Positions 1 through 64,000 of a stretch of DNA of 64,000 bases are shown here, piece after piece; position 1 is the first letter of the stretch; each line of letters begins with the position of its first letter. Both the position numbers and the translations under genes were made by a program. The notes below the pieces were generated by a model. That model saw only the letters and a program-made list of their open reading frames with translations. It was not told the DNA's origin and made no database searches. Origin of the DNA: Sphingomicrobium astaxanthinifaciens (GTDB taxonomy: Bacteria; Pseudomonadota; Alphaproteobacteria; Sphingomonadales; Sphingomonadaceae); contig NZ_JAKNYM010000002.1 of NCBI RefSeq assembly GCF_022865105.1, positions 777,501 to 841,500 on the forward strand, in the 5' to 3' direction.

Positions 1-944
1 TCGACAATGACAAGGGGATCGTGGTCGACTCGACCGGGGCATTGAAGCTGCCCAAGGTGCCCGGGAAGATGGTCGTCATCGGCGGCGGGGTGATCGGGCT
101 CGAACTCGGCAGCGTGTGGCGCCGCCTCGGCGCCGAGGTCACGGTGGTCGAATATCTCCCGCAGATCCTGCCCGGGATGGACGAGGAAATCCGCAAGGAG
201 GCCAACAAGGTCTTCAAGAAGCAGGGCTTCAAGTACAAGCTCGGCACCAAGGTCACCGGCTGCGAGGTCAAGGGCGACAAGGCGATCCTGTCGATGGAGC
301 CCGCCAAGGGCGGCGAGACCGAGACGATGGAAGTCGACGCGGTCCTCGTCTCGATCGGGCGCAAGGCCAATACCGACGGGCTCGGGCTCGAGGCGATCGG
401 GCTGGCGACCAACGAACGCGGCCAGATCGAGACCGACCACGACTTCGCCACCGGGGTCGAGGGCGTCTGGGCGATCGGCGACGTGGTGCCCGGGCCGATG
501 CTCGCGCACAAGGCCGAGGACGAGGGCATCGCGGTGGCCGAGAATATCGCGGGCGAAGTGGGGATCGTGAACCACGACCTCATCCCCAGCGTCGTCTACA
601 CCATGCCCGAGATCGCGGGCGTCGGGCTGACCGAGGAGCAGGCCAAGGAAGCGGGCCACGAGGTCAAGGTCGGCAAGTTCCCCTTCATGGCCAACAGCCG
701 CGCCAAGACCAACCGCGACACCGACGGGCTGGTCAAGGTCATCGCCGACGCCAAGAGCGACCGCGTGCTGGGGGTGTGGATGATCTCCTCGCTGGCGGGC
801 ACGATGATCGCGCAGGTCACGCAGGCGATGGAATTCGGCGCGACGAGCGAGGACATCGCCTACACCTGCCACGCCCACCCCACCCACAGCGAGGCGGTCA
901 AGGAAGCGGCGATGGCGGTGCAGGGCAAGCCCATCCACATCTAG
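1..944 (+). CDS. lpd: Dihydrolipoyl dehydrogenase (E3), 3' part only
   Basis: This is the C-terminal two thirds of an FAD/NAD-dependent E3 subunit, which reoxidises the lipoyl arm of a 2-oxoacid dehydrogenase complex. The reading frame is open to the window edge (frame beginning at base 3), so the start and the redox-active cysteine pair lie outside. Visible are the NAD-binding Rossmann motif (VIGGGVIGLELG), the second FAD motif (GVWAIGDVV) and the C-terminal dimerisation domain with the catalytic HPTHSE stretch. A second, complete E3 gene lies at 27974-29386 beside the pyruvate dehydrogenase E2 gene. It is therefore an inference that this copy serves another complex such as 2-oxoglutarate dehydrogenase. 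Family assignment is secure. Confidence 0.95.
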   Translation, partial: DNDKGIVVDSTGALKLPKVPGKMVVIGGGVIGLELGSVWRRLGAEVTVVEYLPQILPGMDEEIRKEANKVFKKQGFKYKLGTKVTGCEVKGDKAILSMEPAKGGETETMEVDAVLVSIGRKANTDGLGLEAIGLATNERGQIETDHDFATGVEGVWAIGDVVPGPMLAHKAEDEGIAVAENIAGEVGIVNHDLIPSVVYTMPEIAGVGLTEEQAKEAGHEVKVGKFPFMANSRAKTNRDTDGLVKVIADAKSDRVLGVWMISSLAGTMIAQVTQAMEFGATSEDIAYTCHAHPTHSEAVKEAAMAVQGKPIHI

Positions 945-1044
945 CCGGCGCGCCGCCTGCCACGTTGCAAATGACGCCGTCCCGGCTATGGCTGGGGCGG
1001 CGTCGTCGTGAAGGGCGCAGGCCGGGCGGGGAGAGAAGAGCAAC

Positions 1045-1725
1045 ATGCGGAAGACGTTGCGCAAATGGCACCTGTGGCTGGGCTGGCTGGTCGGGGTGCC
1101 GCTGCTGTTCTGGACGCTGTCGGGCTTCTTCATGGTCCTCAAGCCAATCGAGGAAGTGCGCGGCGAGCATCTGCTGAAGGCGCCCGCGCCGATCGCGCTG
1201 GCGGCACCGCCGCGGCTGCCCGCCGGGCTCGACGCCGCGCCGCTCGAGGCGGTCCGGCTCGAACCGCGCGCGCGCGGCCCCGTGTGGGTCGTCGACCTTG
1301 GCGAACGCACGCGGATCGCCGATGCGGCGACGGGTGAATGGCTCGCCCCTTATGGCGCCAACGATGCCGCCGCCGAGGTCGCCGCGCGCTACCGCGGCAG
1401 CGCCGCGCTCGACGGCGTGCGCGCGATCGACCCCGCCGACCCGCCGACCGACTGGCGTCGCCCCGTGCCCGCCTGGCAGGTGGCGATGGACGACGGCACG
1501 CGCTTCTACGTCGAGGCCGAGAGCGGGCGGATCGCGGCGACGCGGACCGGCTGGTGGCGCGCCTTCGACTGGATGTGGGGGCTGCACATCATGGACCTCG
1601 AGACCCGCGAGGACTTCAACAACAACTGGCTGCGGATCTTCGCCGCGCTGGCGATGCTCGCCACGCTGATGGCGCTGGTGCTGCTGCCGCTGGCCACCCG
1701 TCGAAAGAAACGCGCGCGGGGCTAG
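1045..1725 (+). CDS. PepSY-domain membrane protein
   Basis: A 226-residue protein. One hydrophobic segment lies at about residues 8-32, starting with the basic KWHLWLGW pattern typical of PepSY-associated membrane proteins. A soluble, probably periplasmic PepSY-like region follows, and a second hydrophobic helix lies near residues 192-216 before a basic tail. The ATG is preceded by a purine-rich GGGGAGAGAAGAG. Relatives often sit near iron-uptake or redox genes, but the substrate is not known. It ends 57 bases before the lipoprotein gene that follows. The family is likely and the function is unknown. Confidence 0.7.
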   Translation: MRKTLRKWHLWLGWLVGVPLLFWTLSGFFMVLKPIEEVRGEHLLKAPAPIALAAPPRLPAGLDAAPLEAVRLEPRARGPVWVVDLGERTRIADAATGEWLAPYGANDAAAEVAARYRGSAALDGVRAIDPADPPTDWRRPVPAWQVAMDDGTRFYVEAESGRIAATRTGWWRAFDWMWGLHIMDLETREDFNNNWLRIFAALAMLATLMALVLLPLATRRKKRARG

Positions 1726-1748
1726 CGCTGCGCGCCGCGATGGTCTAG

Positions 1749-1770
1749 CTGTGTTATGAAAATAACACAG
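1749..1770. promoter_or_regulatory. Perfect AT-rich inverted repeat before the serine hydrolase gene
   Basis: Arms CTGTGTTAT (1749-1757) and ATAACACAG (1762-1770) are exact reverse complements separated by GAAA. The element is strikingly AT-rich for this region and ends just before a GGAG at 1772-1775 and the ATG at 1783. It may be a protein operator. As RNA it would be a 9-bp hairpin with a GNRA-type loop next to the ribosome binding site. No binding protein can be named. Confidence 0.6.
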
Positions 1771-1782
1771 TGGAGTCCCTGC

Positions 1783-2958
1783 ATGCGTTCGCGTCCCTTC
1801 CTGCTCGCCGCCACCGCCATCACCGCCGCCGCCGCGCTCGGCGGCTGCGTGGCCCCCGCCGTCGAGGCCGCGCGCGCGCCGGCCCCGCCGCCGGTTGCCG
1901 ACGCGGCCCCCGCCGCGGTGACCGCGCGGCTCGCGGCGATCGCGGCGCAGCCCGAGGTGGGGGCGATCGGGCTGGCGCGGATCGAGGGCGGGCGGGTCGC
2001 GTGGACCGCCTATGCGGGCGCGCGCGCGCCCGGGGTGGCGGCCGACGACGCGACCTGGTTCAACGCCGCCTCGGTCGCCAAGACGGTGCTCGCCGAGACC
2101 GTGCTCCGGCTCGTCGCGGCGGGCCGGCTCGGGCTCGACGACCCGCTCGTCGACCATCACGTCCACCCCGACCTTGCCGACGATCCGCGCGCCGCGCTGC
2201 TGACCCCGCGCCGCGTGCTGTCGCACCAGTCGGGGCTGCGCAACTGGGCCTCGGACTATCCCGACGGCAAGCTGGCGTTCGTCGCGACCCCGGGCGACGG
2301 GCGCATCCGCTATTCGGGCGCCGCGATCGAGATGCTGCGCGCCTATCTCGAGGCGCGCTTCGGCGAGCCCTATCCGGCGCTGGTCGAGCGCTACCTGTTC
2401 GCCCCGCTCGGGGTCGAGGAGGTCGAGGTGGTGCGCGCGCCGCATGTCGCGCCGATGGCGCAGGGGGTCGATGCCACGGGCGGGTGGCTCCCCGCCTTCC
2501 TGCGTTACGAGGGCGGCGACATCATCGCCCCGGGCGAGGTGTCGGCCGCCGACAATCTCTACGCCACCGTCCCCGGCTACGCCAAGCTCCTCGCCGGGAT
2601 CGGCGCGGGGACGGGGCTCGACCCCGCGCTGGTGGCGGCGCGCATGCGGCTGGCGGCGCGCGACGACACCCCGGGGTCAGGCTATGCCTGCGAGGTGGCC
2701 GACTGTCCCGACCCGCTCGGCTTCGGGCTCGGCTGGGCGCTGTTCGGGAGCGACACGCGCACCATCGTCCACCACAGCGGCAACGACGTGGCCGAACATG
2801 CGCAGGTCTGGTTCGAACCCGAGACCGGTGACGGGGTGGTGCTGTTCATGACCGGGCAGGCGCTGTTCGACGATGCCATCGCCATCCTGCGCACGGTCGA
2901 TCCCGAGGCGCCGCTGGTCACCTATTACGACCAGATGTTCGCCAAATATTTCCCCTAG
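1783..2958 (+). CDS. Lipoprotein serine hydrolase, beta-lactamase/DD-peptidase (S12) fold
   Basis: 391 residues from the ATG at 1783. An in-frame ATG at 1756 lies inside the inverted repeat and is less likely. The N-terminus is a lipoprotein signal ending LGGC, with Cys22 as the lipid attachment site, so the protein should be anchored to a membrane facing the periplasm. The S-x-x-K nucleophile motif is SVAK (Ser97, Lys100). A candidate second motif is Y177-S-G, and the third-motif analogue is HSG at about 331-333. These define the penicillin-recognising serine hydrolase family. Class C beta-lactamases have YxN and KTG, so the HSG form points to an esterase or peptidase-like role rather than to resistance. 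The substrate is unknown. Its stop overlaps that of sppA on the shared CTAG. Confidence 0.8.
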   Translation: MRSRPFLLAATAITAAAALGGCVAPAVEAARAPAPPPVADAAPAAVTARLAAIAAQPEVGAIGLARIEGGRVAWTAYAGARAPGVAADDATWFNAASVAKTVLAETVLRLVAAGRLGLDDPLVDHHVHPDLADDPRAALLTPRRVLSHQSGLRNWASDYPDGKLAFVATPGDGRIRYSGAAIEMLRAYLEARFGEPYPALVERYLFAPLGVEEVEVVRAPHVAPMAQGVDATGGWLPAFLRYEGGDIIAPGEVSAADNLYATVPGYAKLLAGIGAGTGLDPALVAARMRLAARDDTPGSGYACEVADCPDPLGFGLGWALFGSDTRTIVHHSGNDVAEHAQVWFEPETGDGVVLFMTGQALFDDAIAILRTVDPEAPLVTYYDQMFAKYFP

Positions 2959-4811
2959 TCGGCGAGCCGCGCGAGCCAGCGCTCGCGCGCCGCCGCCGCT
3001 GCCCGCGGGGCGGGGGCGGTGGGGGGCACGCATTCGAGGCAGCGCGCCTGCAGGCTCGGCCCGGCGAGCAGTTCCTCGAGCGTGACGAGCGCGCGCACCA
3101 GCAGCGCGTCGGGGTGCCCCGCGAGCCGGGCGAACGCATCGGTCCTGCTCGGCTCGGGGGCCTCGGCGCCCAGCAGTTCGGCGAGCCGGGCGGCGACCCC
3201 GCGCTCGCGCTCGATCCAGTGGAGGCTGGGCTCGCCCTCGATCCCCGCGGCCTCGGCGGCGAGCGCGATGGCGGTATCGAGCCCCCCGAACCGGTCGACC
3301 AGCCCGAGCTGGCGCGCGGTGCCGCCGTCCCAGACGCGCCCCTCGGCGATCTGCGCGACGCGCTCGACCGGCAGCTCGCGCGAAGCGGCGACCAGCGCGA
3401 GGAAGCGCGCATAGGTGCTCTCGACCCCGGCCTGGAACAGCGCGTCGGCCGCCGCGGAGGGGCCCGCGAGCAGGTCGGGCTCGCCCGACAGCGGGGTGGT
3501 GCGCACCCCGTCGACCCCGACCCCGACCTTGTCGAGCGTGCCCTCGAAGCTGGGCAGCACCGCGAACACGCCGATCGACCCGGTCAGCGTGGCGGTGGGG
3601 GCGACGATCTCGTCGGCGGCGGTGGCGATCCAATAGCCGCCGCTCGCCGCGTAGGTGCCGAAGCTGGCGATGACCGGGATGTCCTTCTCGGCCTTGAGCT
3701 CCTCGAGCGCGACGCGGATGCGTTCTGAGGCGAGCGCCGAGCCCCCGGGGCTGTCGATCCGCACGACCAGCGCCGAAAGATCGCGCTTGTCCGCCGCCTC
3801 GATCGCCTTGACGAGGCTCTCGCCCGCGGCGGTGCCGGGGGCGGCGGTGCCGTCGACGATATTGCCCGCCACGGTGACGATGCCGATCTCGCCGCCCCGC
3901 TCGCGCGGGGTCTCGAGCGCGATATAGTCGGCCAGCTCGATGCGCGCGAAGCCGCCCGTCGCGTCCTCGTCCTCGCCCCCCAGCTCGGCGAGCCGCGCGT
4001 GCCACGCGGCGCGGCTCGAGAGCGTGTCGACGAGCCCCAGTTCGCGCGCGCGTTCGGCAAGGTCGGTCGAGCCCCCGAAGGCGGCGACCGGATCGTCGAG
4101 CGCGAGATCGATCTGCGCGGCGGGACGCGCGGCGCGCACATCGTCGCGCCATTGCTCGCCGAGGGTCTCGACCAGCGCGCGCATGTTCTCGCGCGCCTCG
4201 TCCGACATCGAGGAGCGGGTGAAGGGTTCGATCGCGGCCTTGTAGGTGCCGACGCGGTAGATGTTGGCGGTCACCCCGAGGCGGTCGAGCAGGTCGGCGA
4301 AATAGAGCTGGCTGCCGCCCGGGCCGGCGAGCCCGACCGCGCCGAGCGGGTTGAGGTGGATCTCGCTGGCGTGCGCGGCGAGCTGGTAGCTGTCGCCGAC
4401 ATAGCCGGTGGCGAAGGCGCTGACGGGCTTGCCCGCCGCCTCGAGCGCGGCGATCGCCTCGCCCAGCTCCTCCATCGCCGGCTGGCCGCCGCCGAGGAAC
4501 CCGTCGAGGTCGAGCGCGACCGCGGCGACGCGGTCGTCGTCCTTGGCCGCCGCGAGCGCGGCGAGCAGGTCGGGCAGCGCCCATTCGCGCAGCACCGGCT
4601 GCCCGGTGAGCGTGGCGAAGGGGGCGGCGGGGGCGGCTTCCTCGACCACGATCCCGTCGAGGTCGACCACCAGCACGCCCTCGCCGAGCACCGGGTCGGG
4701 GGTCCCGCGCAGCGCGGCGTAGAGCAGCGCGAAGAACAGGAGCAGGAGCAGGAGCGCCAGCGCGTCCTTGATCCCGACCAGCAGCTTCCACAGGGCGCGG
4801 GCGAAACTCAC
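2955..4811 (-). CDS. sppA: Signal peptide peptidase SppA, long form
   Basis: A membrane-anchored S49 serine protease that degrades cleaved signal peptides. I chose the GTG at 4811 because GAGGAGAG lies just upstream; the frame stays open to a GTG at 4844 with no ribosome binding site. From 4811 it has 618 residues, with a strong N-terminal membrane helix (about 16-36) followed by two tandem S49 domains. The catalytic lysine is in GTYKAAIEP (Lys191) and the serine in ASGGYWIA (Ser390). They are 199 residues apart, matching the long E. coli type enzyme (Lys209 and Ser409). It is convergent with the serine hydrolase gene. Confidence 0.93.
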   Translation of the reverse strand: MSFARALWKLLVGIKDALALLLLLLFFALLYAALRGTPDPVLGEGVLVVDLDGIVVEEAAPAAPFATLTGQPVLREWALPDLLAALAAAKDDDRVAAVALDLDGFLGGGQPAMEELGEAIAALEAAGKPVSAFATGYVGDSYQLAAHASEIHLNPLGAVGLAGPGGSQLYFADLLDRLGVTANIYRVGTYKAAIEPFTRSSMSDEARENMRALVETLGEQWRDDVRAARPAAQIDLALDDPVAAFGGSTDLAERARELGLVDTLSSRAAWHARLAELGGEDEDATGGFARIELADYIALETPRERGGEIGIVTVAGNIVDGTAAPGTAAGESLVKAIEAADKRDLSALVVRIDSPGGSALASERIRVALEELKAEKDIPVIASFGTYAASGGYWIATAADEIVAPTATLTGSIGVFAVLPSFEGTLDKVGVGVDGVRTTPLSGEPDLLAGPSAAADALFQAGVESTYARFLALVAASRELPVERVAQIAEGRVWDGGTARQLGLVDRFGGLDTAIALAAEAAGIEGEPSLHWIERERGVAARLAELLGAEAPEPSRTDAFARLAGHPDALLVRALVTLEELLAGPSLQARCLECVPPTAPAPRAAAAARERWLARLAD

Positions 4812-4919
4812 GATCTTCTCTCCTCGACGGGGGTTCGCCGCCACCTTAGGCAGGCGCGCCGCGCGGCTCCACCCTTATTCGCTGGACGCACGCGCGGCGG
4901 GTGGCTAGCGGCGTTGGCC

Positions 4920-6311
4920 ATGCGCGCCGCGGCCATCCCTCAAGTCCATCCCTGGCGAAACGAACTGCGCGCCACGCTGCGGCTCGCCTGGCCGCTCATC
5001 CTGTCGAACCTGACGATGGCCTCGATCAACGCGACCGACGTGTGGCTGATGGGCAAGGTCGGGCCGACCGCGATCGCCGGGGTGGCGCTGGCGGTGAACC
5101 TCTATTTCGCCTTCTCGCTGATCGCGCTCGGGCTGGTCACCGCGGCCTCGCCGATGATGGCGAGCGCGCTCGGGCGCAAGCTGCGCAGCGTCACCGACGT
5201 GCGGCGCAGCTTCCGCCAGTCGGTGTGGATGGTGATCACCTACGTCGTCCCCTTCTGGGCGGTCACCTGGCATGCCCGGCCGATCATCGTCGCGCTCGGG
5301 CAGGAGCCCGAACTGGCGGGCATCGCGCAGACCTTCCTGCGCGGCTACATGTGGTCGCTGCTTCCCTTCCTCTTCTTCCAGACGCTGCGCAATTTCGTCG
5401 CCGCGCTCGAGCGCCCGGGCTGGGTGCTGGTGATGAGCGTGCTCGGGGTCGGGCTCAACGCCTTCTTCGGCTACGGGCTGATCTTCGGCGCCTTCGGGCT
5501 GCCCGAGCTGGGGGTGTTCGGGGGCGGGCTGGCGGGGACCATCACCTGGACGATCCTCGCCGCGCTGCTCAGCCTCGTCGTCGCGCGCGACCGGCAGTTC
5601 CGCCGCTTCCACCTGTTCGGGCGCTTCTGGCGCCCCGACTGGCCGCGCTATCGCGAGATGTGGCGGCTCGGGCTGCCGATCGGGCTGGCGCTCGGGTTCG
5701 AGGGCGGGGTGTTCTCGGCCGCCGCCTACCTCATGGGGCTGATCGGCGAGGCCGAGCTGGCGGCGCATTCGGTCGCGCTCCAGATCGCGGCGCTCTCGTT
5801 CATGGTGCCGTGGGGGATCAGCCAGGCGGCGACGGTGCGCGTGGGCATCATGTACGGGCGGCAGGACCATGCGGGGATCGGGCGCGCGGGCTGGACCGGC
5901 TGGGCGCTGGCGGTCGGGTTCATGGCGGTGATGGCGGTGGTGATGCTCACCTTCCCGCGCGCGCTCATCACCATCTTCCTCGAGGACACCGCCGAGAATG
6001 CGGCGGTGATCGCGCTCGGGGTGACCTATCTCGGGGTGGCGGCGATCTTCCAGCTGGTCGACGGCGCGCAGGTCGCCGGCGCGGGCGCGCTGCGCGGCAT
6101 CCACGACACCAAGGTGCCGATGATCTTCACCTTCGTCGGTTACTGGCTGATCGGCATCGGCGTCGGCGTCTGGCTCGCCTTCGCGCAGGGCTGGGACGGG
6201 GTCGGCATCTGGTCGGGGCTCGCGATCGGGCTGGCGATCGTGGCGGTGCTGATGGCGGGGCGCTGGAGCCGGCGCGAGCGGCTCGGGCTGACGGTCGCGC
6301 GCGCGGCCTAG
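4920..6311 (+). CDS. MATE-family multidrug/Na+ efflux transporter
   Basis: 463 residues from the ATG at 4920. The frame is open far upstream, but only across the antisense of sppA. The protein is almost wholly hydrophobic with about 12 predicted membrane helices in two repeats. The N-terminal [24 protein letters not shown] is replaced here by its key pattern: a Pro-containing first helix and the conserved Asp and Met-Gly of MATE proteins. These export cationic drugs or metabolites by Na+ or H+ antiport. The specific substrate cannot be read from sequence. It is divergent from sppA and followed after about 45 bases by the groESL promoter. Confidence 0.88.
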
Positions 6312-6355
6312 CCGGCGCCTCCCCCGGCGGGGCAAAAAAACTGCCGGGCCAGCGG

Positions 6356-6383
6356 TTGACTCGTTGCCGGGCGCATCCCAAAT
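6356..6383 (+). promoter_or_regulatory. Candidate groESL promoter
   Basis: TTGACT at 6356-6361 is a good -35 match. After 16 bases comes CCAAAT (6378-6383), a weak -10. The predicted start would fall just before the CIRCE element, as expected for a heat-shock operon repressed by HrcA. The -10 is uncertain. Confidence 0.5.
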
Positions 6384-6395
6384 GCGCTGCCAGCG

Positions 6396-6422
6396 CTGGC
6401 ACTCTCCGCGCGAGAGTGCCAG
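6396..6422. promoter_or_regulatory. CIRCE element (HrcA operator) of groESL
   Basis: CTGGCACTC, nine bases, then GAGTGCCAG: a perfect 9-9-9 inverted repeat. It matches the CIRCE consensus (TTAGCACTC-N9-GAGTGCTAA) at 7 of 9 positions in each arm and sits 43 bases before the groES start. HrcA is the known repressor of such sites. No hrcA is in the window. Confidence 0.93.
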
Positions 6423-6465
6423 TCGTCGAGCCAAGAGTTCAACAACTGAGAAAGCAGAGGAAACC

Positions 6466-8461
<1,996 letters not shown>

Positions 8462-8478
8462 GTCTTACCGCCGACTGC

Positions 8479-8694
8479 TCAGTCGGAAGAAAGGGGGTCG
8501 GGCACTGCGGTGTCCGGCCCTTTTTCTTGTGCCTCGCGCGGCGGCGCGGGGTCGGCCGCCTCGGCAGCATCGAGTCGCGCCTCGATCGAGGCCAGACGCT
8601 CGCTCGCCGCGGCGTCGGGGCGCGGCGGCGGATCGGGCTCGCGCGCGCAGGCGGCGAGCGCAATGGCGGGGATCAAGAGGAGCGCGCGACTCAT
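8479..8694 (-). CDS. Small lipoprotein, unknown function
   Basis: 71 residues beginning with a short signal (MSRALLLIPAIALAAC), a lipobox-like LAAC around Cys16, then a Pro-, Ala- and Glu-rich tail with a short heptad-like helix. No family recognised. Its last codons lie opposite the groEL terminator, so a groEL transcript would end inside it. Composition is ordinary for the region. The signal peptide is the main argument that it is real. Confidence 0.55.
   Translation of the reverse strand: MSRALLLIPAIALAACAREPDPPPRPDAAASERLASIEARLDAAEAADPAPPREAQEKGPDTAVPDPLSSD
8495..8525 (+). terminator. Rho-independent terminator of groESL
   Basis: Arms 8495-8504 and 8511-8520 pair over 10 bp (two G-U pairs) around a six-base loop and are followed directly by TTTTTCTT. 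It overlaps the 3' end of the antisense lipoprotein gene. Confidence 0.85.
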
Positions 8695-8723
8695 GCGCGC
8701 GATCCTAGCGCAGCTTGCCGCGC

Positions 8724-8759
8724 AAAAGAAAAGGGCCGCCCGGCGAACCGGACGACCCT
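8724..8759 (-). terminator. Rho-independent terminator with UUCG loop
   Basis: Read on the reverse strand, a 12-bp stem (arms 8748-8759 and 8732-8743) closes a TTCG loop and runs into TTTTCTTTT (8732-8724). It ends transcription of the acidic lipoprotein gene 30 bases upstream. Confidence 0.92.
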
Positions 8760-8788
8760 GATCTCACCCGAAGGTGGAAGGCAGCCAG

Positions 8789-9034
8789 TTAGTCGGCAGC
8801 GGCTTCCGTTTCGGTTTCGCCTTCGACGGCAGCTTCGACGTCGGTCGCAGCTTCGTCCATCTCGGCGATGGCTTCTTCGGCTTCGCCTTCGACGGCTTCG
8901 CCAGCGGCTTCAGCGTCCGCTTCCATGGCTTCACCGGTTTCTTCGATGTTGGTTTCGACGGTTTCGTCGGTCTGGGCTTCGCAAGCCGCGAGGCCGAGGG
9001 CCAGGACGGCAGCAGTCAGAGCAACCTTCTTCAT
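8789..9034 (-). CDS. Acidic, low-complexity lipoprotein
   Basis: 81 residues from the ATG at 9034 (MKKVALTAAVLALGLAAC), giving a classic lipoprotein signal with Cys18. A second ATG at 9046 adds four residues. Neither has a well-spaced Shine-Dalgarno, since AAGGA abuts the upstream one. The mature part is nearly all Glu, Ala, Asp, Thr and Gly, probably helical and strongly negative. No family recognised. The dedicated UUCG-loop terminator suggests a well-expressed monocistronic gene. Envelope location is predicted and the function is unknown. Confidence 0.7.
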   Translation of the reverse strand: MKKVALTAAVLALGLAACEAQTDETVETNIEETGEAMEADAEAAGEAVEGEAEEAIAEMDEAATDVEAAVEGETETEAAAD

Positions 9035-9204
9035 AATGTATTCCATTCCTTGTTAGCGTGCCCGCTCAACGCGCGCACAAGGCACGACCCGCTCCTATCG
9101 CTAGGGGCGGGCCTGCGCACTGATTTAGTCCACTGGCATCGGTGGCGCAATGATCTTTTCACATCGGCCGTCCACGGGCGCCGGTGAAATTCTCACTTGC
9201 GAGA

Positions 9205-9222
9205 CATAAAGATTTCCTTATG
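9205..9222. promoter_or_regulatory. Putative operator of the methionine operon
   Basis: CATAAAGATTTCCTTATG is an imperfect palindrome (CATAA..TTATG plus inner G and C matches) in an otherwise GC-rich stretch, ending 10 bases before the regulator's ATG. No Shine-Dalgarno intervenes, so the promoter may overlap it or the message may be leaderless. ArsR-type regulators commonly bind such sites and autoregulate. The binding itself is inferred. Confidence 0.55.
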
Positions 9223-9232
9223 CCTTTAAGCG

Positions 9233-10192
9233 ATGGCCGACGAGATTGATCTCTTGGCGCTTTTCCAGGCGCTCGCGGATGAAAGCCGGTTGCGGATCTG
9301 TTTCCTGCTGACCGAGATGGAGCTGACCGTGGGCGAGATCGCGCAGGCGCTCGGCCAGTCGCAACCGCGCGTCTCGCGCCACTTGCGAATCCTCGACGAG
9401 GCGGGAATCGTGACGCGCCGCAAGGAAGGCGCGTGGACCTTCGTGACGCTCGACCTGCCCGAAGGCTCGCCGGTGCGTGCGCTGATGGCGGCGGCGGGGG
9501 GCGCGACCGCGCGCGCGGTCGCCGCCGATGCGCGGCGGCTCGAGGCGATCCGCATCGAGCGCGCCGAGACCGCGAGCCGCTGGTTCAACGCGCGCAGCGA
9601 GCAGTGGGAGCTGCTGCGCGCGCTGCATGCGCCCGAGGAAGAGGTCGAGGCGGCGATTGTCGCCGCGCTCGCGGGGCGCCCGCTGGGGCGGCTGGTCGAT
9701 GTCGGGACCGGCACCGGGCGGATGCTCGAACTGTTCGCCCCCGGCGCCAGCGAGGCGGTCGGGATCGACCGGTCGCCCGACATGCTGCGGATCGCGCGGG
9801 TACGGCTGGAGGCGGCGGGGGAGGCGGTGCGCGCGAGCCTGCGGCAGGGTGACATGTTCGCGCTGCCGCTGCCCGACGGCCATGCCGACACGGTGATCCT
9901 CCACCAGGTGCTGCATTTCGCGCACCAGCCGCGCGCCGCGATCGACGAGGCGGCGCGCATCCTCGGCCCCGGCGGGCGGCTGGTGCTGGTCGATTTCGAG
10001 GCGCACGGCCGCGAGGAGCTGCGCCGCGACCACGGCCACCAGCGGCTCGGCTTCGCCGACGAGGCGATCGAGCAGCTGATCAAGCTGGCGGGGCTGGCGC
10101 CGCGCCCGCCCGCGAAGGTCGCGGGGGGCGAGCTGACCGTGGCGGTGTGGACCGCCGATCGTCCGGGCAAGGCGAAGCGGAGAGCGGCATGA
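9233..10192 (+). CDS. ArsR-type regulator fused to a SAM-dependent methyltransferase domain (SahR-like)
   Basis: 319 residues. Residues 1 to about 90 form an ArsR winged helix (ADESRLRICFLL, then SQPRVSRHLRILDEAG as recognition helix). From about 150 onward is a class I methyltransferase fold with the SAM/SAH-binding LVDVGTGTGRML motif and an acidic GIDRS strand end. This architecture matches SahR, a repressor that senses S-adenosylhomocysteine and controls methionine-cycle genes in Proteobacteria. The position directly before metF-metH, with the two start/stop codons overlapping (ATGA), supports that role. A catalytic methyltransferase is the alternative. The SahR name is by architecture and context only. 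Confidence 0.8.
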   Translation: MADEIDLLALFQALADESRLRICFLLTEMELTVGEIAQALGQSQPRVSRHLRILDEAGIVTRRKEGAWTFVTLDLPEGSPVRALMAAAGGATARAVAADARRLEAIRIERAETASRWFNARSEQWELLRALHAPEEEVEAAIVAALAGRPLGRLVDVGTGTGRMLELFAPGASEAVGIDRSPDMLRIARVRLEAAGEAVRASLRQGDMFALPLPDGHADTVILHQVLHFAHQPRAAIDEAARILGPGGRLVLVDFEAHGREELRRDHGHQRLGFADEAIEQLIKLAGLAPRPPAKVAGGELTVAVWTADRPGKAKRRAA

Positions 10193-11091
10193 CCGATACC
10201 ACCGCCGACGCGCCGCCGCCGCTATTCGCGCGCCCCGACGGCGATATCGACGTCAGCTTCGAATTCTTTCCGCCCAAGAGCGAGCAGATGAACGCGAAGC
10301 TGTGGTCCTCGATCGAGCGACTGGCACCGCTTGGGCCCCGCTTCGTGTCGGTGACCTATGGCGCGGGCGGCTCGACGCGCGCGCGCACCCACGCGACGGT
10401 CAAGCGGATCGTCGAGGAGACCAGCCTCACCCCCGCGGCGCACCTGACCTGCGTCGGCGCGAGCCGCGACGAGGTGCAGGCCATCGCGCGCGACTATTGG
10501 GACGCGGGCGTGCGCCATATCGTCGCGCTGCGCGGCGATCCGCCCGAGGGCGAGCCCTTCGCGCCCCACCCCCAGGGCTATGCCAATGCCGCCGAGCTGG
10601 TCGCGGGGCTGCGGCAAGTCGCCGACTTCGACATTTCGGTCGCCGCCTATCCCGAATGCCATCCCGAGGCGCTCAGCTTCGAGGCCGATCTCGACCACCT
10701 CTTGCGCAAGATCGACGCGGGCGCGAGCCGCGCGATCAGCCAGTTCTTCTTCAACCCCGCGCCCTTCTTCCGCCTGCGTGACGCGCTGGCCGCGCGCGGG
10801 CGCGACATCGAGCTGGTGCCGGGCATCCTGCCCGTCTCGAACGTGGCGCAGACGCGCAAGTTCGCAGGGCTGTGCGGCACCCAGATCCCCGCGTGGATGG
10901 AAGCACGCTTCGAGGGGCTCGACGACAATCCGGCGGCGCGCGAACTTGTCGCGGCGACGATCGCGGCCGAATTGTGCGGGCAGCTCTATGCCGGCGGGGT
11001 GCGGCATTTCCACTTCTACACCCTGAACCGCGCCAACCTGTCCTATGCCATCTGCCGCCTGCTCGGGGTGCAGCCGGGGGTGATCGCATGA
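10189..11091 (+). CDS. metF: Methylenetetrahydrofolate reductase
   Basis: 300 residues, a single-domain bacterial MetF. It reduces 5,10-methylene-THF to 5-methyl-THF with FAD, supplying the methyl donor for methionine synthase. It has the N-terminal DVSFEFFPPKSEQM signature with the catalytic Glu, the central VALRGDPPEG flavin-site motif and GASRAISQFFFN. The start at 10189 overlaps the regulator's stop as ATGA, and the stop overlaps the next gene the same way, indicating translational coupling. The open frame upstream of 10189 is out of register with the family. Confidence 0.97.
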   Translation: MTDTTADAPPPLFARPDGDIDVSFEFFPPKSEQMNAKLWSSIERLAPLGPRFVSVTYGAGGSTRARTHATVKRIVEETSLTPAAHLTCVGASRDEVQAIARDYWDAGVRHIVALRGDPPEGEPFAPHPQGYANAAELVAGLRQVADFDISVAAYPECHPEALSFEADLDHLLRKIDAGASRAISQFFFNPAPFFRLRDALAARGRDIELVPGILPVSNVAQTRKFAGLCGTQIPAWMEARFEGLDDNPAARELVAATIAAELCGQLYAGGVRHFHFYTLNRANLSYAICRLLGVQPGVIA

Positions 11092-12131
11092 GCAAGGCCG
11101 CGGAACTGCGCGCGCTCGCGAAGGAGCGGGTGCTGGTCAAGGACGGCGCCTATGGCACCGCGATCCAGCGGCTCGGGCTGGGCGAGGCGCAGTTTCGCGG
11201 GGCGGTCGCGCTGACACGCGAGCAGCGCGGCAACAACGACCTCCTCAACCTGACCCAGCCGGACGCGGTCGAGGCGATCTGCGCCGCTTATGCCGAGGCA
11301 GGGGCGCACGTCCTGGCGACCAACAGCTTCAACGCCAATGCGATCAGCCAGGCCGACTATGGCGCCGAGGCGCTGGTTCACGACATCAACGTCGAAGGCG
11401 CGGCGATCGTGCGCCGCGTCGCCGATCGCTTCGCCGCGGACGGCATGCCGCGCTTCGTCGCGGGCGCGGTGGGGCCGACCAACAAGACGCTGTCGCTCTC
11501 GCCCGACGTCGCCGATCCCGGCTACCGCGAGGTCGGGTTCGAGGAGGTGGTGCGGGTCTATGAGGAACAGGTGCGCAGCCTCGCCGAGGGCGGGGTCGAT
11601 TTCATCCTGATCGAGACGATCTTCGACACGCTGAACGCTAAGGCGGGGATCATGGCGGTCCGGAACGTCGAGCGCGCGCTGGGCCGCGAGTTGCCGATCA
11701 TGCTGTCGATGACGCTGACCGACCTGTCGGGGCGCAACCTGTCGGGGCATACGGTCGAGGCCCTCTGGGCGAGCGTGCGCCATGCCGCGCCGCTGACGAT
11801 CGGGCTCAACTGCTCGTTCGGTGCCGAGGCGCTGCGCCCGCATTTGAAGGTGCTGAGCGCCCGCGCCGATACGCTGGTGATGGCCTATCCCAATGCCGGG
11901 CTGCCCAACGATCTCGGCGACTATGACGAAGGCCCGGGCGAGACGCGCGCGCAGGTCGACGACTGGCTTGCCGAGGGGCTGGTCAACATCGTCGGCGGCT
12001 GCTGCGGGACGACGCCCGAGCATATCGCCGCGATCGCAAAGGCGGTCGAGGGGGTGGCGCCGCGCCGCCTCGCCGATCCGCCCGAGGCGATGCTGCTGGC
12101 GGGGCTCGAACCGCTCGAGGTGCGCGCATGA
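11088..12131 (+). CDS. Methionine synthase, homocysteine-binding module (split MetH part 1)
   Basis: 347 residues corresponding to the N-terminal homocysteine S-methyltransferase barrel of MetH. It starts with [13 protein letters not shown] and has the zinc-thiolate ligands Cys242 (LNCSFG) and Cys305-Cys306 ([10 protein letters not shown]). It binds and activates homocysteine. The folate, cobalamin and reactivation modules are on the next gene, joined by an ATGA overlap, so the complete enzyme must be assembled from two polypeptides. A frameshift is unlikely because both ends are clean and the overlap is of the same kind as elsewhere in the operon. Confidence 0.93.
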
Positions 12132-14728
12132 CCCTCGATGCCAGCCGCTTCGTGATGATCGGCGAGCGGACCAACGTCACCGGGTCGGCACGCTTCAAGA
12201 AGCTCATCCTGAAGGGCGATTACGAGGCCGCGGTCGAGGTCGCGCGCCAGCAGGTCGAAAATGGCGCGATGGTGATCGACGTCAACATGGACGAGGCGCT
12301 CTTGGACGGCGCCGAGGCGATGGCGACCTTCCTCAAGCGCATCGCCGCCGAACCCGATATCGCCCGCGTGCCGGTGATGGTCGACAGCTCCAAGTGGGCG
12401 GTGATCGAGGCGGGACTGCGCTGCGTGCCGGGCAAGCCGATCGTCAATTCGATCAGCCTGAAGGAGGGCGAGGAGGATTTCCTCCGGCTCGCCGCCCGGG
12501 TGCGCGACTATGGCGCGGCGGTGGTGGTGATGGCCTTCGACGAGGAAGGCCAGGCCGACAGCAAGGATCGCAAGGTCGCGATCTGCAAGCGCGCCTACGA
12601 CCTGCTCGTCGCCAACGGCTTTCCCGCGCACGACATCATCTTCGACCCCAACATCTTCGCGGTGGCGACGGGGATCGACGAACATCGCCGCTACGGCGTG
12701 GATTTCATCGAGGCGGTGAAGGAGATCAAGGCGCGATGCCCGGGCGTTCAGATCTCGGGCGGGCTGTCCAACCTCAGCTTCTCGTTCCGCGGCAACGAGA
12801 CGGTGCGCCGTGCGCTGCACAGCGTCTTCCTCTACCACGCCATCCCCGCCGGCCTGTCGATGGCGATCGTCAATGCGGGGCAGCTCGACGTCTATGACGA
12901 GATCGACCCCGAATTGCGCGACGCCTGCGAGGACGTCTTGTTCGACCGGCACGACGGGGCCACCGACCGGCTGATCGAGCTGGCGCAGCGCTACCAGGGG
13001 CAGGGCGCCAGGGCCTCGGCGCGCGACGACAACTGGCGCGCACTGGGGGTCGAGAAGCGGCTCGAACATGCGCTGGTGAAGGGGCTCGACGCGCATATCG
13101 AGGCCGATGTCGAGGAAGCGCGGCAGGGCGCGGACCGCGCGCTCGACGTCATCGAGGGCCCGCTGATGGACGGCATGAACCGCGTCGGCGACCTGTTCGG
13201 CGCGGGCAAGATGTTCCTGCCGCAGGTGGTCAAGTCGGCGCGGGTGATGAAGAAGGCGGTGGCGGTGCTGCTGCCCCATATCGAGGCCGAGAATGCGGGC
13301 GAAAAGCGCGCCGCCAAGGGCAGGATCCTGCTCGCCACCGTGAAGGGCGACGTCCACGATATCGGCAAGAATATCGTCGGCGTCGTGCTCCAGTGCAACG
13401 GCTACGAGATCGTCGATCTCGGCGTGATGGTCGGCTGGAGCGACATCCTCGCGGCGGCGCGGCACCACGAGGTCGACATCATCGGCCTGTCGGGGCTGAT
13501 CACCCCGAGCCTCGATGAAATGGTGCACAATGCGAGCGAGATGGAGCGCGAGGGGCTGAGCCTGCCGCTGCTCATCGGCGGGGCGACGACCAGCCGGGTG
13601 CATAGCGCGCTGAAGATCGCGCCCGCCTTTTCGGGCCCGGTCATCCACGTCAACGACGCCAGCCGCGCGGTCGGGGTGGCGGCCAGGCTGATGGGCGAGG
13701 AGCGCGCGGCCTACACCGCCGAGGTGGCGGCGGACTATGCGCGGATCCGCGCGGGCCGCGCGGGCAAGGGCAAGCGCGCGCTGGCGAGCTACGCCGAGGC
13801 CTTGGAGAATGGCTTCACGCTCGACCCCGACGGCATCGCGCCGCCACCGCAAAGCCTCGCGCGGCACGAATGGGACGGCTGGGACCTCGCCGACCTGCGC
13901 GCGGCGATCGACTGGACCCCCTTCTTTCGCGCGTGGGAGCTGCACGGCACCTATCCCGCGATCCTCGAGGACGAGGTCGTCGGCGCGGCGGCGCGCGCGC
14001 TGTTCGCCGACGCGCAGGCGATGCTCGACGAGATCGTCGCGGAAAATTGGCTGACCGCGCGCGGGGTGGCGCAGGTGTGGGAGGCGCGGCGCGAGGGCGA
14101 TGACCTGATGGTCAATGGCGGCACGCGGCTGCCGATGCTGCGCCAGCAGGTGAAGAAGCGCGCGGGCCGCGCCAACATGAGCCTCGCCGATTTCGTCGCG
14201 GCGGACGGCGATCATGTCGGCGGCTTCGCGGTGGCGATCCACGGCGCCGAGGAGCGCGCCAGCGCGTTCGAGGCGGCGGGGGACGATTATCGCGCGATCC
14301 TGCTGAAGGCGCTCGCCGACCGCCTCGCCGAGGCCTTCGCCGAGCGGCTCCACCAGCATGTCCGCACCACTCAATGGGGCTATGCCGCCGACGAGGCGCT
14401 GACCAACGAGGAGCTGATCGCCGAAGCCTATCGCGGCATCCGCCCCGCGCCCGGCTACCCGGCCTGTCCCGACCATGGGCTGAAGCCGATCCTGTTCGAG
14501 CTGCTCGGCGGCAACCCGGCGGGGATCACGCTTACCGAGAATCACGCCATGTGGCCCGCGAGCGCGGTTTCGGGCTTTTATTTCGCGCATCGCGACGCGG
14601 CCTATTTCGGGGTCGCGCGGGTCGGGGTCGACCAGCTCGAGGACTATGCGCGGCGCGCCGGGCTCGACATGGCTACCGCCAAAAAGCGGTTGTCGCCCAA
14701 TCTCGACGAGGAGGCGGCGGCAGGCTAG
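12128..14728 (+). CDS. metH: Methionine synthase, folate/B12/reactivation modules (split MetH part 2)
   Basis: 866 residues. Order: pterin-binding barrel (begins [13 protein letters not shown]), the cobalamin cap and B12 domain with DVHDIGKN (His410 is the lower axial ligand) and the [11 protein letters not shown] stretch, then the SAM-binding reactivation domain ending in [12 protein letters not shown]. It methylates cob(I)alamin from 5-methyl-THF and passes the methyl to homocysteine bound by the partner subunit. All catalytic signatures are present. It is the last gene of the regulator-metF-metH overlap chain; dsbD begins 10 bases after its stop. Confidence 0.96.
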
Positions 14729-14738
14729 GGCAGGGGCC

Positions 14739-16736
14739 GTGATCCAGCGCCTGTTCCTCGCCTTCGCCATGCTCTGCGCCGCGCTGCCCGCGCACGCGCA
14801 GCCTTCGACCCATCTCACTCCGCGGCTCGAGGTCGACGGGGCGCTCCATGACGGCAAGGTCGAGGCGGCGATCGTGTTCGAGGCCGAACCCGGCTGGCAC
14901 GGCTATTGGAAGAACCCGGGCGATGCGGGGCTGCCGCTCGCTGTCGAGTGGGACGTGCCCGAGGGGGTCGAGGTGGGCGAGATCCGCTTCCCCACGCCGA
15001 TGCGCTACGAGGCGGCGGGGCTGGTCAGCTACGTCTATCGCGGCGAGCATGCGATGCTGACCGAGATTCGCGCCGATGCCGATGCGCCCGACAGTTTCAC
15101 CGTGCGCGGCCGCGCGACCTGGCTGGCGTGCACCGACAAGGTCTGCGTGCCCGAGCGCGGCAGCTTCGCCACCGTGGTCGAGCGCGGCGCGCCGCAGGGC
15201 GCGACCGACGCGGATTTCGCGCGCTGGCGCGCCGCGCTGCCGCGCCCGCTGGCGGGCGACGCGCACTATGCGACCAGCCGCGAGCGGCTCGGCATCGCGG
15301 TGCCCATCCCCGCCGACCTCGCGCTCGGCAAGCCCGACCTGTTCATCGCGCAGAACCGCGTCATCGACACCGCGGTCGAGCCCGTCTTCCGCCGCGACGG
15401 CGACCGGTTGATCGCCGAACTGGCGCTGCACCCGCGCGCCGATCCCGCCGATTTGCCTGCCGAGATTGGTGGCATCGTCAAGCTGGGGACGGGGCAGGGG
15501 CTCGAATTCACCGCGACGCGCGGGCCGGTGCCGACGGGGGGCACCCCGCTCGCTGATACCCGCCCCGCGGCAATCCTCGCCGCGCTGTTCGGGGCGCTGA
15601 TCGGCGGGCTCATCCTCAACCTGATGCCCTGCGTCTTCCCGGTGCTGACGATGAAGGCGCTCCACCTCGCGAGTAGCGGCACCGACGAGGCGCGCGCGCG
15701 GCGCGATGCGATCGGCTACACGCTGGGCGCGGTGGGGGGCACGGCGTTGCTCGGGGTAGTGTTGCTGTTCCTGCGCGCGGGCGGCGATGCGGTCGGCTGG
15801 GCCTTCCAGCTGCAGGACCCGCGCACGATCTTCGTCCTGCTCCTGCTCGCCACCGCGATCACGCTGAACCTCATCGGGCTGTTCGAATTGCCGGTCGTCG
15901 GCGGGCGGATCGAGGCACGCTCCTCGATCGGCACGGGGGCGCTCGCCGCCTTCGTCGCCACGCCTTGCGCGGGGCCCTTCCTCGGCACCGCGCTCGGGAC
16001 CGCGCTGATCCTGCCCGAGGCCGCCGCGATCGGCATCTTCGCGATGCTCGGGCTGGGGCTGGCATTGCCCTTCCTCGCGATCGGCTTCGTGCCCGCGCTG
16101 CGCAACCGGCTGCCCTGCCCGGGGCCGTGGATGGCGCGGCTCAAGCGCTACCTGGCGATTCCGATGGGGGCGACGGTGCTCGCCTGCCTGTGGCTCCTGT
16201 GGCGGCTCGCCGGGCCGATCGGGCTGACCAGCGGGCTGGTCGCGCTGGGGCTGCTGGTCGGCATGTTCGGGCTGCTCGGGCGGCGGCTCGGGCTGCTGCG
16301 CTACGCGGTCGCGGGCAGCGTGCTGGTCGCGGTCCTCGGGCTGGTCGTCCTGCCGCCCGAGCCGATCCAGCGCACGCAGGCGGTGGCGGGCGCGCAGACC
16401 TGGTTGCCCGAGCGGGTCGCGGCGGCGAGCGCGGCGGGGCGCCCGGTGTTCGTCTATTTCACCGCCGACTGGTGCCTCACCTGCAAGGCCAACGAGAAGA
16501 TCGCGATCGACCGCGAGGAGGTGCGCGACGCGTTCGAGGCGGCCGATGTCGCGGTCTTCGTCGCCGACTGGACCGACGGCAACGACCGCATCACCCGTTT
16601 CCTCGAGGAGCGCGGGCGCGCGGCGGTGCCGGTCTATCTGTGGTATCCGCCGGGCGAGGGCAAGCCCGAGGAACTGCCGCAGATCCTCACCCCCTCGATG
16701 CTGGTCCAGCGGGCGCAGGCGGCGCGCGCGCCTTAA
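14739..16736 (+). CDS. dsbD: Thiol:disulfide interchange protein DsbD
   Basis: 665 residues from a GTG preceded by CAGGGG; the frame is open upstream across metH. A signal peptide (cleavage near AHAQP) is followed by a periplasmic alpha domain. Then comes an eight-helix membrane domain with the paired cysteines Cys298 (LMPCVFP) and Cys410 (TPCAGP), and a C-terminal thioredoxin domain with DWCLTC (Cys579, Cys582). It carries electrons from cytoplasmic thioredoxin to periplasmic oxidised proteins and cytochrome c maturation. Close spacing to metH suggests co-transcription, with no evident functional link. Confidence 0.93.
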   Translation: MIQRLFLAFAMLCAALPAHAQPSTHLTPRLEVDGALHDGKVEAAIVFEAEPGWHGYWKNPGDAGLPLAVEWDVPEGVEVGEIRFPTPMRYEAAGLVSYVYRGEHAMLTEIRADADAPDSFTVRGRATWLACTDKVCVPERGSFATVVERGAPQGATDADFARWRAALPRPLAGDAHYATSRERLGIAVPIPADLALGKPDLFIAQNRVIDTAVEPVFRRDGDRLIAELALHPRADPADLPAEIGGIVKLGTGQGLEFTATRGPVPTGGTPLADTRPAAILAALFGALIGGLILNLMPCVFPVLTMKALHLASSGTDEARARRDAIGYTLGAVGGTALLGVVLLFLRAGGDAVGWAFQLQDPRTIFVLLLLATAITLNLIGLFELPVVGGRIEARSSIGTGALAAFVATPCAGPFLGTALGTALILPEAAAIGIFAMLGLGLALPFLAIGFVPALRNRLPCPGPWMARLKRYLAIPMGATVLACLWLLWRLAGPIGLTSGLVALGLLVGMFGLLGRRLGLLRYAVAGSVLVAVLGLVVLPPEPIQRTQAVAGAQTWLPERVAAASAAGRPVFVYFTADWCLTCKANEKIAIDREEVRDAFEAADVAVFVADWTDGNDRITRFLEERGRAAVPVYLWYPPGEGKPEELPQILTPSMLVQRAQAARAP

Positions 16737-16799
16737 GCGCTTCTTTACCATGCGGGCCTAGCCTCGGGGCCGGTATTTTCACGGTCCGGGACCCCTTGC

Positions 16800-17675
16800 A
16801 TGTTTCCTCGCTGGCTGCCCCTGGCGCTGCTGTGCACCTTGCCCTCGCTGGCCATCGCGTGGGATTATTTCCACGTCCGCGCGCTGCTCCTGTGGGTCGT
16901 TTGCGCCGGCGTCACGGTCGGCCTGTTCGCGATCCTCCAGCTGGCGCGCGGCAAGGGGCTGCGCGAGGTGCCCGGGACGCTGCTGCTGGCGCTCGCCGCC
17001 GGGGTGGGCATGGCGGGCTATTCCTCGATGAAGATGTGGCTCAACCAGTTCGGGCTGACCGCCGATTCATGGCTCGCCGACCTGGATGCGCTGCTCTTCT
17101 TCGGCGATCCGTGGCGCTATCTCGCCTGGCTCAAGGGCGGGCACCTGATGGTGGTCTACCACTGGAGCTGGGCGCTGTTCATCGCCGTCTCGCTCGTCCG
17201 GGCGCGGCGCGACCATGCCTTCATCGGCGGCTGGTTCATCCTGTGGGGGATCTTCGCGCCGCTGGTGCAGTGGCTGGTGCCCGCGGGCGGGCCGGTCTTC
17301 TACGAGCGGCTTGGCCTCGGCGACCGCTTCGCGGGCATCGACCCGGCGACGGCGGGGATGTTCGTCGACTATCTGTGGAACGCCTACCTCGCCAACGACA
17401 CCGAGATCGGCGGCGGCATCAGCGCCATGCCCTCGATGCATGTCGCCTCGGTGGTGTGGGGCGCGCTGCTGTGGCGCAGCCCCGCGGCGGCGGCCTATGC
17501 GGCGATCATCTTCCTGCTCAGCATCGCCTCGGGCTGGCACTATGCGCTCGACGGGATCGTCGGCGGGCTGCTCGCCTGGGGGGCGGTGGCGCTGGCGCGG
17601 CGGCTGCGCTTCCTGAAGGCGCGGGCCGAGGACGAGGCGGCGCCAGTCGAACCGGCGCCCGCCCCCGCCGCCTAG
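16800..17675 (+). CDS. PAP2-superfamily membrane phosphatase/phosphotransferase, inositol-phosphoceramide-synthase-like
   Basis: 291 residues with about six to eight membrane helices. The PAP2 catalytic signatures are the SAMPSMHVAS motif (Ser and His) near residues 203-212 and GWHYALDG (His and Asp) near residue 243. This spacing, with a long hydrophobic N-terminus, resembles the AUR1/PAP2_3 group that moves phospho-headgroups between lipids. Sphingomonads make sphingolipids, so a lipid headgroup role is plausible but not shown. A Pro-Ala tail ends the protein. The stop shares CTAG with the convergent amidohydrolase. Confidence 0.75.
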   Translation: MFPRWLPLALLCTLPSLAIAWDYFHVRALLLWVVCAGVTVGLFAILQLARGKGLREVPGTLLLALAAGVGMAGYSSMKMWLNQFGLTADSWLADLDALLFFGDPWRYLAWLKGGHLMVVYHWSWALFIAVSLVRARRDHAFIGGWFILWGIFAPLVQWLVPAGGPVFYERLGLGDRFAGIDPATAGMFVDYLWNAYLANDTEIGGGISAMPSMHVASVVWGALLWRSPAAAAYAAIIFLLSIASGWHYALDGIVGGLLAWGAVALARRLRFLKARAEDEAAPVEPAPAPAA

Positions 17676-19327
17676 TCGGCGCTCCAGACCTTCTCGCCCC
17701 CGACATAGGTGGCGAGCACCTTCGTGTCGGCGATGGCGCGCGGGTCGCCCGCCGAAATGTCGCGATCGACGATGATGAAGTCTGCGTGACGCCCGGGGGC
17801 GAGCGCGCCGAAGCGCTCGTTGGCCTCGCCCGCATAGGCGGCCCACTGTGTGAAGCCCGCGAGCGCCTGCCCGAGGCTCAGCACCTCGTGCGCGCGCCAG
17901 CCCCCGCGCGGGGCGCCATTGGCGTCCTCGCGGGTGACCGCGACCTTGAGCCCGACGAAGGGGTTGGGATGCTCGACCGGGAAATCGGAGCCGAAGGCGA
18001 GGCGGGTGCCCGCCTCGTGCAGGCTCTTCCACGCATAGGCGCCGCCGAGCCGGTCGGGCCCGAGCCGCTTCTCGGCCATCTGCCAGTCCGACGTCTGGTG
18101 CACCGGCTGCATCGAGGCGATGATGCCCGCCTCGGCAAGCCGCCCGAGGTCGGCGGGATCGAGGATCTGGACATGCTCGATGCGGTGCCGCTCGGCGGGG
18201 GCATCGAGCTCCTCGAGGATCGCGATCACCTCGGCGTTGGCGGCATCGCCGATCGCGTGGATGGCGAGCTGGAAATCGTGGTCGGCGGCCCAGTCGGCCG
18301 CCGCGCGCAGTTCGGCGGGCGACATGACGGGCAGCCCGCGATGCCCATGCTGGTCGGCGTAATCGGCCTTCAGGAGCGCCCCGCGCGAGCCCAATGCGCC
18401 GTCCGAATAGAGCTTCACCCCGCCCATCCGCAGCCGGTCGCCGTAGAGCCACGGGGTCGGCGCGGTGCCCGCGATCGCCTGCGCCGGGCCGACATTGGCC
18501 GAATAGCTCATGATCCGCACGTCGAGTTCGCCCGCATCGCCAGCGCGGCGCATCGCGTGCCAGTCCTCGACGCTCGTCCCCATGTCGGCCACCGCGGTGA
18601 GCCCGTTCGCGAGCATGAAGCGCTCGGCGGCCTCGAGCGCGCGGTCGAACAGGGCGGCGTCGGGGGCGGGAATATGCTGGTTCACCAGCGCCTCGGCGGT
18701 ATCGATGAAGACCCCGGCGGGGCTGCCGTCGGCGAGCCGCTCGATCGCGCCGCCCTCGGGGTCGGGGGTGGCGGCGGTGATCCCCGCGATGGCGAGCGCG
18801 CGGCTGTTGCCCACCGCGGCATGCCCGTCGACGCGGCCAAGCCAGACCGGACGGTCGGCGACCACCGCGTCGAGGTCGGCAGCGGTGGGAAAGCGCCCCT
18901 CGGCGAACAGTTCCTGGTTCCAGCCGCGCCCGACGATCCACGGCAGGTCGGGGTTGGCGGCGGCATAGGCCGCGACACGGCGCTGCAGTTCCTCGATCGA
19001 GGCGGTCCCGCCAAGGTCGAGCTGGAGCAGCGCGAGCCCCAGCCCCATGACATGGCCATGCGCGTCGATCAGCCCGGGCAGGACATGCGCCCCGCCAAGG
19101 TCGACCCGCTCGTCGGCCGCGGGATCGAGGGCTTCGCCGGGGGCGTAGAGCCGCACGATCCGGCCGCGCTCGTCCACCCGCATCGCGGCGAAGCGCTCGA
19201 GCGTCCCCTCGGCGGTGGCGTGGAGCCCGTCGGCATTGACGTAGAGCGTGTCGGCCTGCGTCGGGGCGGCACCGAGGACGATGGGGGCGAGCGCGGCGCT
19301 GGCCGCGAGCAGGAGCTTTCTGGTCAT
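17672..19327 (-). CDS. Exported amidohydrolase (YtcJ-type)
   Basis: 551 residues from the ATG at 19327, which gives a clean signal peptide (MTRKLLLAASAALAPIVL...APTQA); an ATG at 19342 adds five residues. It is a metal-dependent amidohydrolase of the long YtcJ-like group, with LPGLIDAHGHVMG (metal His-x-His), conserved FQLAIHAIGDAAN, HRIEHVQI and GSDFPVEHPNP motifs. It should hydrolyse an amide or related bond in the periplasm. The substrate is unknown. Divergent from ilvA with 50 bases between. Confidence 0.85.
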   Translation of the reverse strand: MTRKLLLAASAALAPIVLGAAPTQADTLYVNADGLHATAEGTLERFAAMRVDERGRIVRLYAPGEALDPAADERVDLGGAHVLPGLIDAHGHVMGLGLALLQLDLGGTASIEELQRRVAAYAAANPDLPWIVGRGWNQELFAEGRFPTAADLDAVVADRPVWLGRVDGHAAVGNSRALAIAGITAATPDPEGGAIERLADGSPAGVFIDTAEALVNQHIPAPDAALFDRALEAAERFMLANGLTAVADMGTSVEDWHAMRRAGDAGELDVRIMSYSANVGPAQAIAGTAPTPWLYGDRLRMGGVKLYSDGALGSRGALLKADYADQHGHRGLPVMSPAELRAAADWAADHDFQLAIHAIGDAANAEVIAILEELDAPAERHRIEHVQILDPADLGRLAEAGIIASMQPVHQTSDWQMAEKRLGPDRLGGAYAWKSLHEAGTRLAFGSDFPVEHPNPFVGLKVAVTREDANGAPRGGWRAHEVLSLGQALAGFTQWAAYAGEANERFGALAPGRHADFIIVDRDISAGDPRAIADTKVLATYVGGEKVWSAD

Positions 19328-19377
19328 GCCCTCGCATAGCATTGTCTACCGCCAACGAAAGGGCTAGGCGGCTGGGC

Positions 19378-20595
19378 ATGGAGAGGGAAATCACTGTCGA
19401 GGACGTCCGCGCCGCCGCCGCGCGGATCGAGGGCCATGTCGTCAAGACGCCGATGGCCAAGTCGCGTACGCTGAGCGAGCTCATCGGGGCCGAGGTCTGG
19501 CTCAAGTTCGAGAACTACCAGTTCACCGCCGCATACAAGGAGCGCGGCGCGCTCAACAAGCTGTGCCAGCTCACCGAGGAAGAGAAGAAACGCGGGGTCA
19601 TCGCGGCCTCGGCGGGCAACCATGCGCAGGCGGTGGCCTATCACGGCGCGCGGCTCGGCATCCCGGTGACCATCGTGATGCCGACCGCGACCCCGACCAT
19701 CAAGGTCGAGCAGACCGAGGGGCATGGCGCCACCGTGGTGCTCGAGGGCAAGGTGTTCGACGATGCCTATGCGCATGCGCAGGCGCTCGCGGACGAGAAG
19801 GGCTATGTCTTCGTCCATCCCTTCGACGACCCCGACGTGATCGCCGGGCAGGGCACGGTCGGGCTCGAGATGCTCGCCAAGGTGCCCGATCTCGACGTGC
19901 TCGTGGTGCCGATCGGCGGCGGCGGGCTGATGAGCGGCATCGCCATCGCCGCGCGCGCGGCCAACCCCGACATCGAGATCGTCGGCGTCGAGGCGGCGAT
20001 GTTCCCGGCGATGAAGAACATCCTCGAGGGCAAGACGAGCGTGATGGGGGGCGACACGCTGGCCGAGGGGATCGCGGTCAAGGAGCCGGGGCGGATCACC
20101 CGCGCGATCATCGGCAAACTGGTCGACCGGATCGAACTGGTCGAGGAAGCCGCGATCGAACATGCCGTCGCGCTGCTCGTCGGGATCGAGAAGACGGTGG
20201 TCGAGGGCGCGGGCGCGGCGGGGCTCGCGCATCTTCTCGCGGATCCGCAAGCCTATGCGGGCAAGAAGGTCGGCACCGTCCTGTGCGGGGGCAATATCGA
20301 CCCGCACCTGTTGTCCAACGTGCTGGTGCGCGAGCTGGTGCGCGCGGGCCGGATCGCGCGGCTGAAGATCGAGGCCGAGGACCGCCCCGGCGCGCTCGCC
20401 GCGATCACCGCCAAGTTCCAAGAATGCCGGGTCAACATCATCGAGACCAACCACCACCGCGTGTTCACCGCGCTGCCCGCCAAGGACACGCTGATCGAGG
20501 TCGAGTGCGAGGCGCGCGACGCGGCCGCGATCGACGGGCTGATCGAGGCGCTCGAGGGGTGCGGGTTCAAGGTGCGGCGCGAGGCGATCGTCTAG
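19378..20595 (+). CDS. ilvA: Threonine ammonia-lyase with C-terminal ACT domain
   Basis: 405 residues from the ATG at 19378; a TTG at 19342 is a weaker alternative. A PLP fold type II enzyme that deaminates threonine to 2-oxobutyrate. The PLP lysine is Lys54 in AAYKERGA, with ASAGNHAQAVAYHG and the glycine-rich PIGGGGLMSG phosphate loop. Residues from about 325 form a single ACT domain, where an amino acid effector may bind. The length lies between the catabolic (about 330) and two-ACT biosynthetic (about 510) types. No other isoleucine genes adjoin it. Confidence 0.93.
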   Translation: MEREITVEDVRAAAARIEGHVVKTPMAKSRTLSELIGAEVWLKFENYQFTAAYKERGALNKLCQLTEEEKKRGVIAASAGNHAQAVAYHGARLGIPVTIVMPTATPTIKVEQTEGHGATVVLEGKVFDDAYAHAQALADEKGYVFVHPFDDPDVIAGQGTVGLEMLAKVPDLDVLVVPIGGGGLMSGIAIAARAANPDIEIVGVEAAMFPAMKNILEGKTSVMGGDTLAEGIAVKEPGRITRAIIGKLVDRIELVEEAAIEHAVALLVGIEKTVVEGAGAAGLAHLLADPQAYAGKKVGTVLCGGNIDPHLLSNVLVRELVRAGRIARLKIEAEDRPGALAAITAKFQECRVNIIETNHHRVFTALPAKDTLIEVECEARDAAAIDGLIEALEGCGFKVRREAIV

Positions 20596-20758
20596 GGCGC
20601 CGCCCCGCGGGCGCGCCGCGGCACCCGATTAACCAGATTGCGTCTCAAGCCGGCACAGACTGACTCAGAACCGGGCACCGGGCGAGGTGCAAAAACGTTG
20701 CAGACCTGTTAACTTCCTTCCACATCAAGTCGGTAAGGATTGAACGCAGGAGGTCCGG

Positions 20759-21574
20759 GTGAGCGCCCCATTTCGCTTCCCCAAGTTTTTCGTCACCAAC
20801 CCGGCACCCTGCCCCTATCTGCCGGGCAAGGTGGAGCGCAAGGTGTTCACCGAGCTGTCGGGCCGCAACGCCGCCGAGTTGAACGAGGCGCTGGGGCGGA
20901 TCGGCTTCCGGCGTTCGCAGTCGGTCGCCTATCGCCCGAGCTGCACCGACTGTTCGGCCTGCGTGTCGGTGCGCGTGCGCGCCAAGGACTTCGCGCCGAG
21001 CCGGACCCAGCGCCGGCTGCTGCGCGCCAACGCCGACCTCGACGTCACCGCGTGCAAGCCGTGGACCACCGCCGAGCAATATGAGCTCCTCTCGCGCTAC
21101 CTGGCCGAGCGCCATCCCGGCGGCGGCATGGCCGAGATGGACGAACAGGATTTCGCCGACATGGTCGAGCAGACCCCGGTGCGCACCTACCTGATCGAAT
21201 ATCGCGAGCCCGCCGATGCCGCCGGGCGCCCGGGCAAGCTGGTCGGCGCCTGCCTGTCCGACCAGCAGGGCGACGGGCTGAGCATGATCTACAGCTTCTT
21301 CGATACCGGCCCCGAGGCGCGCAAGGGGCTCGGCACCTATATCATCCTCGACCATATCATCCGCGCGCAGCGCGCCGGGCTGCCCTATGTCTATCTCGGC
21401 TATTGGGTCGAGGGGTCGGACCGGATGGCCTACAAGACGCGCTTCAAGCCGATGGAGCGCCTCGGGCGCGACGGCTGGCGACCGATGGAGGAAAGCCTCA
21501 CGGTCGACTATGCCGACCGCTCCAAGCCGCTGCCCCAGCGCAGCCGCCCCGCCAAGGTGGTGCCGGTCAAGTAG
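20759..21574 (+). CDS. bpt: Aspartate/glutamate leucyltransferase Bpt (N-degron pathway)
   Basis: 271 residues from a GTG with a strong GCAGGAGG six bases before it. It carries the N-terminal cysteine cluster ([10 protein letters not shown] and SCTDCSAC) and the C-terminal acyltransferase half ([21 protein letters not shown]) of the ATE/Bpt family. Bpt moves Leu from Leu-tRNA to proteins starting with Asp or Glu, marking them for ClpS/ClpAP. The 163-base upstream gap has a small repeat, TGCAA-N5-TTGCA, at 20688-20702 of unknown meaning. Followed by a two-way terminator. Confidence 0.95.
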
Positions 21575-21603
21575 CGCCGATCGACGGGGCCGATTCGGCG
21601 GGT

Positions 21604-21645
21604 AAAAGAAAAGGGCGGCGGTGCCTCGCGCACCGCCGCCCTTTT
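21604..21645. terminator. Two-way terminator between bpt and ctrA
   Basis: A perfect 12-bp stem (21613-21624 with 21630-21641) and five-base loop is flanked by AAAAGAAAA on the left and TTTT on the right. It can therefore stop transcripts from both convergent genes. Confidence 0.92.
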
Positions 21646-21682
21646 CGCTTGCCCCACGCGCTCGGCGTCGCGGGCGGACGGG

Positions 21683-22390
21683 TCAGGCCGCGGCCTCGCC
21701 CGTCGCCTTGTCCTCTTCGGGATCGCGCAGCACGTAGCCGCGGCCCCACACGGTCTCGATGTAATTCTCGCCGCCGCAGGCGAGGCTGAGCTTCTTCCTG
21801 AGCTTGCAGATGAAGACGTCGATGATCTTGAGTTCGGGCTCGTCCATCCCGCCATAGAGGTGGTTGAGGAACATTTCCTTGGTCAGCGTGGTGCCCTTGC
21901 GAAGCGAGAGCAGCTCGAGCATCGCATATTCCTTGCCGGTCAGGTGGACGCGGTTGCCGTCGACCTCGACCGTCTTGGCGTCGAGGTTGACCGCCAGCTT
22001 GCCGGTGCGGATGACCGACTGCGAATGCCCCTTCGAACGGCGCACGATGGCATGGATGCGCGCGACCAGCTCGTCGCGGTGGAAGGGCTTGGTGACATAG
22101 TCGTCGGCGCCGAAGCCCAGCGCGCGGACCTTCGAGTCCATCTCGCCGATCCCCGACAGGATCAGCACCGGCGTCTGCACCTTGGCGGTGCGCAGCTTCT
22201 TCAGGACGTCATAGCCGTGCATGTCGGGCAGGTTGAGGTCGAGAAGGATGATGTCGTAATCGTAGAGCTTGCCAAGATCGAGGCCCTCTTCGCCCAGATC
22301 GGTGACATAGGTGTTGAAGCCCTCGGTCGAGAGCATCATCTCGATGCTCTTGGCGATGGTGGCGTCGTCCTCGATCAGCAGTACACGCAT
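21683..22390 (-). CDS. ctrA: Cell-cycle response regulator CtrA
   Basis: 235 residues from the ATG at 22390 ([20 protein letters not shown]); the open frame further upstream is not conserved-looking. It is an OmpR-class regulator: a receiver domain with phospho-acceptor Asp in [12 protein letters not shown] (about residue 51) and Lys in DDYVTKPFH, then a winged helix with the CtrA-typical [17 protein letters not shown]. In alphaproteobacteria it is fed by the CckA-ChpT phosphorelay and controls cell division, flagella and replication. The 230-base upstream gap has several TTAAC motifs, consistent with autoregulation. Confidence 0.97.
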
Positions 22391-22450
22391 AAAAAATCCC
22401 CCGATTAGTCCGGAATTAAGGGCGTTACCGTAAACCACAAGTAACTGGCG

Positions 22451-22524
22451 CTTAACGCCGTCTAAGCGTCCATTAACCATTACCTATCTGACGCCCAAAA
22501 GTTAACAAAGTCATAAAGGTTAAC
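22451..22524. promoter_or_regulatory. TTAA-rich CtrA-type motif cluster upstream of ctrA
   Basis: CTTAAC (22451), TTAACCAT (22473-22480), GTTAAC (22501-22506) and GTTAAC (22519-22524) stand out in GC-rich DNA. TTAACCAT and TTAA-N7-TTAA are the known CtrA recognition forms; no exact TTAA-N7-TTAA is present. The motifs lie between divergent ctrA and the rluA-type gene and could serve both. Confidence 0.5.
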
Positions 22525-22620
22525 GGAAGCCTTTTTCGGTCCGCCCTGTGACCGAAAGGACTCAATGTGGAGGCAAGCGGGGGCCTTTCCCTCGGGCGCG
22601 CGGGTCGGTACGGGGGCGCC

Positions 22621-23283
22621 ATGGACCTCGAGACCCGCATCATCTTCATCGACGCCGCCGTGGTGGCCATCGACAAACCCGCCGGTTTGCCCGTCGACAC
22701 CCCGCGCCGCGGGGGCGATTCGGTCGAAGCCCGGCTGCCCCAGCTGCAGCAGGGCTACAAGCGGCTCCCCGCGATCATGCACCGGCTCGACCAGGACACC
22801 TCGGGATGCCTGCTGCTCGCGCGCAACCCGCCCGCGCGCAAATGGGTGCAGGCCGCGTTCGAGCGCCACGAGGTGCGCAAGCGCTACGTCGCGCTGCTCG
22901 GCGGCCCGGTCGAGGGCGATGCCGGCGTCATCGACCTGCCGCTTGCCAAGGTGTCGAGCGAGCAGGCGGGCTGGCGGATGGTCGCCGACCCTGCGGGCAA
23001 GCCCGCGGTGACCAACTGGAAGAAGCTCCACGAGGCGGACGGGCGCACGCTGGTCGAGTTCGTCCCCGAGACCGGGCGCACGCACCAGATCCGCGTGCAC
23101 GCGCGCGAGGGGCTGGGCGTGGGGATCGTCGGCGACCGCGTCTATGGCTTCCCGGGCGGCCCGATGCTGCTCCACGCGCACCGGCTCGAGGTGCCGCGCC
23201 CCAAGGGCCGGACGATCAAGCTCGAAGCGCCGCTGCCCGAACATTTCGGCGAATGGGCGGCGTTCGCGGGGGTGTCCTCCTGA
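22621..23283 (+). CDS. RluA-family RNA pseudouridine synthase
   Basis: 220 residues from the ATG at 22621, which begins the normal domain (IIFIDAAVVAIDKPAGLPV). It contains the catalytic HRLDQDTSG motif with the nucleophilic Asp near residue 60, the KRYVALLGG strand and the TGRTHQIRVHA motif. It lacks the S4 domain of RluC/RluD, so it is of the short RluA/TruC-like kind and its target uridine (rRNA or tRNA) is uncertain. Its stop overlaps the arfB start (TGATG), suggesting an operon with arfB and msrC. Confidence 0.9.
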   Translation: MDLETRIIFIDAAVVAIDKPAGLPVDTPRRGGDSVEARLPQLQQGYKRLPAIMHRLDQDTSGCLLLARNPPARKWVQAAFERHEVRKRYVALLGGPVEGDAGVIDLPLAKVSSEQAGWRMVADPAGKPAVTNWKKLHEADGRTLVEFVPETGRTHQIRVHAREGLGVGIVGDRVYGFPGGPMLLHAHRLEVPRPKGRTIKLEAPLPEHFGEWAAFAGVSS

Positions 23284-23693
23284 TGAAGCCCGAGGACGTC
23301 GCGCTGCCCGAAGAGGCGCTGGAGGAAAGCTATCTCGCTGCCTCGGGTCCCGGCGGGCAGCATGCCAACACCACCGAGACGGGGGTCCAGCTGCGCGTCG
23401 ACCTGATGGCGCTGGGGCTGAGCGGGCGGGTGCTCAACCGGCTGCGCCACCTCGGCGGCTCGAAGGTCACCAAGGATCGCGCCGCGATGGTGATCACCGC
23501 CAAGGGCTCGCGCAGCCGCGAGGACAATCGCCGCGAGGCGCGCGCGCGGCTTGCCGAGATGATCGCCAAGGCCCATGTGGTGCCGAGGAAGCGCCGCAAG
23601 ACCAAGCCGAGCCGCGCCGCCAAGGCGCGGCGCACCGACGCCAAGGTGCAGCGCGGCAAGGTCAAGAAGATGCGCGGGAAAGTGGACTACTGA
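23283..23693 (+). CDS. arfB: Ribosome rescue hydrolase ArfB (YaeJ-type)
   Basis: 136 residues. It has the GGQ peptidyl-tRNA hydrolase motif ([18 protein letters not shown]) near residues 22-27 but no codon-recognition domain. It ends in the long basic tail ([24 protein letters not shown]) that ArfB threads into the empty mRNA channel of stalled ribosomes. Start ATG overlaps the previous stop by one base, as does its own stop with msrC. Confidence 0.93.
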
Positions 23694-24172
23694 TGTACGA
23701 CTTCAAGATCGAGGCCGGCGACAAGCCCGCCTTCTACGACGAACTCGCCAAGGCGCTGGCCAGCCTCGTCGCGGGCGAGCCCGATGCGGTCGCCAACATG
23801 GCCAATGCGAGCGCGCTCATCATGGAGCAGCTGCCCGACCTCAACTGGGCGGGTTTCTACCGCCACGTCGGGGGCGAGCTGGTGCTCGGCCCCTTCCAGG
23901 GGCGCGCGGCGTGCATCCGCATCCCGCTGGGCAAGGGGGTGTGCGGGGCGGCGGCCGCGACGCGCGAGACGCAGCTGGTCGAGGACGTGCATGCCTTCCC
24001 CGGCCATATCGCGTGCGACGCGGCGAGCCGGTCCGAACTGGTGGTGCCGATCCTCAAGGACGGCGCGCTGTTCGGGGTGCTCGACCTCGACAGCCCGATC
24101 CCGGCGCGCTTCGACGAAGAGGACCGCGCGGGGTGCGAGCGGCTGGTGAAGGTGCTCGAGGCGGCGCTCTAG
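23693..24172 (+). CDS. msrC: Free methionine-(R)-sulfoxide reductase, GAF fold
   Basis: 159 residues, a single GAF domain. The three cysteines Cys74, Cys84 and Cys108 have spacing 10 and 24, the same as E. coli fRMsr (Cys84, Cys94, Cys118). That identifies it as the enzyme reducing free Met-R-sulfoxide rather than a generic GAF sensor. It is the last gene of an overlap-coupled trio with the RluA-type gene and arfB. Its TAG shares CTAG with the convergent stress protein gene. Confidence 0.9.
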
Positions 24173-24627
24173 GCGAGCAGGTCGATCCGCTCGTCGTCGA
24201 GACCGCCGGGGACGAGCAGCACGGGGCAGGGCAGGTCGCCCGCGCCCTCGCCGGTGAAATGCTTGACGATCGGCCCCGGGTTCTTGCCCGGCGCGGCGCC
24301 CAGCACCAGCGCGGCGAGGTCGTCGCGCCCGTGGATGATCTCCTTGATCACCTTGACCGGGTCGCCCTGGCGGATGGTGATGGTCGGCTTGATCCCGCTC
24401 GTCTCGACGATCTCGCCCACGGTCGCGGCGATCGCCGCCTCGACGCGGTGGAAATCCTCCTCCTCGATCGCCGCCTGCACCCCGCCCCACGAGACGAATT
24501 CCTGCGGCTCGACGATGGCGAGCACCTCGACCCCGCGGTCGGTCTTCTGCGCCCGCCTCGCGGCGAATTGGAGCGAGACTTTCGCCTCCTCGCTCTCGTT
24601 GACGATGACGAGATAGTGCTGGTCCAT
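24169..24627 (-). CDS. Universal stress protein (UspA family)
   Basis: 152 residues with the alpha/beta UspA fold: an N-terminal LVIVNES strand, then AALVLGA, and a C-terminal [13 protein letters not shown] strand. The usual ATP-binding pattern G-x2-G-x9-G-S/T appears altered ([20 protein letters not shown]), so nucleotide binding is uncertain. The role is inferred from family only: stress protection or regulation. Divergent from pdhC (102 bases between) and convergent with msrC. Confidence 0.85.
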
Positions 24628-24729
24628 TCACCCCTCCGTCCCGAGTGCTGCGGCAAAAGCGCGCGCCATGCAAGGCTTGACGGGGCGGGGGCATTTGGGG
24701 TTGAGCGCTTCACGAACAAGGAGACTTTC

Positions 24730-26028
24730 ATGCCGACCGAACTGAAGATGCCCGCGCTGTCGCCGACCATGGAGGAAGGCACGCTGGCCAAATGGCTGGT
24801 CAAGGAAGGCGATGCGATCAGTTCGGGCGACATCCTCGCCGAGATCGAGACCGACAAGGCGACGATGGAATTCGAGGCGGTCGACGAGGGCACGCTGCTC
24901 AAGATCCTCGTCGACGAGGGCACCGACGGGGTCGCGGTCGGCACCGTCATCGCGATGATCGGCGAGGAGGGCGAGGAAGTGGGCGAGGTCGAGGCTGCCG
25001 AACCCGAAGCGAAGAGCGCACCCGAGGCCGCACCCACCCCCGACAAGGGCTATGGCCGCGACAGCGCGCCCGAACCCGCGACCAAGGAAGTCCCCGCCGC
25101 GCCGCCTGCGCCGAAGAAGGATGGCGAACGGATCAAGGCGAGCCCGCTCGCGCGTCGGCTCGCCGAGGCGCAGGGCATCGACCTTGCCGCGCTGACCGGT
25201 TCGGGCCCGGGCGGCCGCATCGTGCGCGCCGACGTCGATGCCGCCGCGGGCAAGGCGCCCGCCAGCGCCGAGGCCGCCGCGCCCGCCGCCAGCGCGCCCG
25301 CACCGAGCGCCGCGCCCGCCGAGGTCGAACCGCTCGACATCCCGCACGCGGTCGAGAAGCTGTCGAACATGCGCAAGACGATCGCGCGCCGCCTGACCGA
25401 GGCCAAGCAGCAGATCCCGCACATCTACCTCACCGTCGATGTCCAGCTCGACGCGCTCTTGAAGCTGCGCAGCCAGCTCAACAAGAGCCTCGAGGATCGC
25501 GGCATCAAGCTCAGCGTCAACGACATGCTGATCAAGGCGCAGGCGCTCGCGCTCATCGAGGTGCCCGAGTGCAACGTGTCCTTCGCGGGCTCCAACCTCA
25601 TCAAGTACGAGCGCGCCGACATCTCGGTCGCGGTGTCGATCGACGGCGGGCTCATCACCCCGATCATCGAGAACGCCAACGAGCGCTCGCTGTCGTCGAT
25701 CTCGACGGGCATGAAGGAACTCGCCGGGCTCGCCAAGGAGGGCAAGCTGCAGCCGCACCAGTATCAGGGCGGCACCGCGAGCATCTCCAACATGGGGATG
25801 TTCGGGATCAAGGCGTTCGACGCGGTGATCAACCCGCCGCAGGCGATGATCCTCGCGGTCGGCGCGGGCGAGAAGCGTCCGCACATCATCGACGACAGCG
25901 TCCAGATCGCCACCATCATGAGCGCCACCGGCAGCTTCGACCACCGCGCCATCGACGGCGCCGACGGCGCCAAGTTCATGCAGGCGTTCAAGCGGCTGGT
26001 CGAGAATCCGATGGGGCTGGTGGCGTAA
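24730..26028 (+). CDS. pdhC: Pyruvate dehydrogenase E2, dihydrolipoamide acetyltransferase
   Basis: 432 residues. One lipoyl domain with Lys43 in [10 protein letters not shown], then an Ala-Pro-rich linker, the E1/E3-binding domain ([28 protein letters not shown]) at about 137-175, a second Ala-Pro linker, and the acyltransferase core ending in [12 protein letters not shown] (His405, Asp409). It transfers acetyl groups to CoA. The start is at the family Met; the frame upstream is only open. The E1 genes pdhA and pdhB are not in the window, but the E3 gene follows after three other genes. Confidence 0.96.
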
Positions 26029-26031
26029 AGG

Positions 26032-26598
26032 ATGCCAGAGGCCGCTTCTCGGCTGAGGTCTGCGAGAATCAAAGCGGGTTTCCAGTCGGCGAAGGACGCT
26101 GCATCGGCGGCGGGCGTGCCTCCGCCCACTTACTTTGGACATGAAAACGGAACGAGGGGCATCTCGGCCGAGAAGGCAGCCATTTACGCCGAACTTTTTG
26201 GGGTAACACCTCAATGGATCATGTTCGGTGAGGGGGGTGAAGTCCCCCTCATCCGCGTCACCGCCATGCCGGCGGACACCAACCCCTATGGCGGGATCTT
26301 CGGCGGCTGGCTGATGAGCCAGATGGCGCTCGCGGCGGGGTCGCTCGCCTCGCGGCACTCGAAGGGCAAGGCGGTGGTGGTGGCTGCCAACGAGCTGTCG
26401 TTCCCCGGCGCGATGGAGGTGGGGGACGAGCTCTCCGTCTATGCCGAGCTTCTCCAGGAAGGCACCACCTCGATGACCATCCGCGCCACCGCCAAGGGGC
26501 GCGAGCGCGACGGGGAGCGCGAGTTCGACGTCGCCAGCGGCACCTTCACCTTCGTCGCCACCACACCCGACAACCGCAAGCGCCCGGTCCGCGGCTGA
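26032..26598 (+). CDS. Fusion: XRE-type helix-turn-helix plus YciA-like acyl-CoA thioesterase
   Basis: 188 residues in one uninterrupted frame, starting 3 bases after pdhC stops. Residues 1-70 look like the small XRE/phage-repressor helix-turn-helix domain: RLRSARIKAGFQSAKDAA, a HENGTRGIS turn, YAELFGVTPQWIMFGEG. Residues 74-188 are a complete hot-dog acyl-CoA thioesterase of the YciA type, with the ADTNPYGGIFGGWLMSQM active-site stretch. By my count 28 of the first 71 codons end in A or T against 6 of the remaining 117, so the N-terminal part looks foreign. A thioesterase alone could start at the ATGs at 26221 or 26266. The fusion is seen; its function and expression as one protein are not shown. 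Confidence 0.75.
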   Translation: MPEAASRLRSARIKAGFQSAKDAASAAGVPPPTYFGHENGTRGISAEKAAIYAELFGVTPQWIMFGEGGEVPLIRVTAMPADTNPYGGIFGGWLMSQMALAAGSLASRHSKGKAVVVAANELSFPGAMEVGDELSVYAELLQEGTTSMTIRATAKGRERDGEREFDVASGTFTFVATTPDNRKRPVRG

Positions 26599-26619
26599 CG
26601 CACGCGCCGCGGCGGGCTT

Positions 26620-26635
26620 GATCGGACGACCGATC
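26620..26635. promoter_or_regulatory. Inverted repeat before the membrane-protein pair
   Basis: GATCGG, ACGA, CCGATC: perfect 6-bp arms, 51 bases before the ATG at 26686 and after the thioesterase stop. It is TetR-operator-like in form and has no T-run, so it is not a terminator. Its role is speculative. Confidence 0.3.
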
Positions 26636-26685
26636 GTGCCATGGTGGCCGCGCTCCCGGGGGGCGGAGCGCGGGGGAGTGGCGTG

Positions 26686-27114
26686 ATGGGGCTGACATTG
26701 GCGCGGGTGGTGGTGAGCTTCGGCCTCTTCTGCGCCCCCTTCCTGCTCTACCTCGCGGCGAGCAGCACCCCCGAGGATGCGATGATCCTCATCTTCCCCT
26801 TCATCGGGGCGATCCCCGCGGTCGTCGGGGCGCTTGTCCTGTTCGTGCCCGCCGAGATGCTGCTCGACCGGCTGGGCCTGCCGGCGCTCAAGAACCTCGT
26901 CGTGCCGCTGATCGGGGCGAGCCTGTCGATCATCAGCGTCCTTGTCATCGGCGCCTGGACCGACAGCCTGGGGACGCTGGCGCGCAACGTGGCCCAGCAC
27001 GGCGCGATGTTCTGGGGAGCGCTGGGCGTGTGGGCGGTGCTCGGCGCGTTCTGGGGGCTGGTCTGGCGCAGCACCGAGTGGCTCGCGCGCAAGGCGGGGC
27101 TGGTCGCCAGGTGA
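26686..27114 (+). CDS. Small multi-pass membrane protein, unknown
   Basis: 142 residues from the ATG at 26686, chosen for the GGGGGAG nine bases before it; an ATG at 26641 adds 15 non-hydrophobic residues. About four membrane helices (near 3-24, 29-51, 62-85, 104-128). No family recognised. It overlaps the next membrane protein gene by GTGA, so the two are probably made together, between the E2/thioesterase genes and lpd. Confidence 0.65.
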   Translation: MGLTLARVVVSFGLFCAPFLLYLAASSTPEDAMILIFPFIGAIPAVVGALVLFVPAEMLLDRLGLPALKNLVVPLIGASLSIISVLVIGAWTDSLGTLARNVAQHGAMFWGALGVWAVLGAFWGLVWRSTEWLARKAGLVAR

Positions 27115-27905
27115 GCGGGCTCGAGATGGGCGAGATCGTCCCGCAGATCGCGGGCAGCGCGCTGGCAAGCGTGATCGTCGCCTACATGCTCGTCTATGGC
27201 ATCGGCGGGCTGGTCGGGAAAAAGGCTTTCTCGATGAACAGCGTGCACGAGGCGCTGCTGGGCACGACCATCCTGATCGGCATTCCCGCCAGCCTCGCCG
27301 CCTTCGCCTCGCTCTTCTTCCTCCCGGTGCTGCTCGCCATCCCGCTGCCCTTGTCGGGGTGGGCGATCGGCGCGGCGGTCGGGCTCGCCTGGTCGATCCT
27401 CGCCTTTCGCCACTCGGACGGGGGGATGGATGGCTGCACCAAGCTCTTCATGACGGGCGCATCGGGCTATCTCACCGCCATGGCCTGCTGGGCGATCGCG
27501 CTCGCCGACCCGCCCGCGGGCGATGTCGGCATGTTCATCAAGCCGATCCTGCTCGCCACCCCCTTCGCGGCGCTGGGGGCGCAGGGGAGGAAGGGCAATG
27601 GCGCGCGGGCCTTCCTGTTCGGCAGCTTCATGGCCTTCTTCCTCGCGCTCGGCTTCGTGCCGATCGAGATGGGGTTCGCCGATGCGATCCTGCCCGACAG
27701 CGCGTGGCTCAAGTTCCCGATCGGCGGGATGGTCGCCATGACCATCTGGATGATCGTGCCGCGCGCGCTGCTGACCGTCTGGGCGCTCGTCTTCAAGGTG
27801 AAGATGGACGAGTGGCGCGAATTCTTCTGGATCATCGGCCTCCTCGGGGTGACCGGGCTATTCTTCGGGCTGCTCTATGCGGCGCTGACGGTGCTCGGCC
27901 TCTAG
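27111..27905 (+). CDS. Multi-pass membrane protein, unknown
   Basis: 264 residues from the GTG at 27111, which overlaps the preceding stop; an ATG at 27126 is an alternative. About seven hydrophobic helices with small soluble loops and no recognisable active-site motif. Partner of the preceding protein by overlap. Lying 68 bases before lpd, it may be carried in the pdh transcript. No function can be assigned. Confidence 0.65.
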   Translation: MSGLEMGEIVPQIAGSALASVIVAYMLVYGIGGLVGKKAFSMNSVHEALLGTTILIGIPASLAAFASLFFLPVLLAIPLPLSGWAIGAAVGLAWSILAFRHSDGGMDGCTKLFMTGASGYLTAMACWAIALADPPAGDVGMFIKPILLATPFAALGAQGRKGNGARAFLFGSFMAFFLALGFVPIEMGFADAILPDSAWLKFPIGGMVAMTIWMIVPRALLTVWALVFKVKMDEWREFFWIIGLLGVTGLFFGLLYAALTVLGL

Positions 27906-27973
27906 GGGACTTGTCGCTCCACGGCTGGGCAGCTAGTCGGCACCTCAAGCAAATTTCGAAGGAGCAGCCCGCC

Positions 27974-29386
27974 GTGTCCAACGCTTACGATCTCATCGTC
28001 CTCGGCTCCGGCCCCGGCGGCTATGTCGCGGCGATCCGGGCGAGCCAGCTGGGGCTCAAGACCGCGATCGTCGAGCGCGAGAAGCTGGGCGGCATCTGCC
28101 TCAACTGGGGGTGCATCCCGACCAAGGCGCTGCTGCGCTCGGGCGAGATCTTCCACCACATGAAGCATGCGGAGAGCTTCGGGCTCAAGGCCGAGGGCGT
28201 GAGCATGGACCTCGACAAGGTGGTGGCGCGCAGCCGCGCGGTGGCCAAGCAATTGAACCAGGGCGTCACCGGGCTGATGAAGAAGAACAAGATCGACGTG
28301 CACATGGGCAACGGGTCGATCGATGCGCCCGGCAAGCTGACCGTCGAGAAGGACGGCAAGACAACGCAGCTCACCGCCAAGCATATTATCGTCGCCACCG
28401 GCGCGCGCGCGCGCGACCTGCCCTTCGCGCCTGCCGACGGCGACAAGATCTGGACCTATCGCACCGCCATGACCCCGCCCGCGATGCCCCAGGACCTGCT
28501 GGTCATCGGCTCGGGCGCGATCGGTATCGAGTTCGCGAGCTTCTACAACGACATGGGCGCCAACGTCACCGTGGTCGAGATGCTCGACCGCATCGTGCCG
28601 GTCGAGGACGCCGACATCTCGGCCGAACTGCACAAGCAGCTCAAGAAACAGGGCATGACGATCATGCCCAAGGCGGGGGTGCAGAGCCTCAAGGCCGACA
28701 AGAACGGCGTCACCGCCGAGATCAAGGACGACAAGGGCAAGGTCGAGAAGAAGCAGTTCTCGCACTGCATCGTCGCCATCGGCATCGTCCCCAACACCGA
28801 GAAGATCGGGCTCGAAAAGCTCAAGGTGAAGACCACCAAGGGGCATATCGACACCGACGAGATGTGCCGCACCAACGTGAAGGGCATCTGGGCGATCGGC
28901 GATGTCACCGCGCCGCCGTGGCTCGCGCACAAGGCCAGCCACGAGGGCATCATCGCGGTCGAGGCGATCGTCAGGGAAATGGGCAACAAGGAGGTCCACC
29001 CGCACGCGATGGACGTGCGCAATATCCCGGGCTGCACCTATTGCCACCCGCAGGTCGCCAGCGTCGGCCTGACCGAGGCCAAGGCCAAGGAAGCGGGGCA
29101 CAAGGTCAAGGTCGGCAAGTTCCCCTTCATCGGCAACGGCAAGGCGATCGCGCTGGGCGAGACGCAGGGCTTCATCAAGACCGTGTTCGACGCCGAGACG
29201 GGCGAATTGCTCGGCGCGCACATGATCGGCGCCGAGGTCACCGAGCTCATCCAGGGCTATACCATCGGCAAGACCGCCGAGCTGGTCGAGACCGACTTCA
29301 TCAACACCGTCTTCGCGCATCCGACGCTGTCCGAGATGATGCACGAGGCGGTGCTGTCGGCCGAGGGACGCGTCCTCCATATCTGA
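27974..29386 (+). CDS. lpd: Dihydrolipoyl dehydrogenase (E3) of the pyruvate dehydrogenase cluster
   Basis: 470 residues from a GTG with AAGGAG nine bases upstream. Complete: FAD motif VLGSGPGGYVAA, redox pair Cys42-Cys47 (GGICLNWGCIPTKA), NAD motif VIGSGAIGIEFAS, GIWAIGDVT, and the catalytic HPTLSE near the C-terminus. It reoxidises the lipoyl arm carried by PdhC, encoded about 2 kb upstream on the same strand. It is a different sequence from the E3 at the window start, so this genome has at least two. Confidence 0.96.
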   Translation: MSNAYDLIVLGSGPGGYVAAIRASQLGLKTAIVEREKLGGICLNWGCIPTKALLRSGEIFHHMKHAESFGLKAEGVSMDLDKVVARSRAVAKQLNQGVTGLMKKNKIDVHMGNGSIDAPGKLTVEKDGKTTQLTAKHIIVATGARARDLPFAPADGDKIWTYRTAMTPPAMPQDLLVIGSGAIGIEFASFYNDMGANVTVVEMLDRIVPVEDADISAELHKQLKKQGMTIMPKAGVQSLKADKNGVTAEIKDDKGKVEKKQFSHCIVAIGIVPNTEKIGLEKLKVKTTKGHIDTDEMCRTNVKGIWAIGDVTAPPWLAHKASHEGIIAVEAIVREMGNKEVHPHAMDVRNIPGCTYCHPQVASVGLTEAKAKEAGHKVKVGKFPFIGNGKAIALGETQGFIKTVFDAETGELLGAHMIGAEVTELIQGYTIGKTAELVETDFINTVFAHPTLSEMMHEAVLSAEGRVLHI

Positions 29387-29448
29387 TCGGGAACGGGGCG
29401 CCGCGCTGGTTCGTAGGGGGTAGGTCTGCCCGCTAGCCAAGGCCCCTC

Positions 29449-30069
29449 ATGCCCTTTCTCGGCCGCTCCCACCTCCTCGCCCCGCTCGTCGCCATCTTCG
29501 CGGCCGCCGACGAGGTGCAAGAGCTCGAGGAGGAGGTCGACGAGGAGATCGGCGAGGTGATCGACGAGATCGAGCGCTTCCTCGCCGACGACCTCGAGGT
29601 GTCCGACGCGCTGATCGACGCGATCCAGCAGGAGGAGGGCAAGGTGCTCGTCGTCTATCGCGACATCACCGGCCTGCCCACGGTCGGCGCGGGGCACCTC
29701 GTGCGGCCCGAGGACAATCTGCGGGTGGGCGACCGCATCACCGAGGCGCAGATGCGCGAGTTTCTCAGGAACGACCTGCGCGAGGCCGAGGACGCGGTGC
29801 GCAAGATCGCCAAGGCGACCCCCTTGAGCCAGAACGAATTCGATGCGCTGGTCGACCTCGTCTACAATGTCGGCCCCGGCAACGTGTCGCCGACCAAGAG
29901 CCCGCGCCTCAACGAGGCGCTCCAGAAGCGCGACTACAAGGCGGCGGCCGAACAACTCCATTACAGCAAGGCGCGCGACGGGCGCCGCGCGGGCGGGCTG
30001 GTCAACCGCTCCGAGCGACGCCGCCGCATCTTTGAGAAAGGCGACTATGGTGATCCGCGTGAAGGCTGA
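29449..30069 (+). CDS. Exported GH24-type lysozyme
   Basis: 206 residues. A hydrophobic N-terminus (about 8-20) is followed by a very acidic, helical stretch (about 21-62), then a T4-lysozyme-like domain. The catalytic triad Glu63, Asp72 and Thr78 has the exact T4 spacing (Glu11, Asp20, Thr26), in EGKVLVVYRDITGLPTVGAGHL shortened here to its key residues. The second half keeps NEFDALVDLVYNVG. It should cut peptidoglycan in the periplasm. Such enzymes are usually phage endolysins, but no phage genes adjoin and composition is host-like. It overlaps the following lipoprotein gene by 23 bases. Confidence 0.88.
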   Translation: MPFLGRSHLLAPLVAIFAAADEVQELEEEVDEEIGEVIDEIERFLADDLEVSDALIDAIQQEEGKVLVVYRDITGLPTVGAGHLVRPEDNLRVGDRITEAQMREFLRNDLREAEDAVRKIAKATPLSQNEFDALVDLVYNVGPGNVSPTKSPRLNEALQKRDYKAAAEQLHYSKARDGRRAGGLVNRSERRRRIFEKGDYGDPREG

Positions 30070-30706
30070 ACTGTTCGCCCTGGCCGGCCTCCTGTCGCTG
30101 GCGGCCTGCCAGGAGGCGCAGGACCCGGCGATGCAGGCGCTCGACGAGGCGCAGGTCGACGGCGCGAAGGTCGCGCCGGGCAGCACGGCGGCGGAGGACT
30201 GCCTGCTCGTCATCTGGGAGGTGCGCGAGCAGGCGGGCGATTTCGGCGGCGATGCCGAGCGCGACTACGACCGCAGCCACGACGAGGCCGCGGGCGGGGC
30301 GATCAGCTGCGCCACCGCGACCAGCGCCTCGCAGTTCGAGAAGACGCTGAAGGCGCTGCGCGATGCCGCCTCGAGCGGCGACCGCGCGGCCACCCTCGCC
30401 GAGGCGGGCATCCCGCTCCTCTTCATCGACGAGGACGGCACCAGCCGCGAACTGACCGAAGTGCGCGCGCTCGAGGAGGCGTTCGACGAGGTCTTCACGC
30501 AAAAGACGCTCGAGCGGATGCGCAGCCTCGCGCTCGAACAGATGACGGTGATCCCCGACAAGGGCGCCTTCTTCGACCTCGGCGCGCTGTGGCTGGTGGT
30601 GCCGGAGACGGGCGCGCGCCCCAAGCTGGTGACGGTCAACAGCCAGGCCGCCGCCGAGGCCGCCGCGGCCGCCGCGCGCGAGGCCGCCGCGGCGCCTGCC
30701 GACTGA
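30047..30706 (+). CDS. Lipoprotein, unknown function
   Basis: 219 residues from the ATG at 30047, with AAAGG six bases upstream, inside the 3' end of the lysozyme gene. A lipoprotein signal ends LSLAAC (Cys near residue 21). The mature part is acidic and has two further cysteines (EDCLLV and ISCATA) that could pair. The C-terminus is a long run of Ala and Glu. No family recognised. Overlap with the lysozyme gene suggests a joint role at the envelope. Confidence 0.7.
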   Translation: MVIRVKAELFALAGLLSLAACQEAQDPAMQALDEAQVDGAKVAPGSTAAEDCLLVIWEVREQAGDFGGDAERDYDRSHDEAAGGAISCATATSASQFEKTLKALRDAASSGDRAATLAEAGIPLLFIDEDGTSRELTEVRALEEAFDEVFTQKTLERMRSLALEQMTVIPDKGAFFDLGALWLVVPETGARPKLVTVNSQAAAEAAAAAAREAAAAPAD

Positions 30707-30811
30707 CCCCGCGCGCCGCCGCGCGTGGTGGCGGCGCCGATTTCATGATATAAAGCAGCGGCTTGCGGCGCGCGCCCGGCGGCGGCGCGCCGCGCTGGAG
30801 GAGCTTTTGAA

Positions 30812-31000
30812 ATGACAAGAGCGGTGGTCTTGGGCGCCGCGGTGGCGGCACTGGGGCTCGCCGCCTGCGCGCCGGTCGAAGGGCAGCGGGTGGCCGCGGC
30901 GTCGGACCGCGCGCGGCCGGCCAGCCCCTATTATCCCGAGGTGGCGACGGTCGCCTACAGCAACGACCCGCTCCCGCGCGGCGCGCAGGAGCTGCCCTGA
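30812..31000 (+). CDS. Very small lipoprotein
   Basis: 62 residues with a well-placed GGAGGAG upstream. The signal MTRAVVLGAAVAALGLAAC ends in a lipobox with Cys19. The rest is short, Ala- and Pro-rich, with SPYYPEVATVAYSNDP. No family recognised. The strong ribosome binding site and signal make it likely real. Confidence 0.65.
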   Translation: MTRAVVLGAAVAALGLAACAPVEGQRVAAASDRARPASPYYPEVATVAYSNDPLPRGAQELP

Positions 31001-31355
31001 GCCCGCGGCGCGCGGCGCGCCGGGGGCGCGGCACTCGAACGTGGGCCGACCCGCGGGATGGTCGGCGAGCGGGCAGCAGCACAAGGCAGGCAGGGCGTCA
31101 TCGCTCGTGTCGACGCCTCGGCTGGTCGAGCGCTCGCGCCGCGCGCCATTGACGCCGCGCCGCGCCTCCTCTAAAGGCGCGCTCGTCCCTGTCGATCCGG
31201 CGATTCCCATCGTCCCTTGGCGCGGACAGAGCTGAACATTGCTCTCATCGGGACGCGGAGGCCTCCCCGACCAATCGGGGTGGGCGCTTCGCTTATGCTC
31301 GTTGGGGCAAAGTAACCGCCGGGGGTTGCCCGGCACGATGAAAGGTGAAGGCTTC
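31001..31355 (+). other. 355-base non-coding gap before rpsL
   Basis: I see no convincing gene here. It holds a candidate promoter (31149-31177) and a hairpin CCCCGA/TCGGGG (31265-31280, loop CCAA) without a T-run. It is probably the leader of the str operon. Confidence 0.5.
31149..31177 (+). promoter_or_regulatory. Candidate str operon promoter
   Basis: TTGACG (31149-31154), a 17-base spacer, then TAAAGG (31172-31177). The -35 is good and the -10 moderate. It would give a leader of about 170 bases before rpsL. Confidence 0.45.
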
Positions 31356-31727
31356 ATGCCCACGATTAACCAGTTGATCCGCAAGGGTCGCACCATCCAG
31401 AAGGCCAAGTCGAAGGTCCCTGCGATGGAACAGAACCCGCAGAAGCGCGGGGTCTGCACCCGCGTCTACACGACGACCCCGAAGAAGCCGAACTCGGCGC
31501 TGCGCAAGGTCGCCAAGGTCCGCCTGACCAACAGCCGCGAAGTCATCTCGTACATCCCGGGCGAAGGCCACAACCTGCAGGAGCACAGCGTCGTGCTGAT
31601 CCGCGGCGGCCGTGTGCGCGACCTTCCGGGCGTGCGCTACCACGTGCTGCGCGGGGTGCTCGACACGCAGGGCGTCAAGGACCGTCGCCAGAGCCGTTCG
31701 AAGTACGGCGCCAAGCGGCCCAAGTAA
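31356..31727 (+). CDS. rpsL: 30S ribosomal protein S12
   Basis: 123 residues, the normal length. Starts [12 protein letters not shown] and contains the decoding-centre loop [17 protein letters not shown], with the lysine that is changed in streptomycin-resistant mutants (Lys43 in E. coli) in the sensitive Lys form. First gene of the str operon; rpsG follows after 116 bases. Confidence 0.98.
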
Positions 31728-31843
31728 GCGCTGTCGTTCCGGTTGGCTGCCAGCCGGATCCAGGTTGATCGTTCCCCGCTCGCCATCGCTGCCCGGCTGG
31801 AAGCTTGGGCCGGCGAGCCGAGGGAAAAGAAAAGGAATTTCCT

Positions 31844-32314
31844 ATGTCCCGTCGTCGTCGCCCTGAGAAGCGCGTCATCCTTCCCGATCCCAAGTTCGGG
31901 GATCTGGTGCTGTCCAAATTCATGAACTCGGTCATGCTCGACGGCAAGAAGTCGGTCGCCGAGAGCATCGTCTACGGTGCGCTCGACAATGTCGAGGCGC
32001 GCATGAAGAAGGACCCGCTGGGTGTCTTCCACGAAGCGCTCAACAACGTGAAGCCCGCGGTCGAGGTGCGTTCGCGCCGCGTCGGCGGTGCGACCTACCA
32101 GGTGCCCGTCGAGGTCCGCCCCGACCGCGCCCAGGCGCTCGCCATCCGCTGGATGATCGCGGCCGCCCGCGGCCGTCCCGAAAAGACCATGGCCGCGCGC
32201 ATGGCGGGCGAACTGATGGACGCCAGCCAGAACCGCGGCAACGCGGTCAAGAAGCGCGAGGACGCGCACCGCATGGCCGAGGCGAACCGCGCCTTCAGCC
32301 ATTATCGCTGGTAG
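31844..32314 (+). CDS. rpsG: 30S ribosomal protein S7
   Basis: 156 residues from the ATG at 31844, with AAAAGGAA upstream. Begins [20 protein letters not shown] and ends in NRAFSHYRW. It nucleates the 30S head and in other bacteria also represses its own operon by binding the mRNA ahead of rpsG. Here a 116-base gap is available for such a site. Confidence 0.98.
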
Positions 32315-32382
32315 TTCGCATACCATTTTAACGGGGGGCCGCCCGCGGGCGGCCCACCCACTGATCTTCGGAGACTGATCCC

Positions 32383-34470
<2,088 letters not shown>

Positions 34471-34570
34471 CGGGACTAGCGTAACCGCGAAATAGGCGTT
34501 ATGGGCGGCGCGTCTTTCGGGCGCCCGCCCGCAAAACTGAAGACATACGAACACTGAAAAGAGGCGTATA

Positions 34571-35761
34571 ATGGCGAAGGCAAAATTCGAGCGGAACAAA
34601 CCGCACGTCAACATCGGCACCATCGGTCACGTCGACCATGGCAAGACCTCGCTCACCGCGGCGATCACCAAGACGCTGGCGGAAGCGGGTACCTCGGAAG
34701 CGGTCGATTTCGCGAACATCGACAAGGCTCCGGAAGAGCGCGAGCGCGGCATCACCATCTCGACCGCGCACGTCGAGTATGAAACCGAGAAGCGCCACTA
34801 TGCGCACGTCGACTGCCCGGGTCACGCCGACTATGTGAAGAACATGATCACCGGCGCCGCGCAGATGGACGGCGCGATCCTCGTCGTCTCGGCCGCCGAC
34901 GGCCCGATGCCGCAGACCAAGGAGCACATCCTGCTCGCCAAGCAGGTCGGCGTGCCGACCATGGTCGTGTGGCTCAACAAGGTCGACCAGGTCGACGATC
35001 CCGAGCTGCTCGAACTCGTCGAGCTCGAAATCCGCGAAGAACTCTCGAAGCGCGACTTCGACGGCGACAACATTCCGATCATCGCCGGTTCGGCGCTGGC
35101 GGCGCTGGAAGACAGCAACCGCGAAATCGGCCAGGACGCGATCATGAAGCTCATGGACGCGGTCGACGAGTGGATCCCCGAGCCGGAACGTCCGCTCGAC
35201 AAGGACTTCCTCATGCCGATCGAAGACGTGTTCTCGATCTCGGGCCGCGGCACCGTCGTGACCGGCCGTGTCGAAACCGGCATCGTCAACGTGGGTGACG
35301 AAGTCGAGATCGTCGGCATCAAGGACACCACCAAGACCACCGTCACCGGGGTCGAGATGTTCCGCAAGCTGCTCGACCAGGGGCAGGCCGGCGACAATAT
35401 CGGCGCGCTGATCCGTGGCGTTGGCCGCGACGAGGTCGAGCGTGGCCAGGTCCTCGCCAAGCCGGGTTCGATCACCCCGCACACCGAGTTCGATGCCGAA
35501 GTCTACGTCCTGTCGAAGGACGAGGGCGGCCGTCACACGCCGTTCTTTGCGAACTACCGTCCGCAGTTCTACTTCCGCACCACCGACGTGACCGGTGAAA
35601 TCACGCTGCCCGAGGGCACCGAGATGGTCATGCCGGGCGACAATGTGAAGCTGGGCGTCAAGCTCATCGCGCCGATCGCGATGGACCAGGGCCTGCGCTT
35701 CGCCATCCGTGAAGGCGGCCGGACCGTCGGCGCGGGGGTTGTCGGCTCGATCAAAGCCTAA
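34571..35761 (+). CDS. tuf: Elongation factor Tu
   Basis: 396 residues. It carries aminoacyl-tRNA to the ribosome. P-loop [30 protein letters not shown] and the switch ERGITI are present. The last gene of the str transcript: a strong terminator starts 17 bases after the stop. Only this copy is in the window. Confidence 0.99.
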
Positions 35762-35777
35762 TATAGGCCCACACAGC

Positions 35778-35819
35778 CGCGGGGGTCGGTGATTCGTCAT
35801 CGACCCCCGCGATTGTTTT
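35778..35819 (+). terminator. Strong terminator after tuf, TTCG loop
   Basis: A 15-bp stem (35778-35792 with 35797-35811, one G-U pair) closes a TTCG loop, followed by ATTGTTTT. It separates the str transcript from rpsJ and the S10 block. Confidence 0.9.
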
Positions 35820-35987
35820 GAGCCCCGGCCTCGTCGGTGCTCGAGTACAGGTTTCAGGCCCCGTTCAGATGGGTTGCGGTAGAAAACGCATCCAGAAGAA
35901 CAGGGTCTTCGAGTTTTTGGTTTGAACATGTTCGGCCCCGACGGCAGCTGCCAGGGGGGCTTGGCTCTTTCGCATCGGTGAGTGGAA

Positions 35988-36299
35988 ATGGAAACGCAGA
36001 ATATTCGTATTCGTCTGAAGGCCTTCGACCACAGGGTCCTCGATCAGGCGACTGGTGATATCGCCGACACGGCGCGCCGCACGGGCGCTCTTATTCGCGG
36101 TCCGATTCCGCTGCCGACGCGCATCGAGAAGTTCACCGTGAACCGCGGTCCGCACATCGACAAGAAGTCGCGCGAGCAGTTCGAGGTGCGCACCTACAAG
36201 CGCCTCCTCGACATCGTGCAGCCCACGCCGCAGACGGTCGACGCGCTGATGAAGCTCGACCTCGCCGCAGGGGTGGACGTGGAGATCAAACTGGCCTAA
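35988..36299 (+). CDS. rpsJ: 30S ribosomal protein S10
   Basis: 103 residues from the ATG at 35988 ([16 protein letters not shown]). An in-frame GTG two codons upstream is possible. Also a transcription antitermination factor with NusB. Since a terminator precedes it, its own promoter must lie in 35820-35987; I see no strong match there. Confidence 0.98.
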
Positions 36300-36313
36300 G
36301 GGGCGCGCAGACC

Positions 36314-36423
36314 TTCCCCGAGGGAAGCGTTTGTGAGTCGCCCGGCGCGTGCCGGGCGCCAGCCTTTTCAAGGACTTGCAGCCCTCAAAGCTGCATCTCA
36401 AGGGCCCCGGCCGCGCGCCGGGG
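36314..36423 (+). other. Three hairpins in the 286-base rpsJ-rplC gap
   Basis: TTCCC/GGGAA (36314-36326), GCCCGGC/GCCGGGC (36340-36357, loop GCGT) and CCCCGGC/GCCGGGG (36405-36423, five-base loop). None has a T-run. The gap is far larger than any other inside this operon, so an RNA control element for rplC onward is possible. Confidence 0.4.
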
Positions 36424-36585
36424 CGTTCGAGGCACCGGGATACCGCACGGCACGGCCGTGGTCATGCGTCCCCCGCCTCCTGCCCCATCGGCAGGAACGA
36501 CCCAAGCGGGGGTTCGCACATAGCAACGGGTCGCACGCCCTCTCCGGAATCAACCGGGGCGGGCCTCTGATGGGAGCATAGGATC

Positions 36586-37344
36586 ATGCGCACTGGCGTG
36601 ATCGCGAAGAAAATGGGGATGACCCGCCTGTTCGAGGCGGACGGTCGGCACGTGCCGGTTACCGTCCTGCACCTCGACGGCGTCCAGGTCGTCGGTCGTC
36701 GCGAAAAAGACAAAGACGGTTACACCGCCGTGGCGCTCGGCGCCGGCAAGGCCAAGGCGAAGAACGTCAACAAGCCGCAGCGCGAAGCGTTCGGCAAGGC
36801 CGAAGTCGAGCCCAAGATGCAGGTCGCGGAATTCCGCGTCGACGAGGACGCGCTCCTCGACATCGGCGCCGAGATCTCGGCCGAGCATTTCGTCCCCGGC
36901 CAGAAGGTCGACATCCAGGGCGTGACGCAGGGCAAGGGCTTCGCGGGCGCCATGAAGCGCTGGGGCTTCGGCGGTCTGCGCGCCACCCACGGCGTCTCGA
37001 TCTCGCACCGTTCGCACGGGTCGACGGGTAACCGCCAGGACCCGGGCCGCGTCTTCAAGAACAAGAAGATGGCCGGTCACATGGGCGCGCGTACCCGCAC
37101 CCAGCAGAATCTCGAAGTCGTCCGCACCGATGCCGAGCGCGGCCTCCTCTTCGTCAAGGGCTCGGTGCCCGGCTCGAAGGGTGGCTGGCTGATGGTTTCG
37201 GACGCGGTCAAGCTGCCGCGGCATGCCGACGCGCCCTATCCGGCCGCGCTCAAGTCGGACGCCAAGGCGGACACCAACAATGAAGCTGGCGCCGACCAGA
37301 CTGCCGATGCGGCGGTCGCGGCCGACGAAAGCAAGGAAGGCTAA
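36586..37344 (+). CDS. rplC: 50S ribosomal protein L3
   Basis: 252 residues, some 40 more than E. coli because of an acidic Ala/Asp/Glu C-terminal extension from about residue 220. Starts [16 protein letters not shown]. Contains the loop [21 protein letters not shown] reaching toward the peptidyl transferase centre (key residues WGFGG and HG). Stop to rplD start is 3 bases. Confidence 0.98.
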
Positions 37345-37347
37345 GCG

Positions 37348-37977
37348 ATGAAGGTCAAGGTTCAGACCCTCGATGCGAAAGCAGGCGGCGACGTGCAGCT
37401 CGACGATGCCATTTTTGGCGTCGAGCCGCGCGAGGACATCCTGCACCGCGTCGTCACCTGGCAGCTCGTCAACCGCCGCGCCCCGGCGCGTGCGACCCGC
37501 GAGCGCAGCGATGTCGCGCGCACCGGCAAGAAGTGGGGTCGCCAGAAGGGTGGCGGCACCGCCCGTCACGGCGATCGCAAGGCGCCGATCTTCATCGGCG
37601 GCGGCAAGGCCCACGGCGCCCGTGCCCGCACGTTCAGCTCGAGCCTCAACAAGAAGGTTCGCGCGCTCGGGCTCAAGATGGCGCTCTCGGCCAAGGCCAT
37701 GAACGGCAAGCTGATCGTGCTCGACAACCTCGACATGGGCGGCGAAGCGAAGACCAAGGCGCTCTCGGCCAAGCTCGACAAGCTCGGGCTCGGCAAGACC
37801 AGCCTGTTCATCGACGGCGAAGCGCTCAACGTCGGGTTCGCGCAGGCGAGCGCCAACCTGAAGGGCGTCAACCTGCTGCCGGCGGTGGGCGCGAATGTCT
37901 ACGACATCCTTCGTCACGACACGCTGGTCCTGACCAAGGCCGGCATTGAAAAGCTGGAGGCCCGGTTCAATGGCTAA
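37348..37977 (+). CDS. rplD: 50S ribosomal protein L4
   Basis: 209 residues. The extended loop [21 protein letters not shown] (shortened: [15 protein letters not shown]) lines the exit tunnel. L4 is the known autogenous regulator of S10 operons in enterobacteria; whether it is here is unknown. Its end overlaps rplW by 8 bases. Confidence 0.98.
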
Positions 37978-38284
37978 GGCAGAGAAGAAAGCGGTCGAGA
38001 ACCGTCATTATGACGTGATCCTCGCCCCCCACATCACCGAGAAGGCGACTCTGGCCGCCGAGCATAATGCGGTGGTGTTCAAGGTGGCGGGCGATGCGAC
38101 CAAGCCGCAGATCAAGCAAGCGGTCGAAGCGCTTTACGGGGTGGAGGTCACCAAGGTGAACACCATCAACGTCAAGGGCAAGACCAAGCGCTGGAAGGGC
38201 AAGCCCTACAAGCGTTCGGACGAGAAGAAGGCGATCATCACCCTCAAGGAGGGCCAGATGATCGACTATACGAGCGGGGTGTAA
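37970..38284 (+). CDS. rplW: 50S ribosomal protein L23
   Basis: 104 residues from the ATG at 37970. It has [12 protein letters not shown] and the [15 protein letters not shown] loop. L23 sits at the tunnel exit and docks trigger factor, SRP and SecYEG. Overlaps rplD by 8 bases. Confidence 0.98.
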
Positions 38285-38290
38285 GGACCA

Positions 38291-39124
38291 ATGGCACTCA
38301 AGGCATATAAACCGACCAGCCCCGCCCGCCGCGGGCTGATCCTCGTCGACCGCTCGGGTCTGCACAAGGGCAAGCCCGTCAAGGCGCTGACCGAAGGCAA
38401 GACCAAGACCGGCGGCCGCAACAACAAGGGTCACGTGACCTCGCGCGGCATCGGTGGCGGTCACAAGCAGAAGTATCGCATCATCGACTTCAAGCGCCGC
38501 ACCGCGGGCGAAGCGACGGTCGAGCGGCTGGAATATGATCCCAACCGTTCGGCGTTCATCGCGCTGATCACCTATGCGGACGGCACCCAGAGCTACATCC
38601 TTGCCCCCCAGCGCCTCGCGCCGGGTGACAAGGTGGTCGCGGGCGACAAGGTCGACGTGAAGCCGGGCAACGCGATGAAGATCGGCCAGATGCCGGTCGG
38701 CACCATCGTCCACAACATCGAGCTCAAGCCCGGCAAGGGTGGTCAGATCGCGCGTGCCGCGGGGACCTACTGCCAGGTCGTCGGGCGCGACAAGGGGATG
38801 GTCATCGTCCGCATGAACTCGGGCGAGCAGCGCTACATCCGCTCGGACTGCATGGCTTCGGTCGGCGCGGTCTCGAACCCGGACAACTCGAACCAGACGC
38901 TGGCCAAGGCGGGTCGTACCCGCTGGATGGGCAAGCGTCCGCTCACCCGCGGTGTCGCGAAGAACCCGGTCGACCACCCGCACGGCGGTGGTGAAGGCCG
39001 CACCTCGGGCGGCCGTCACCCGGTCACCCCGTGGGGCAAGCCGACCAAGGGCGCGCGGACCCGCAAGAACAAGCAGACGGATAAGTTCATCATCCGTTCG
39101 CGTCACGCCAAGAAGAAGGGCTAA
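38291..39124 (+). CDS. rplB: 50S ribosomal protein L2
   Basis: 277 residues, the normal length. Has the C-terminal [17 protein letters not shown] motif with the conserved His needed for peptidyl transferase assembly, and [15 protein letters not shown] near the N-terminus. Six bases separate it from rplW and six from rpsS. Confidence 0.99.
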
Positions 39125-39130
39125 ACGAAC

Positions 39131-39406
39131 ATGGCTCGTTCCATCTGGAAAGGTCCCTTTGTCGAACTGTCGCTTCTGAAGAAGGCGGAAGCGGCGCAGG
39201 AACAGTCGAACGCCAAGCCGATCAAGACCTGGTCGCGCCGCTCGACGATCCTGCCGCAGTTCGTGGGGCTCACGTTCAACGTCTACAACGGCAAGAAATT
39301 CGTGCCGGTCGCCGTCTCCGAAGAGATGGTCGGCATGAAGCTTGGCGAGTTCGCGCCGACGCGCAGCTTCCCGGGCCACGCCGCCGACAAGAAGGGTAAG
39401 CGCTAA
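39131..39406 (+). CDS. rpsS: 30S ribosomal protein S19
   Basis: 91 residues, starting [16 protein letters not shown] and ending in [10 protein letters not shown]. Binds the 30S head with S13. Its TAA overlaps the rplV ATG (TAATG). Confidence 0.98.
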
Positions 39407-39783
39407 TGTCGAAGCCCAAGTCTCCCCGCAAGGTCGCCGATAACGAGGCGCTCGCGGTCGGCTCCATGATCCGTGGGTCGGCGCGCAAGCTCAACCTCGT
39501 CGCGGGCCTGATCCGCGGCCGCAAGGTCGAGGACGCGCTCAACATCCTCAAGTTCTCGAACAAGGGGATGGCCGAGGACGCCTACAAGGTGCTCGCCAGC
39601 GCGATCGCCAACGCGGAAAACAACCACAACCTCGACGTGGACTCGCTGGTCGTCGCCGAAGCCTCGGTCGGCAAGTCGCTCACCATGAAGCGTTTCGCGA
39701 CCCGTGCGCGCGGCCGTTCGACCCGGATCGAAAAGCCGTTCAGCCGTCTGCGTGTCGTCGTTCGCGAGCAGGAAGAAGCCTAA
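39406..39783 (+). CDS. rplV: 50S ribosomal protein L22
   Basis: 125 residues. The beta-hairpin tip ([20 protein letters not shown], key RARGR) lines the exit tunnel and is the usual macrolide-resistance site. Overlaps both neighbours by one base (TAATG). Confidence 0.98.
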
Positions 39784-40487
39784 TGGGTCACAAAAGCTCC
39801 CCCATCGGCCTGCGCCTCCAGATCAACCGGACCTGGGACTCGCGTTGGTTCGCTGAAGGCCAGGACTATGGCCAGCAGCTCCTCGAGGATCTCAAGATCC
39901 GTCGGTTCATCATGGAAGAGCTGCCGCAGGCGGCGATTTCCAAGGTCGTCATCGAGCGTCCGGCCAAGCTGTGCCGCATCTCGATCTACGCCGCCCGTCC
40001 CGGTGTCATCATCGGCAAGAAGGGCGCGGACATCGAGAAGCTCAAGCAGAAGCTGGCGAAGATGACCGACAGCGAGGTCAGCCTCAACATCGTCGAGATC
40101 CGCAAGCCGGAAATCGATGCGCGCCTCGTGGCGCAGGGTGTGGCCGACCAGCTTGAGCGTCGCGTCGCCTTCCGCCGCGCCATGAAGCGCGCGGTGCAGT
40201 CGGCGCTGCGGCTCGGGGCCGAGGGCATCCGCATCACCTGCTCGGGTCGTCTGGGCGGCGCCGAAATCGCACGTACCGAATGGTATCGCGAAGGCCGCGT
40301 CCCGCTGCACACGCTGCGCGGGAACGTCGACTATGCCGAAGCGCAGGCGCACACCGCTTACGGCGTGTGCGGCATCAAGTGCTGGGTCTTCAAGGGCGAG
40401 ATTCTCGGCCACGACCCGCTGGCGCAGGAAAAGCTGATGATGGACGCGCAGACTTCGGGCGTGCGCCCGGCGCGCGACCGTCGATAG
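39783..40487 (+). CDS. rpsC: 30S ribosomal protein S3
   Basis: 234 residues. Starts [20 protein letters not shown] and has the KH-domain [15 protein letters not shown]. Part of the mRNA entry tunnel helicase. The C-terminus is short and basic. Confidence 0.98.
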
Positions 40488-40499
40488 AGGAATTGTAAG

Positions 40500-40934
40500 A
40501 TGCTGCAACCGAAGCGCACCAAATTCCGCAAGGCCTTCAAGGGCCGCATCCACGGCAAGGCCAAGGGTGGCACCGAACTCAACTTCGGCGCCTACGGCCT
40601 CAAGGCCCTCGAGCCGGAGCGCATCACCGCGCGCCAGATCGAAGCCGCCCGCCGTGCGATCACCCGCCACATGCGCCGCCAGGGTCGCCTCTGGATCCGC
40701 ATCTTCCCGGACCTTCCGGTCTCGAAGAAGCCGGCCGAAGTCCGCATGGGCAAGGGCAAGGGCGCGCCCGAATTCTGGGTCGCCCGCGTCAAGCCCGGCC
40801 GCATCCTGTTCGAACTGGACGGGGTTCCCGGCCCGCTCGCCAAGGCCGCCTTCGAGCGCGCCGCGGAGAAGCTGCCGATCAAGACCAAGGTCGTGGCCCG
40901 CCTCGGCGAGAGCCTGATCGAGGAGAAGAAGTAA
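40500..40934 (+). CDS. rplP: 50S ribosomal protein L16
   Basis: 144 residues, starting [21 protein letters not shown]. Contains the [15 protein letters not shown] stretch and a conserved [12 protein letters not shown] near the site where the YcfD arginine hydroxylase acts in other bacteria. Overlaps rpmC by one base. Confidence 0.98.
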
Positions 40935-41140
40935 TGGCCAAGATCGACGATCTGAAAGCCAAGACCGACGACCAGCTCGCCGACGAGCTGAGCCAGCTGA
41001 AGAAGGAGCAGTTCAACCTGCGCTTCCAGGCGGCGACCGGTCAGCTTGAAAAGCCCGCCCGCGTCCGCGAGGTGCGTCGCAGCATCGCGCAGATCAAGAC
41101 GCTGCAGAACCAGCGCCAGGCCGAAGCGGCCAAGGCGTAA
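40934..41140 (+). CDS. rpmC: 50S ribosomal protein L29
   Basis: 68 residues, mostly helical, with [27 protein letters not shown] of the family (core LRFQ..TGQL). Located at the tunnel exit beside L23. Starts on the rplP stop (TAATG). Confidence 0.97.
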
Positions 41141-41154
41141 AGAGGAGACGAAGA

Positions 41155-41430
41155 ATGCCGAAACGTATCCTTCAGGGAACGGTCGTCTCCGACAAGGGAG
41201 ACAAGACGGTGGTGGTCCGTGTCGAGCGCCGGGTGAAGCACCCGCTCTACGGCAAGATCATCAAGCTGTCGAAAAAGTATCACGCCCATGACGAGAACAA
41301 CGAGATCTCGATGGGCGAGACGGTGCGCATCGAGGAATGCAAGCCGATTTCGAAGACCAAGAGCTGGAAAGTTCTCGATCGCGTCGCGGCGGCCAATCCG
41401 GCCGACCTCGACACCCCGGTCGAAGGCTGA
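41155..41430 (+). CDS. rpsQ: 30S ribosomal protein S17
   Basis: 91 residues. Has [21 protein letters not shown] (core [14 protein letters not shown]) and [19 protein letters not shown]. An AGAGGAG precedes the ATG. rplN starts 31 bases after the stop. Confidence 0.98.
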
Positions 41431-41461
41431 GCAGCGTTAAGGAAGGTAGGAAGGGTCAACC

Positions 41462-41830
41462 ATGATCCAGATGCAATCGAACCTCGACGTTGCGGACAAC
41501 AGCGGCGCCAAGCGCGTCCAGTGCATCAAGGTGCTGGGCGGGTCGAAGCGGCGTTTTGCCAGCGTCGGCGACACGATCGTCGTGTCGGTCAAGGAAGCCG
41601 CCCCGCGTGGCAAGGTGAAGAAGGGTGACGTGCATCGCGCGGTCATCGTCCGCACCGCCAAGGACATTCGCCGCCCCGACGGGACGGTGATCCGTTTCGA
41701 CGGCAATGCCGCGGTCCTCGTCAACAAGAATGAAGAGCCCATCGGCACTCGTATCTTCGGCCCGGTGGTGCGCGAACTGCGCGCCAAGAAGCACATGAAG
41801 ATCATTAGCCTGGCTCCGGAGGTGCTGTAA
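41462..41830 (+). CDS. rplN: 50S ribosomal protein L14
   Basis: 122 residues, the canonical length: [17 protein letters not shown] at the start and [13 protein letters not shown] near the end. Subunit-interface protein. One-base overlap with rplX. Confidence 0.98.
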
Positions 41831-42150
41831 TGGCCGCCGCGAAGATCAAGAAGGGCGATCACGTCGTCATCCTGTCGGGTAAGGACAAGGGCAAGACCGG
41901 TACGGTCACCAAGGTCCTGCCCAAGGAAGGCAAGCTGGTCGTCGAAGGGGTGAACATCATCACCCGTCACAAGAAGCCCACCCAGATGGACCCCAATGGC
42001 GGTCTGGGGAAGCGCGAGGCGCCGCTGTTCGCCTCGAAGGTGGCGCTCGCCGATCCCAAGGACGGCAAGCCGACCCGCGTCCGCTTCGAGACGGTCGACG
42101 GCAAGAAGGTGCGCGTTGCCACGCGTACCGGGGAGAAGATCGATGGCTGA
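41830..42150 (+). CDS. rplX: 50S ribosomal protein L24
   Basis: 106 residues with the KOW motif ([20 protein letters not shown], core [14 protein letters not shown]). An assembly initiator for the 50S. Overlaps rplE by 8 bases. Confidence 0.98.
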
Positions 42151-42721
42151 GAAGTATACGCCTCGCCTCAAGAAGGACTATGACGAGCGCATCGTGAAGG
42201 CGATGACCGAGAAGTTCGGCTACAAGAACCACATGGAGGTTCCCAAGCTCGACAAGGTCGTCATCAACATGGGCGTCGGCGAGGCCACGCAGGACAAGAA
42301 GAAGCTGCAGGCGGCCGCCGCCGAGATGGAAGCGATCGCGGGCCAGAAGCCGGTGATCACCAAGGCGAAGAAGTCGATCGCGCAGTTCAAGCTGCGCGAG
42401 GGCATGCCGATCGGCGCGAAGGTCACGCTGCGCCGCGAGCGCATGTACGAATTCGTCGACCGGCTCGTCACCATCGCGCTGCCGCGCGTGCGCGACTTCC
42501 GGGGGCTCAACCCCAAGTCGTTCGACGGCCGCGGCAACTATGCGATGGGGCTCAAGGAGCAGATCGTGTTCCCGGAAATCTCGTACGACAATGTCGACAA
42601 GGTCCGGGGCATGGACATCATTGTGACCACGACCGCGAAGACGGACGAGGAAGCGCGCGAACTGCTGCGTCTCTTCAACTTCCCGTTCCCCGCGGAAGCG
42701 AAGGAAGACGAGGCCGCGTAA
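42143..42721 (+). CDS. rplE: 50S ribosomal protein L5
   Basis: 192 residues from the ATG at 42143 ([17 protein letters not shown]). Has [11 protein letters not shown] and [21 protein letters not shown] signatures (core LPRVRDFRG). Binds 5S rRNA. A short acidic tail ends the protein. Confidence 0.98.
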
Positions 42722-42770
42722 ATCACGCGGTCTCTCGACCCCTCCAGGTAGGAAAGAGAGAACTTAAGTC

Positions 42771-43076
42771 ATGGCGAAACTGAGTTCCGTGAACAAGAAC
42801 GAGAAGCGCAAGCAGCTGGCCAAGCAGTATGCGCCCAAGTACGCAAAGCTGAAGGAACAGGCGAACGACAAGTCGCTCGATGAAACCGAGCGCCTGATCG
42901 CCCGCCTCAAGATGGCCGAACTGCCGCGCAACGCGAATCCGACCCGGATCCGCAACCGCTGCGAGCTGACCGGCCGGAGCCGCGGTTACTACCGCAAGTT
43001 CCGTCTTTCGCGCATCATGCTGCGGGAACTGGCCAACAAGGGCCTGATCCCCGGCGTCACCAAGTCGAGCTGGTAA
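42771..43076 (+). CDS. rpsN: 30S ribosomal protein S14 (zinc-independent form)
   Basis: 101 residues, the long form without the CxxC zinc ribbon. Ends [21 protein letters not shown] (core [10 protein letters not shown]) and GVTKSSW. Preceded by GGAAAGAGAG. Confidence 0.98.
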
Positions 43077-43086
43077 GGAATCTGGC

Positions 43087-43482
43087 ATGGCGATGACCGA
43101 CCCCCTGGGTGATATGCTCACCCGCATCCGCAACGGCCAGCAGGCGCGCAAGGACTCGATCCTGTCGCCCGCGTCCAAGCTGCGTGCCCACGTCCTCGAC
43201 GTGCTGCAGCGCGAAGGCTTCATCCGCGGCTATTCTGAGGAAGAGCTGGCGGGCAAGGCCGGGCTGCGGATCGAACTGAAATATTTCGAAGGCCAGCCGG
43301 CGATCAAGCATCTGGCCCGCGTGTCCAAGCCGGGCCGCCGCGTCTATTCGGGTTCGAAGGACCTGCCGCGCGTGCGCAACGGCCTTGGCATCACCATCGT
43401 GTCGACCCCGCGCGGTGTCCTCTCGGACGCCGAGGCGCGCGAGAACAATGTCGGCGGCGAAGTGCTGGCGGAGGTGTTCTAA
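43087..43482 (+). CDS. rpsH: 30S ribosomal protein S8
   Basis: 131 residues starting [18 protein letters not shown]; a second ATG two codons in is the usual family start. Ends [27 protein letters not shown]8 represses spc operons in E. coli. One-base overlap with rplF. Confidence 0.98.
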
Positions 43483-44018
43483 TGAGCCGCATCGGGAAAA
43501 AGCCGGTCGTGCTTCCGGATGGCGTGAGCGCCACCACCGAGGGCAAGACCCTGTCGATCAAGGGCCCCAAGGGCCAGCTCGCGATGGACATGATGGACGA
43601 CCTCGTGAAGTTCGACATCTCCGACGGCGAGATCAAGGTCACGCCGCACAACATGTCGCAGCGCAGCCGCCAGGTCTGGGGGATGCAGCGCACGCTGGTG
43701 CAGAACCTCGTCGACGGCGTCACCGAGGGCTATTCGAAGACGCTCGAGATCAACGGCGTCGGCTATCGTGCGCAGGCGCAGGGCAAGAAGCTCAAGCTCC
43801 AGCTCGGCTTCAGCCACGACGTCGACCTCGACGTGCCCGAGGGCATCACCGTCAAGACCCCCGACAACACCACGGTGGAAGTCTCGGGGATCGACAAGCA
43901 GCTCGTCGGGCACTTCGCGGCCGAAATTCGCAAGTGGCGCAAGCCCGAACCCTATAAGGGCAAGGGCATCAAATATCGCGGGGAATATATTTTCCGCAAG
44001 GAAGGCAAGAAGAAGTAA
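43482..44018 (+). CDS. rplF: 50S ribosomal protein L6
   Basis: 178 residues: [15 protein letters not shown] at the start and the C-terminal [14 protein letters not shown] signature. Sits near the sarcin-ricin loop. One base separates its stop from the rplR ATG. Confidence 0.98.
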
Positions 44019-44019
44019 G

Positions 44020-44373
44020 ATGGCGAAACTGTCCCTCTTCGAACGCCGCCGTCGCCGGGTCCGCTCGGCGCTCAAGGCGCGCTCCGCCGGTCGTCCGCGT
44101 CTGTCGGTCCACCGCTCGGGCAAGCACATCTATGCCCAGGTCATCGACGATGCCGCCGGCAAGACGATCGCTTCGGCCTCGACCCTCGACAAGGACGTCA
44201 AGGTCAAGTCGGGCGCCAACGTCGATGCCGCCGCAACCGTCGGCAAGGCCGTTGCCGCCAAGGCCAAGAAGGCCGGCGTCGACACGGTCGTCTTCGACCG
44301 CGGCGGGTTCCTCTTCCATGGTCGCGTGAAAGCGCTGGCCGAAGCCGCCCGTGAAGAAGGGCTGGAGTTCTAA
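44020..44373 (+). CDS. rplR: 50S ribosomal protein L18
   Basis: 117 residues from the ATG at 44020. Basic N-terminus ([12 protein letters not shown]), then [20 protein letters not shown] and the C-terminal [17 protein letters not shown]. Binds 5S rRNA. Followed one base later by rpsE. Confidence 0.98.
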
Positions 44374-44374
44374 T

Positions 44375-45175
44375 ATGGCTGACGAAAAGAAGACCGAAGA
44401 AGCGGCGGCGACCGAAACGCCCGCCACCGAAACGGCGCACGGCGAACAGGCTCCCGGCGTTGCGGAAACCCCCGAGGTTGCCGCCGCGCAGGCCGCTGCC
44501 GGCGTCGCCGGTGAAGACAAGCCCCGCGGTGGTCGCGGCGGTCGCGGCGGTGGCCGTGACGGCGGCCGTGGCGGTCGCGACGGTGGCCGTGGCCGCGGTC
44601 GTGGCGGTCGCGACAATCGCCGCAACCAGGACGATGATGGCGAGGAGCTGATCGAGAAGCTCGTCCACATCAACCGCGTCTCGAAGACCGTGAAGGGCGG
44701 CAAGCGCTTCGGTTTCGCCGCGCTCGTCGTGGTCGGCGACGGCAAGGGCCGCGCGGGCTTCGGCTCGGGCAAGGCCCGCGAAGTGCCCGAGGCGATCAAC
44801 AAGGCGACCGCCGCCGCCAAGAAGGCGATGGTCCGCGTGCCGCTCAAGGAAGGTCGCACCCTCCATCATGACGGCAAGGGCCACTTCGGCGCCGGCAAGG
44901 TCGTGGTGCGCACCGCGCCTCCGGGGACCGGCATCATCGCCGGCGGTCCGATGCGTGCGGTGTTCGAAGCGCTCGGCGTCGCCGACGTCGTGACCAAGTC
45001 GAACGGCACCGCCAACCCGTTCAACATGATCCGCGCCACCTTCGAGGCGCTCAAGGATCAGACCAGCCCGCGCAGCGTCGCCCAGCGTCGCGGCAAGAAG
45101 GTCGCCGACCTTCTCGGCCGTGGCGGCATGGACAAGGCCGAGGCCGAAGCGACCGCCGACGCGGTGACGGAGTAA
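44375..45175 (+). CDS. rpsE: 30S ribosomal protein S5 with long Arg-Gly-rich N-terminal extension
   Basis: 266 residues against about 166 in E. coli. Residues 1-50 are acidic and Ala-rich. Residues 51-83 are an Arg-Gly/Asp repeat tract, and the normal S5 begins near residue 90 ([20 protein letters not shown]). Core motifs [20 protein letters not shown] and [13 protein letters not shown] are intact. The ATG at 44375 directly follows rplR; no other start would skip the extension while keeping a ribosome binding site. Similar extensions occur in sphingomonad S5, as far as I recall. The extension may bind RNA or act in assembly; its role is not established. Confidence 0.97.
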
Positions 45176-45180
45176 GCCCC

Positions 45181-45378
45181 ATGGCCAAGAAGAACGACGC
45201 CAAGACGATCAAGATCACCCAGACCGGCTCGCCGATCCGCCGCGACAAGACGCAGCGGGCGACCCTCGTCGGTCTCGGCCTCAACAAGATGCATCGGACC
45301 GTCGAAGTCAAAGCGACGCCCGAAGTGCTCGGCGCGGTGAAGAAGGTCCAGCACCTCGTCACCGTCGAAGAGGCGTAA
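45181..45378 (+). CDS. rpmD: 50S ribosomal protein L30
   Basis: 65 residues with [20 protein letters not shown] and [13 protein letters not shown] signatures. Starts 5 bases after rpsE stops. Confidence 0.97.
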
Positions 45379-45569
45379 AGCGATCGGCTGCCCGGCCCTC
45401 GCGGGGCGGGCGGCGAAAGGGGAGAGGGGCTTCACCTTGCGTGACGGCCCCTCTTGCCCGTTCAGGCGACCTGTCCTAGAGGCAGCGCGCCGGGAGCCTT
45501 CACCCCAAGTCGCTTGAAGGCCTCCCCTTTTTCAACAAGCGCGATGAAAAGCGAAAGCGAGTGCAAGAC

Positions 45570-46061
45570 ATGACCATCAAGATCACCGACCTCAAGGACA
45601 ACGACGGCGCCCGCAAGGCGCGCATGCGCGTCGGCCGCGGCATCGGCTCGGGCAAGGGCAAGACCGGCGGGCGCGGCCAGAAGGGCCAGAAGAGCCGTTC
45701 GGGCGTGTCGATCAACGGCTTCGAGGGCGGGCAGATGCCGCTCCACATGCGGCTGCCCAAGCGCGGCTTCAACAACCCGTTCGGCAAGGACTATGCGATC
45801 GTCAACATCGGCATGGTCCAGAAGGCGATCGACGAGAAGAAGCTCGACGCCAAGAAGGTCGTCGACCAGGACGCGCTCAACGCGATCGGCCTGACCCGTG
45901 GCGGCAAGGACGGCGTGCGCCTCCTCGCCAAGGGCGAGCTCAAGTCGAAGCTGACCTTCAAGGTCGCGGGTGCCTCGAAGGGCGCCATCGAAGCGGTCGA
46001 GAAGGCCGGCGGCAAGGTCGAAGTGATCGCGCCGAAGGCCGACGACAAGGCCGACGCCTAA
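45570..46061 (+). CDS. rplO: 50S ribosomal protein L15
   Basis: 163 residues from the ATG at 45570 ([16 protein letters not shown]); a GTG at 45561 is an alternative. Glycine-rich core [21 protein letters not shown] ([10 protein letters not shown]) and [18 protein letters not shown] ([14 protein letters not shown]). The preceding 191-base gap holds an AGAGGGGC/GCCCCTCT hairpin at 45423-45454 without a T-run, possibly a control or processing site. Confidence 0.98.
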
Positions 46062-46163
46062 AAGTTGGTGTGAAGGGGTGGGCAATGTCCCGCCCCTTCC
46101 TATATCGAGCCTCCGGGGGGGTGGCCGCGTGTCGCCCGGCTTGAACAGTTAAGGGAACGAGAC

Positions 46164-47537
46164 ATGGCGACCTCCGCCGAGAACATGGCTGCCGGCATCA
46201 GCTTCGACAGCTTCCGCAAGGCCACCGACCTCAAGAAGCGGCTCTGGTTCACGCTCGGCGTGCTGGTGCTGTTCCGCTTCCTGTCCTTCGTTCCCATTCC
46301 CGGCATCGACCCGCGCGCGATGGCGCAGCTGTTCGACACGCAGCGCGGCGGGGTCCTCGACTTCTTCAACACCTTCTCGGGCGGCAGCCTCGAGCGCATG
46401 AGCATCATCGCGCTCGGCATCATGCCCTACATCACCGCCTCGATCGTGGTGCAGCTCGGCGCCGCGCTGCACGAGCCGTGGAAACAGCTCAAGAAGGAAG
46501 GCGAGGTCGGGCGCAAGAAGCTCAACCAGTACACCCGCTACCTGACCGTGCTGCTGACCACCGTGCAGGGCTATGTCATCGCCACCGGGCTCGAGGGGCT
46601 CGGCGCCAACCAGGGCATCGCCGCGGTGGTCGAACCGGGGATGACCTTCCGCATCGCCGCGACCATCAGCCTCATCGGCGGCACGCTGTTCCTGATGTGG
46701 CTGGGTGAACAGATCACCAGCCGCGGCATCGGCAACGGCATCAGCCTCATCATCATGGCGGGCATCGTCGCCTCGATGCCGGGGCTCCTCGCCCAGCTGT
46801 TCGAGAGCGGGCGCTCGGGCGCGGTCGACCCGCTGGTCGTCGTCTCGGTGCTCGTCCTGCTCGTCGTCATCGTCCTGTTCATCTGCTTCGTCGAGCGCGC
46901 GCAGCGCCGCGTGCTGGTGCAATATCCCAAGCGCGCCACCGCGCGCGGCATGATGCAGCAGGAGCGCAGCCACCTGCCGATCAAGGTCAACATCGCCGGG
47001 GTCATCCCGCCGATCTTCGCCTCCTCGATCCTGCTGATGCCGCTCACCGTGCTCCAGTTCGCGGGCGGGGGCGCGGATCCCGACGCGGCGTCGAGCGACG
47101 TGCTCATCACCATCTCGACCTTCCTCCAGCGCGGCGCGCCGCTCTACCTGTTCCTCTACGGGGCCGGCATCGCCTTCTTCTGCTTCTTCTACGCGGCGGT
47201 GCAGTTCAACTCGGAGGACACCTCGGAGAATCTGAAGCGCGCCGGGGGCTTCGTGCCGGGCATCCGCCCGGGCAAGGCGACCGAGCAGTATTTCGACTAT
47301 CTCCTGAACCGCATCACGGTGATCGGCGCGGCCTATCTGGTGACCATCTGCCTGATCCCTGAGATCCTCTTCTCGAACCTCGATGTCGGCTCGGCGCTGC
47401 TCGGCGGCACCAGCCTGCTGATCATCGTCAACGTGACGGTCGACTTCGTGAGCCAGGTGCAAAGCCACCTGATCGCGCACCAATATGGCGACCTCATCAA
47501 GAAGGCCAAGCTCAAGGGTGGCGGTCGCCGCCGCTAG
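46164..47537 (+). CDS. secY: Protein translocase channel subunit SecY
   Basis: 457 residues with ten membrane helices. Shows FVPIPGIDPRAM, the plug/helix-2 region with IMPYITASIVVQL, and the cytoplasmic loop KKLNQYTRYLTV. The lateral-gate helix GTLFLMWLGEQIT is present. Forms the SecYEG channel. Last membrane gene of the spc block, 53 bases before adk. Confidence 0.98.
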   Translation: MATSAENMAAGISFDSFRKATDLKKRLWFTLGVLVLFRFLSFVPIPGIDPRAMAQLFDTQRGGVLDFFNTFSGGSLERMSIIALGIMPYITASIVVQLGAALHEPWKQLKKEGEVGRKKLNQYTRYLTVLLTTVQGYVIATGLEGLGANQGIAAVVEPGMTFRIAATISLIGGTLFLMWLGEQITSRGIGNGISLIIMAGIVASMPGLLAQLFESGRSGAVDPLVVVSVLVLLVVIVLFICFVERAQRRVLVQYPKRATARGMMQQERSHLPIKVNIAGVIPPIFASSILLMPLTVLQFAGGGADPDAASSDVLITISTFLQRGAPLYLFLYGAGIAFFCFFYAAVQFNSEDTSENLKRAGGFVPGIRPGKATEQYFDYLLNRITVIGAAYLVTICLIPEILFSNLDVGSALLGGTSLLIIVNVTVDFVSQVQSHLIAHQYGDLIKKAKLKGGGRRR

Positions 47538-47590
47538 CCGCTAGCCCTGTCGCAAGAGGGCATTGATTCGACCGAGGGGACGCGAGCCAC

Positions 47591-48232
47591 ATGGACATCA
47601 TTCTTCTTGGCCCCCCGGGCGCGGGCAAGGGGACGCAGGCGCACCGGCTCGAGGCGGATCGCGGGATGAAGCAGCTGTCGACAGGCGACATGCTGCGCGC
47701 CGCGATCAAGGCGGGGACCCCCGTCGGGCGCGAGGCCAAGGCGGTGATGGAACGCGGCGAGCTGGTCTCCGACGCCATCGTCTCGGCGCTGATCGGCGAA
47801 CATCTCGAAAGCGCCACCCGGGGCGCCATCTTCGATGGCTATCCGCGCACCCAGCCGCAAGCCGAGGCGCTCGAGCTGCTGCTCGCCGACCGCGGGCGCG
47901 AACTGGCGCATGTGATCGAACTCAAGGTCGACGAGGATGCGCTGGTCGAGCGGATCTGCGGGCGCTTCTCCTGCGCCGACTGCGGCGCGCTCTACCACGA
48001 GACCGCCAAGCCGCCCGAGGTGGCGGGCACCTGCGACGAGTGCGGCGGGCACGACTTCAAGAAGCGCCCCGACGACAATGAGGAAACGGTGCGCAACCGG
48101 ATGGCCGAATATCGCGCCAAGACCGCGCCGATCCTGCCCTTCTACGAGCGTCGCGGGCTCGTCCGCGAGGTCGACGGGATGGGCAGCGTCGAGGCGGTCG
48201 CCGCCGCGATCGACGCCATCCTCGACAGCTAG
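47591..48232 (+). CDS. adk: Adenylate kinase, zinc-lid long form
   Basis: 213 residues. P-loop LLGPPGAGKGTQ, the NMP-binding STGDMLRAAI, and a LID with four cysteines (Cys128, Cys131, Cys148, Cys151) that bind a structural zinc. Converts AMP and ATP to two ADP. GAGGGG lies upstream. In related genomes rpsM, rpsK, rpoA and rplQ usually follow, but here the next gene is unrelated. Confidence 0.97.
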   Translation: MDIILLGPPGAGKGTQAHRLEADRGMKQLSTGDMLRAAIKAGTPVGREAKAVMERGELVSDAIVSALIGEHLESATRGAIFDGYPRTQPQAEALELLLADRGRELAHVIELKVDEDALVERICGRFSCADCGALYHETAKPPEVAGTCDECGGHDFKKRPDDNEETVRNRMAEYRAKTAPILPFYERRGLVREVDGMGSVEAVAAAIDAILDS

Positions 48233-48282
48233 GGGGCCTTGCGCCTAGGCTCGGGTTCCTGTCGCCACGAGGGGAATTGCCG

Positions 48283-48822
48283 ATGCTGCGCCACCTGCCG
48301 CTCCTTGCCGCCGCCACCGCCGCGCTGATCGGCGCGCCGGGCGCGGCGCATGCCGATGTCATCGCCGCCACCACCAACAGCTTCCACATCCGCCACGAGG
48401 TGCCGCTGGTGGTGCCCGCGGCGCGCGCCTTCGACCTCCTCGCGCGGCCCGGCGACTGGTGGAGCGATGCGCACAGCTATTCGGGCGCGGCCGCCAACAT
48501 GCGGCTCGAGCTGCGGCCGGGGGGCTGCTTTTGCGAGATCTGGGACGCGGGCGCGGTCGAGCACTTGCGCGTCGTCGCGGTGACCCCGGGCGAGCAAGTC
48601 GTGCTGGCGGGCGGGCTCGGCCCGCTGCTCTACGCCCCCGCGAGCGGGACGATGGTCTGGAAGGTCGAGCCGGGCGGCACGGGCGCGATCCTGACGATCG
48701 ACTACAAGGTCACGGGGTTCGCCGCCAACGATGCCGCCGAATGGTCGAGCCGGGTCGACGCGGTGCTCGCCGAACAGGTGATGCGCTTCCGCGCGGCGGC
48801 GGCGGCGATGCCGCGGCGCTAA
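48283..48822 (+). CDS. Exported SRPBCC-like (START/Bet v1 fold) protein
   Basis: 179 residues from the ATG at 48283 with GAGGGG eight bases upstream. Signal peptide of about 25 residues (ending AHADV). The rest resembles the polyketide-cyclase/SRPBCC fold: VPLVVPAARAFDLLARPGDWW, a GGCFCEIW strand, and a long C-terminal helix. A hydrophobic ligand is expected but not known. Stop overlaps folA's stop region. Confidence 0.65.
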   Translation: MLRHLPLLAAATAALIGAPGAAHADVIAATTNSFHIRHEVPLVVPAARAFDLLARPGDWWSDAHSYSGAAANMRLELRPGGCFCEIWDAGAVEHLRVVAVTPGEQVVLAGGLGPLLYAPASGTMVWKVEPGGTGAILTIDYKVTGFAANDAAEWSSRVDAVLAEQVMRFRAAAAAMPRR

Positions 48823-49313
48823 CCGCGCGCGAGCGTGACGAAGCGGTAGCCGGGGCGCGTGCCCTCGGGCGGATGTTCCTCGCACGCCACCTCCCTCCAG
48901 CCCGGCGCCGCGCGCGGGTCGGGCAGGAAGGTGTCGGCCTCGGGCGAACACAGGATCTCGGTCAGCTCGATGCGCTCGGCGTGCGGCAGGTAGAGGGCGA
49001 AGATCTCGGCGCCGCCGATCACCCAGATCGGTTCGCCTTGCGCACGCGCCAGCGCTTCCTCGGGATCGTGCGCCACCTCGGCGCCGCGGCCCTGCCAGTG
49101 CGGATCGCGGGTCAGCACGACGTGGCGGCGCCCGGGCAGCACGCCGGGCAGGCTCTCGAAGGTCTTGCGCCCCATGATCAGCGCGCCCCCCATGGTCAGC
49201 GCCTTGAAGCGCTTGAGGTCGGCGGGCAGGTGCCAGGGCATGCTGCCATCCTTGCCGATCGCGCCATTTTGCGCGCGCGCGATGATCATGTTGATGGGGG
49301 GGCTCGGGGTCAT
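48819..49313 (-). CDS. folA: Dihydrofolate reductase
   Basis: 164 residues. NMIIARAQNGAIGKDGSMPWHLPADLKRFK with the active-site acidic residue in PADLKRF, then ALIMGRKTFESL and IWVIGGAEIF for NADPH. Regenerates tetrahydrofolate and is the trimethoprim target. Convergent with the preceding gene, the stops sharing CTA. Confidence 0.95.
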   Translation of the reverse strand: MTPSPPINMIIARAQNGAIGKDGSMPWHLPADLKRFKALTMGGALIMGRKTFESLPGVLPGRRHVVLTRDPHWQGRGAEVAHDPEEALARAQGEPIWVIGGAEIFALYLPHAERIELTEILCSPEADTFLPDPRAAPGWREVACEEHPPEGTRPGYRFVTLARG

Positions 49314-49365
49314 CGCCGACCCATGCGGCTTTTAGCCGCGCATGGGAAGGGCTAAGAGCCGGGGG

Positions 49366-50778
49366 ATGACCGATCCTTCGCCCCTCATCGCGGCGCTGCG
49401 CGAGCGGCTCGGCCCGCGCGTCGTGACGACCGACCCCGAGCGCATCGCGGGCTGGACCACCGACTGGCGCGGGCGCTGGACGGGGCGCACGGCGGCGCTG
49501 CTCGAGCCGCGCTCGACGGCCGAGGTGCAGGCGATCGTACGCGCCGCCGGGGACCATCGCGTGCCGCTCGTGCCGCAGGGGGGCAACAGTTCGATGGTCG
49601 GGGGCGCGACCCCCGATGCCAGCGGCACCGCGCTGATCCTGTCGCTGCGGCGAATGGACGCGGTGCGCGCGATCGACCCCGAGCGCCGACAGGTGGTGGT
49701 CGAGGCGGGGATGGTGCTCGAGACGCTGCACGCGCGGCTGCTCGAGGCGGGGCTGCGGCTGCCGCTCGACCTCGGCGCGCGCGGCTCGGCCACGCTCGGC
49801 GGGCTCGCCAGCACCAACGCCGGGGGGACCGAGGTGCTGCGCCACGGCACGATGGGCGCGATGGTGGTCGGGCTCGAGGCGGTGATCGCGGGGGGCGAGC
49901 TGCTCGACACGCTCAGCCCGCTGAAGAAGGACAATCGCGGGCCGCGGGTCGACCGGCTGCTGGTCGGCGGGGAGGGGCAGTTCGGGGTGATCACCGCGCT
50001 GCGGCTCCAGCTCGTCGCGGCGCCGCGCGACCGCGCGAGCGCGTGGGTCGCGGTCGACGACCCGAAGGCGGCGCTCGAGCTGCTGCGCTTCTGCGAGGCG
50101 CGCTGCGGGGCAATCGAGGGGTTCGAGCTCATCCCCGCCGACGTCGTCGCCGCCGCGGTCGCGGTGATGGGCGTGACCCCGCCGATCGAACGGGCGGCGT
50201 GGCATGTGCTGGTCGAGGCCAAGGGGCAGGGCGATCCGGGCACGCTGGCGGGCGCGCTCGAGGCGATCCTCGGCGACGCGCTCGAGGCGGGGCTGGCGCG
50301 CGACGCGGTGGTCGCGCGCTCGGAGGCGCAGGCCGAGGCCTTCTGGCGCATCCGCCATTCGCTCTCGGAGGCCGAGAAAAAGCATTACGGCATGGCCAAC
50401 AGCCACGACGTGTCGGTGCCGGTCGACGCGATGCCCGGCTTTCTCAAGGAGGTGCGCGAGGCGGTCGAGGCGCGTTGGCCGGGGACGAGCGTGTCGGGCT
50501 ACGGGCACCTGGGCGATGGCAACATCCACCTCCACGTCCGCGCGATGGACCGCGCGTGCGCCGACTGGCGCGAGACCGAGGGCGCGGCGATCGAGCGGGT
50601 GGTGCACGACATGGTGGCCACACACGGCGGCTCGATCAGCGCCGAACATGGCATCGGGCAGATGAAGCGCGGCGAGTTCGCGCGGCTCGGCGAGCCGGGG
50701 CGGCTGCAGATGCTGCGCGCGCTCAAGGCCGCGCTCGACCCCGCGGGCATCTTCAACCCGGGCAAGCTGCTGCCCTGA
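49366..50778 (+). CDS. FAD-linked oxidase, GlcD/D-2-hydroxyacid dehydrogenase type
   Basis: 470 residues from the ATG at 49366. PCMH-type FAD domain with VPLVPQGGNSSMVGGATP and LDLGARGSATLGGLASTNAGG. The C-terminal lobe has the conserved metal-binding GYGHLGDGNIHLHV and ISAEHGIGQMKRGE. This group oxidises D-lactate, glycolate or D-2-hydroxyglutarate. No partner subunits (GlcE, GlcF) are beside it, which favours a stand-alone D-2-hydroxyglutarate or D-lactate dehydrogenase, but the substrate is not determined. Confidence 0.88.
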   Translation: MTDPSPLIAALRERLGPRVVTTDPERIAGWTTDWRGRWTGRTAALLEPRSTAEVQAIVRAAGDHRVPLVPQGGNSSMVGGATPDASGTALILSLRRMDAVRAIDPERRQVVVEAGMVLETLHARLLEAGLRLPLDLGARGSATLGGLASTNAGGTEVLRHGTMGAMVVGLEAVIAGGELLDTLSPLKKDNRGPRVDRLLVGGEGQFGVITALRLQLVAAPRDRASAWVAVDDPKAALELLRFCEARCGAIEGFELIPADVVAAAVAVMGVTPPIERAAWHVLVEAKGQGDPGTLAGALEAILGDALEAGLARDAVVARSEAQAEAFWRIRHSLSEAEKKHYGMANSHDVSVPVDAMPGFLKEVREAVEARWPGTSVSGYGHLGDGNIHLHVRAMDRACADWRETEGAAIERVVHDMVATHGGSISAEHGIGQMKRGEFARLGEPGRLQMLRALKAALDPAGIFNPGKLLP

Positions 50779-50837
50779 CCCCGCGCGCCCGGTGCTCGCC
50801 CGTTGAGGCGCCCGGCGTCGCCGCCTAGGCTGCGCCG

Positions 50838-51269
50838 ATGACCGACGACATGCTGGGCTTTCTCGAAGGGCAGGTCGAGGCGCAGGCGAACATCGCCATG
50901 GCGCACCTGACCGACAGCCATTGGACCGACCTTTCGAGCGGGCGCAATGTCGGCAAGGACGAGCTGCGCGCGGTGGCGCTCCTGTCGGCGGCGGTGCACC
51001 AGCTGCAAGCCCTCGAATGGAGCGATCCGCAGGAATGCGCGCGCGCCGCCGCCAGCGCGCTGCAGTCGGTCCGCGAGGATCATCGCCGCCGCCACGACGA
51101 CCCCGACGGCTATGGCGACGCGAGCATTCGCACCGTGATCGAGGCGTTCGACGCCTATTGCGACGAGCACGAGCTGGTGCCCCGCGCGCCCCCGCCCGCG
51201 CCGGCGCCCGCGCCCGCGCCCGGTCGCCCGTCGCGCGGGGTCCTTCGCCAGCTGTTCGGGCGTCGCTGA
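50838..51269 (+). CDS. Uncharacterised soluble protein with Pro-Ala tail
   Basis: 143 residues. Predicted mainly helical N-terminal 115 residues, then a Pro-Ala repeat (about 115-127) and a basic end (RGVLRQLFGRR). No signal peptide and no family recognised. The basic tail could be a membrane- or nucleic acid-binding end. The ATG follows the FAD oxidase by 59 bases. Confidence 0.55.
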   Translation: MTDDMLGFLEGQVEAQANIAMAHLTDSHWTDLSSGRNVGKDELRAVALLSAAVHQLQALEWSDPQECARAAASALQSVREDHRRRHDDPDGYGDASIRTVIEAFDAYCDEHELVPRAPPPAPAPAPAPGRPSRGVLRQLFGRR

Positions 51270-51287
51270 CCGCGCGCCCGCTCGGCC

Positions 51288-51863
51288 TCAGCGCGCCGGT
51301 TCGCCCACCTCTGCGGGCCGGGAGAGCAGGCGGTCGAGCGCCCGGAGCAGCTCCTCGAGCACGACCTGCCGCGCCTCGAAACTGGTGTAGGAAGGCGCGT
51401 TCGCGGCGCCTTCGCGTGCCTTGCCCGGCGCGCGCATGACCACGACCAGTTCGCCGACCGCCGCCAGCGCCCCCGCGCCATCGCCGCCCGGGGTGCACAT
51501 GCCCCCCGACCAGTAGGCCTCCAGCGTCACCGGCGCCCCGGGCAGCGCGCCCTTGACGCGCACCAGCGGCGCGATCGTGGCCCGGCGGGCGTCCGACGGG
51601 GGATAATGCATCTCGGTCCAGGGCGCCGAGCGGGTGATCCTGCCGATCCACACGTCGTCGGCGCGCTCGAACGCGGACAGCTGTTGTCGATAGGCCATCA
51701 GCAGCGTGTCATTGTCACCGATGCGCTCGACGCGCGCGCGATGTTCCGCCTCGCTTTCGAGCGGCAGTCGGGGGATCGGCAGCTCGTCGATCGAGCAGGC
51801 AAGCGCGGGCTCGGCGAGCGCGAGCGCGGCGAGCGCGGCGAGGCAGGTACGGACGCGCGTCAT
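51288..51863 (-). CDS. Secreted uncharacterised protein
   Basis: 191 residues from the ATG at 51863 with GGGGAG nine bases upstream. A signal peptide (MTRVRTCLAALAALALAEPALA) precedes a mature part with two cysteines (ACSIDELP and GGMCTPGG) likely to pair. Similar cysteine-bounded small exported proteins are common in sphingomonads, but I recognise no family. Function unknown. Confidence 0.65.
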   Translation of the reverse strand: MTRVRTCLAALAALALAEPALACSIDELPIPRLPLESEAEHRARVERIGDNDTLLMAYRQQLSAFERADDVWIGRITRSAPWTEMHYPPSDARRATIAPLVRVKGALPGAPVTLEAYWSGGMCTPGGDGAGALAAVGELVVVMRAPGKAREGAANAPSYTSFEARQVVLEELLRALDRLLSRPAEVGEPAR

Positions 51864-52202
51864 CGGTGTCTCCCCTTGGGCCGTCCCCGCGATAGCAGAT
51901 CGACGCGCGGCCACTAATCGCCGCCCTTAGCGCCGATGATCGCGGGGAAAGGCTGGGCAAGCGCGGCCGGGCGCTGCTGGCGGTCCGGGCAGACCCATGC
52001 TAGCGCTGTGCGCTGCAGCCGGTGATCGAGGCCGGAAACGAGGGGGACCCGACCATGACGCTCGCCACAGCCTTCGCCTTCATCCTGCCATCGTCGATGG
52101 CGGCCAGCGCGCGCGCCGGCCGGTGATCGCGAAGGATGGTGCCCGGGCTTCGCAGCGCTCGAGATCGCGCGCGCTCGACCGTCGACGCCAGCGCCATCGC
52201 TA
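51864..52202. other. 339-base gap without a confirmed gene
   Basis: No full gene seen. It contains a short signal-peptide-like reading frame (52055-52126). The other open frames are short, Arg-rich and without family signatures. Confidence 0.4.
52055..52126 (+). pseudogene. Signal-peptide-like short frame, possible gene remnant
   Basis: 23 codons from an ATG preceded by GAGGGGGA. Translation MTLATAFAFILPSSMAASARA resembles a signal peptide with an Ala-x-Ala end (20 of its residues quoted in part). It then stops at TGA. Either a tiny exported peptide or the head of a broken gene; nothing recognisable continues after it. Confidence 0.25.
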
Positions 52203-52697
52203 GTGCCGGTGCCTCCGTTCGCGCGGCTTCGCGACGCCATCGCGCGCCTGCTCGCCCCGATGCCTGAGACGATCGACATCGAGGGGCTGGGCGAGCTGCG
52301 GCGCGACCCGGACCGCCCCAATTGCTACACCGCCTCGGTCGCCTTCGATGGCGCGGCGGTCACGCTGGTCATCCACGACGAGGCGATCTCGCGCCGCGGC
52401 ATCGCTGCCGCCGCGCCCTTCGCCCTCGAGATGCTCGAGATGCCCGATGTCGTGCAGGAAGAAGCGCGCGAGATCGCGGGGGAGCAGCTGTTTTCGCGAT
52501 GGCTGTTCGGCAGCGAGGGCGACGAGACCGTGTCGCTGTACGACTGGAAGCGCGGGCTCGCGCTCGATCGGATCTGGGTCATGCCCGACGGGCGCACGAT
52601 GGTCGACTTCGCCCCAGGCCGCCCCTTTGCGGGGCACCGCGTGACGGTGGCGGGCAGGGCGCCGCTCGATTTCGACGAGGCCTATCTGTCGGTCTAG
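52203..52697 (+). CDS. Uncharacterised soluble protein
   Basis: 164 residues from a GTG at 52203; an ATG at 52260 is an equal candidate. No signal peptide. Alternating strand-like pattern with VTLVIHDEAISRRGIAAAAPFA and a clear acidic stretch (EEAREIAGEQLF). No family recognised. It ends 55 bases before the tRNA gene on the other strand. Confidence 0.5.
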   Translation: MPVPPFARLRDAIARLLAPMPETIDIEGLGELRRDPDRPNCYTASVAFDGAAVTLVIHDEAISRRGIAAAAPFALEMLEMPDVVQEEAREIAGEQLFSRWLFGSEGDETVSLYDWKRGLALDRIWVMPDGRTMVDFAPGRPFAGHRVTVAGRAPLDFDEAYLSV

Positions 52698-52751
52698 CCG
52701 ACCGGCTCGCCGCGCGCCGCCGCGCCGCGCCGCGCGGTCGCTGGGGAAGAA

Positions 52752-52828
52752 TGGTGCGCCCGGGTGGATTCGAACCACCGGCCTCAAGATTAGAAGTCTC
52801 GTGCTCTATCCAACTGAGCTACGGGCGC
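52752..52828 (-). tRNA. tRNA-Arg (anticodon UCU)
   Basis: Cloverleaf on the reverse strand: acceptor GCGCCCG (52828-52822) pairs with CGGGCGC (52762-52756), D-arm AGCTCAGTTGG, anticodon loop CTTCTAA giving TCT, T-arm GGTTCGAATCC, discriminator A and encoded CCA (52754-52752). It reads AGA/AGG arginine codons, which are rare in this genome. Confidence 0.95.
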
Positions 52829-52882
52829 ATCGCGGACCAGCGTTAGCGGGTTGAGCGGGATTTGCGAACCGCCGTCGTGCGA

Positions 52883-53548
52883 TCAGGCGATCTGGCCGAC
52901 CAGCGCCTCGAACAGCCGCCGCCCGTCGGTGTTGCCATGCGCGCGTTCGAACGCGCGTTCGGGGTGGGGCATCATCCCGAGCACGTTGCGCTGCGCCGAG
53001 AGGATCCCCGCGATGCCGCGCGCCGAGCCGTTGATGTTGTCGACATAGCGAAAGGCGACGCGCCCCTCGCCCTCGAGCCGGTCGAGCGTCTCGGCGTCGG
53101 CCTGGTAGTTGCCGTCGTGATGCGCGACGGGGATGGTGATGCGTTCGCCCTCCTCATAGCCCCGCAGGAAGGGACTGTCGCTCGTCTCGACGCGAAGCTG
53201 CGCGTCGCGGCAGATGAAGTGGAGCCCGGCATTGCGCATCAGCGCGCCGGGGAGCAGCCGCGCCTCGGTGAGCAGCTGGAAGCCGTTGCAGATGCCGATC
53301 GTCGGCACCCCGCGCGCGGCGGCGGCGGCGACCGCCTTCATCACCGGGCTGACCGCGGCCATCGCCCCCGAGCGCAGATAGTCGCCGTAGGAGAAGCCGC
53401 CGGGCAGCCCGATCAGGTCGGTCCCCGCGGGCAGCTCGCTCTCGGCGTGCCAGACCATGTTGGGCTTCTTGCCGGTCACGCCCTCGAAGGCGACGGCGAG
53501 GTCGCGATCGCAGTTGGAGCCGGGGAAGACGATGACCGCGGCGGTCAC
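52883..53548 (-). CDS. purQ: Phosphoribosylformylglycinamidine synthase, glutaminase subunit
   Basis: 221 residues from a GTG at 53548 that overlaps the purS stop (GTGA). Class I glutaminase with nucleophile Cys87 in [10 protein letters not shown] and the HPER motif MMPHPERAF near the end. Supplies ammonia to PurL in purine synthesis with PurS. purL is not in the window. Confidence 0.96.
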
Positions 53549-53775
53549 AGCACGTCGACCTTGTAATTCTCGATCACCGTGTTCGCGAGCAGCTGCTCGC
53601 ACATCTTGTCGATCGTCTCGACCGGGGTACCGTCGGCGAGGTCGAGAAGGATGACCTTGCCCGCGCGCACGTCCTCGACGCCGTCGAAACCGAGCCCGCC
53701 GAGGGCATGGTGGATCGCCTTGCCCTGCGGATCGAGGACGCCGGGCTTGAGGGTGATGGTGACGCGCGCTTTCAT
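53545..53775 (-). CDS. purS: Phosphoribosylformylglycinamidine synthase subunit PurS
   Basis: 76 residues from the ATG at 53775 ([20 protein letters not shown]), the normal PurS length; an ATG at 53793 adds six residues. Forms the bridge between PurQ and PurL. Coupled to purQ by a 4-base overlap. Confidence 0.95.
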
Positions 53776-53950
53776 GGGGGCCTCGTGTCGCAAAGTGGAG
53801 CCGTTCCCCGCCCGCTAGCGCAAAGCGCGCAGGCCGCCAAGCTTTACCCTTTGGCAACCCTGTTCGCCGAAGGTGCGCGGCGGCCTCGCCCGGGAGACCC
53901 CGCCGCCGACGCGGGGGGCGGCGACGCCCGCAGGCCAGGAGGAGAGGGCG

Positions 53951-54103
53951 ATGATCGTTGGACTGTCATCGGTGATGTTCATTGCGCTGTTCGGCTGGGG
54001 CGCCGAATATTTCGGCTGGAGCGATCCGCACGGGCGCGTCCAGTGGGCGCTGTTCTCGGCCTTCGTGCTGGGGATCCTCGCGGGCTACAAGACCAAGGGC
54101 TGA
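53951..54103 (+). CDS. 50-residue single-pass membrane protein
   Basis: Starts [23 protein letters not shown], here seen as one hydrophobic helix (about 2-17), a polar turn and a second short hydrophobic stretch (about 32-45), ending YKTKG. An excellent AGGAGGAG lies six bases before the ATG. No family recognised. The ribosome site argues for translation. Confidence 0.6.
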
Positions 54104-54135
54104 CAGCCCGCGCCCGATCGGCTAGCGCGCGGGGC

Positions 54136-54543
54136 ATGGACCCTGCCGCCGACCTCGACCCCGACCTGCCCCCCTATGCGCAACTGCTGCGCCTCTCGGT
54201 CAGCAAGCGCGAGGGGCGGGTGCATTTCGTCATGCCCTTCCACGAGGACGTCACCGGCAGGCCGGGGTTCCTGCACGGCGGGGCGATCGCCGCGCTGCTC
54301 GAATTCGCCGCTTACGCCACGCTGCGCGACCGGCTCGGCGCCGAGGAGGCGCAGGTGCGGATCAAGCCGGTGACGGTGACGGTCGACTACATGCGCGGGG
54401 GGCGCCCGCGCGACACCCACGCCGAGGCGGTGATCGAGCGGCTCGGGCGGCGGCTCGCCAACATCGATGCCTTCGCCTGGCAGGAGAACCGCGACGCGCC
54501 GATCGCGAGCGCGCGGATGAACGTGCTGCTCGAGCGCGCCTGA
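54136..54543 (+). CDS. Hot-dog fold thioesterase (PaaI type)
   Basis: 135 residues. PaaI/4HBT signature GFLHGGAIAALLEFAAYATL, followed by a VTVDYMRGG strand. Likely an acyl-CoA thioesterase; the active residues sit around the HGG turn. It lies just before the convergent fatty acyl-CoA degradation genes, so a role in clearing acyl-CoA is plausible. Confidence 0.8.
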   Translation: MDPAADLDPDLPPYAQLLRLSVSKREGRVHFVMPFHEDVTGRPGFLHGGAIAALLEFAAYATLRDRLGAEEAQVRIKPVTVTVDYMRGGRPRDTHAEAVIERLGRRLANIDAFAWQENRDAPIASARMNVLLERA

Positions 54544-54544
54544 C

Positions 54545-55666
54545 CTAGCGGCCCGCCACCTTGAGCGCGTGATAATTGGGGCTGCCGAACAGCTCGTCGA
54601 CCACCGCTTGGCGCTTCATGTAGAAACCGATGTCATGCTCGTCGGTCATGCCGATGCCGCCGTGCATCTGGATCGCTTCCTGCACCGCGAGCCGCGACAC
54701 GCTGCCCGCCTTGGCCTTGGCGACCGAGACGAACAGGTCGGCCCTCGACGAACCCTCGTCGATCAGCTGCGCGGCCTTCAGCGTCGCGGCGCGCGCGATC
54801 TCGATCTCGCCCCACAGGTGCGCGGCGCGGTGCTGCAACGCCTGGAAGCTGCCGATCGGCCGGCCGAACTGCTTGCGCTCCTTGAGATAGTCGTTGGTCA
54901 TGCCGAAGGCGCCGGCGGCGACCCCGGTCAGCTCGGAGGCCGCCCCCGCGCTGCCCGCGGCGAGCGCGCGGGCGAGCGGCGCCCAGCCGCCGTCGACCTC
55001 GCCGACCACCGCGTCGGCATCGACCGCGACATGATCGAACGTCAGCCGCGCCGCCTTGCTCGCATCGGCGAGCGCGACATTCTCGATTCCCAGCCCCTTG
55101 GCACCCTTCTCGAGCGCGAACAGCGTGATCCCCTCGGTTTCGCCCGCGCGGCCCGCGGTGCGCGCGGCGACGAGGATCAGGTCGGCGCTCGCGCCATGGA
55201 CGACGAACTGCTTGTTCCCCGACAGGGTGAAGCCGTTGCCCGAGCGGGTCGCCTCGAGCGCGGTCTGCGCGGGGGCGTGATGCGCGCCTTCATCGACCGC
55301 CAGCGCGGCGACCGTCTCGCCCGACAGGATCGTGGGGAACCAGCGCTTGGCATGCTCGGTGCCTTCGAGCGCGCGCACGGTCGCGACCGCGGTGGTCAGG
55401 AAGGGCGAGGGGGTGAGGTTGCGCCCCACTTCCTCGAGCACGACATTGGCCTCGACCTGTCCCAACCCCGAGCCGCCGTCCTCTTCGGGGATGAGGATGC
55501 CGGTGAGGCCGAGGTCGGCGAACTGCTTCCACAGCCCGTGTCCGAACCCGTCCTTGCAGCCGATGTCGCGCCAGTGGCGCAGCTGGGTCTCGATCTTGCC
55601 CTCGTCCGCCATGAAGGGGCGCACCGTATCCTGCAGCATGAGCTGGTCGTCGTTGAGTTTGAGCAT
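54545..55666 (-). CDS. Acyl-CoA dehydrogenase family protein
   Basis: 373 residues. Acyl-CoA dehydrogenase fold with the C-terminal QEAIQMHGGIGMTDEHDIGFYMKR helix pair (GGIGMTDEHD). The middle domain is divergent (SGNKQFVVHGASADL), as in the smaller partner of paired, heteromeric acyl-CoA dehydrogenases. Six bases separate it from the second dehydrogenase upstream, fitting an alpha2beta2 partnership (inference). Substrate unknown, possibly long or ring-bearing side chains. Confidence 0.85.
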   Translation of the reverse strand: MLKLNDDQLMLQDTVRPFMADEGKIETQLRHWRDIGCKDGFGHGLWKQFADLGLTGILIPEEDGGSGLGQVEANVVLEEVGRNLTPSPFLTTAVATVRALEGTEHAKRWFPTILSGETVAALAVDEGAHHAPAQTALEATRSGNGFTLSGNKQFVVHGASADLILVAARTAGRAGETEGITLFALEKGAKGLGIENVALADASKAARLTFDHVAVDADAVVGEVDGGWAPLARALAAGSAGAASELTGVAAGAFGMTNDYLKERKQFGRPIGSFQALQHRAAHLWGEIEIARAATLKAAQLIDEGSSRADLFVSVAKAKAGSVSRLAVQEAIQMHGGIGMTDEHDIGFYMKRQAVVDELFGSPNYHALKVAGR

Positions 55667-55672
55667 GGTGGA

Positions 55673-56830
55673 TCAGGCTCCCGGAAGCTGGAGGATATGC
55701 TTGGCGATGATGCCGAGCTGGATCTCGGAGGTGCCGCCCTCGATCGAATTGCCCTTGGTGCGCAGCCAGTCGCGGGGCTTGGCGCCGCCCTTCGACCGCT
55801 CGCTCTCCCATTCCAATGCGTCCGACCCGCCGCCCTGCATCACCAGTTCGTGGCGGCGCTTGTTCAATTCGGTGCCCGCGTATTTCATCATGCTGGGCTC
55901 GGCGGGATGCGCCTCGCCCGCCTTGAGCTTGTCGATGAACGCCTCGCTCATCGCCTGGAAGGCGAGCGCGTCGACGTCGAAGCGCGCGAGGTCGGCGGCG
56001 AGGATCGGGTCGGCGTCGGGGATCGCCTCGCTCATCAGGCTCGAACCCGCGCCACCGCCGAGCCCCATCCCGCTGATCATCTCGCGCTCGTGCCCGAGCA
56101 GGTACTTGGCCACCGTCCAGCCTTCGTTCTCCTTGTGGACGAGCTGGTCCTTGGGCACCTTCACATCGTCGAAGAAGGTCTCGCAGAAGGGCGAAAGGCC
56201 GCTGATCAGCTTGATCGGCCTGGTGCTGACGCCCTCGCTCGCCATGTCGAAGAGCAGGAAGCTGATCCCGCCATGCTTGCTCTCTTTCGAGGTGCGCACG
56301 AGGCAGAAGATCCAGTCGGCCTGGTCGGCGTAGCTGGTCCACACCTTCTGGCCGTTGACGAGATAGTGATCGCCCTTGTCCTCGGCCCTGGTGGCAAGCC
56401 CGGCAAGGTCGCTCCCCGCGCCGGGTTCCGAATAGCCCTGGCACCAGCGGATCTCGCCGCGCGCGATCGGGGGCAGGAAGCGCTGCTTCTGCTCCTCGGT
56501 GCCGAACTTCAACAGCGCGGGGCCGAGCATCGAGATGCCGAAGCTGGTGAGCGGGGTGCGCACGCCCATCCGCTTCATCTCGGCCCTGAGGATCTTGGTC
56601 TCCTCGGGGCCGAGCCCGCCGCCGCCATATTCCTTGGGCCAGTCGGGCACCGTCCAGCCCTTGGCCGCCGCCTTGTCGAGCCACGCCTTCTGGTCCTCCG
56701 ATTGGAAGACGAAATCGCGCCCGCCCCAGCAGATATCCTTTTCGGATTTCATCGGCGTGCGCATGGAAGCGGGGACATTGTCCTCCAGCCAACTCCTTAT
56801 GTCGCGTGCAAAGCTCTCCAGATCGGGCAT
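55673..56830 (-). CDS. Acyl-CoA dehydrogenase
   Basis: 385 residues. Full fold with the [18 protein letters not shown] middle-domain motif and the C-terminal [20 protein letters not shown]. Likely forms a pair with the gene just downstream. It is transcribed divergently from a third dehydrogenase gene across 79 bases carrying two inverted repeats. Confidence 0.9.
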
Positions 56831-56846
56831 GGCCTTGTCCTTTACG

Positions 56847-56888
56847 AAAACGGCAAGTAGCTCCGTTTTGGAACGCTACCGAAGCGTT
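56847..56888. promoter_or_regulatory. Two inverted repeats in the divergent acyl-CoA dehydrogenase promoter region
   Basis: AAAACGG-N9-CCGTTTT (56847-56869) and AACGCT-N5-AGCGTT (56872-56888), both perfect, fill most of the 79 bases between the divergent starts. TetR- or GntR-family repressors of fatty acid genes bind similar sites. No regulator gene is near, so the binder is unknown. Confidence 0.55.
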
Positions 56889-56909
56889 GGCAACAGGGAG
56901 AGCGGCTCG

Positions 56910-58157
56910 ATGGACTTTGACCTTACGGAAAGGCAGGCCTTTTTCCGCGACCGGGTGAAGGCGTTCATCGACGAGCATGTCCGGCCGCGAGTCGGGGACT
57001 ATCACGAACAGATCGCGACGGGCGATCGCTGGCAGCCGCTGCCGCTGATCGAGGAATTGAAGCCCAAGGCGCGCGAAGCCGGTCTGTGGAACCTGTTCAT
57101 GCCCCCCGGCGGCCAGCTTGCCCACGTCGACGAGAGCTTCGAGTTCGAGGGCGAACAGCTCACCAACCTCGAATATGCGCTGTGCGCCGAGGAGATGGGG
57201 CGGCTCCTGTGGTCGAGCGAGGTGTTCAACTGCTCGGCCCCCGACACGGGCAATATGGAGGTGCTCCACCGCTACGGCACGCGCGCGCAGAAGGACCAAT
57301 GGCTCGCCCCCCTGATGCGCGGCGAGATCCGCTCGGCCTTCCTCATGACCGAGCCCGGGGTGGCCTCCTCGGACGCGACCAACATCACCTGCTCGATCCA
57401 GCGCGACGGCGACGACTATGTCATCAACGGCAGGAAATGGTGGTCGAGCGGTGCCGGCGACCCGCGCGCGAAAATCGCGATCCTCATGGGCAAGACCGAC
57501 CCGGAGGAACACAAGTATCGCCAGCAGTCGATGATCCTCATGCCCCTCGATGCCGACGGCGTGACGGTCGAACGCCCGCTCACCGTCTACGGCTATGACG
57601 ATGCCCCGCACGGACACATGGAGATCAAGCTCGACAATGTCCGCGTTCCCGCCTCGAACCTCCTGCTCGGCGAAGGGCGCGGGTTCGAGATCGCGCAAGG
57701 CCGCCTTGGACCGGGGCGCATCCACCATTGCATGCGCACCATCGGCGCGGCGGAGGAAGCCTTGGAACTGATGGTCAAGCGGCTTAACAGCCGCGTCGCC
57801 TTCGGCAAGACCATCGCCGAACATTCGATCTGGGAACAGCGCGTCGCCGAGGCGCGGATCGAGATCGACTGCACGCGGCTGCTCTGTTTGAAGGCCGCCG
57901 ACATGATGGACAAGGTCGGCAACAAGCAGGCCAAGGCCGAGATCGCGATGATCAAGGTCAAGGCGCCCAACATGGCGCTGAAGGTGATCGACGATGCGGT
58001 GCAGGCGTTCGGCGGCGCAGGCGTCAGCCAAGACACCCCGCTCGCGCACATGTGGGCGGGGATCCGCACGCTGCGGCTCGCCGACGGCCCCGATGAAGTG
58101 CATGCGCGCTCCATCGCCAAGCTCGAATATGCCAAGCATGCGGGGCTCCAGCCGTGA
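56910..58157 (+). CDS. Acyl-CoA dehydrogenase (415 residues)
   Basis: Starts [20 protein letters not shown] after AGGGAGAG. Motifs [30 protein letters not shown] and [19 protein letters not shown] are those of the acyl-CoA dehydrogenase 10/11-like group. It oxidises an acyl-CoA at C2-C3 with FAD. Its stop overlaps a 40-codon frame by GTGA, and it leads a five-gene operon reaching the bifunctional enzyme. Confidence 0.9.
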
Positions 58158-58276
58158 GCCGCAAGCTGCGCCGAGGCGGAGGGCTCCCCGGCTGCCTCCT
58201 GCGCTTCCTTTTTCTCGCCGGGCTGTTCTTCATGCTCGGCGCCTTGTTCAAACTGGGATGGGATTTCGCATCATGA
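58154..58276 (+). CDS. 40-residue coupled membrane peptide
   Basis: A GTG start overlaps the dehydrogenase stop (GTGA) and its TGA overlaps the next gene's ATG (ATGA), so it is precisely fitted between two genes. The peptide begins with basic SRKLRRGGG and has one hydrophobic helix (about residues 14-32: [19 protein letters not shown]) followed by KLGWDFAS. The positive-inside rule predicts the N-terminus in the cytoplasm. Too short for ordinary gene calling. No homologue is known to me; function unknown. Confidence 0.6.
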
Positions 58277-59061
58277 CCGACCCCTTCGACCTTTCCGGCA
58301 AGACCGCCATCGTCACCGGCTCCAGCCGCGGGATCGGCAAGGCGATCGCCGAGCAGTTGGCGATGCGCGGCGCCAATGTCGTCATCTCGAGCCGCACGCA
58401 GGAAACCTGCGACGAGGTCGCCAATGCGATCAACGCGGCGGGCGCTGGCGGTTCCGGGGGCAAGGCCATCGCGGTCGCCGCCAACATCTCCGACAAAGCC
58501 GGGCTGCAGGCGATGGTCGACAAGGCCAATGCCGAATTCGGCCAGGTCGACATCCTCGTCTGCAACGCCGCCTCCAACCCCTATTTCGGGCCGATGGGCG
58601 GGATCAGCGACGAGCAGTTCGAGAAGATCCTCCAGAACAACGTCATCTCCAACCACTGGCTGATCCAGATGGTCGCGCCGGGCATGCTCGAGCGCGAGGA
58701 CGGCTCGGTCGTCATCGTCTCCTCGATCGGCGGGATGACCGCCTCGACCACCATCGGTGCCTACAACGTCTCCAAGGCCGCCGACTTCCAGCTCGCACGC
58801 AACCTCGCCGCCGAGTTCGGGCCCAAGAAGGTGCGCGTCAACTGCATCGCGCCCGGCCTCATCCGCACCGACTTCGCGAGGGCGCTGTGGGAGAACCCCG
58901 AACTCCTCAAGAAGATCACCCGAACCATGCCGCTGCGCCGCATCGGCGAGCCCGAGGAGATCGCGGGCGCCGCCGTCTATCTCGCCTCGCCCGCCTCCGG
59001 CTACATGACCGGGCAGAGCATCGTCGTCGACGGCGGCGCCACGGTGGGGGCCGGGCTGTGA
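58273..59061 (+). CDS. Short-chain dehydrogenase/reductase
   Basis: 262 residues. NAD(P) motif [16 protein letters not shown], catalytic Ser in IVSSIG and YNVSK (YxxxK), with an SDR C-terminal [13 protein letters not shown]. Start ATG at 58273 preferred over 58258 because of the ATGA coupling. Probably a 3-hydroxyacyl-CoA or alcohol oxidoreductase of the acyl-CoA pathway. It overlaps the next SDR gene by GTGA. Confidence 0.88.
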
Positions 59062-59828
59062 GCGCCGGGGAGACGGAAGGCCGCCTCGCCGGCAGGATCG
59101 CGATCATCACCGGCGCGGGCTCGGGGATCGGCAAGGCCACCGCCGAGCTGTGGCGCGCCGAGGGCGCGACCGTCGTCGGCGCCGACCTGATGGGCGCCGA
59201 TGTCGAGGTCGACGCGGGCTCCGAACAGTCGGTCAAGGCGCTGGTCGAGCAGACCGTCGACCGGCATGGCGGGCTCGACCTCTTCTTCGCCAACGCCGGC
59301 GTCTCGGGCGGCTTCGACGGCATCTTCGACCAGGACGAGCGCGCGTGGGAGGAAATCCTGCGCGTCAACCTGATCGGCCCGGCGATGGCGATCAAGCATG
59401 CCGCGCCCCACATCAAGAAGCGCGGCGGCGGCGCGATCATCGTCACCGCGAGCGTCGCGGGGCTGCGCTCGGGCGCGGGCGGGCCCGCCTATACCGCCTC
59501 GAAGGCGGGGGTGATCAACCTCGTCAAGATCGCGGCGCAGCAGCTCACCGGGTCGAACGTGCGCGTCAACGCCATCTGCCCCGGGCTCATCGAGACGGGC
59601 ATGACGCGCTTCATCTACGATCACGCGCGCGCCAAGGGGCGCGAGGCCGAGATCGGCAGCCTCAACCCGATGCAGCGCGGCGGCGAACCGCAAGAGATCG
59701 CCCACGCCGCGCTGTACCTCGCGTCCGACGAGGCATCCTACGTCAACGGCCACGCGTTGGTCGTCGACGGCGGATTGTCCAGTTCACACCCCTATACGCG
59801 GCAGGTCTACGGCCGCACCGCAAGCTAA
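59058..59828 (+). CDS. Short-chain dehydrogenase/reductase, second
   Basis: 256 residues from a GTG overlapping the preceding stop. Contains [29 protein letters not shown] and YTASKAG, and [11 protein letters not shown]. The NAD(P)-binding acidic residue after strand 2 (GADLMG) suggests NAD. Paired with the other SDR; exact reactions unknown. Confidence 0.88.
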
Positions 59829-59845
59829 TACGGAGAGAGACGAAT

Positions 59846-61900
59846 ATGAGCGATCCCATCAGCACCGAAGACCATGGCCCGGTCCGCATCATCTGGTCGG
59901 ACAACCCGCCCGTGAACGCATTGGGCGCGGCGGTGCGGCAGGGCCTCGTGCGCGAGATCGAGGCGGCCGAGGCCGATGACGCCGTCGAGGCGGTGGTTAT
60001 CGCCTGCAAGGGGCGCACCTTCTTCGCCGGCGCCGACATTTCGGAATTCGGCAAGCCCCCGGTGATGCCGTGGCTGCCCACCGTCGTCGACCGCATCGAG
60101 GCGTGCGAGAAGCCCGTCGTCGCGGCGATCCACGGCACCGCGCTGGGCGGTGGCTGCGAGGTCGCGCTCGGCTGCCACTATCGCGTCGCGCTCCCCTCGG
60201 CCAAGCTCGGCTTCCCCGAGGTCAATCTCGGCCTCCTGCCCGGCGCGGGCGGCACCCAGCGCGGGCCCCGCGTCGCGGGGGTCGAGCTCGCGCTGCAGAT
60301 GGCGGTGACGGGCAAGCCCGTCTCGGCACAGGTCGCCGCCGACGCAGGGCTCGTCAATCGCCTCGTCGAGGGCGACCTCATCGAACATGCGGTGGCCTAT
60401 GCCAACGAAGTGAAGGACACCCGCCCGTTGCCGCGCAGCTCGCAGCGCGACGACCGCCTCCAGGATGTCGACCCCTCGATCTTCGAGGAGTTCAAGAAGA
60501 AGAACGCCAAGCTCTTTCGCGGCGACGTCGCCCCGGCGGCCAACCTCGAGCTGGTCAGGATCGCGACCGAGAAGCCCTATGAGGAAGGCGTCATCGCCGA
60601 GCGCAACAAGTTCATGGAGCTGATGGTTGGCGACCAGGCCAAGGCGCGGCAGTATTTCTTCTTCGCCGAACGCAAGGCGAGCAAGATCGAGGGCGTCTCC
60701 GACGACGTCCAGCCGCGCGAGATCAAGCGCGTCGGGGTCATCGGCGCCGGCACGATGGGCGGCGGCATCTCGATGAACTTCCTCACCGCGGGCATCCCCG
60801 TGACCATCGTCGAGATGAACCAGGAAGCGCTCGACCGCGGCACCGGCATCATGCGCAAGAATTACGACAGCACCGCCAGGAAGGGCCGCATGACGCCCGA
60901 GCAGGTCGAGCAGGCGATGGGGCTGTTGAAGCCTTCGCTGAATTTCGACGACCTCGCCGAATGCGACCTCATCATTGAGGCGGTCTACGAGAATATGGAC
61001 GTCAAGAAGGACATCTTCGGGCGCCTCGACGGCATCGCCAGGAAGGGCGCGATCCTCGCGTCGAACACCAGCTATCTCGACATCAACGAGATCGCCGCGG
61101 CGACCAGCCGGCCGCAGGACGTGCTCGGCCTCCACTTCTTCTCGCCCGCCAACATCATGAAATTGCTCGAGGTGGTGCGCGGCGACAAGACCGCCGATGA
61201 CGTGCTCGTCACCGCGATGGCCATCGCCAAGAAGATCCGCAAGGTCGCGGTCATCGCGGGCGTCTGTTACGGCTTCATCGGCAACCGCATGCTGATCCCG
61301 CGCCAGCTCGAGGCCGAAAAGCTGCTCATGGAAGGCGCCACCCCGCAGCAGGTCGACAAGGTCCATGTCGAGTTCGGCATGCCGATGGGTCCCTTCCAGA
61401 TGGCCGACCTCGCGGGCGTCGACATCGGCTGGCACCGCGATCCTTCCCGCATCGAGAGCATCCGCGACGCGCTCTGCGCGATCGACCGCTGGGGCCAGAA
61501 GAAGGGCGCGGGCTTCTACGACTATGACGAGAACCGCCGCCCGAGCCCGTCGGAGAAGGTGCAGGGCATCATCGACGACTTCGCCAAGCAGAAGGGGATC
61601 GAGAAGCGCGAGATCTCCGACCAGGAAATCATCGAGCGCACGCTCTACACGATGGTCAACGAGGGCGCGAAAATCCTCGAGGAAGGCAAGGCGCAGCGCG
61701 CCTCCGACATCGACGTCGTCTGGGTCTACGGCTACGGCTGGCCCGTCTATCGCGGCGGCCCGATGTACTGGGCCGACAGCGTGGGTGCGGACAAGATCGT
61801 CGAGGGGCTGAAGCGCCAGCAGGAGCGGCTCGGCGACAAGTTCAGCTTCAGCCAACTGCTCCTCGACAAGGCGGAGAAGGGCGAGAAGTTCACCCGCTAG
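59846..61900 (+). CDS. Bifunctional enoyl-CoA hydratase/3-hydroxyacyl-CoA dehydrogenase (FadB/FadJ type)
   Basis: 684 residues, with CGGAGAGAG upstream. N-terminal crotonase domain with the [12 protein letters not shown] oxyanion site and [17 protein letters not shown] catalytic Glu region. From about residue 290 is a 3-hydroxyacyl-CoA dehydrogenase with [12 protein letters not shown] and catalytic [15 protein letters not shown]. It performs the middle two steps of beta-oxidation. A thiolase is not in the window. A strong terminator follows. Confidence 0.94.
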
Positions 61901-61920
61901 GCGGGCTGTCCTGAAGAAAA

Positions 61921-61956
61921 GGGCCGCTGTCACCCCGTCGTGGCGGCGGCCTTTTT
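61921..61956 (+). terminator. Terminator of the acyl-CoA operon
   Basis: A 12-bp stem (61922-61933 with 61940-61951, two G-U pairs) and six-base loop, followed by TTTTT. Confidence 0.9.
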
Positions 61957-62013
61957 CGTTGAACAAGGGCGGCGCGCGTGCCAGCGTCCGCCAAACGCAT
62001 TTCCGGGGGGACC

Positions 62014-62559
62014 ATGCAAAAGCCGCTGCACCGCTATTCCACGCTCGCCGCCTTCTGGCACTGGCTCGCCGCCGCGCTGGTGATCGGCCAGTTCACCACC
62101 GGCTGGCTGTTCCACAAGGTGTATGAGAAGGGCACCCCCGAGCGGCTCGAATGGTTCAGCTGGCACAAGACCATCGGCGCGGCGCTGATCGTCGTCGTCC
62201 TCCTGCGCCTGCTCACCCGCTTCTTCGTCGCCGCCCCCAAGCAGCCACCGCGGCTGCCCGGCTGGCAACGCGTCGCGGCGGGGGTGAGCCACTTCCTCCT
62301 CTATGTCTTCCTCGTCGCCATCCCGCTCGGCGGGCTGATGGCGGTGTCCGACGGCACCAGCTGGGTCGAACTCAAGTTCGGGCTCGCCTTTCCCGCCGTG
62401 CCGGGGGTGACCGAGGCGGTCGCCGACTGGGCGGGCGATGCGCACGAGACCTATGTCTGGGCCTTCGCCGCCCTGCTCGGGGTGCACCTGCTCGCAGCGG
62501 CCTATCACCAGAGCCGCCGCGACAGCGCCGCGGGTCGGATGCCCCCCTTCTCGCGCTAG
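62014..62559 (+). CDS. Cytochrome b561
   Basis: 181 residues from the ATG at 62014 after GGGGGG. Four membrane helices with His16 (FWHWLAA), His51 (WHKTIGA), His144 and His158 as the likely heme ligands of a diheme b561. It would shuttle electrons from quinol to a periplasmic or redox acceptor; E. coli CybB oxidises superoxide with ubiquinone. Single gene, no obvious partner. Confidence 0.87.
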   Translation: MQKPLHRYSTLAAFWHWLAAALVIGQFTTGWLFHKVYEKGTPERLEWFSWHKTIGAALIVVVLLRLLTRFFVAAPKQPPRLPGWQRVAAGVSHFLLYVFLVAIPLGGLMAVSDGTSWVELKFGLAFPAVPGVTEAVADWAGDAHETYVWAFAALLGVHLLAAAYHQSRRDSAAGRMPPFSR

Positions 62560-62633
62560 TCGCCGCACGAGGGCTAGGCGGGGGCGCGCTTTTCGGCTAG
62601 GGGGCCGCCAAACCTCTAGCCGGACAAGATAAT

Positions 62634-64000
62634 ATGCAACTTCGCAACGTGGCGATCATCGCCCACGTCGACCATGGCAAGACAACGCTCGTCGACCAGC
62701 TCTTCCGCCAGTCGGGCACCTTCCGCGAGAACCAGCGCGTCGAGGAACGCGCGATGGATTCGAACGATCTCGAGAAGGAACGCGGGATCACCATCCTCGC
62801 CAAGTGCACCTCGATCGTCTGGGAAGGCGAGGGGCGCGAGCCGGTGCGGATCAACATCGTCGACACCCCCGGCCACGCCGACTTCGGCGCCGAGGTGGAG
62901 CGCATCCTCTCGATGGTCGACGGGGTGATCCTGCTCGTCGACGCCGCCGAGGGGCCGATGCCGCAGACCAAGTTCGTCTGCCAGAAGGCGCTCGGGCTCG
63001 GCCTCAGGCCGATCGTCGTCGTCAACAAGATCGACCGTCCCGACGCGCGCGAGGCCGAGGTGCTCGACGAGGTGTTTGAGCTGTTCCTGACGCTCGACGC
63101 CAATGACGAGCAGCTCGACTTCCCCGCACTCTACGCCTCGGGCCGTTCGGGCTATGCCTCGAAGGACCCGACCGCGCGCGAGGGTGACCTCCAGCCGCTG
63201 TTCGAGACCATCGTCGACCATGTCCCGGCGCCCGGGCTCGATCCCGACGCCGAGTTCAAGATGCTCGCCACGCTGCTCGACCGCGACAACTTCCTCGGGC
63301 GCATCCTCACCGGGCGCATCGAGCAGGGCAGCTTGAAGGTCGGCGATCCCGTGCGCGCGATCGACGTCAACGGCAACAAGGTCGAGGACGCGCGCATCTC
63401 CAAGCTGTTCGCCTTCCAGGGGCTCGAGCGCGTGCCGGTCGAGAGCGCCAAGGCGGGCGACATCGTCGCCATCGCCGGCCTCATGACCGCGACCGTGTCG
63501 AACACCATCGGCACCCCGACCATCACCGAGCCGGTCCCGGCCAGCGAGATCGACCCGCCGACGCTGAGCATGACCTTCGCGGTCAACGACAGCCCGTTTG
63601 CGGGCCAGGACGGCGACAAGGTGCAGAGCCGCGTGATCCGCGAACGGCTCGAGCGCGAGGCCGAGACCAATGTCGCGATCCGCGTGTCCGAAAGCGCCGA
63701 CAAGGACGCCTTCGAGGTCGCCGGCCGCGGCGAACTCCAATTGGGCGTGCTCATCGAGAACATGCGCCGCGAGGGGTTCGAACTGTCTATCAGCCGCCCG
63801 CGCGTGCTGCTGCGCGACGGCCCCGACGGGCGCGAGGAGCCCTATGAGACCGTCGTCGTCGACGTCGATGACGAATATTCGGGCACGGTCGTCGAGAAGA
63901 TGGCGATGCGCAAGGCCGAGATGACCGACATGCGTCCCTCGGGGCAGGGCAAGACCCGGCTGACCTTCTCGGCCCCCTCGCGCGGGCTGATCGGCTATCA
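62634..64000 (+). CDS. typA: GTPase TypA/BipA, 5' part
   Basis: The first 455 codons of a gene of about 605; it runs off the window end. Starts [23 protein letters not shown], with P-loop [26 protein letters not shown] and the EF-G-like later domains. It binds the ribosome and helps assembly and stress or cold adaptation. No stop occurs up to the window edge. Composition is ordinary. Confidence 0.96.

Follow-up and report, generated by a model that had tools for sequence, protein, structure and literature searches.

The window, by which we mean the whole stretch of 64,000 nucleotides that was analysed, contains an uninterrupted ORF of 188 codons (26032-26598, forward strand, ATG to TGA, 188 aa) that joins a helix-turn-helix (HTH) module of the XRE type to a hot-dog domain of the YciA type. 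Comparison with related loci shows, at the level of sequence, that HTH modules have been captured at this position repeatedly, with different heads, and that in ten of ten complete cases the capture took the form of an in-frame fusion. The hot-dog domain that carries these heads lacks the catalytic aspartate of YciA, and the fused protein may represent a regulator comparable in kind to FapR of Firmicutes.

A fused ORF behind the E2 gene of pyruvate dehydrogenase

Both halves of the ORF were recognised by Pfam, with HTH_3 at residues 8-63 (E 1.4e-7) and 4HBT at residues 86-155 (E 3.3e-11), and the frame is open throughout, in agreement with the original prediction of an HTH and a hot-dog domain in one protein. 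The composition break that had been claimed at the joint was borne out as well. The hand counts of codons ending in A or T (28 of 71 in the HTH part and 6 of 117 in the rest) were exactly right and give a Fisher p of 5e-9, and the maximum per 71-codon stretch is 14 in the E2 gene and 7 in lpd.

The fusion ATG sits 3 nt past the stop codon of pdhC, which encodes E2 (Table 1), a spacing that makes translational coupling of the two genes likely. Two membrane-protein-like ORFs without a Pfam family lie between the fusion and lpd (26641-27905). An operator in its own promoter is a feature of FapR; here, no perfect inverted repeat with 6-bp arms was found in the 110 nt before E2 in seven genomes (four fused, three unfused), in a search for perfect repeats only.

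Table 1 Features of the window around the fusion ORF
Feature	Position	Strand	Basis
pdhC, E2 component of pyruvate dehydrogenase	24730..26028	+	Lipoyl, E3-binding and 2-oxoacid_dh domains; Pfam PF00198 (E 9e-78), PF00364, PF02817
Hypervariable slot from E2 stop to hot-dog domain, HTH-filled here	26029..26244	+	Comparison of 126 loci
HTH module, codons 1-71	26032..26244	+	Fold of the XRE/Cro-C1 kind, as in phage repressors; third positions rich in A/T (28/71); Pfam HTH_3; phage HTH matches
Hot-dog module resembling YciA, codons 72-188 with the stop codon	26245..26598	+	Pfam 4HBT; PDB sequence match 1yli/3bjk; best Foldseek matches 5dm5 and 3bjk
Codon 99, Ala where YciA has its catalytic Asp44	26326..26328	+	Aligned with Asp in 1yli and with Ala in 3bjk
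Membrane-protein-like ORF (by eye)	26641..27114	+	Without Pfam family
Membrane-protein-like ORF (by eye)	27030..27905	+	No Pfam family, from a scan of 27102-27902
lpd, dihydrolipoamide dehydrogenase (E3)	27974..29386	+	Pfam Pyr_redox_2 (E 5e-67)

It had also been proposed that a short thioesterase could be made from an internal start. The window ORF does have an ATG at 26221, eight codons ahead of the hot-dog domain, and a short product from it is conceivable. The proposal is nevertheless weakened by the related fusions: in G017 and G311 the 20 codons ahead of the hot-dog contain no start codon, and the internal starts that the other fusions have show no conservation.

Capture and exchange of heads in related genomes

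HTH-hot-dog fusions are also found at the same position in related genomes. Including that of the window (G000), ten are complete (G000, G029, G010, G035, G017, G099, G180, G311, G110 and G745), and an eleventh (G738) is partial, being cut by a contig end. Relative to the E2 stop, the first in-frame start of all ten complete fusions lies at -1 to +7 nt. The heads of G035 and G745 consist of two stacked HTHs. All heads match HTH_3 or HTH_31 in Pfam (nine fusions were scanned together and the tenth separately), and the families matched by the fusions (HTH_3, HTH_19 and HTH_31) are of the XRE type. A frameshift or a misassembly, which the original prediction had kept in view, or a chance open frame can practically be dismissed, since nothing was found in favour of it, ten genomes of several genera have the identical architecture, which rules out a local artefact, and G000 is a two-contig assembly with 100% completeness.

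In the window's genus, 68 of 71 genomes have a match to the fusion protein, and the operon copy was fetched for 61 of these. A genus search (60 genomes, E<=1e-74) added the complete fusion of G745 and the partial one of G738. In the family outside the genus, 39 of the 68 matching genomes were fetched and the other 29 were judged from match start and open-frame length. The order and class samples were judged from the profile match, with 20 order loci fetched. In the class sample, a match at E<=1e-40 was obtained for 10 of 241 genomes. Three of these belong to the window's own family, and no HTH was seen in the other seven, as judged from profile matches that start at column 61 or later. Plasmid records matched in 103 cases, none covering more than 80% of the query. 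Divergent HTHs, or separate HTH genes in unfetched slots, could escape such a survey. Three duplicate loci were dropped from the locus set, and ten copies of genomes already present (L074-L080, L083, L085, L087) were omitted. In the genus of G311 (eight genomes), a single genome matches the fusion profile at E<=1e-50, namely G311, an HTH fusion.

Comparison of 126 loci revealed that the head occupies a slot, bounded by the E2 stop and the hot-dog domain, whose content is hypervariable. Nine loci have HTH fusions, 81 have at least one other ORF, 34 are empty (<60 nt) and two have a gap without an ORF. An empty slot is also seen in G051, the sister of G017. The 86 unfused slot ORFs (plus-strand, at least 50 aa, picked by script, and excluding a 70-aa membrane-like ORF in the slot of L025) mostly have no Pfam family; DUF559 was found in four, SH3_3 in four and 4HBT in one, and none has an HTH at E<=0.01. 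By eye, many slot ORFs are unrelated, small and membrane-protein-like, often overlapping the E2 stop, and a 70-aa membrane-like protein (MKW-TALLLGAI...) is recurrent in the slots of the window's genus. The DUF559 ORFs, which are endonuclease-like, stand in the slots of L110, L113, L116 and L179, as seen by reading the ORFs. The slot was also considered as a defence island, and this was rejected, with PADLOC giving two weak matches among the 86 ORFs.

The slot of L020 (G027) holds, at gap positions 275-365 and between two unrelated slot genes, decayed copies of the beginning of the hot-dog and of the end of E2, the former joined to the latter. Both pieces score 43, compared to a maximum of 25 in 100 shuffles, and this is the sole trace of decayed flanks among the tested gaps of 150 nt or more. 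It looks as if a unit consisting of E2 end, gene and hot-dog start may have been inserted here via its flanks.

A slot of this kind could take up any small A/T-rich gene, in which case the HTH would be an N-terminal extension without a role in DNA binding and only the hot-dog would matter. This would match the hypervariability of the slot, the other small ORFs in 81 of 126 loci, mostly without a Pfam family, and the fact that most genomes keep the hot-dog without an HTH. However, every HTH found is fused in frame with none standing separately among the 86 slot ORFs, the heads all belong to HTH_3/HTH_31, and in one pair of fusions (G099/G180) the HTH is under purifying selection. This is the sole closely related pair that shares a head; its HTH has a dN of 0.084 and a dS of 0.25 (Fisher p 0.0075 on rounded counts) and the respective values in the hot-dog are 0.024 and 0.39, i.e. 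the HTH is less constrained than the hot-dog. A mere passenger is thus a rather unlikely explanation of the heads.

A single ancient fusion inherited by all members is disfavoured by the tree, the AU test and the divergence of the HTHs. On a tree of E2 and hot-dog with 126 rows the fusions need seven changes, at least six of them forced by starred branches, and on a tree of 125 rows that includes G745 (L025 and L173, which have long branches, removed and L204 added; G738 in no tree) they need eight, at least five of them forced, with the limit that such a tree by itself cannot tell gains from losses. All fusions as one clade were rejected with a p-AU of 3e-82. The sisters G029 and G010 share 92.1% of their E2 DNA and 87.7% of their hot-dog DNA, yet at DNA level the likeness of their HTHs does not exceed that of shuffled sequence, with an alignment score of -142 against -138 for the best of 200 shuffles. 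G000 and G029 have a common HTH type, but the synonymous difference (pS) is 0.90 in the HTH versus 0.34 in the hot-dog, so that the two heads are separate imports. Identities among nine of the fusions are 18-57% for the HTHs, except for 83% in G099/G180, and 56-95% for the hot-dogs. In nine of nine fusions, A/T third positions are more frequent in the HTH than in its own hot-dog (p 0.006 to 3e-9), and in G745 they make up 61 of 150 codons in the HTH versus 20 of 120 in the hot-dog.

The divergence between sisters and the A/T-rich composition of the heads show repeated import and exchange. Likewise, the eight changes on the tree, the unrelated HTHs of sisters and the absence of HTHs among the 86 unfused ORFs show that HTHs were imported and kept repeatedly, in frame. 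That the HTH half is an import had been predicted from the window, and composition, a sister genome without an HTH (G001) and the likeness to phage repressors all agree with it. The comparison widens this picture, as capture was no single accident but recurs with different HTHs.

As to the source of the heads, searches against phage records were made with those of G000, G017, G099 and G110. The window HTH matches nine records at 41-50% identity, several annotated as repressor or S24, and the G017 head matches ten; at the limits used, there was no match for those of G099 and G110. A phage-like source is shown for some heads only. One cellular relative, L189, has HTH and Peptidase_S24 both over the Pfam cut-offs, and L093, 53% identical to the window HTH, has S24 just below the cut-off and no HTH match at E<=0.01; S24 is absent from L188 and L190 according to Pfam. 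The window HTH type was found in 4 of 149 family genomes sampled (E<=1e-6), its own included. S24/CI phage repressors have an N-terminal HTH of similar sequence and type but a C-terminal Peptidase_S24, in place of which the fusion has 4HBT.

Perhaps, captured phage-repressor heads serve in immunity or as decoys. The hot-dog oligomer would then replace the C-terminal dimerisation domain of CI/S24 repressors and the chimera would repress incoming temperate phages, CoA binding would be irrelevant, and the heads would turn over with the phages and could stack. The phage matches of the window HTH, several of them to repressors, those of the G017 HTH and the S24 repressor L189 speak for this, and the swaps between sisters and the stacked HTHs of G745 and G035 are easier to understand in an arms race than in a stable regulon. 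It is not reflected in the heads of G099 and G110, which lack phage matches within the limits applied, nor is there any convincing defence protein among the slot ORFs, and we regard immunity as possible but improbable.

The hot-dog domain and the catalytic aspartate

Ala99 of the fusion aligns (phmmer) with Asp44 of HI0827/YciA in 1yli and with the Ala of 3bjk, which according to its PDB title is the Asp44Ala mutant. Asp44 of YciA was identified as the catalytic residue by mutagenesis in the available part of PMC2698920, and its role is also described in that of PMC10560148. Across 125 distinct operon-linked loci this column holds Ala in 80, Gly in 38, Val in one and Asp in six, so that Asp is absent from 119 and kept only in L129-L132, L174 and L175. 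None of the ten complete fusions has it, although the domain is otherwise well conserved, and it is kept in a second YciA of the window genome (G000:C2:158681). The loss is common to HTH-free members and therefore probably predates the capture of heads.

Of the full YciA-type thioesterase that had been proposed for this half, the fold stands and the catalytic Asp does not. The best Foldseek matches in the PDB are the YciA-type hexamers 5dm5, 3bjk and 1yli, to which the domain is 32-37% identical in the fold alignments. The fusion differs from the acyl-CoA thioesterase YciA/HI0827 (TE6) in having Ala99 where that enzyme has the catalytic Asp44, and in its extra HTH. The NCBIfam equivalog model for YciA gives 73.5 bits versus a cut-off of 162. 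An ordinary active thioesterase is disfavoured by the Asp44 alignment, and the label 'thioesterase' appears doubtful for the hot-dog half. The same applies to the view that an HTH was spliced in front of a native thioesterase gene: the gene is indeed native to the pyruvate dehydrogenase operon, its naming as a thioesterase is what is in doubt.

Alternatively, the protein could still be an enzyme that hydrolyses via another residue, as the hot-dog may have a new catalytic one, or in a mixed oligomer with an Asp-bearing YciA paralog, the HTH only localising or regulating it. The conservation of the fold and of many residues would fit, and so would the slot of L176 (G408), where an Asp-bearing YciA stands immediately ahead of the Asp-less hot-dog. 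This tandem of an active-looking and a dead-looking domain recalls double-hot-dog enzymes such as ACOT7, in which, according to the available part of PMC2698920, the two hot-dog domains contribute Asn24 and Asp213. Given the mutagenesis of YciA Asp44 in the same source and the Ala, Gly or Val found in 119 of 125 loci, retained activity is nonetheless very improbable.

A possible regulator and its meaning for the family

We see about an even chance that the fusion is a chimeric DNA-binding protein of the FapR kind, in which an imported small repressor-type HTH would sit on a non-hydrolysing, CoA-ester-binding hot-dog oligomer. As its catalytic Asp is lost, the hot-dog most probably binds, without hydrolysing them, CoA esters from the adjacent pyruvate dehydrogenase and from fatty-acid metabolism. 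Hot-dogs of the YciA type assemble into dimers and into hexamers built as trimers of dimers, and the fusion would thus set its HTHs in two-fold pairs, as operators require. Ligand binding may then gate DNA binding, as it does in FapR. We infer the oligomer by analogy with the family, and likewise DNA binding, CoA-ester binding and gating. The original suggestion of a regulator set by acyl-CoA is favoured by the loss of Asp, its DNA binding and gating being predicted.

Against a FapR-like model, a long linker helix in the style of FapR is missing from the AlphaFold2 model, in a region of low confidence. The monomer model has a short helix at 60-65, coil and a strand at 74, with a pLDDT of 62-64 for residues 61-80. 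Overall the model (21 sequences) reaches a mean pLDDT of 78.8, with 42-81 in the HTH, 54-64 at residues 71-90 and 86-96 from residue 91 onward. A fixed metabolic regulon is a poor fit, because the heads are exchanged and the E2 promoter has no evident inverted repeat. In addition, most relatives have the hot-dog without an HTH, so its basic role would be something else.

The original prediction knew of no such combination, and as a wholly unknown one it does not hold up: in kind it is known from FapR and SpxR (available parts of PMC3536700 and PMC9888711). FapR is described in the parts of PMC516016 and PMC3536700 available to us as a malonyl-CoA-responsive repressor of Firmicutes with an N-terminal HTH and a C-terminal hot-dog without catalysis, and as of 2013 no other family with a non-enzymatic hot-dog was called well characterised (PMC3536700). 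The fusion likewise unites an HTH with a hot-dog that lacks the catalytic residue. FapR, however, has a DeoR-like HTH (PMC516016), whereas that of the fusion is of the XRE/Cro-C1 type and varies between sister species. FapR further has an amphipathic linker helix and, as far as the available text of PMC516016, PMC3536700 and PMC5052256 goes, was not found in Gram-negatives; the fusion comes from Sphingomonadales and carries its HTH on a hot-dog of the YciA type that is encoded in the operon for pyruvate dehydrogenase. The CBS-HotDog regulators SpxR/YtoI also combine HTH and hot-dog in one transcription factor, but contain DRTGG and tandem CBS domains (available part of PMC9888711), neither of which Pfam finds in the fusion. 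In the portions of the open-access PMC literature retrieved, we found no paper describing a YciA-type hot-dog with XRE heads, or the slot. The architecture is known in kind; what appears new within that literature is that the hot-dog is of the YciA type, that the heads are XRE, that the hosts belong to this group and, most of all, that heads are captured, exchanged and stacked repeatedly.

A broader reading, which we offer tentatively and with clearly less confidence than the FapR-like one, is that the conserved dead hot-dog is a platform onto which Sphingomonadales repeatedly load, swap and stack repressor heads, at least some of them phage-like. These would yield lineage-specific regulators or anti-phage immunity proteins, and new DNA-binding specificities would evolve as heads are exchanged while the body, which may sense acetyl-CoA, stays constant.

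New transcription factors are generally assumed to come from the joining of DNA-binding and sensor domains, and to our knowledge the act is seldom caught. Here, in a single bacterial family, a constant sensor-like body has been given unrelated heads on several occasions. As relatives show the slot empty, with one head, with a swapped head or with two heads, it becomes possible to test directly how a regulator is born, and also whether a dead metabolic enzyme can gate it. If true, non-enzymatic hot-dog regulators, described in Firmicutes in the sources available to us, would extend to Alphaproteobacteria.
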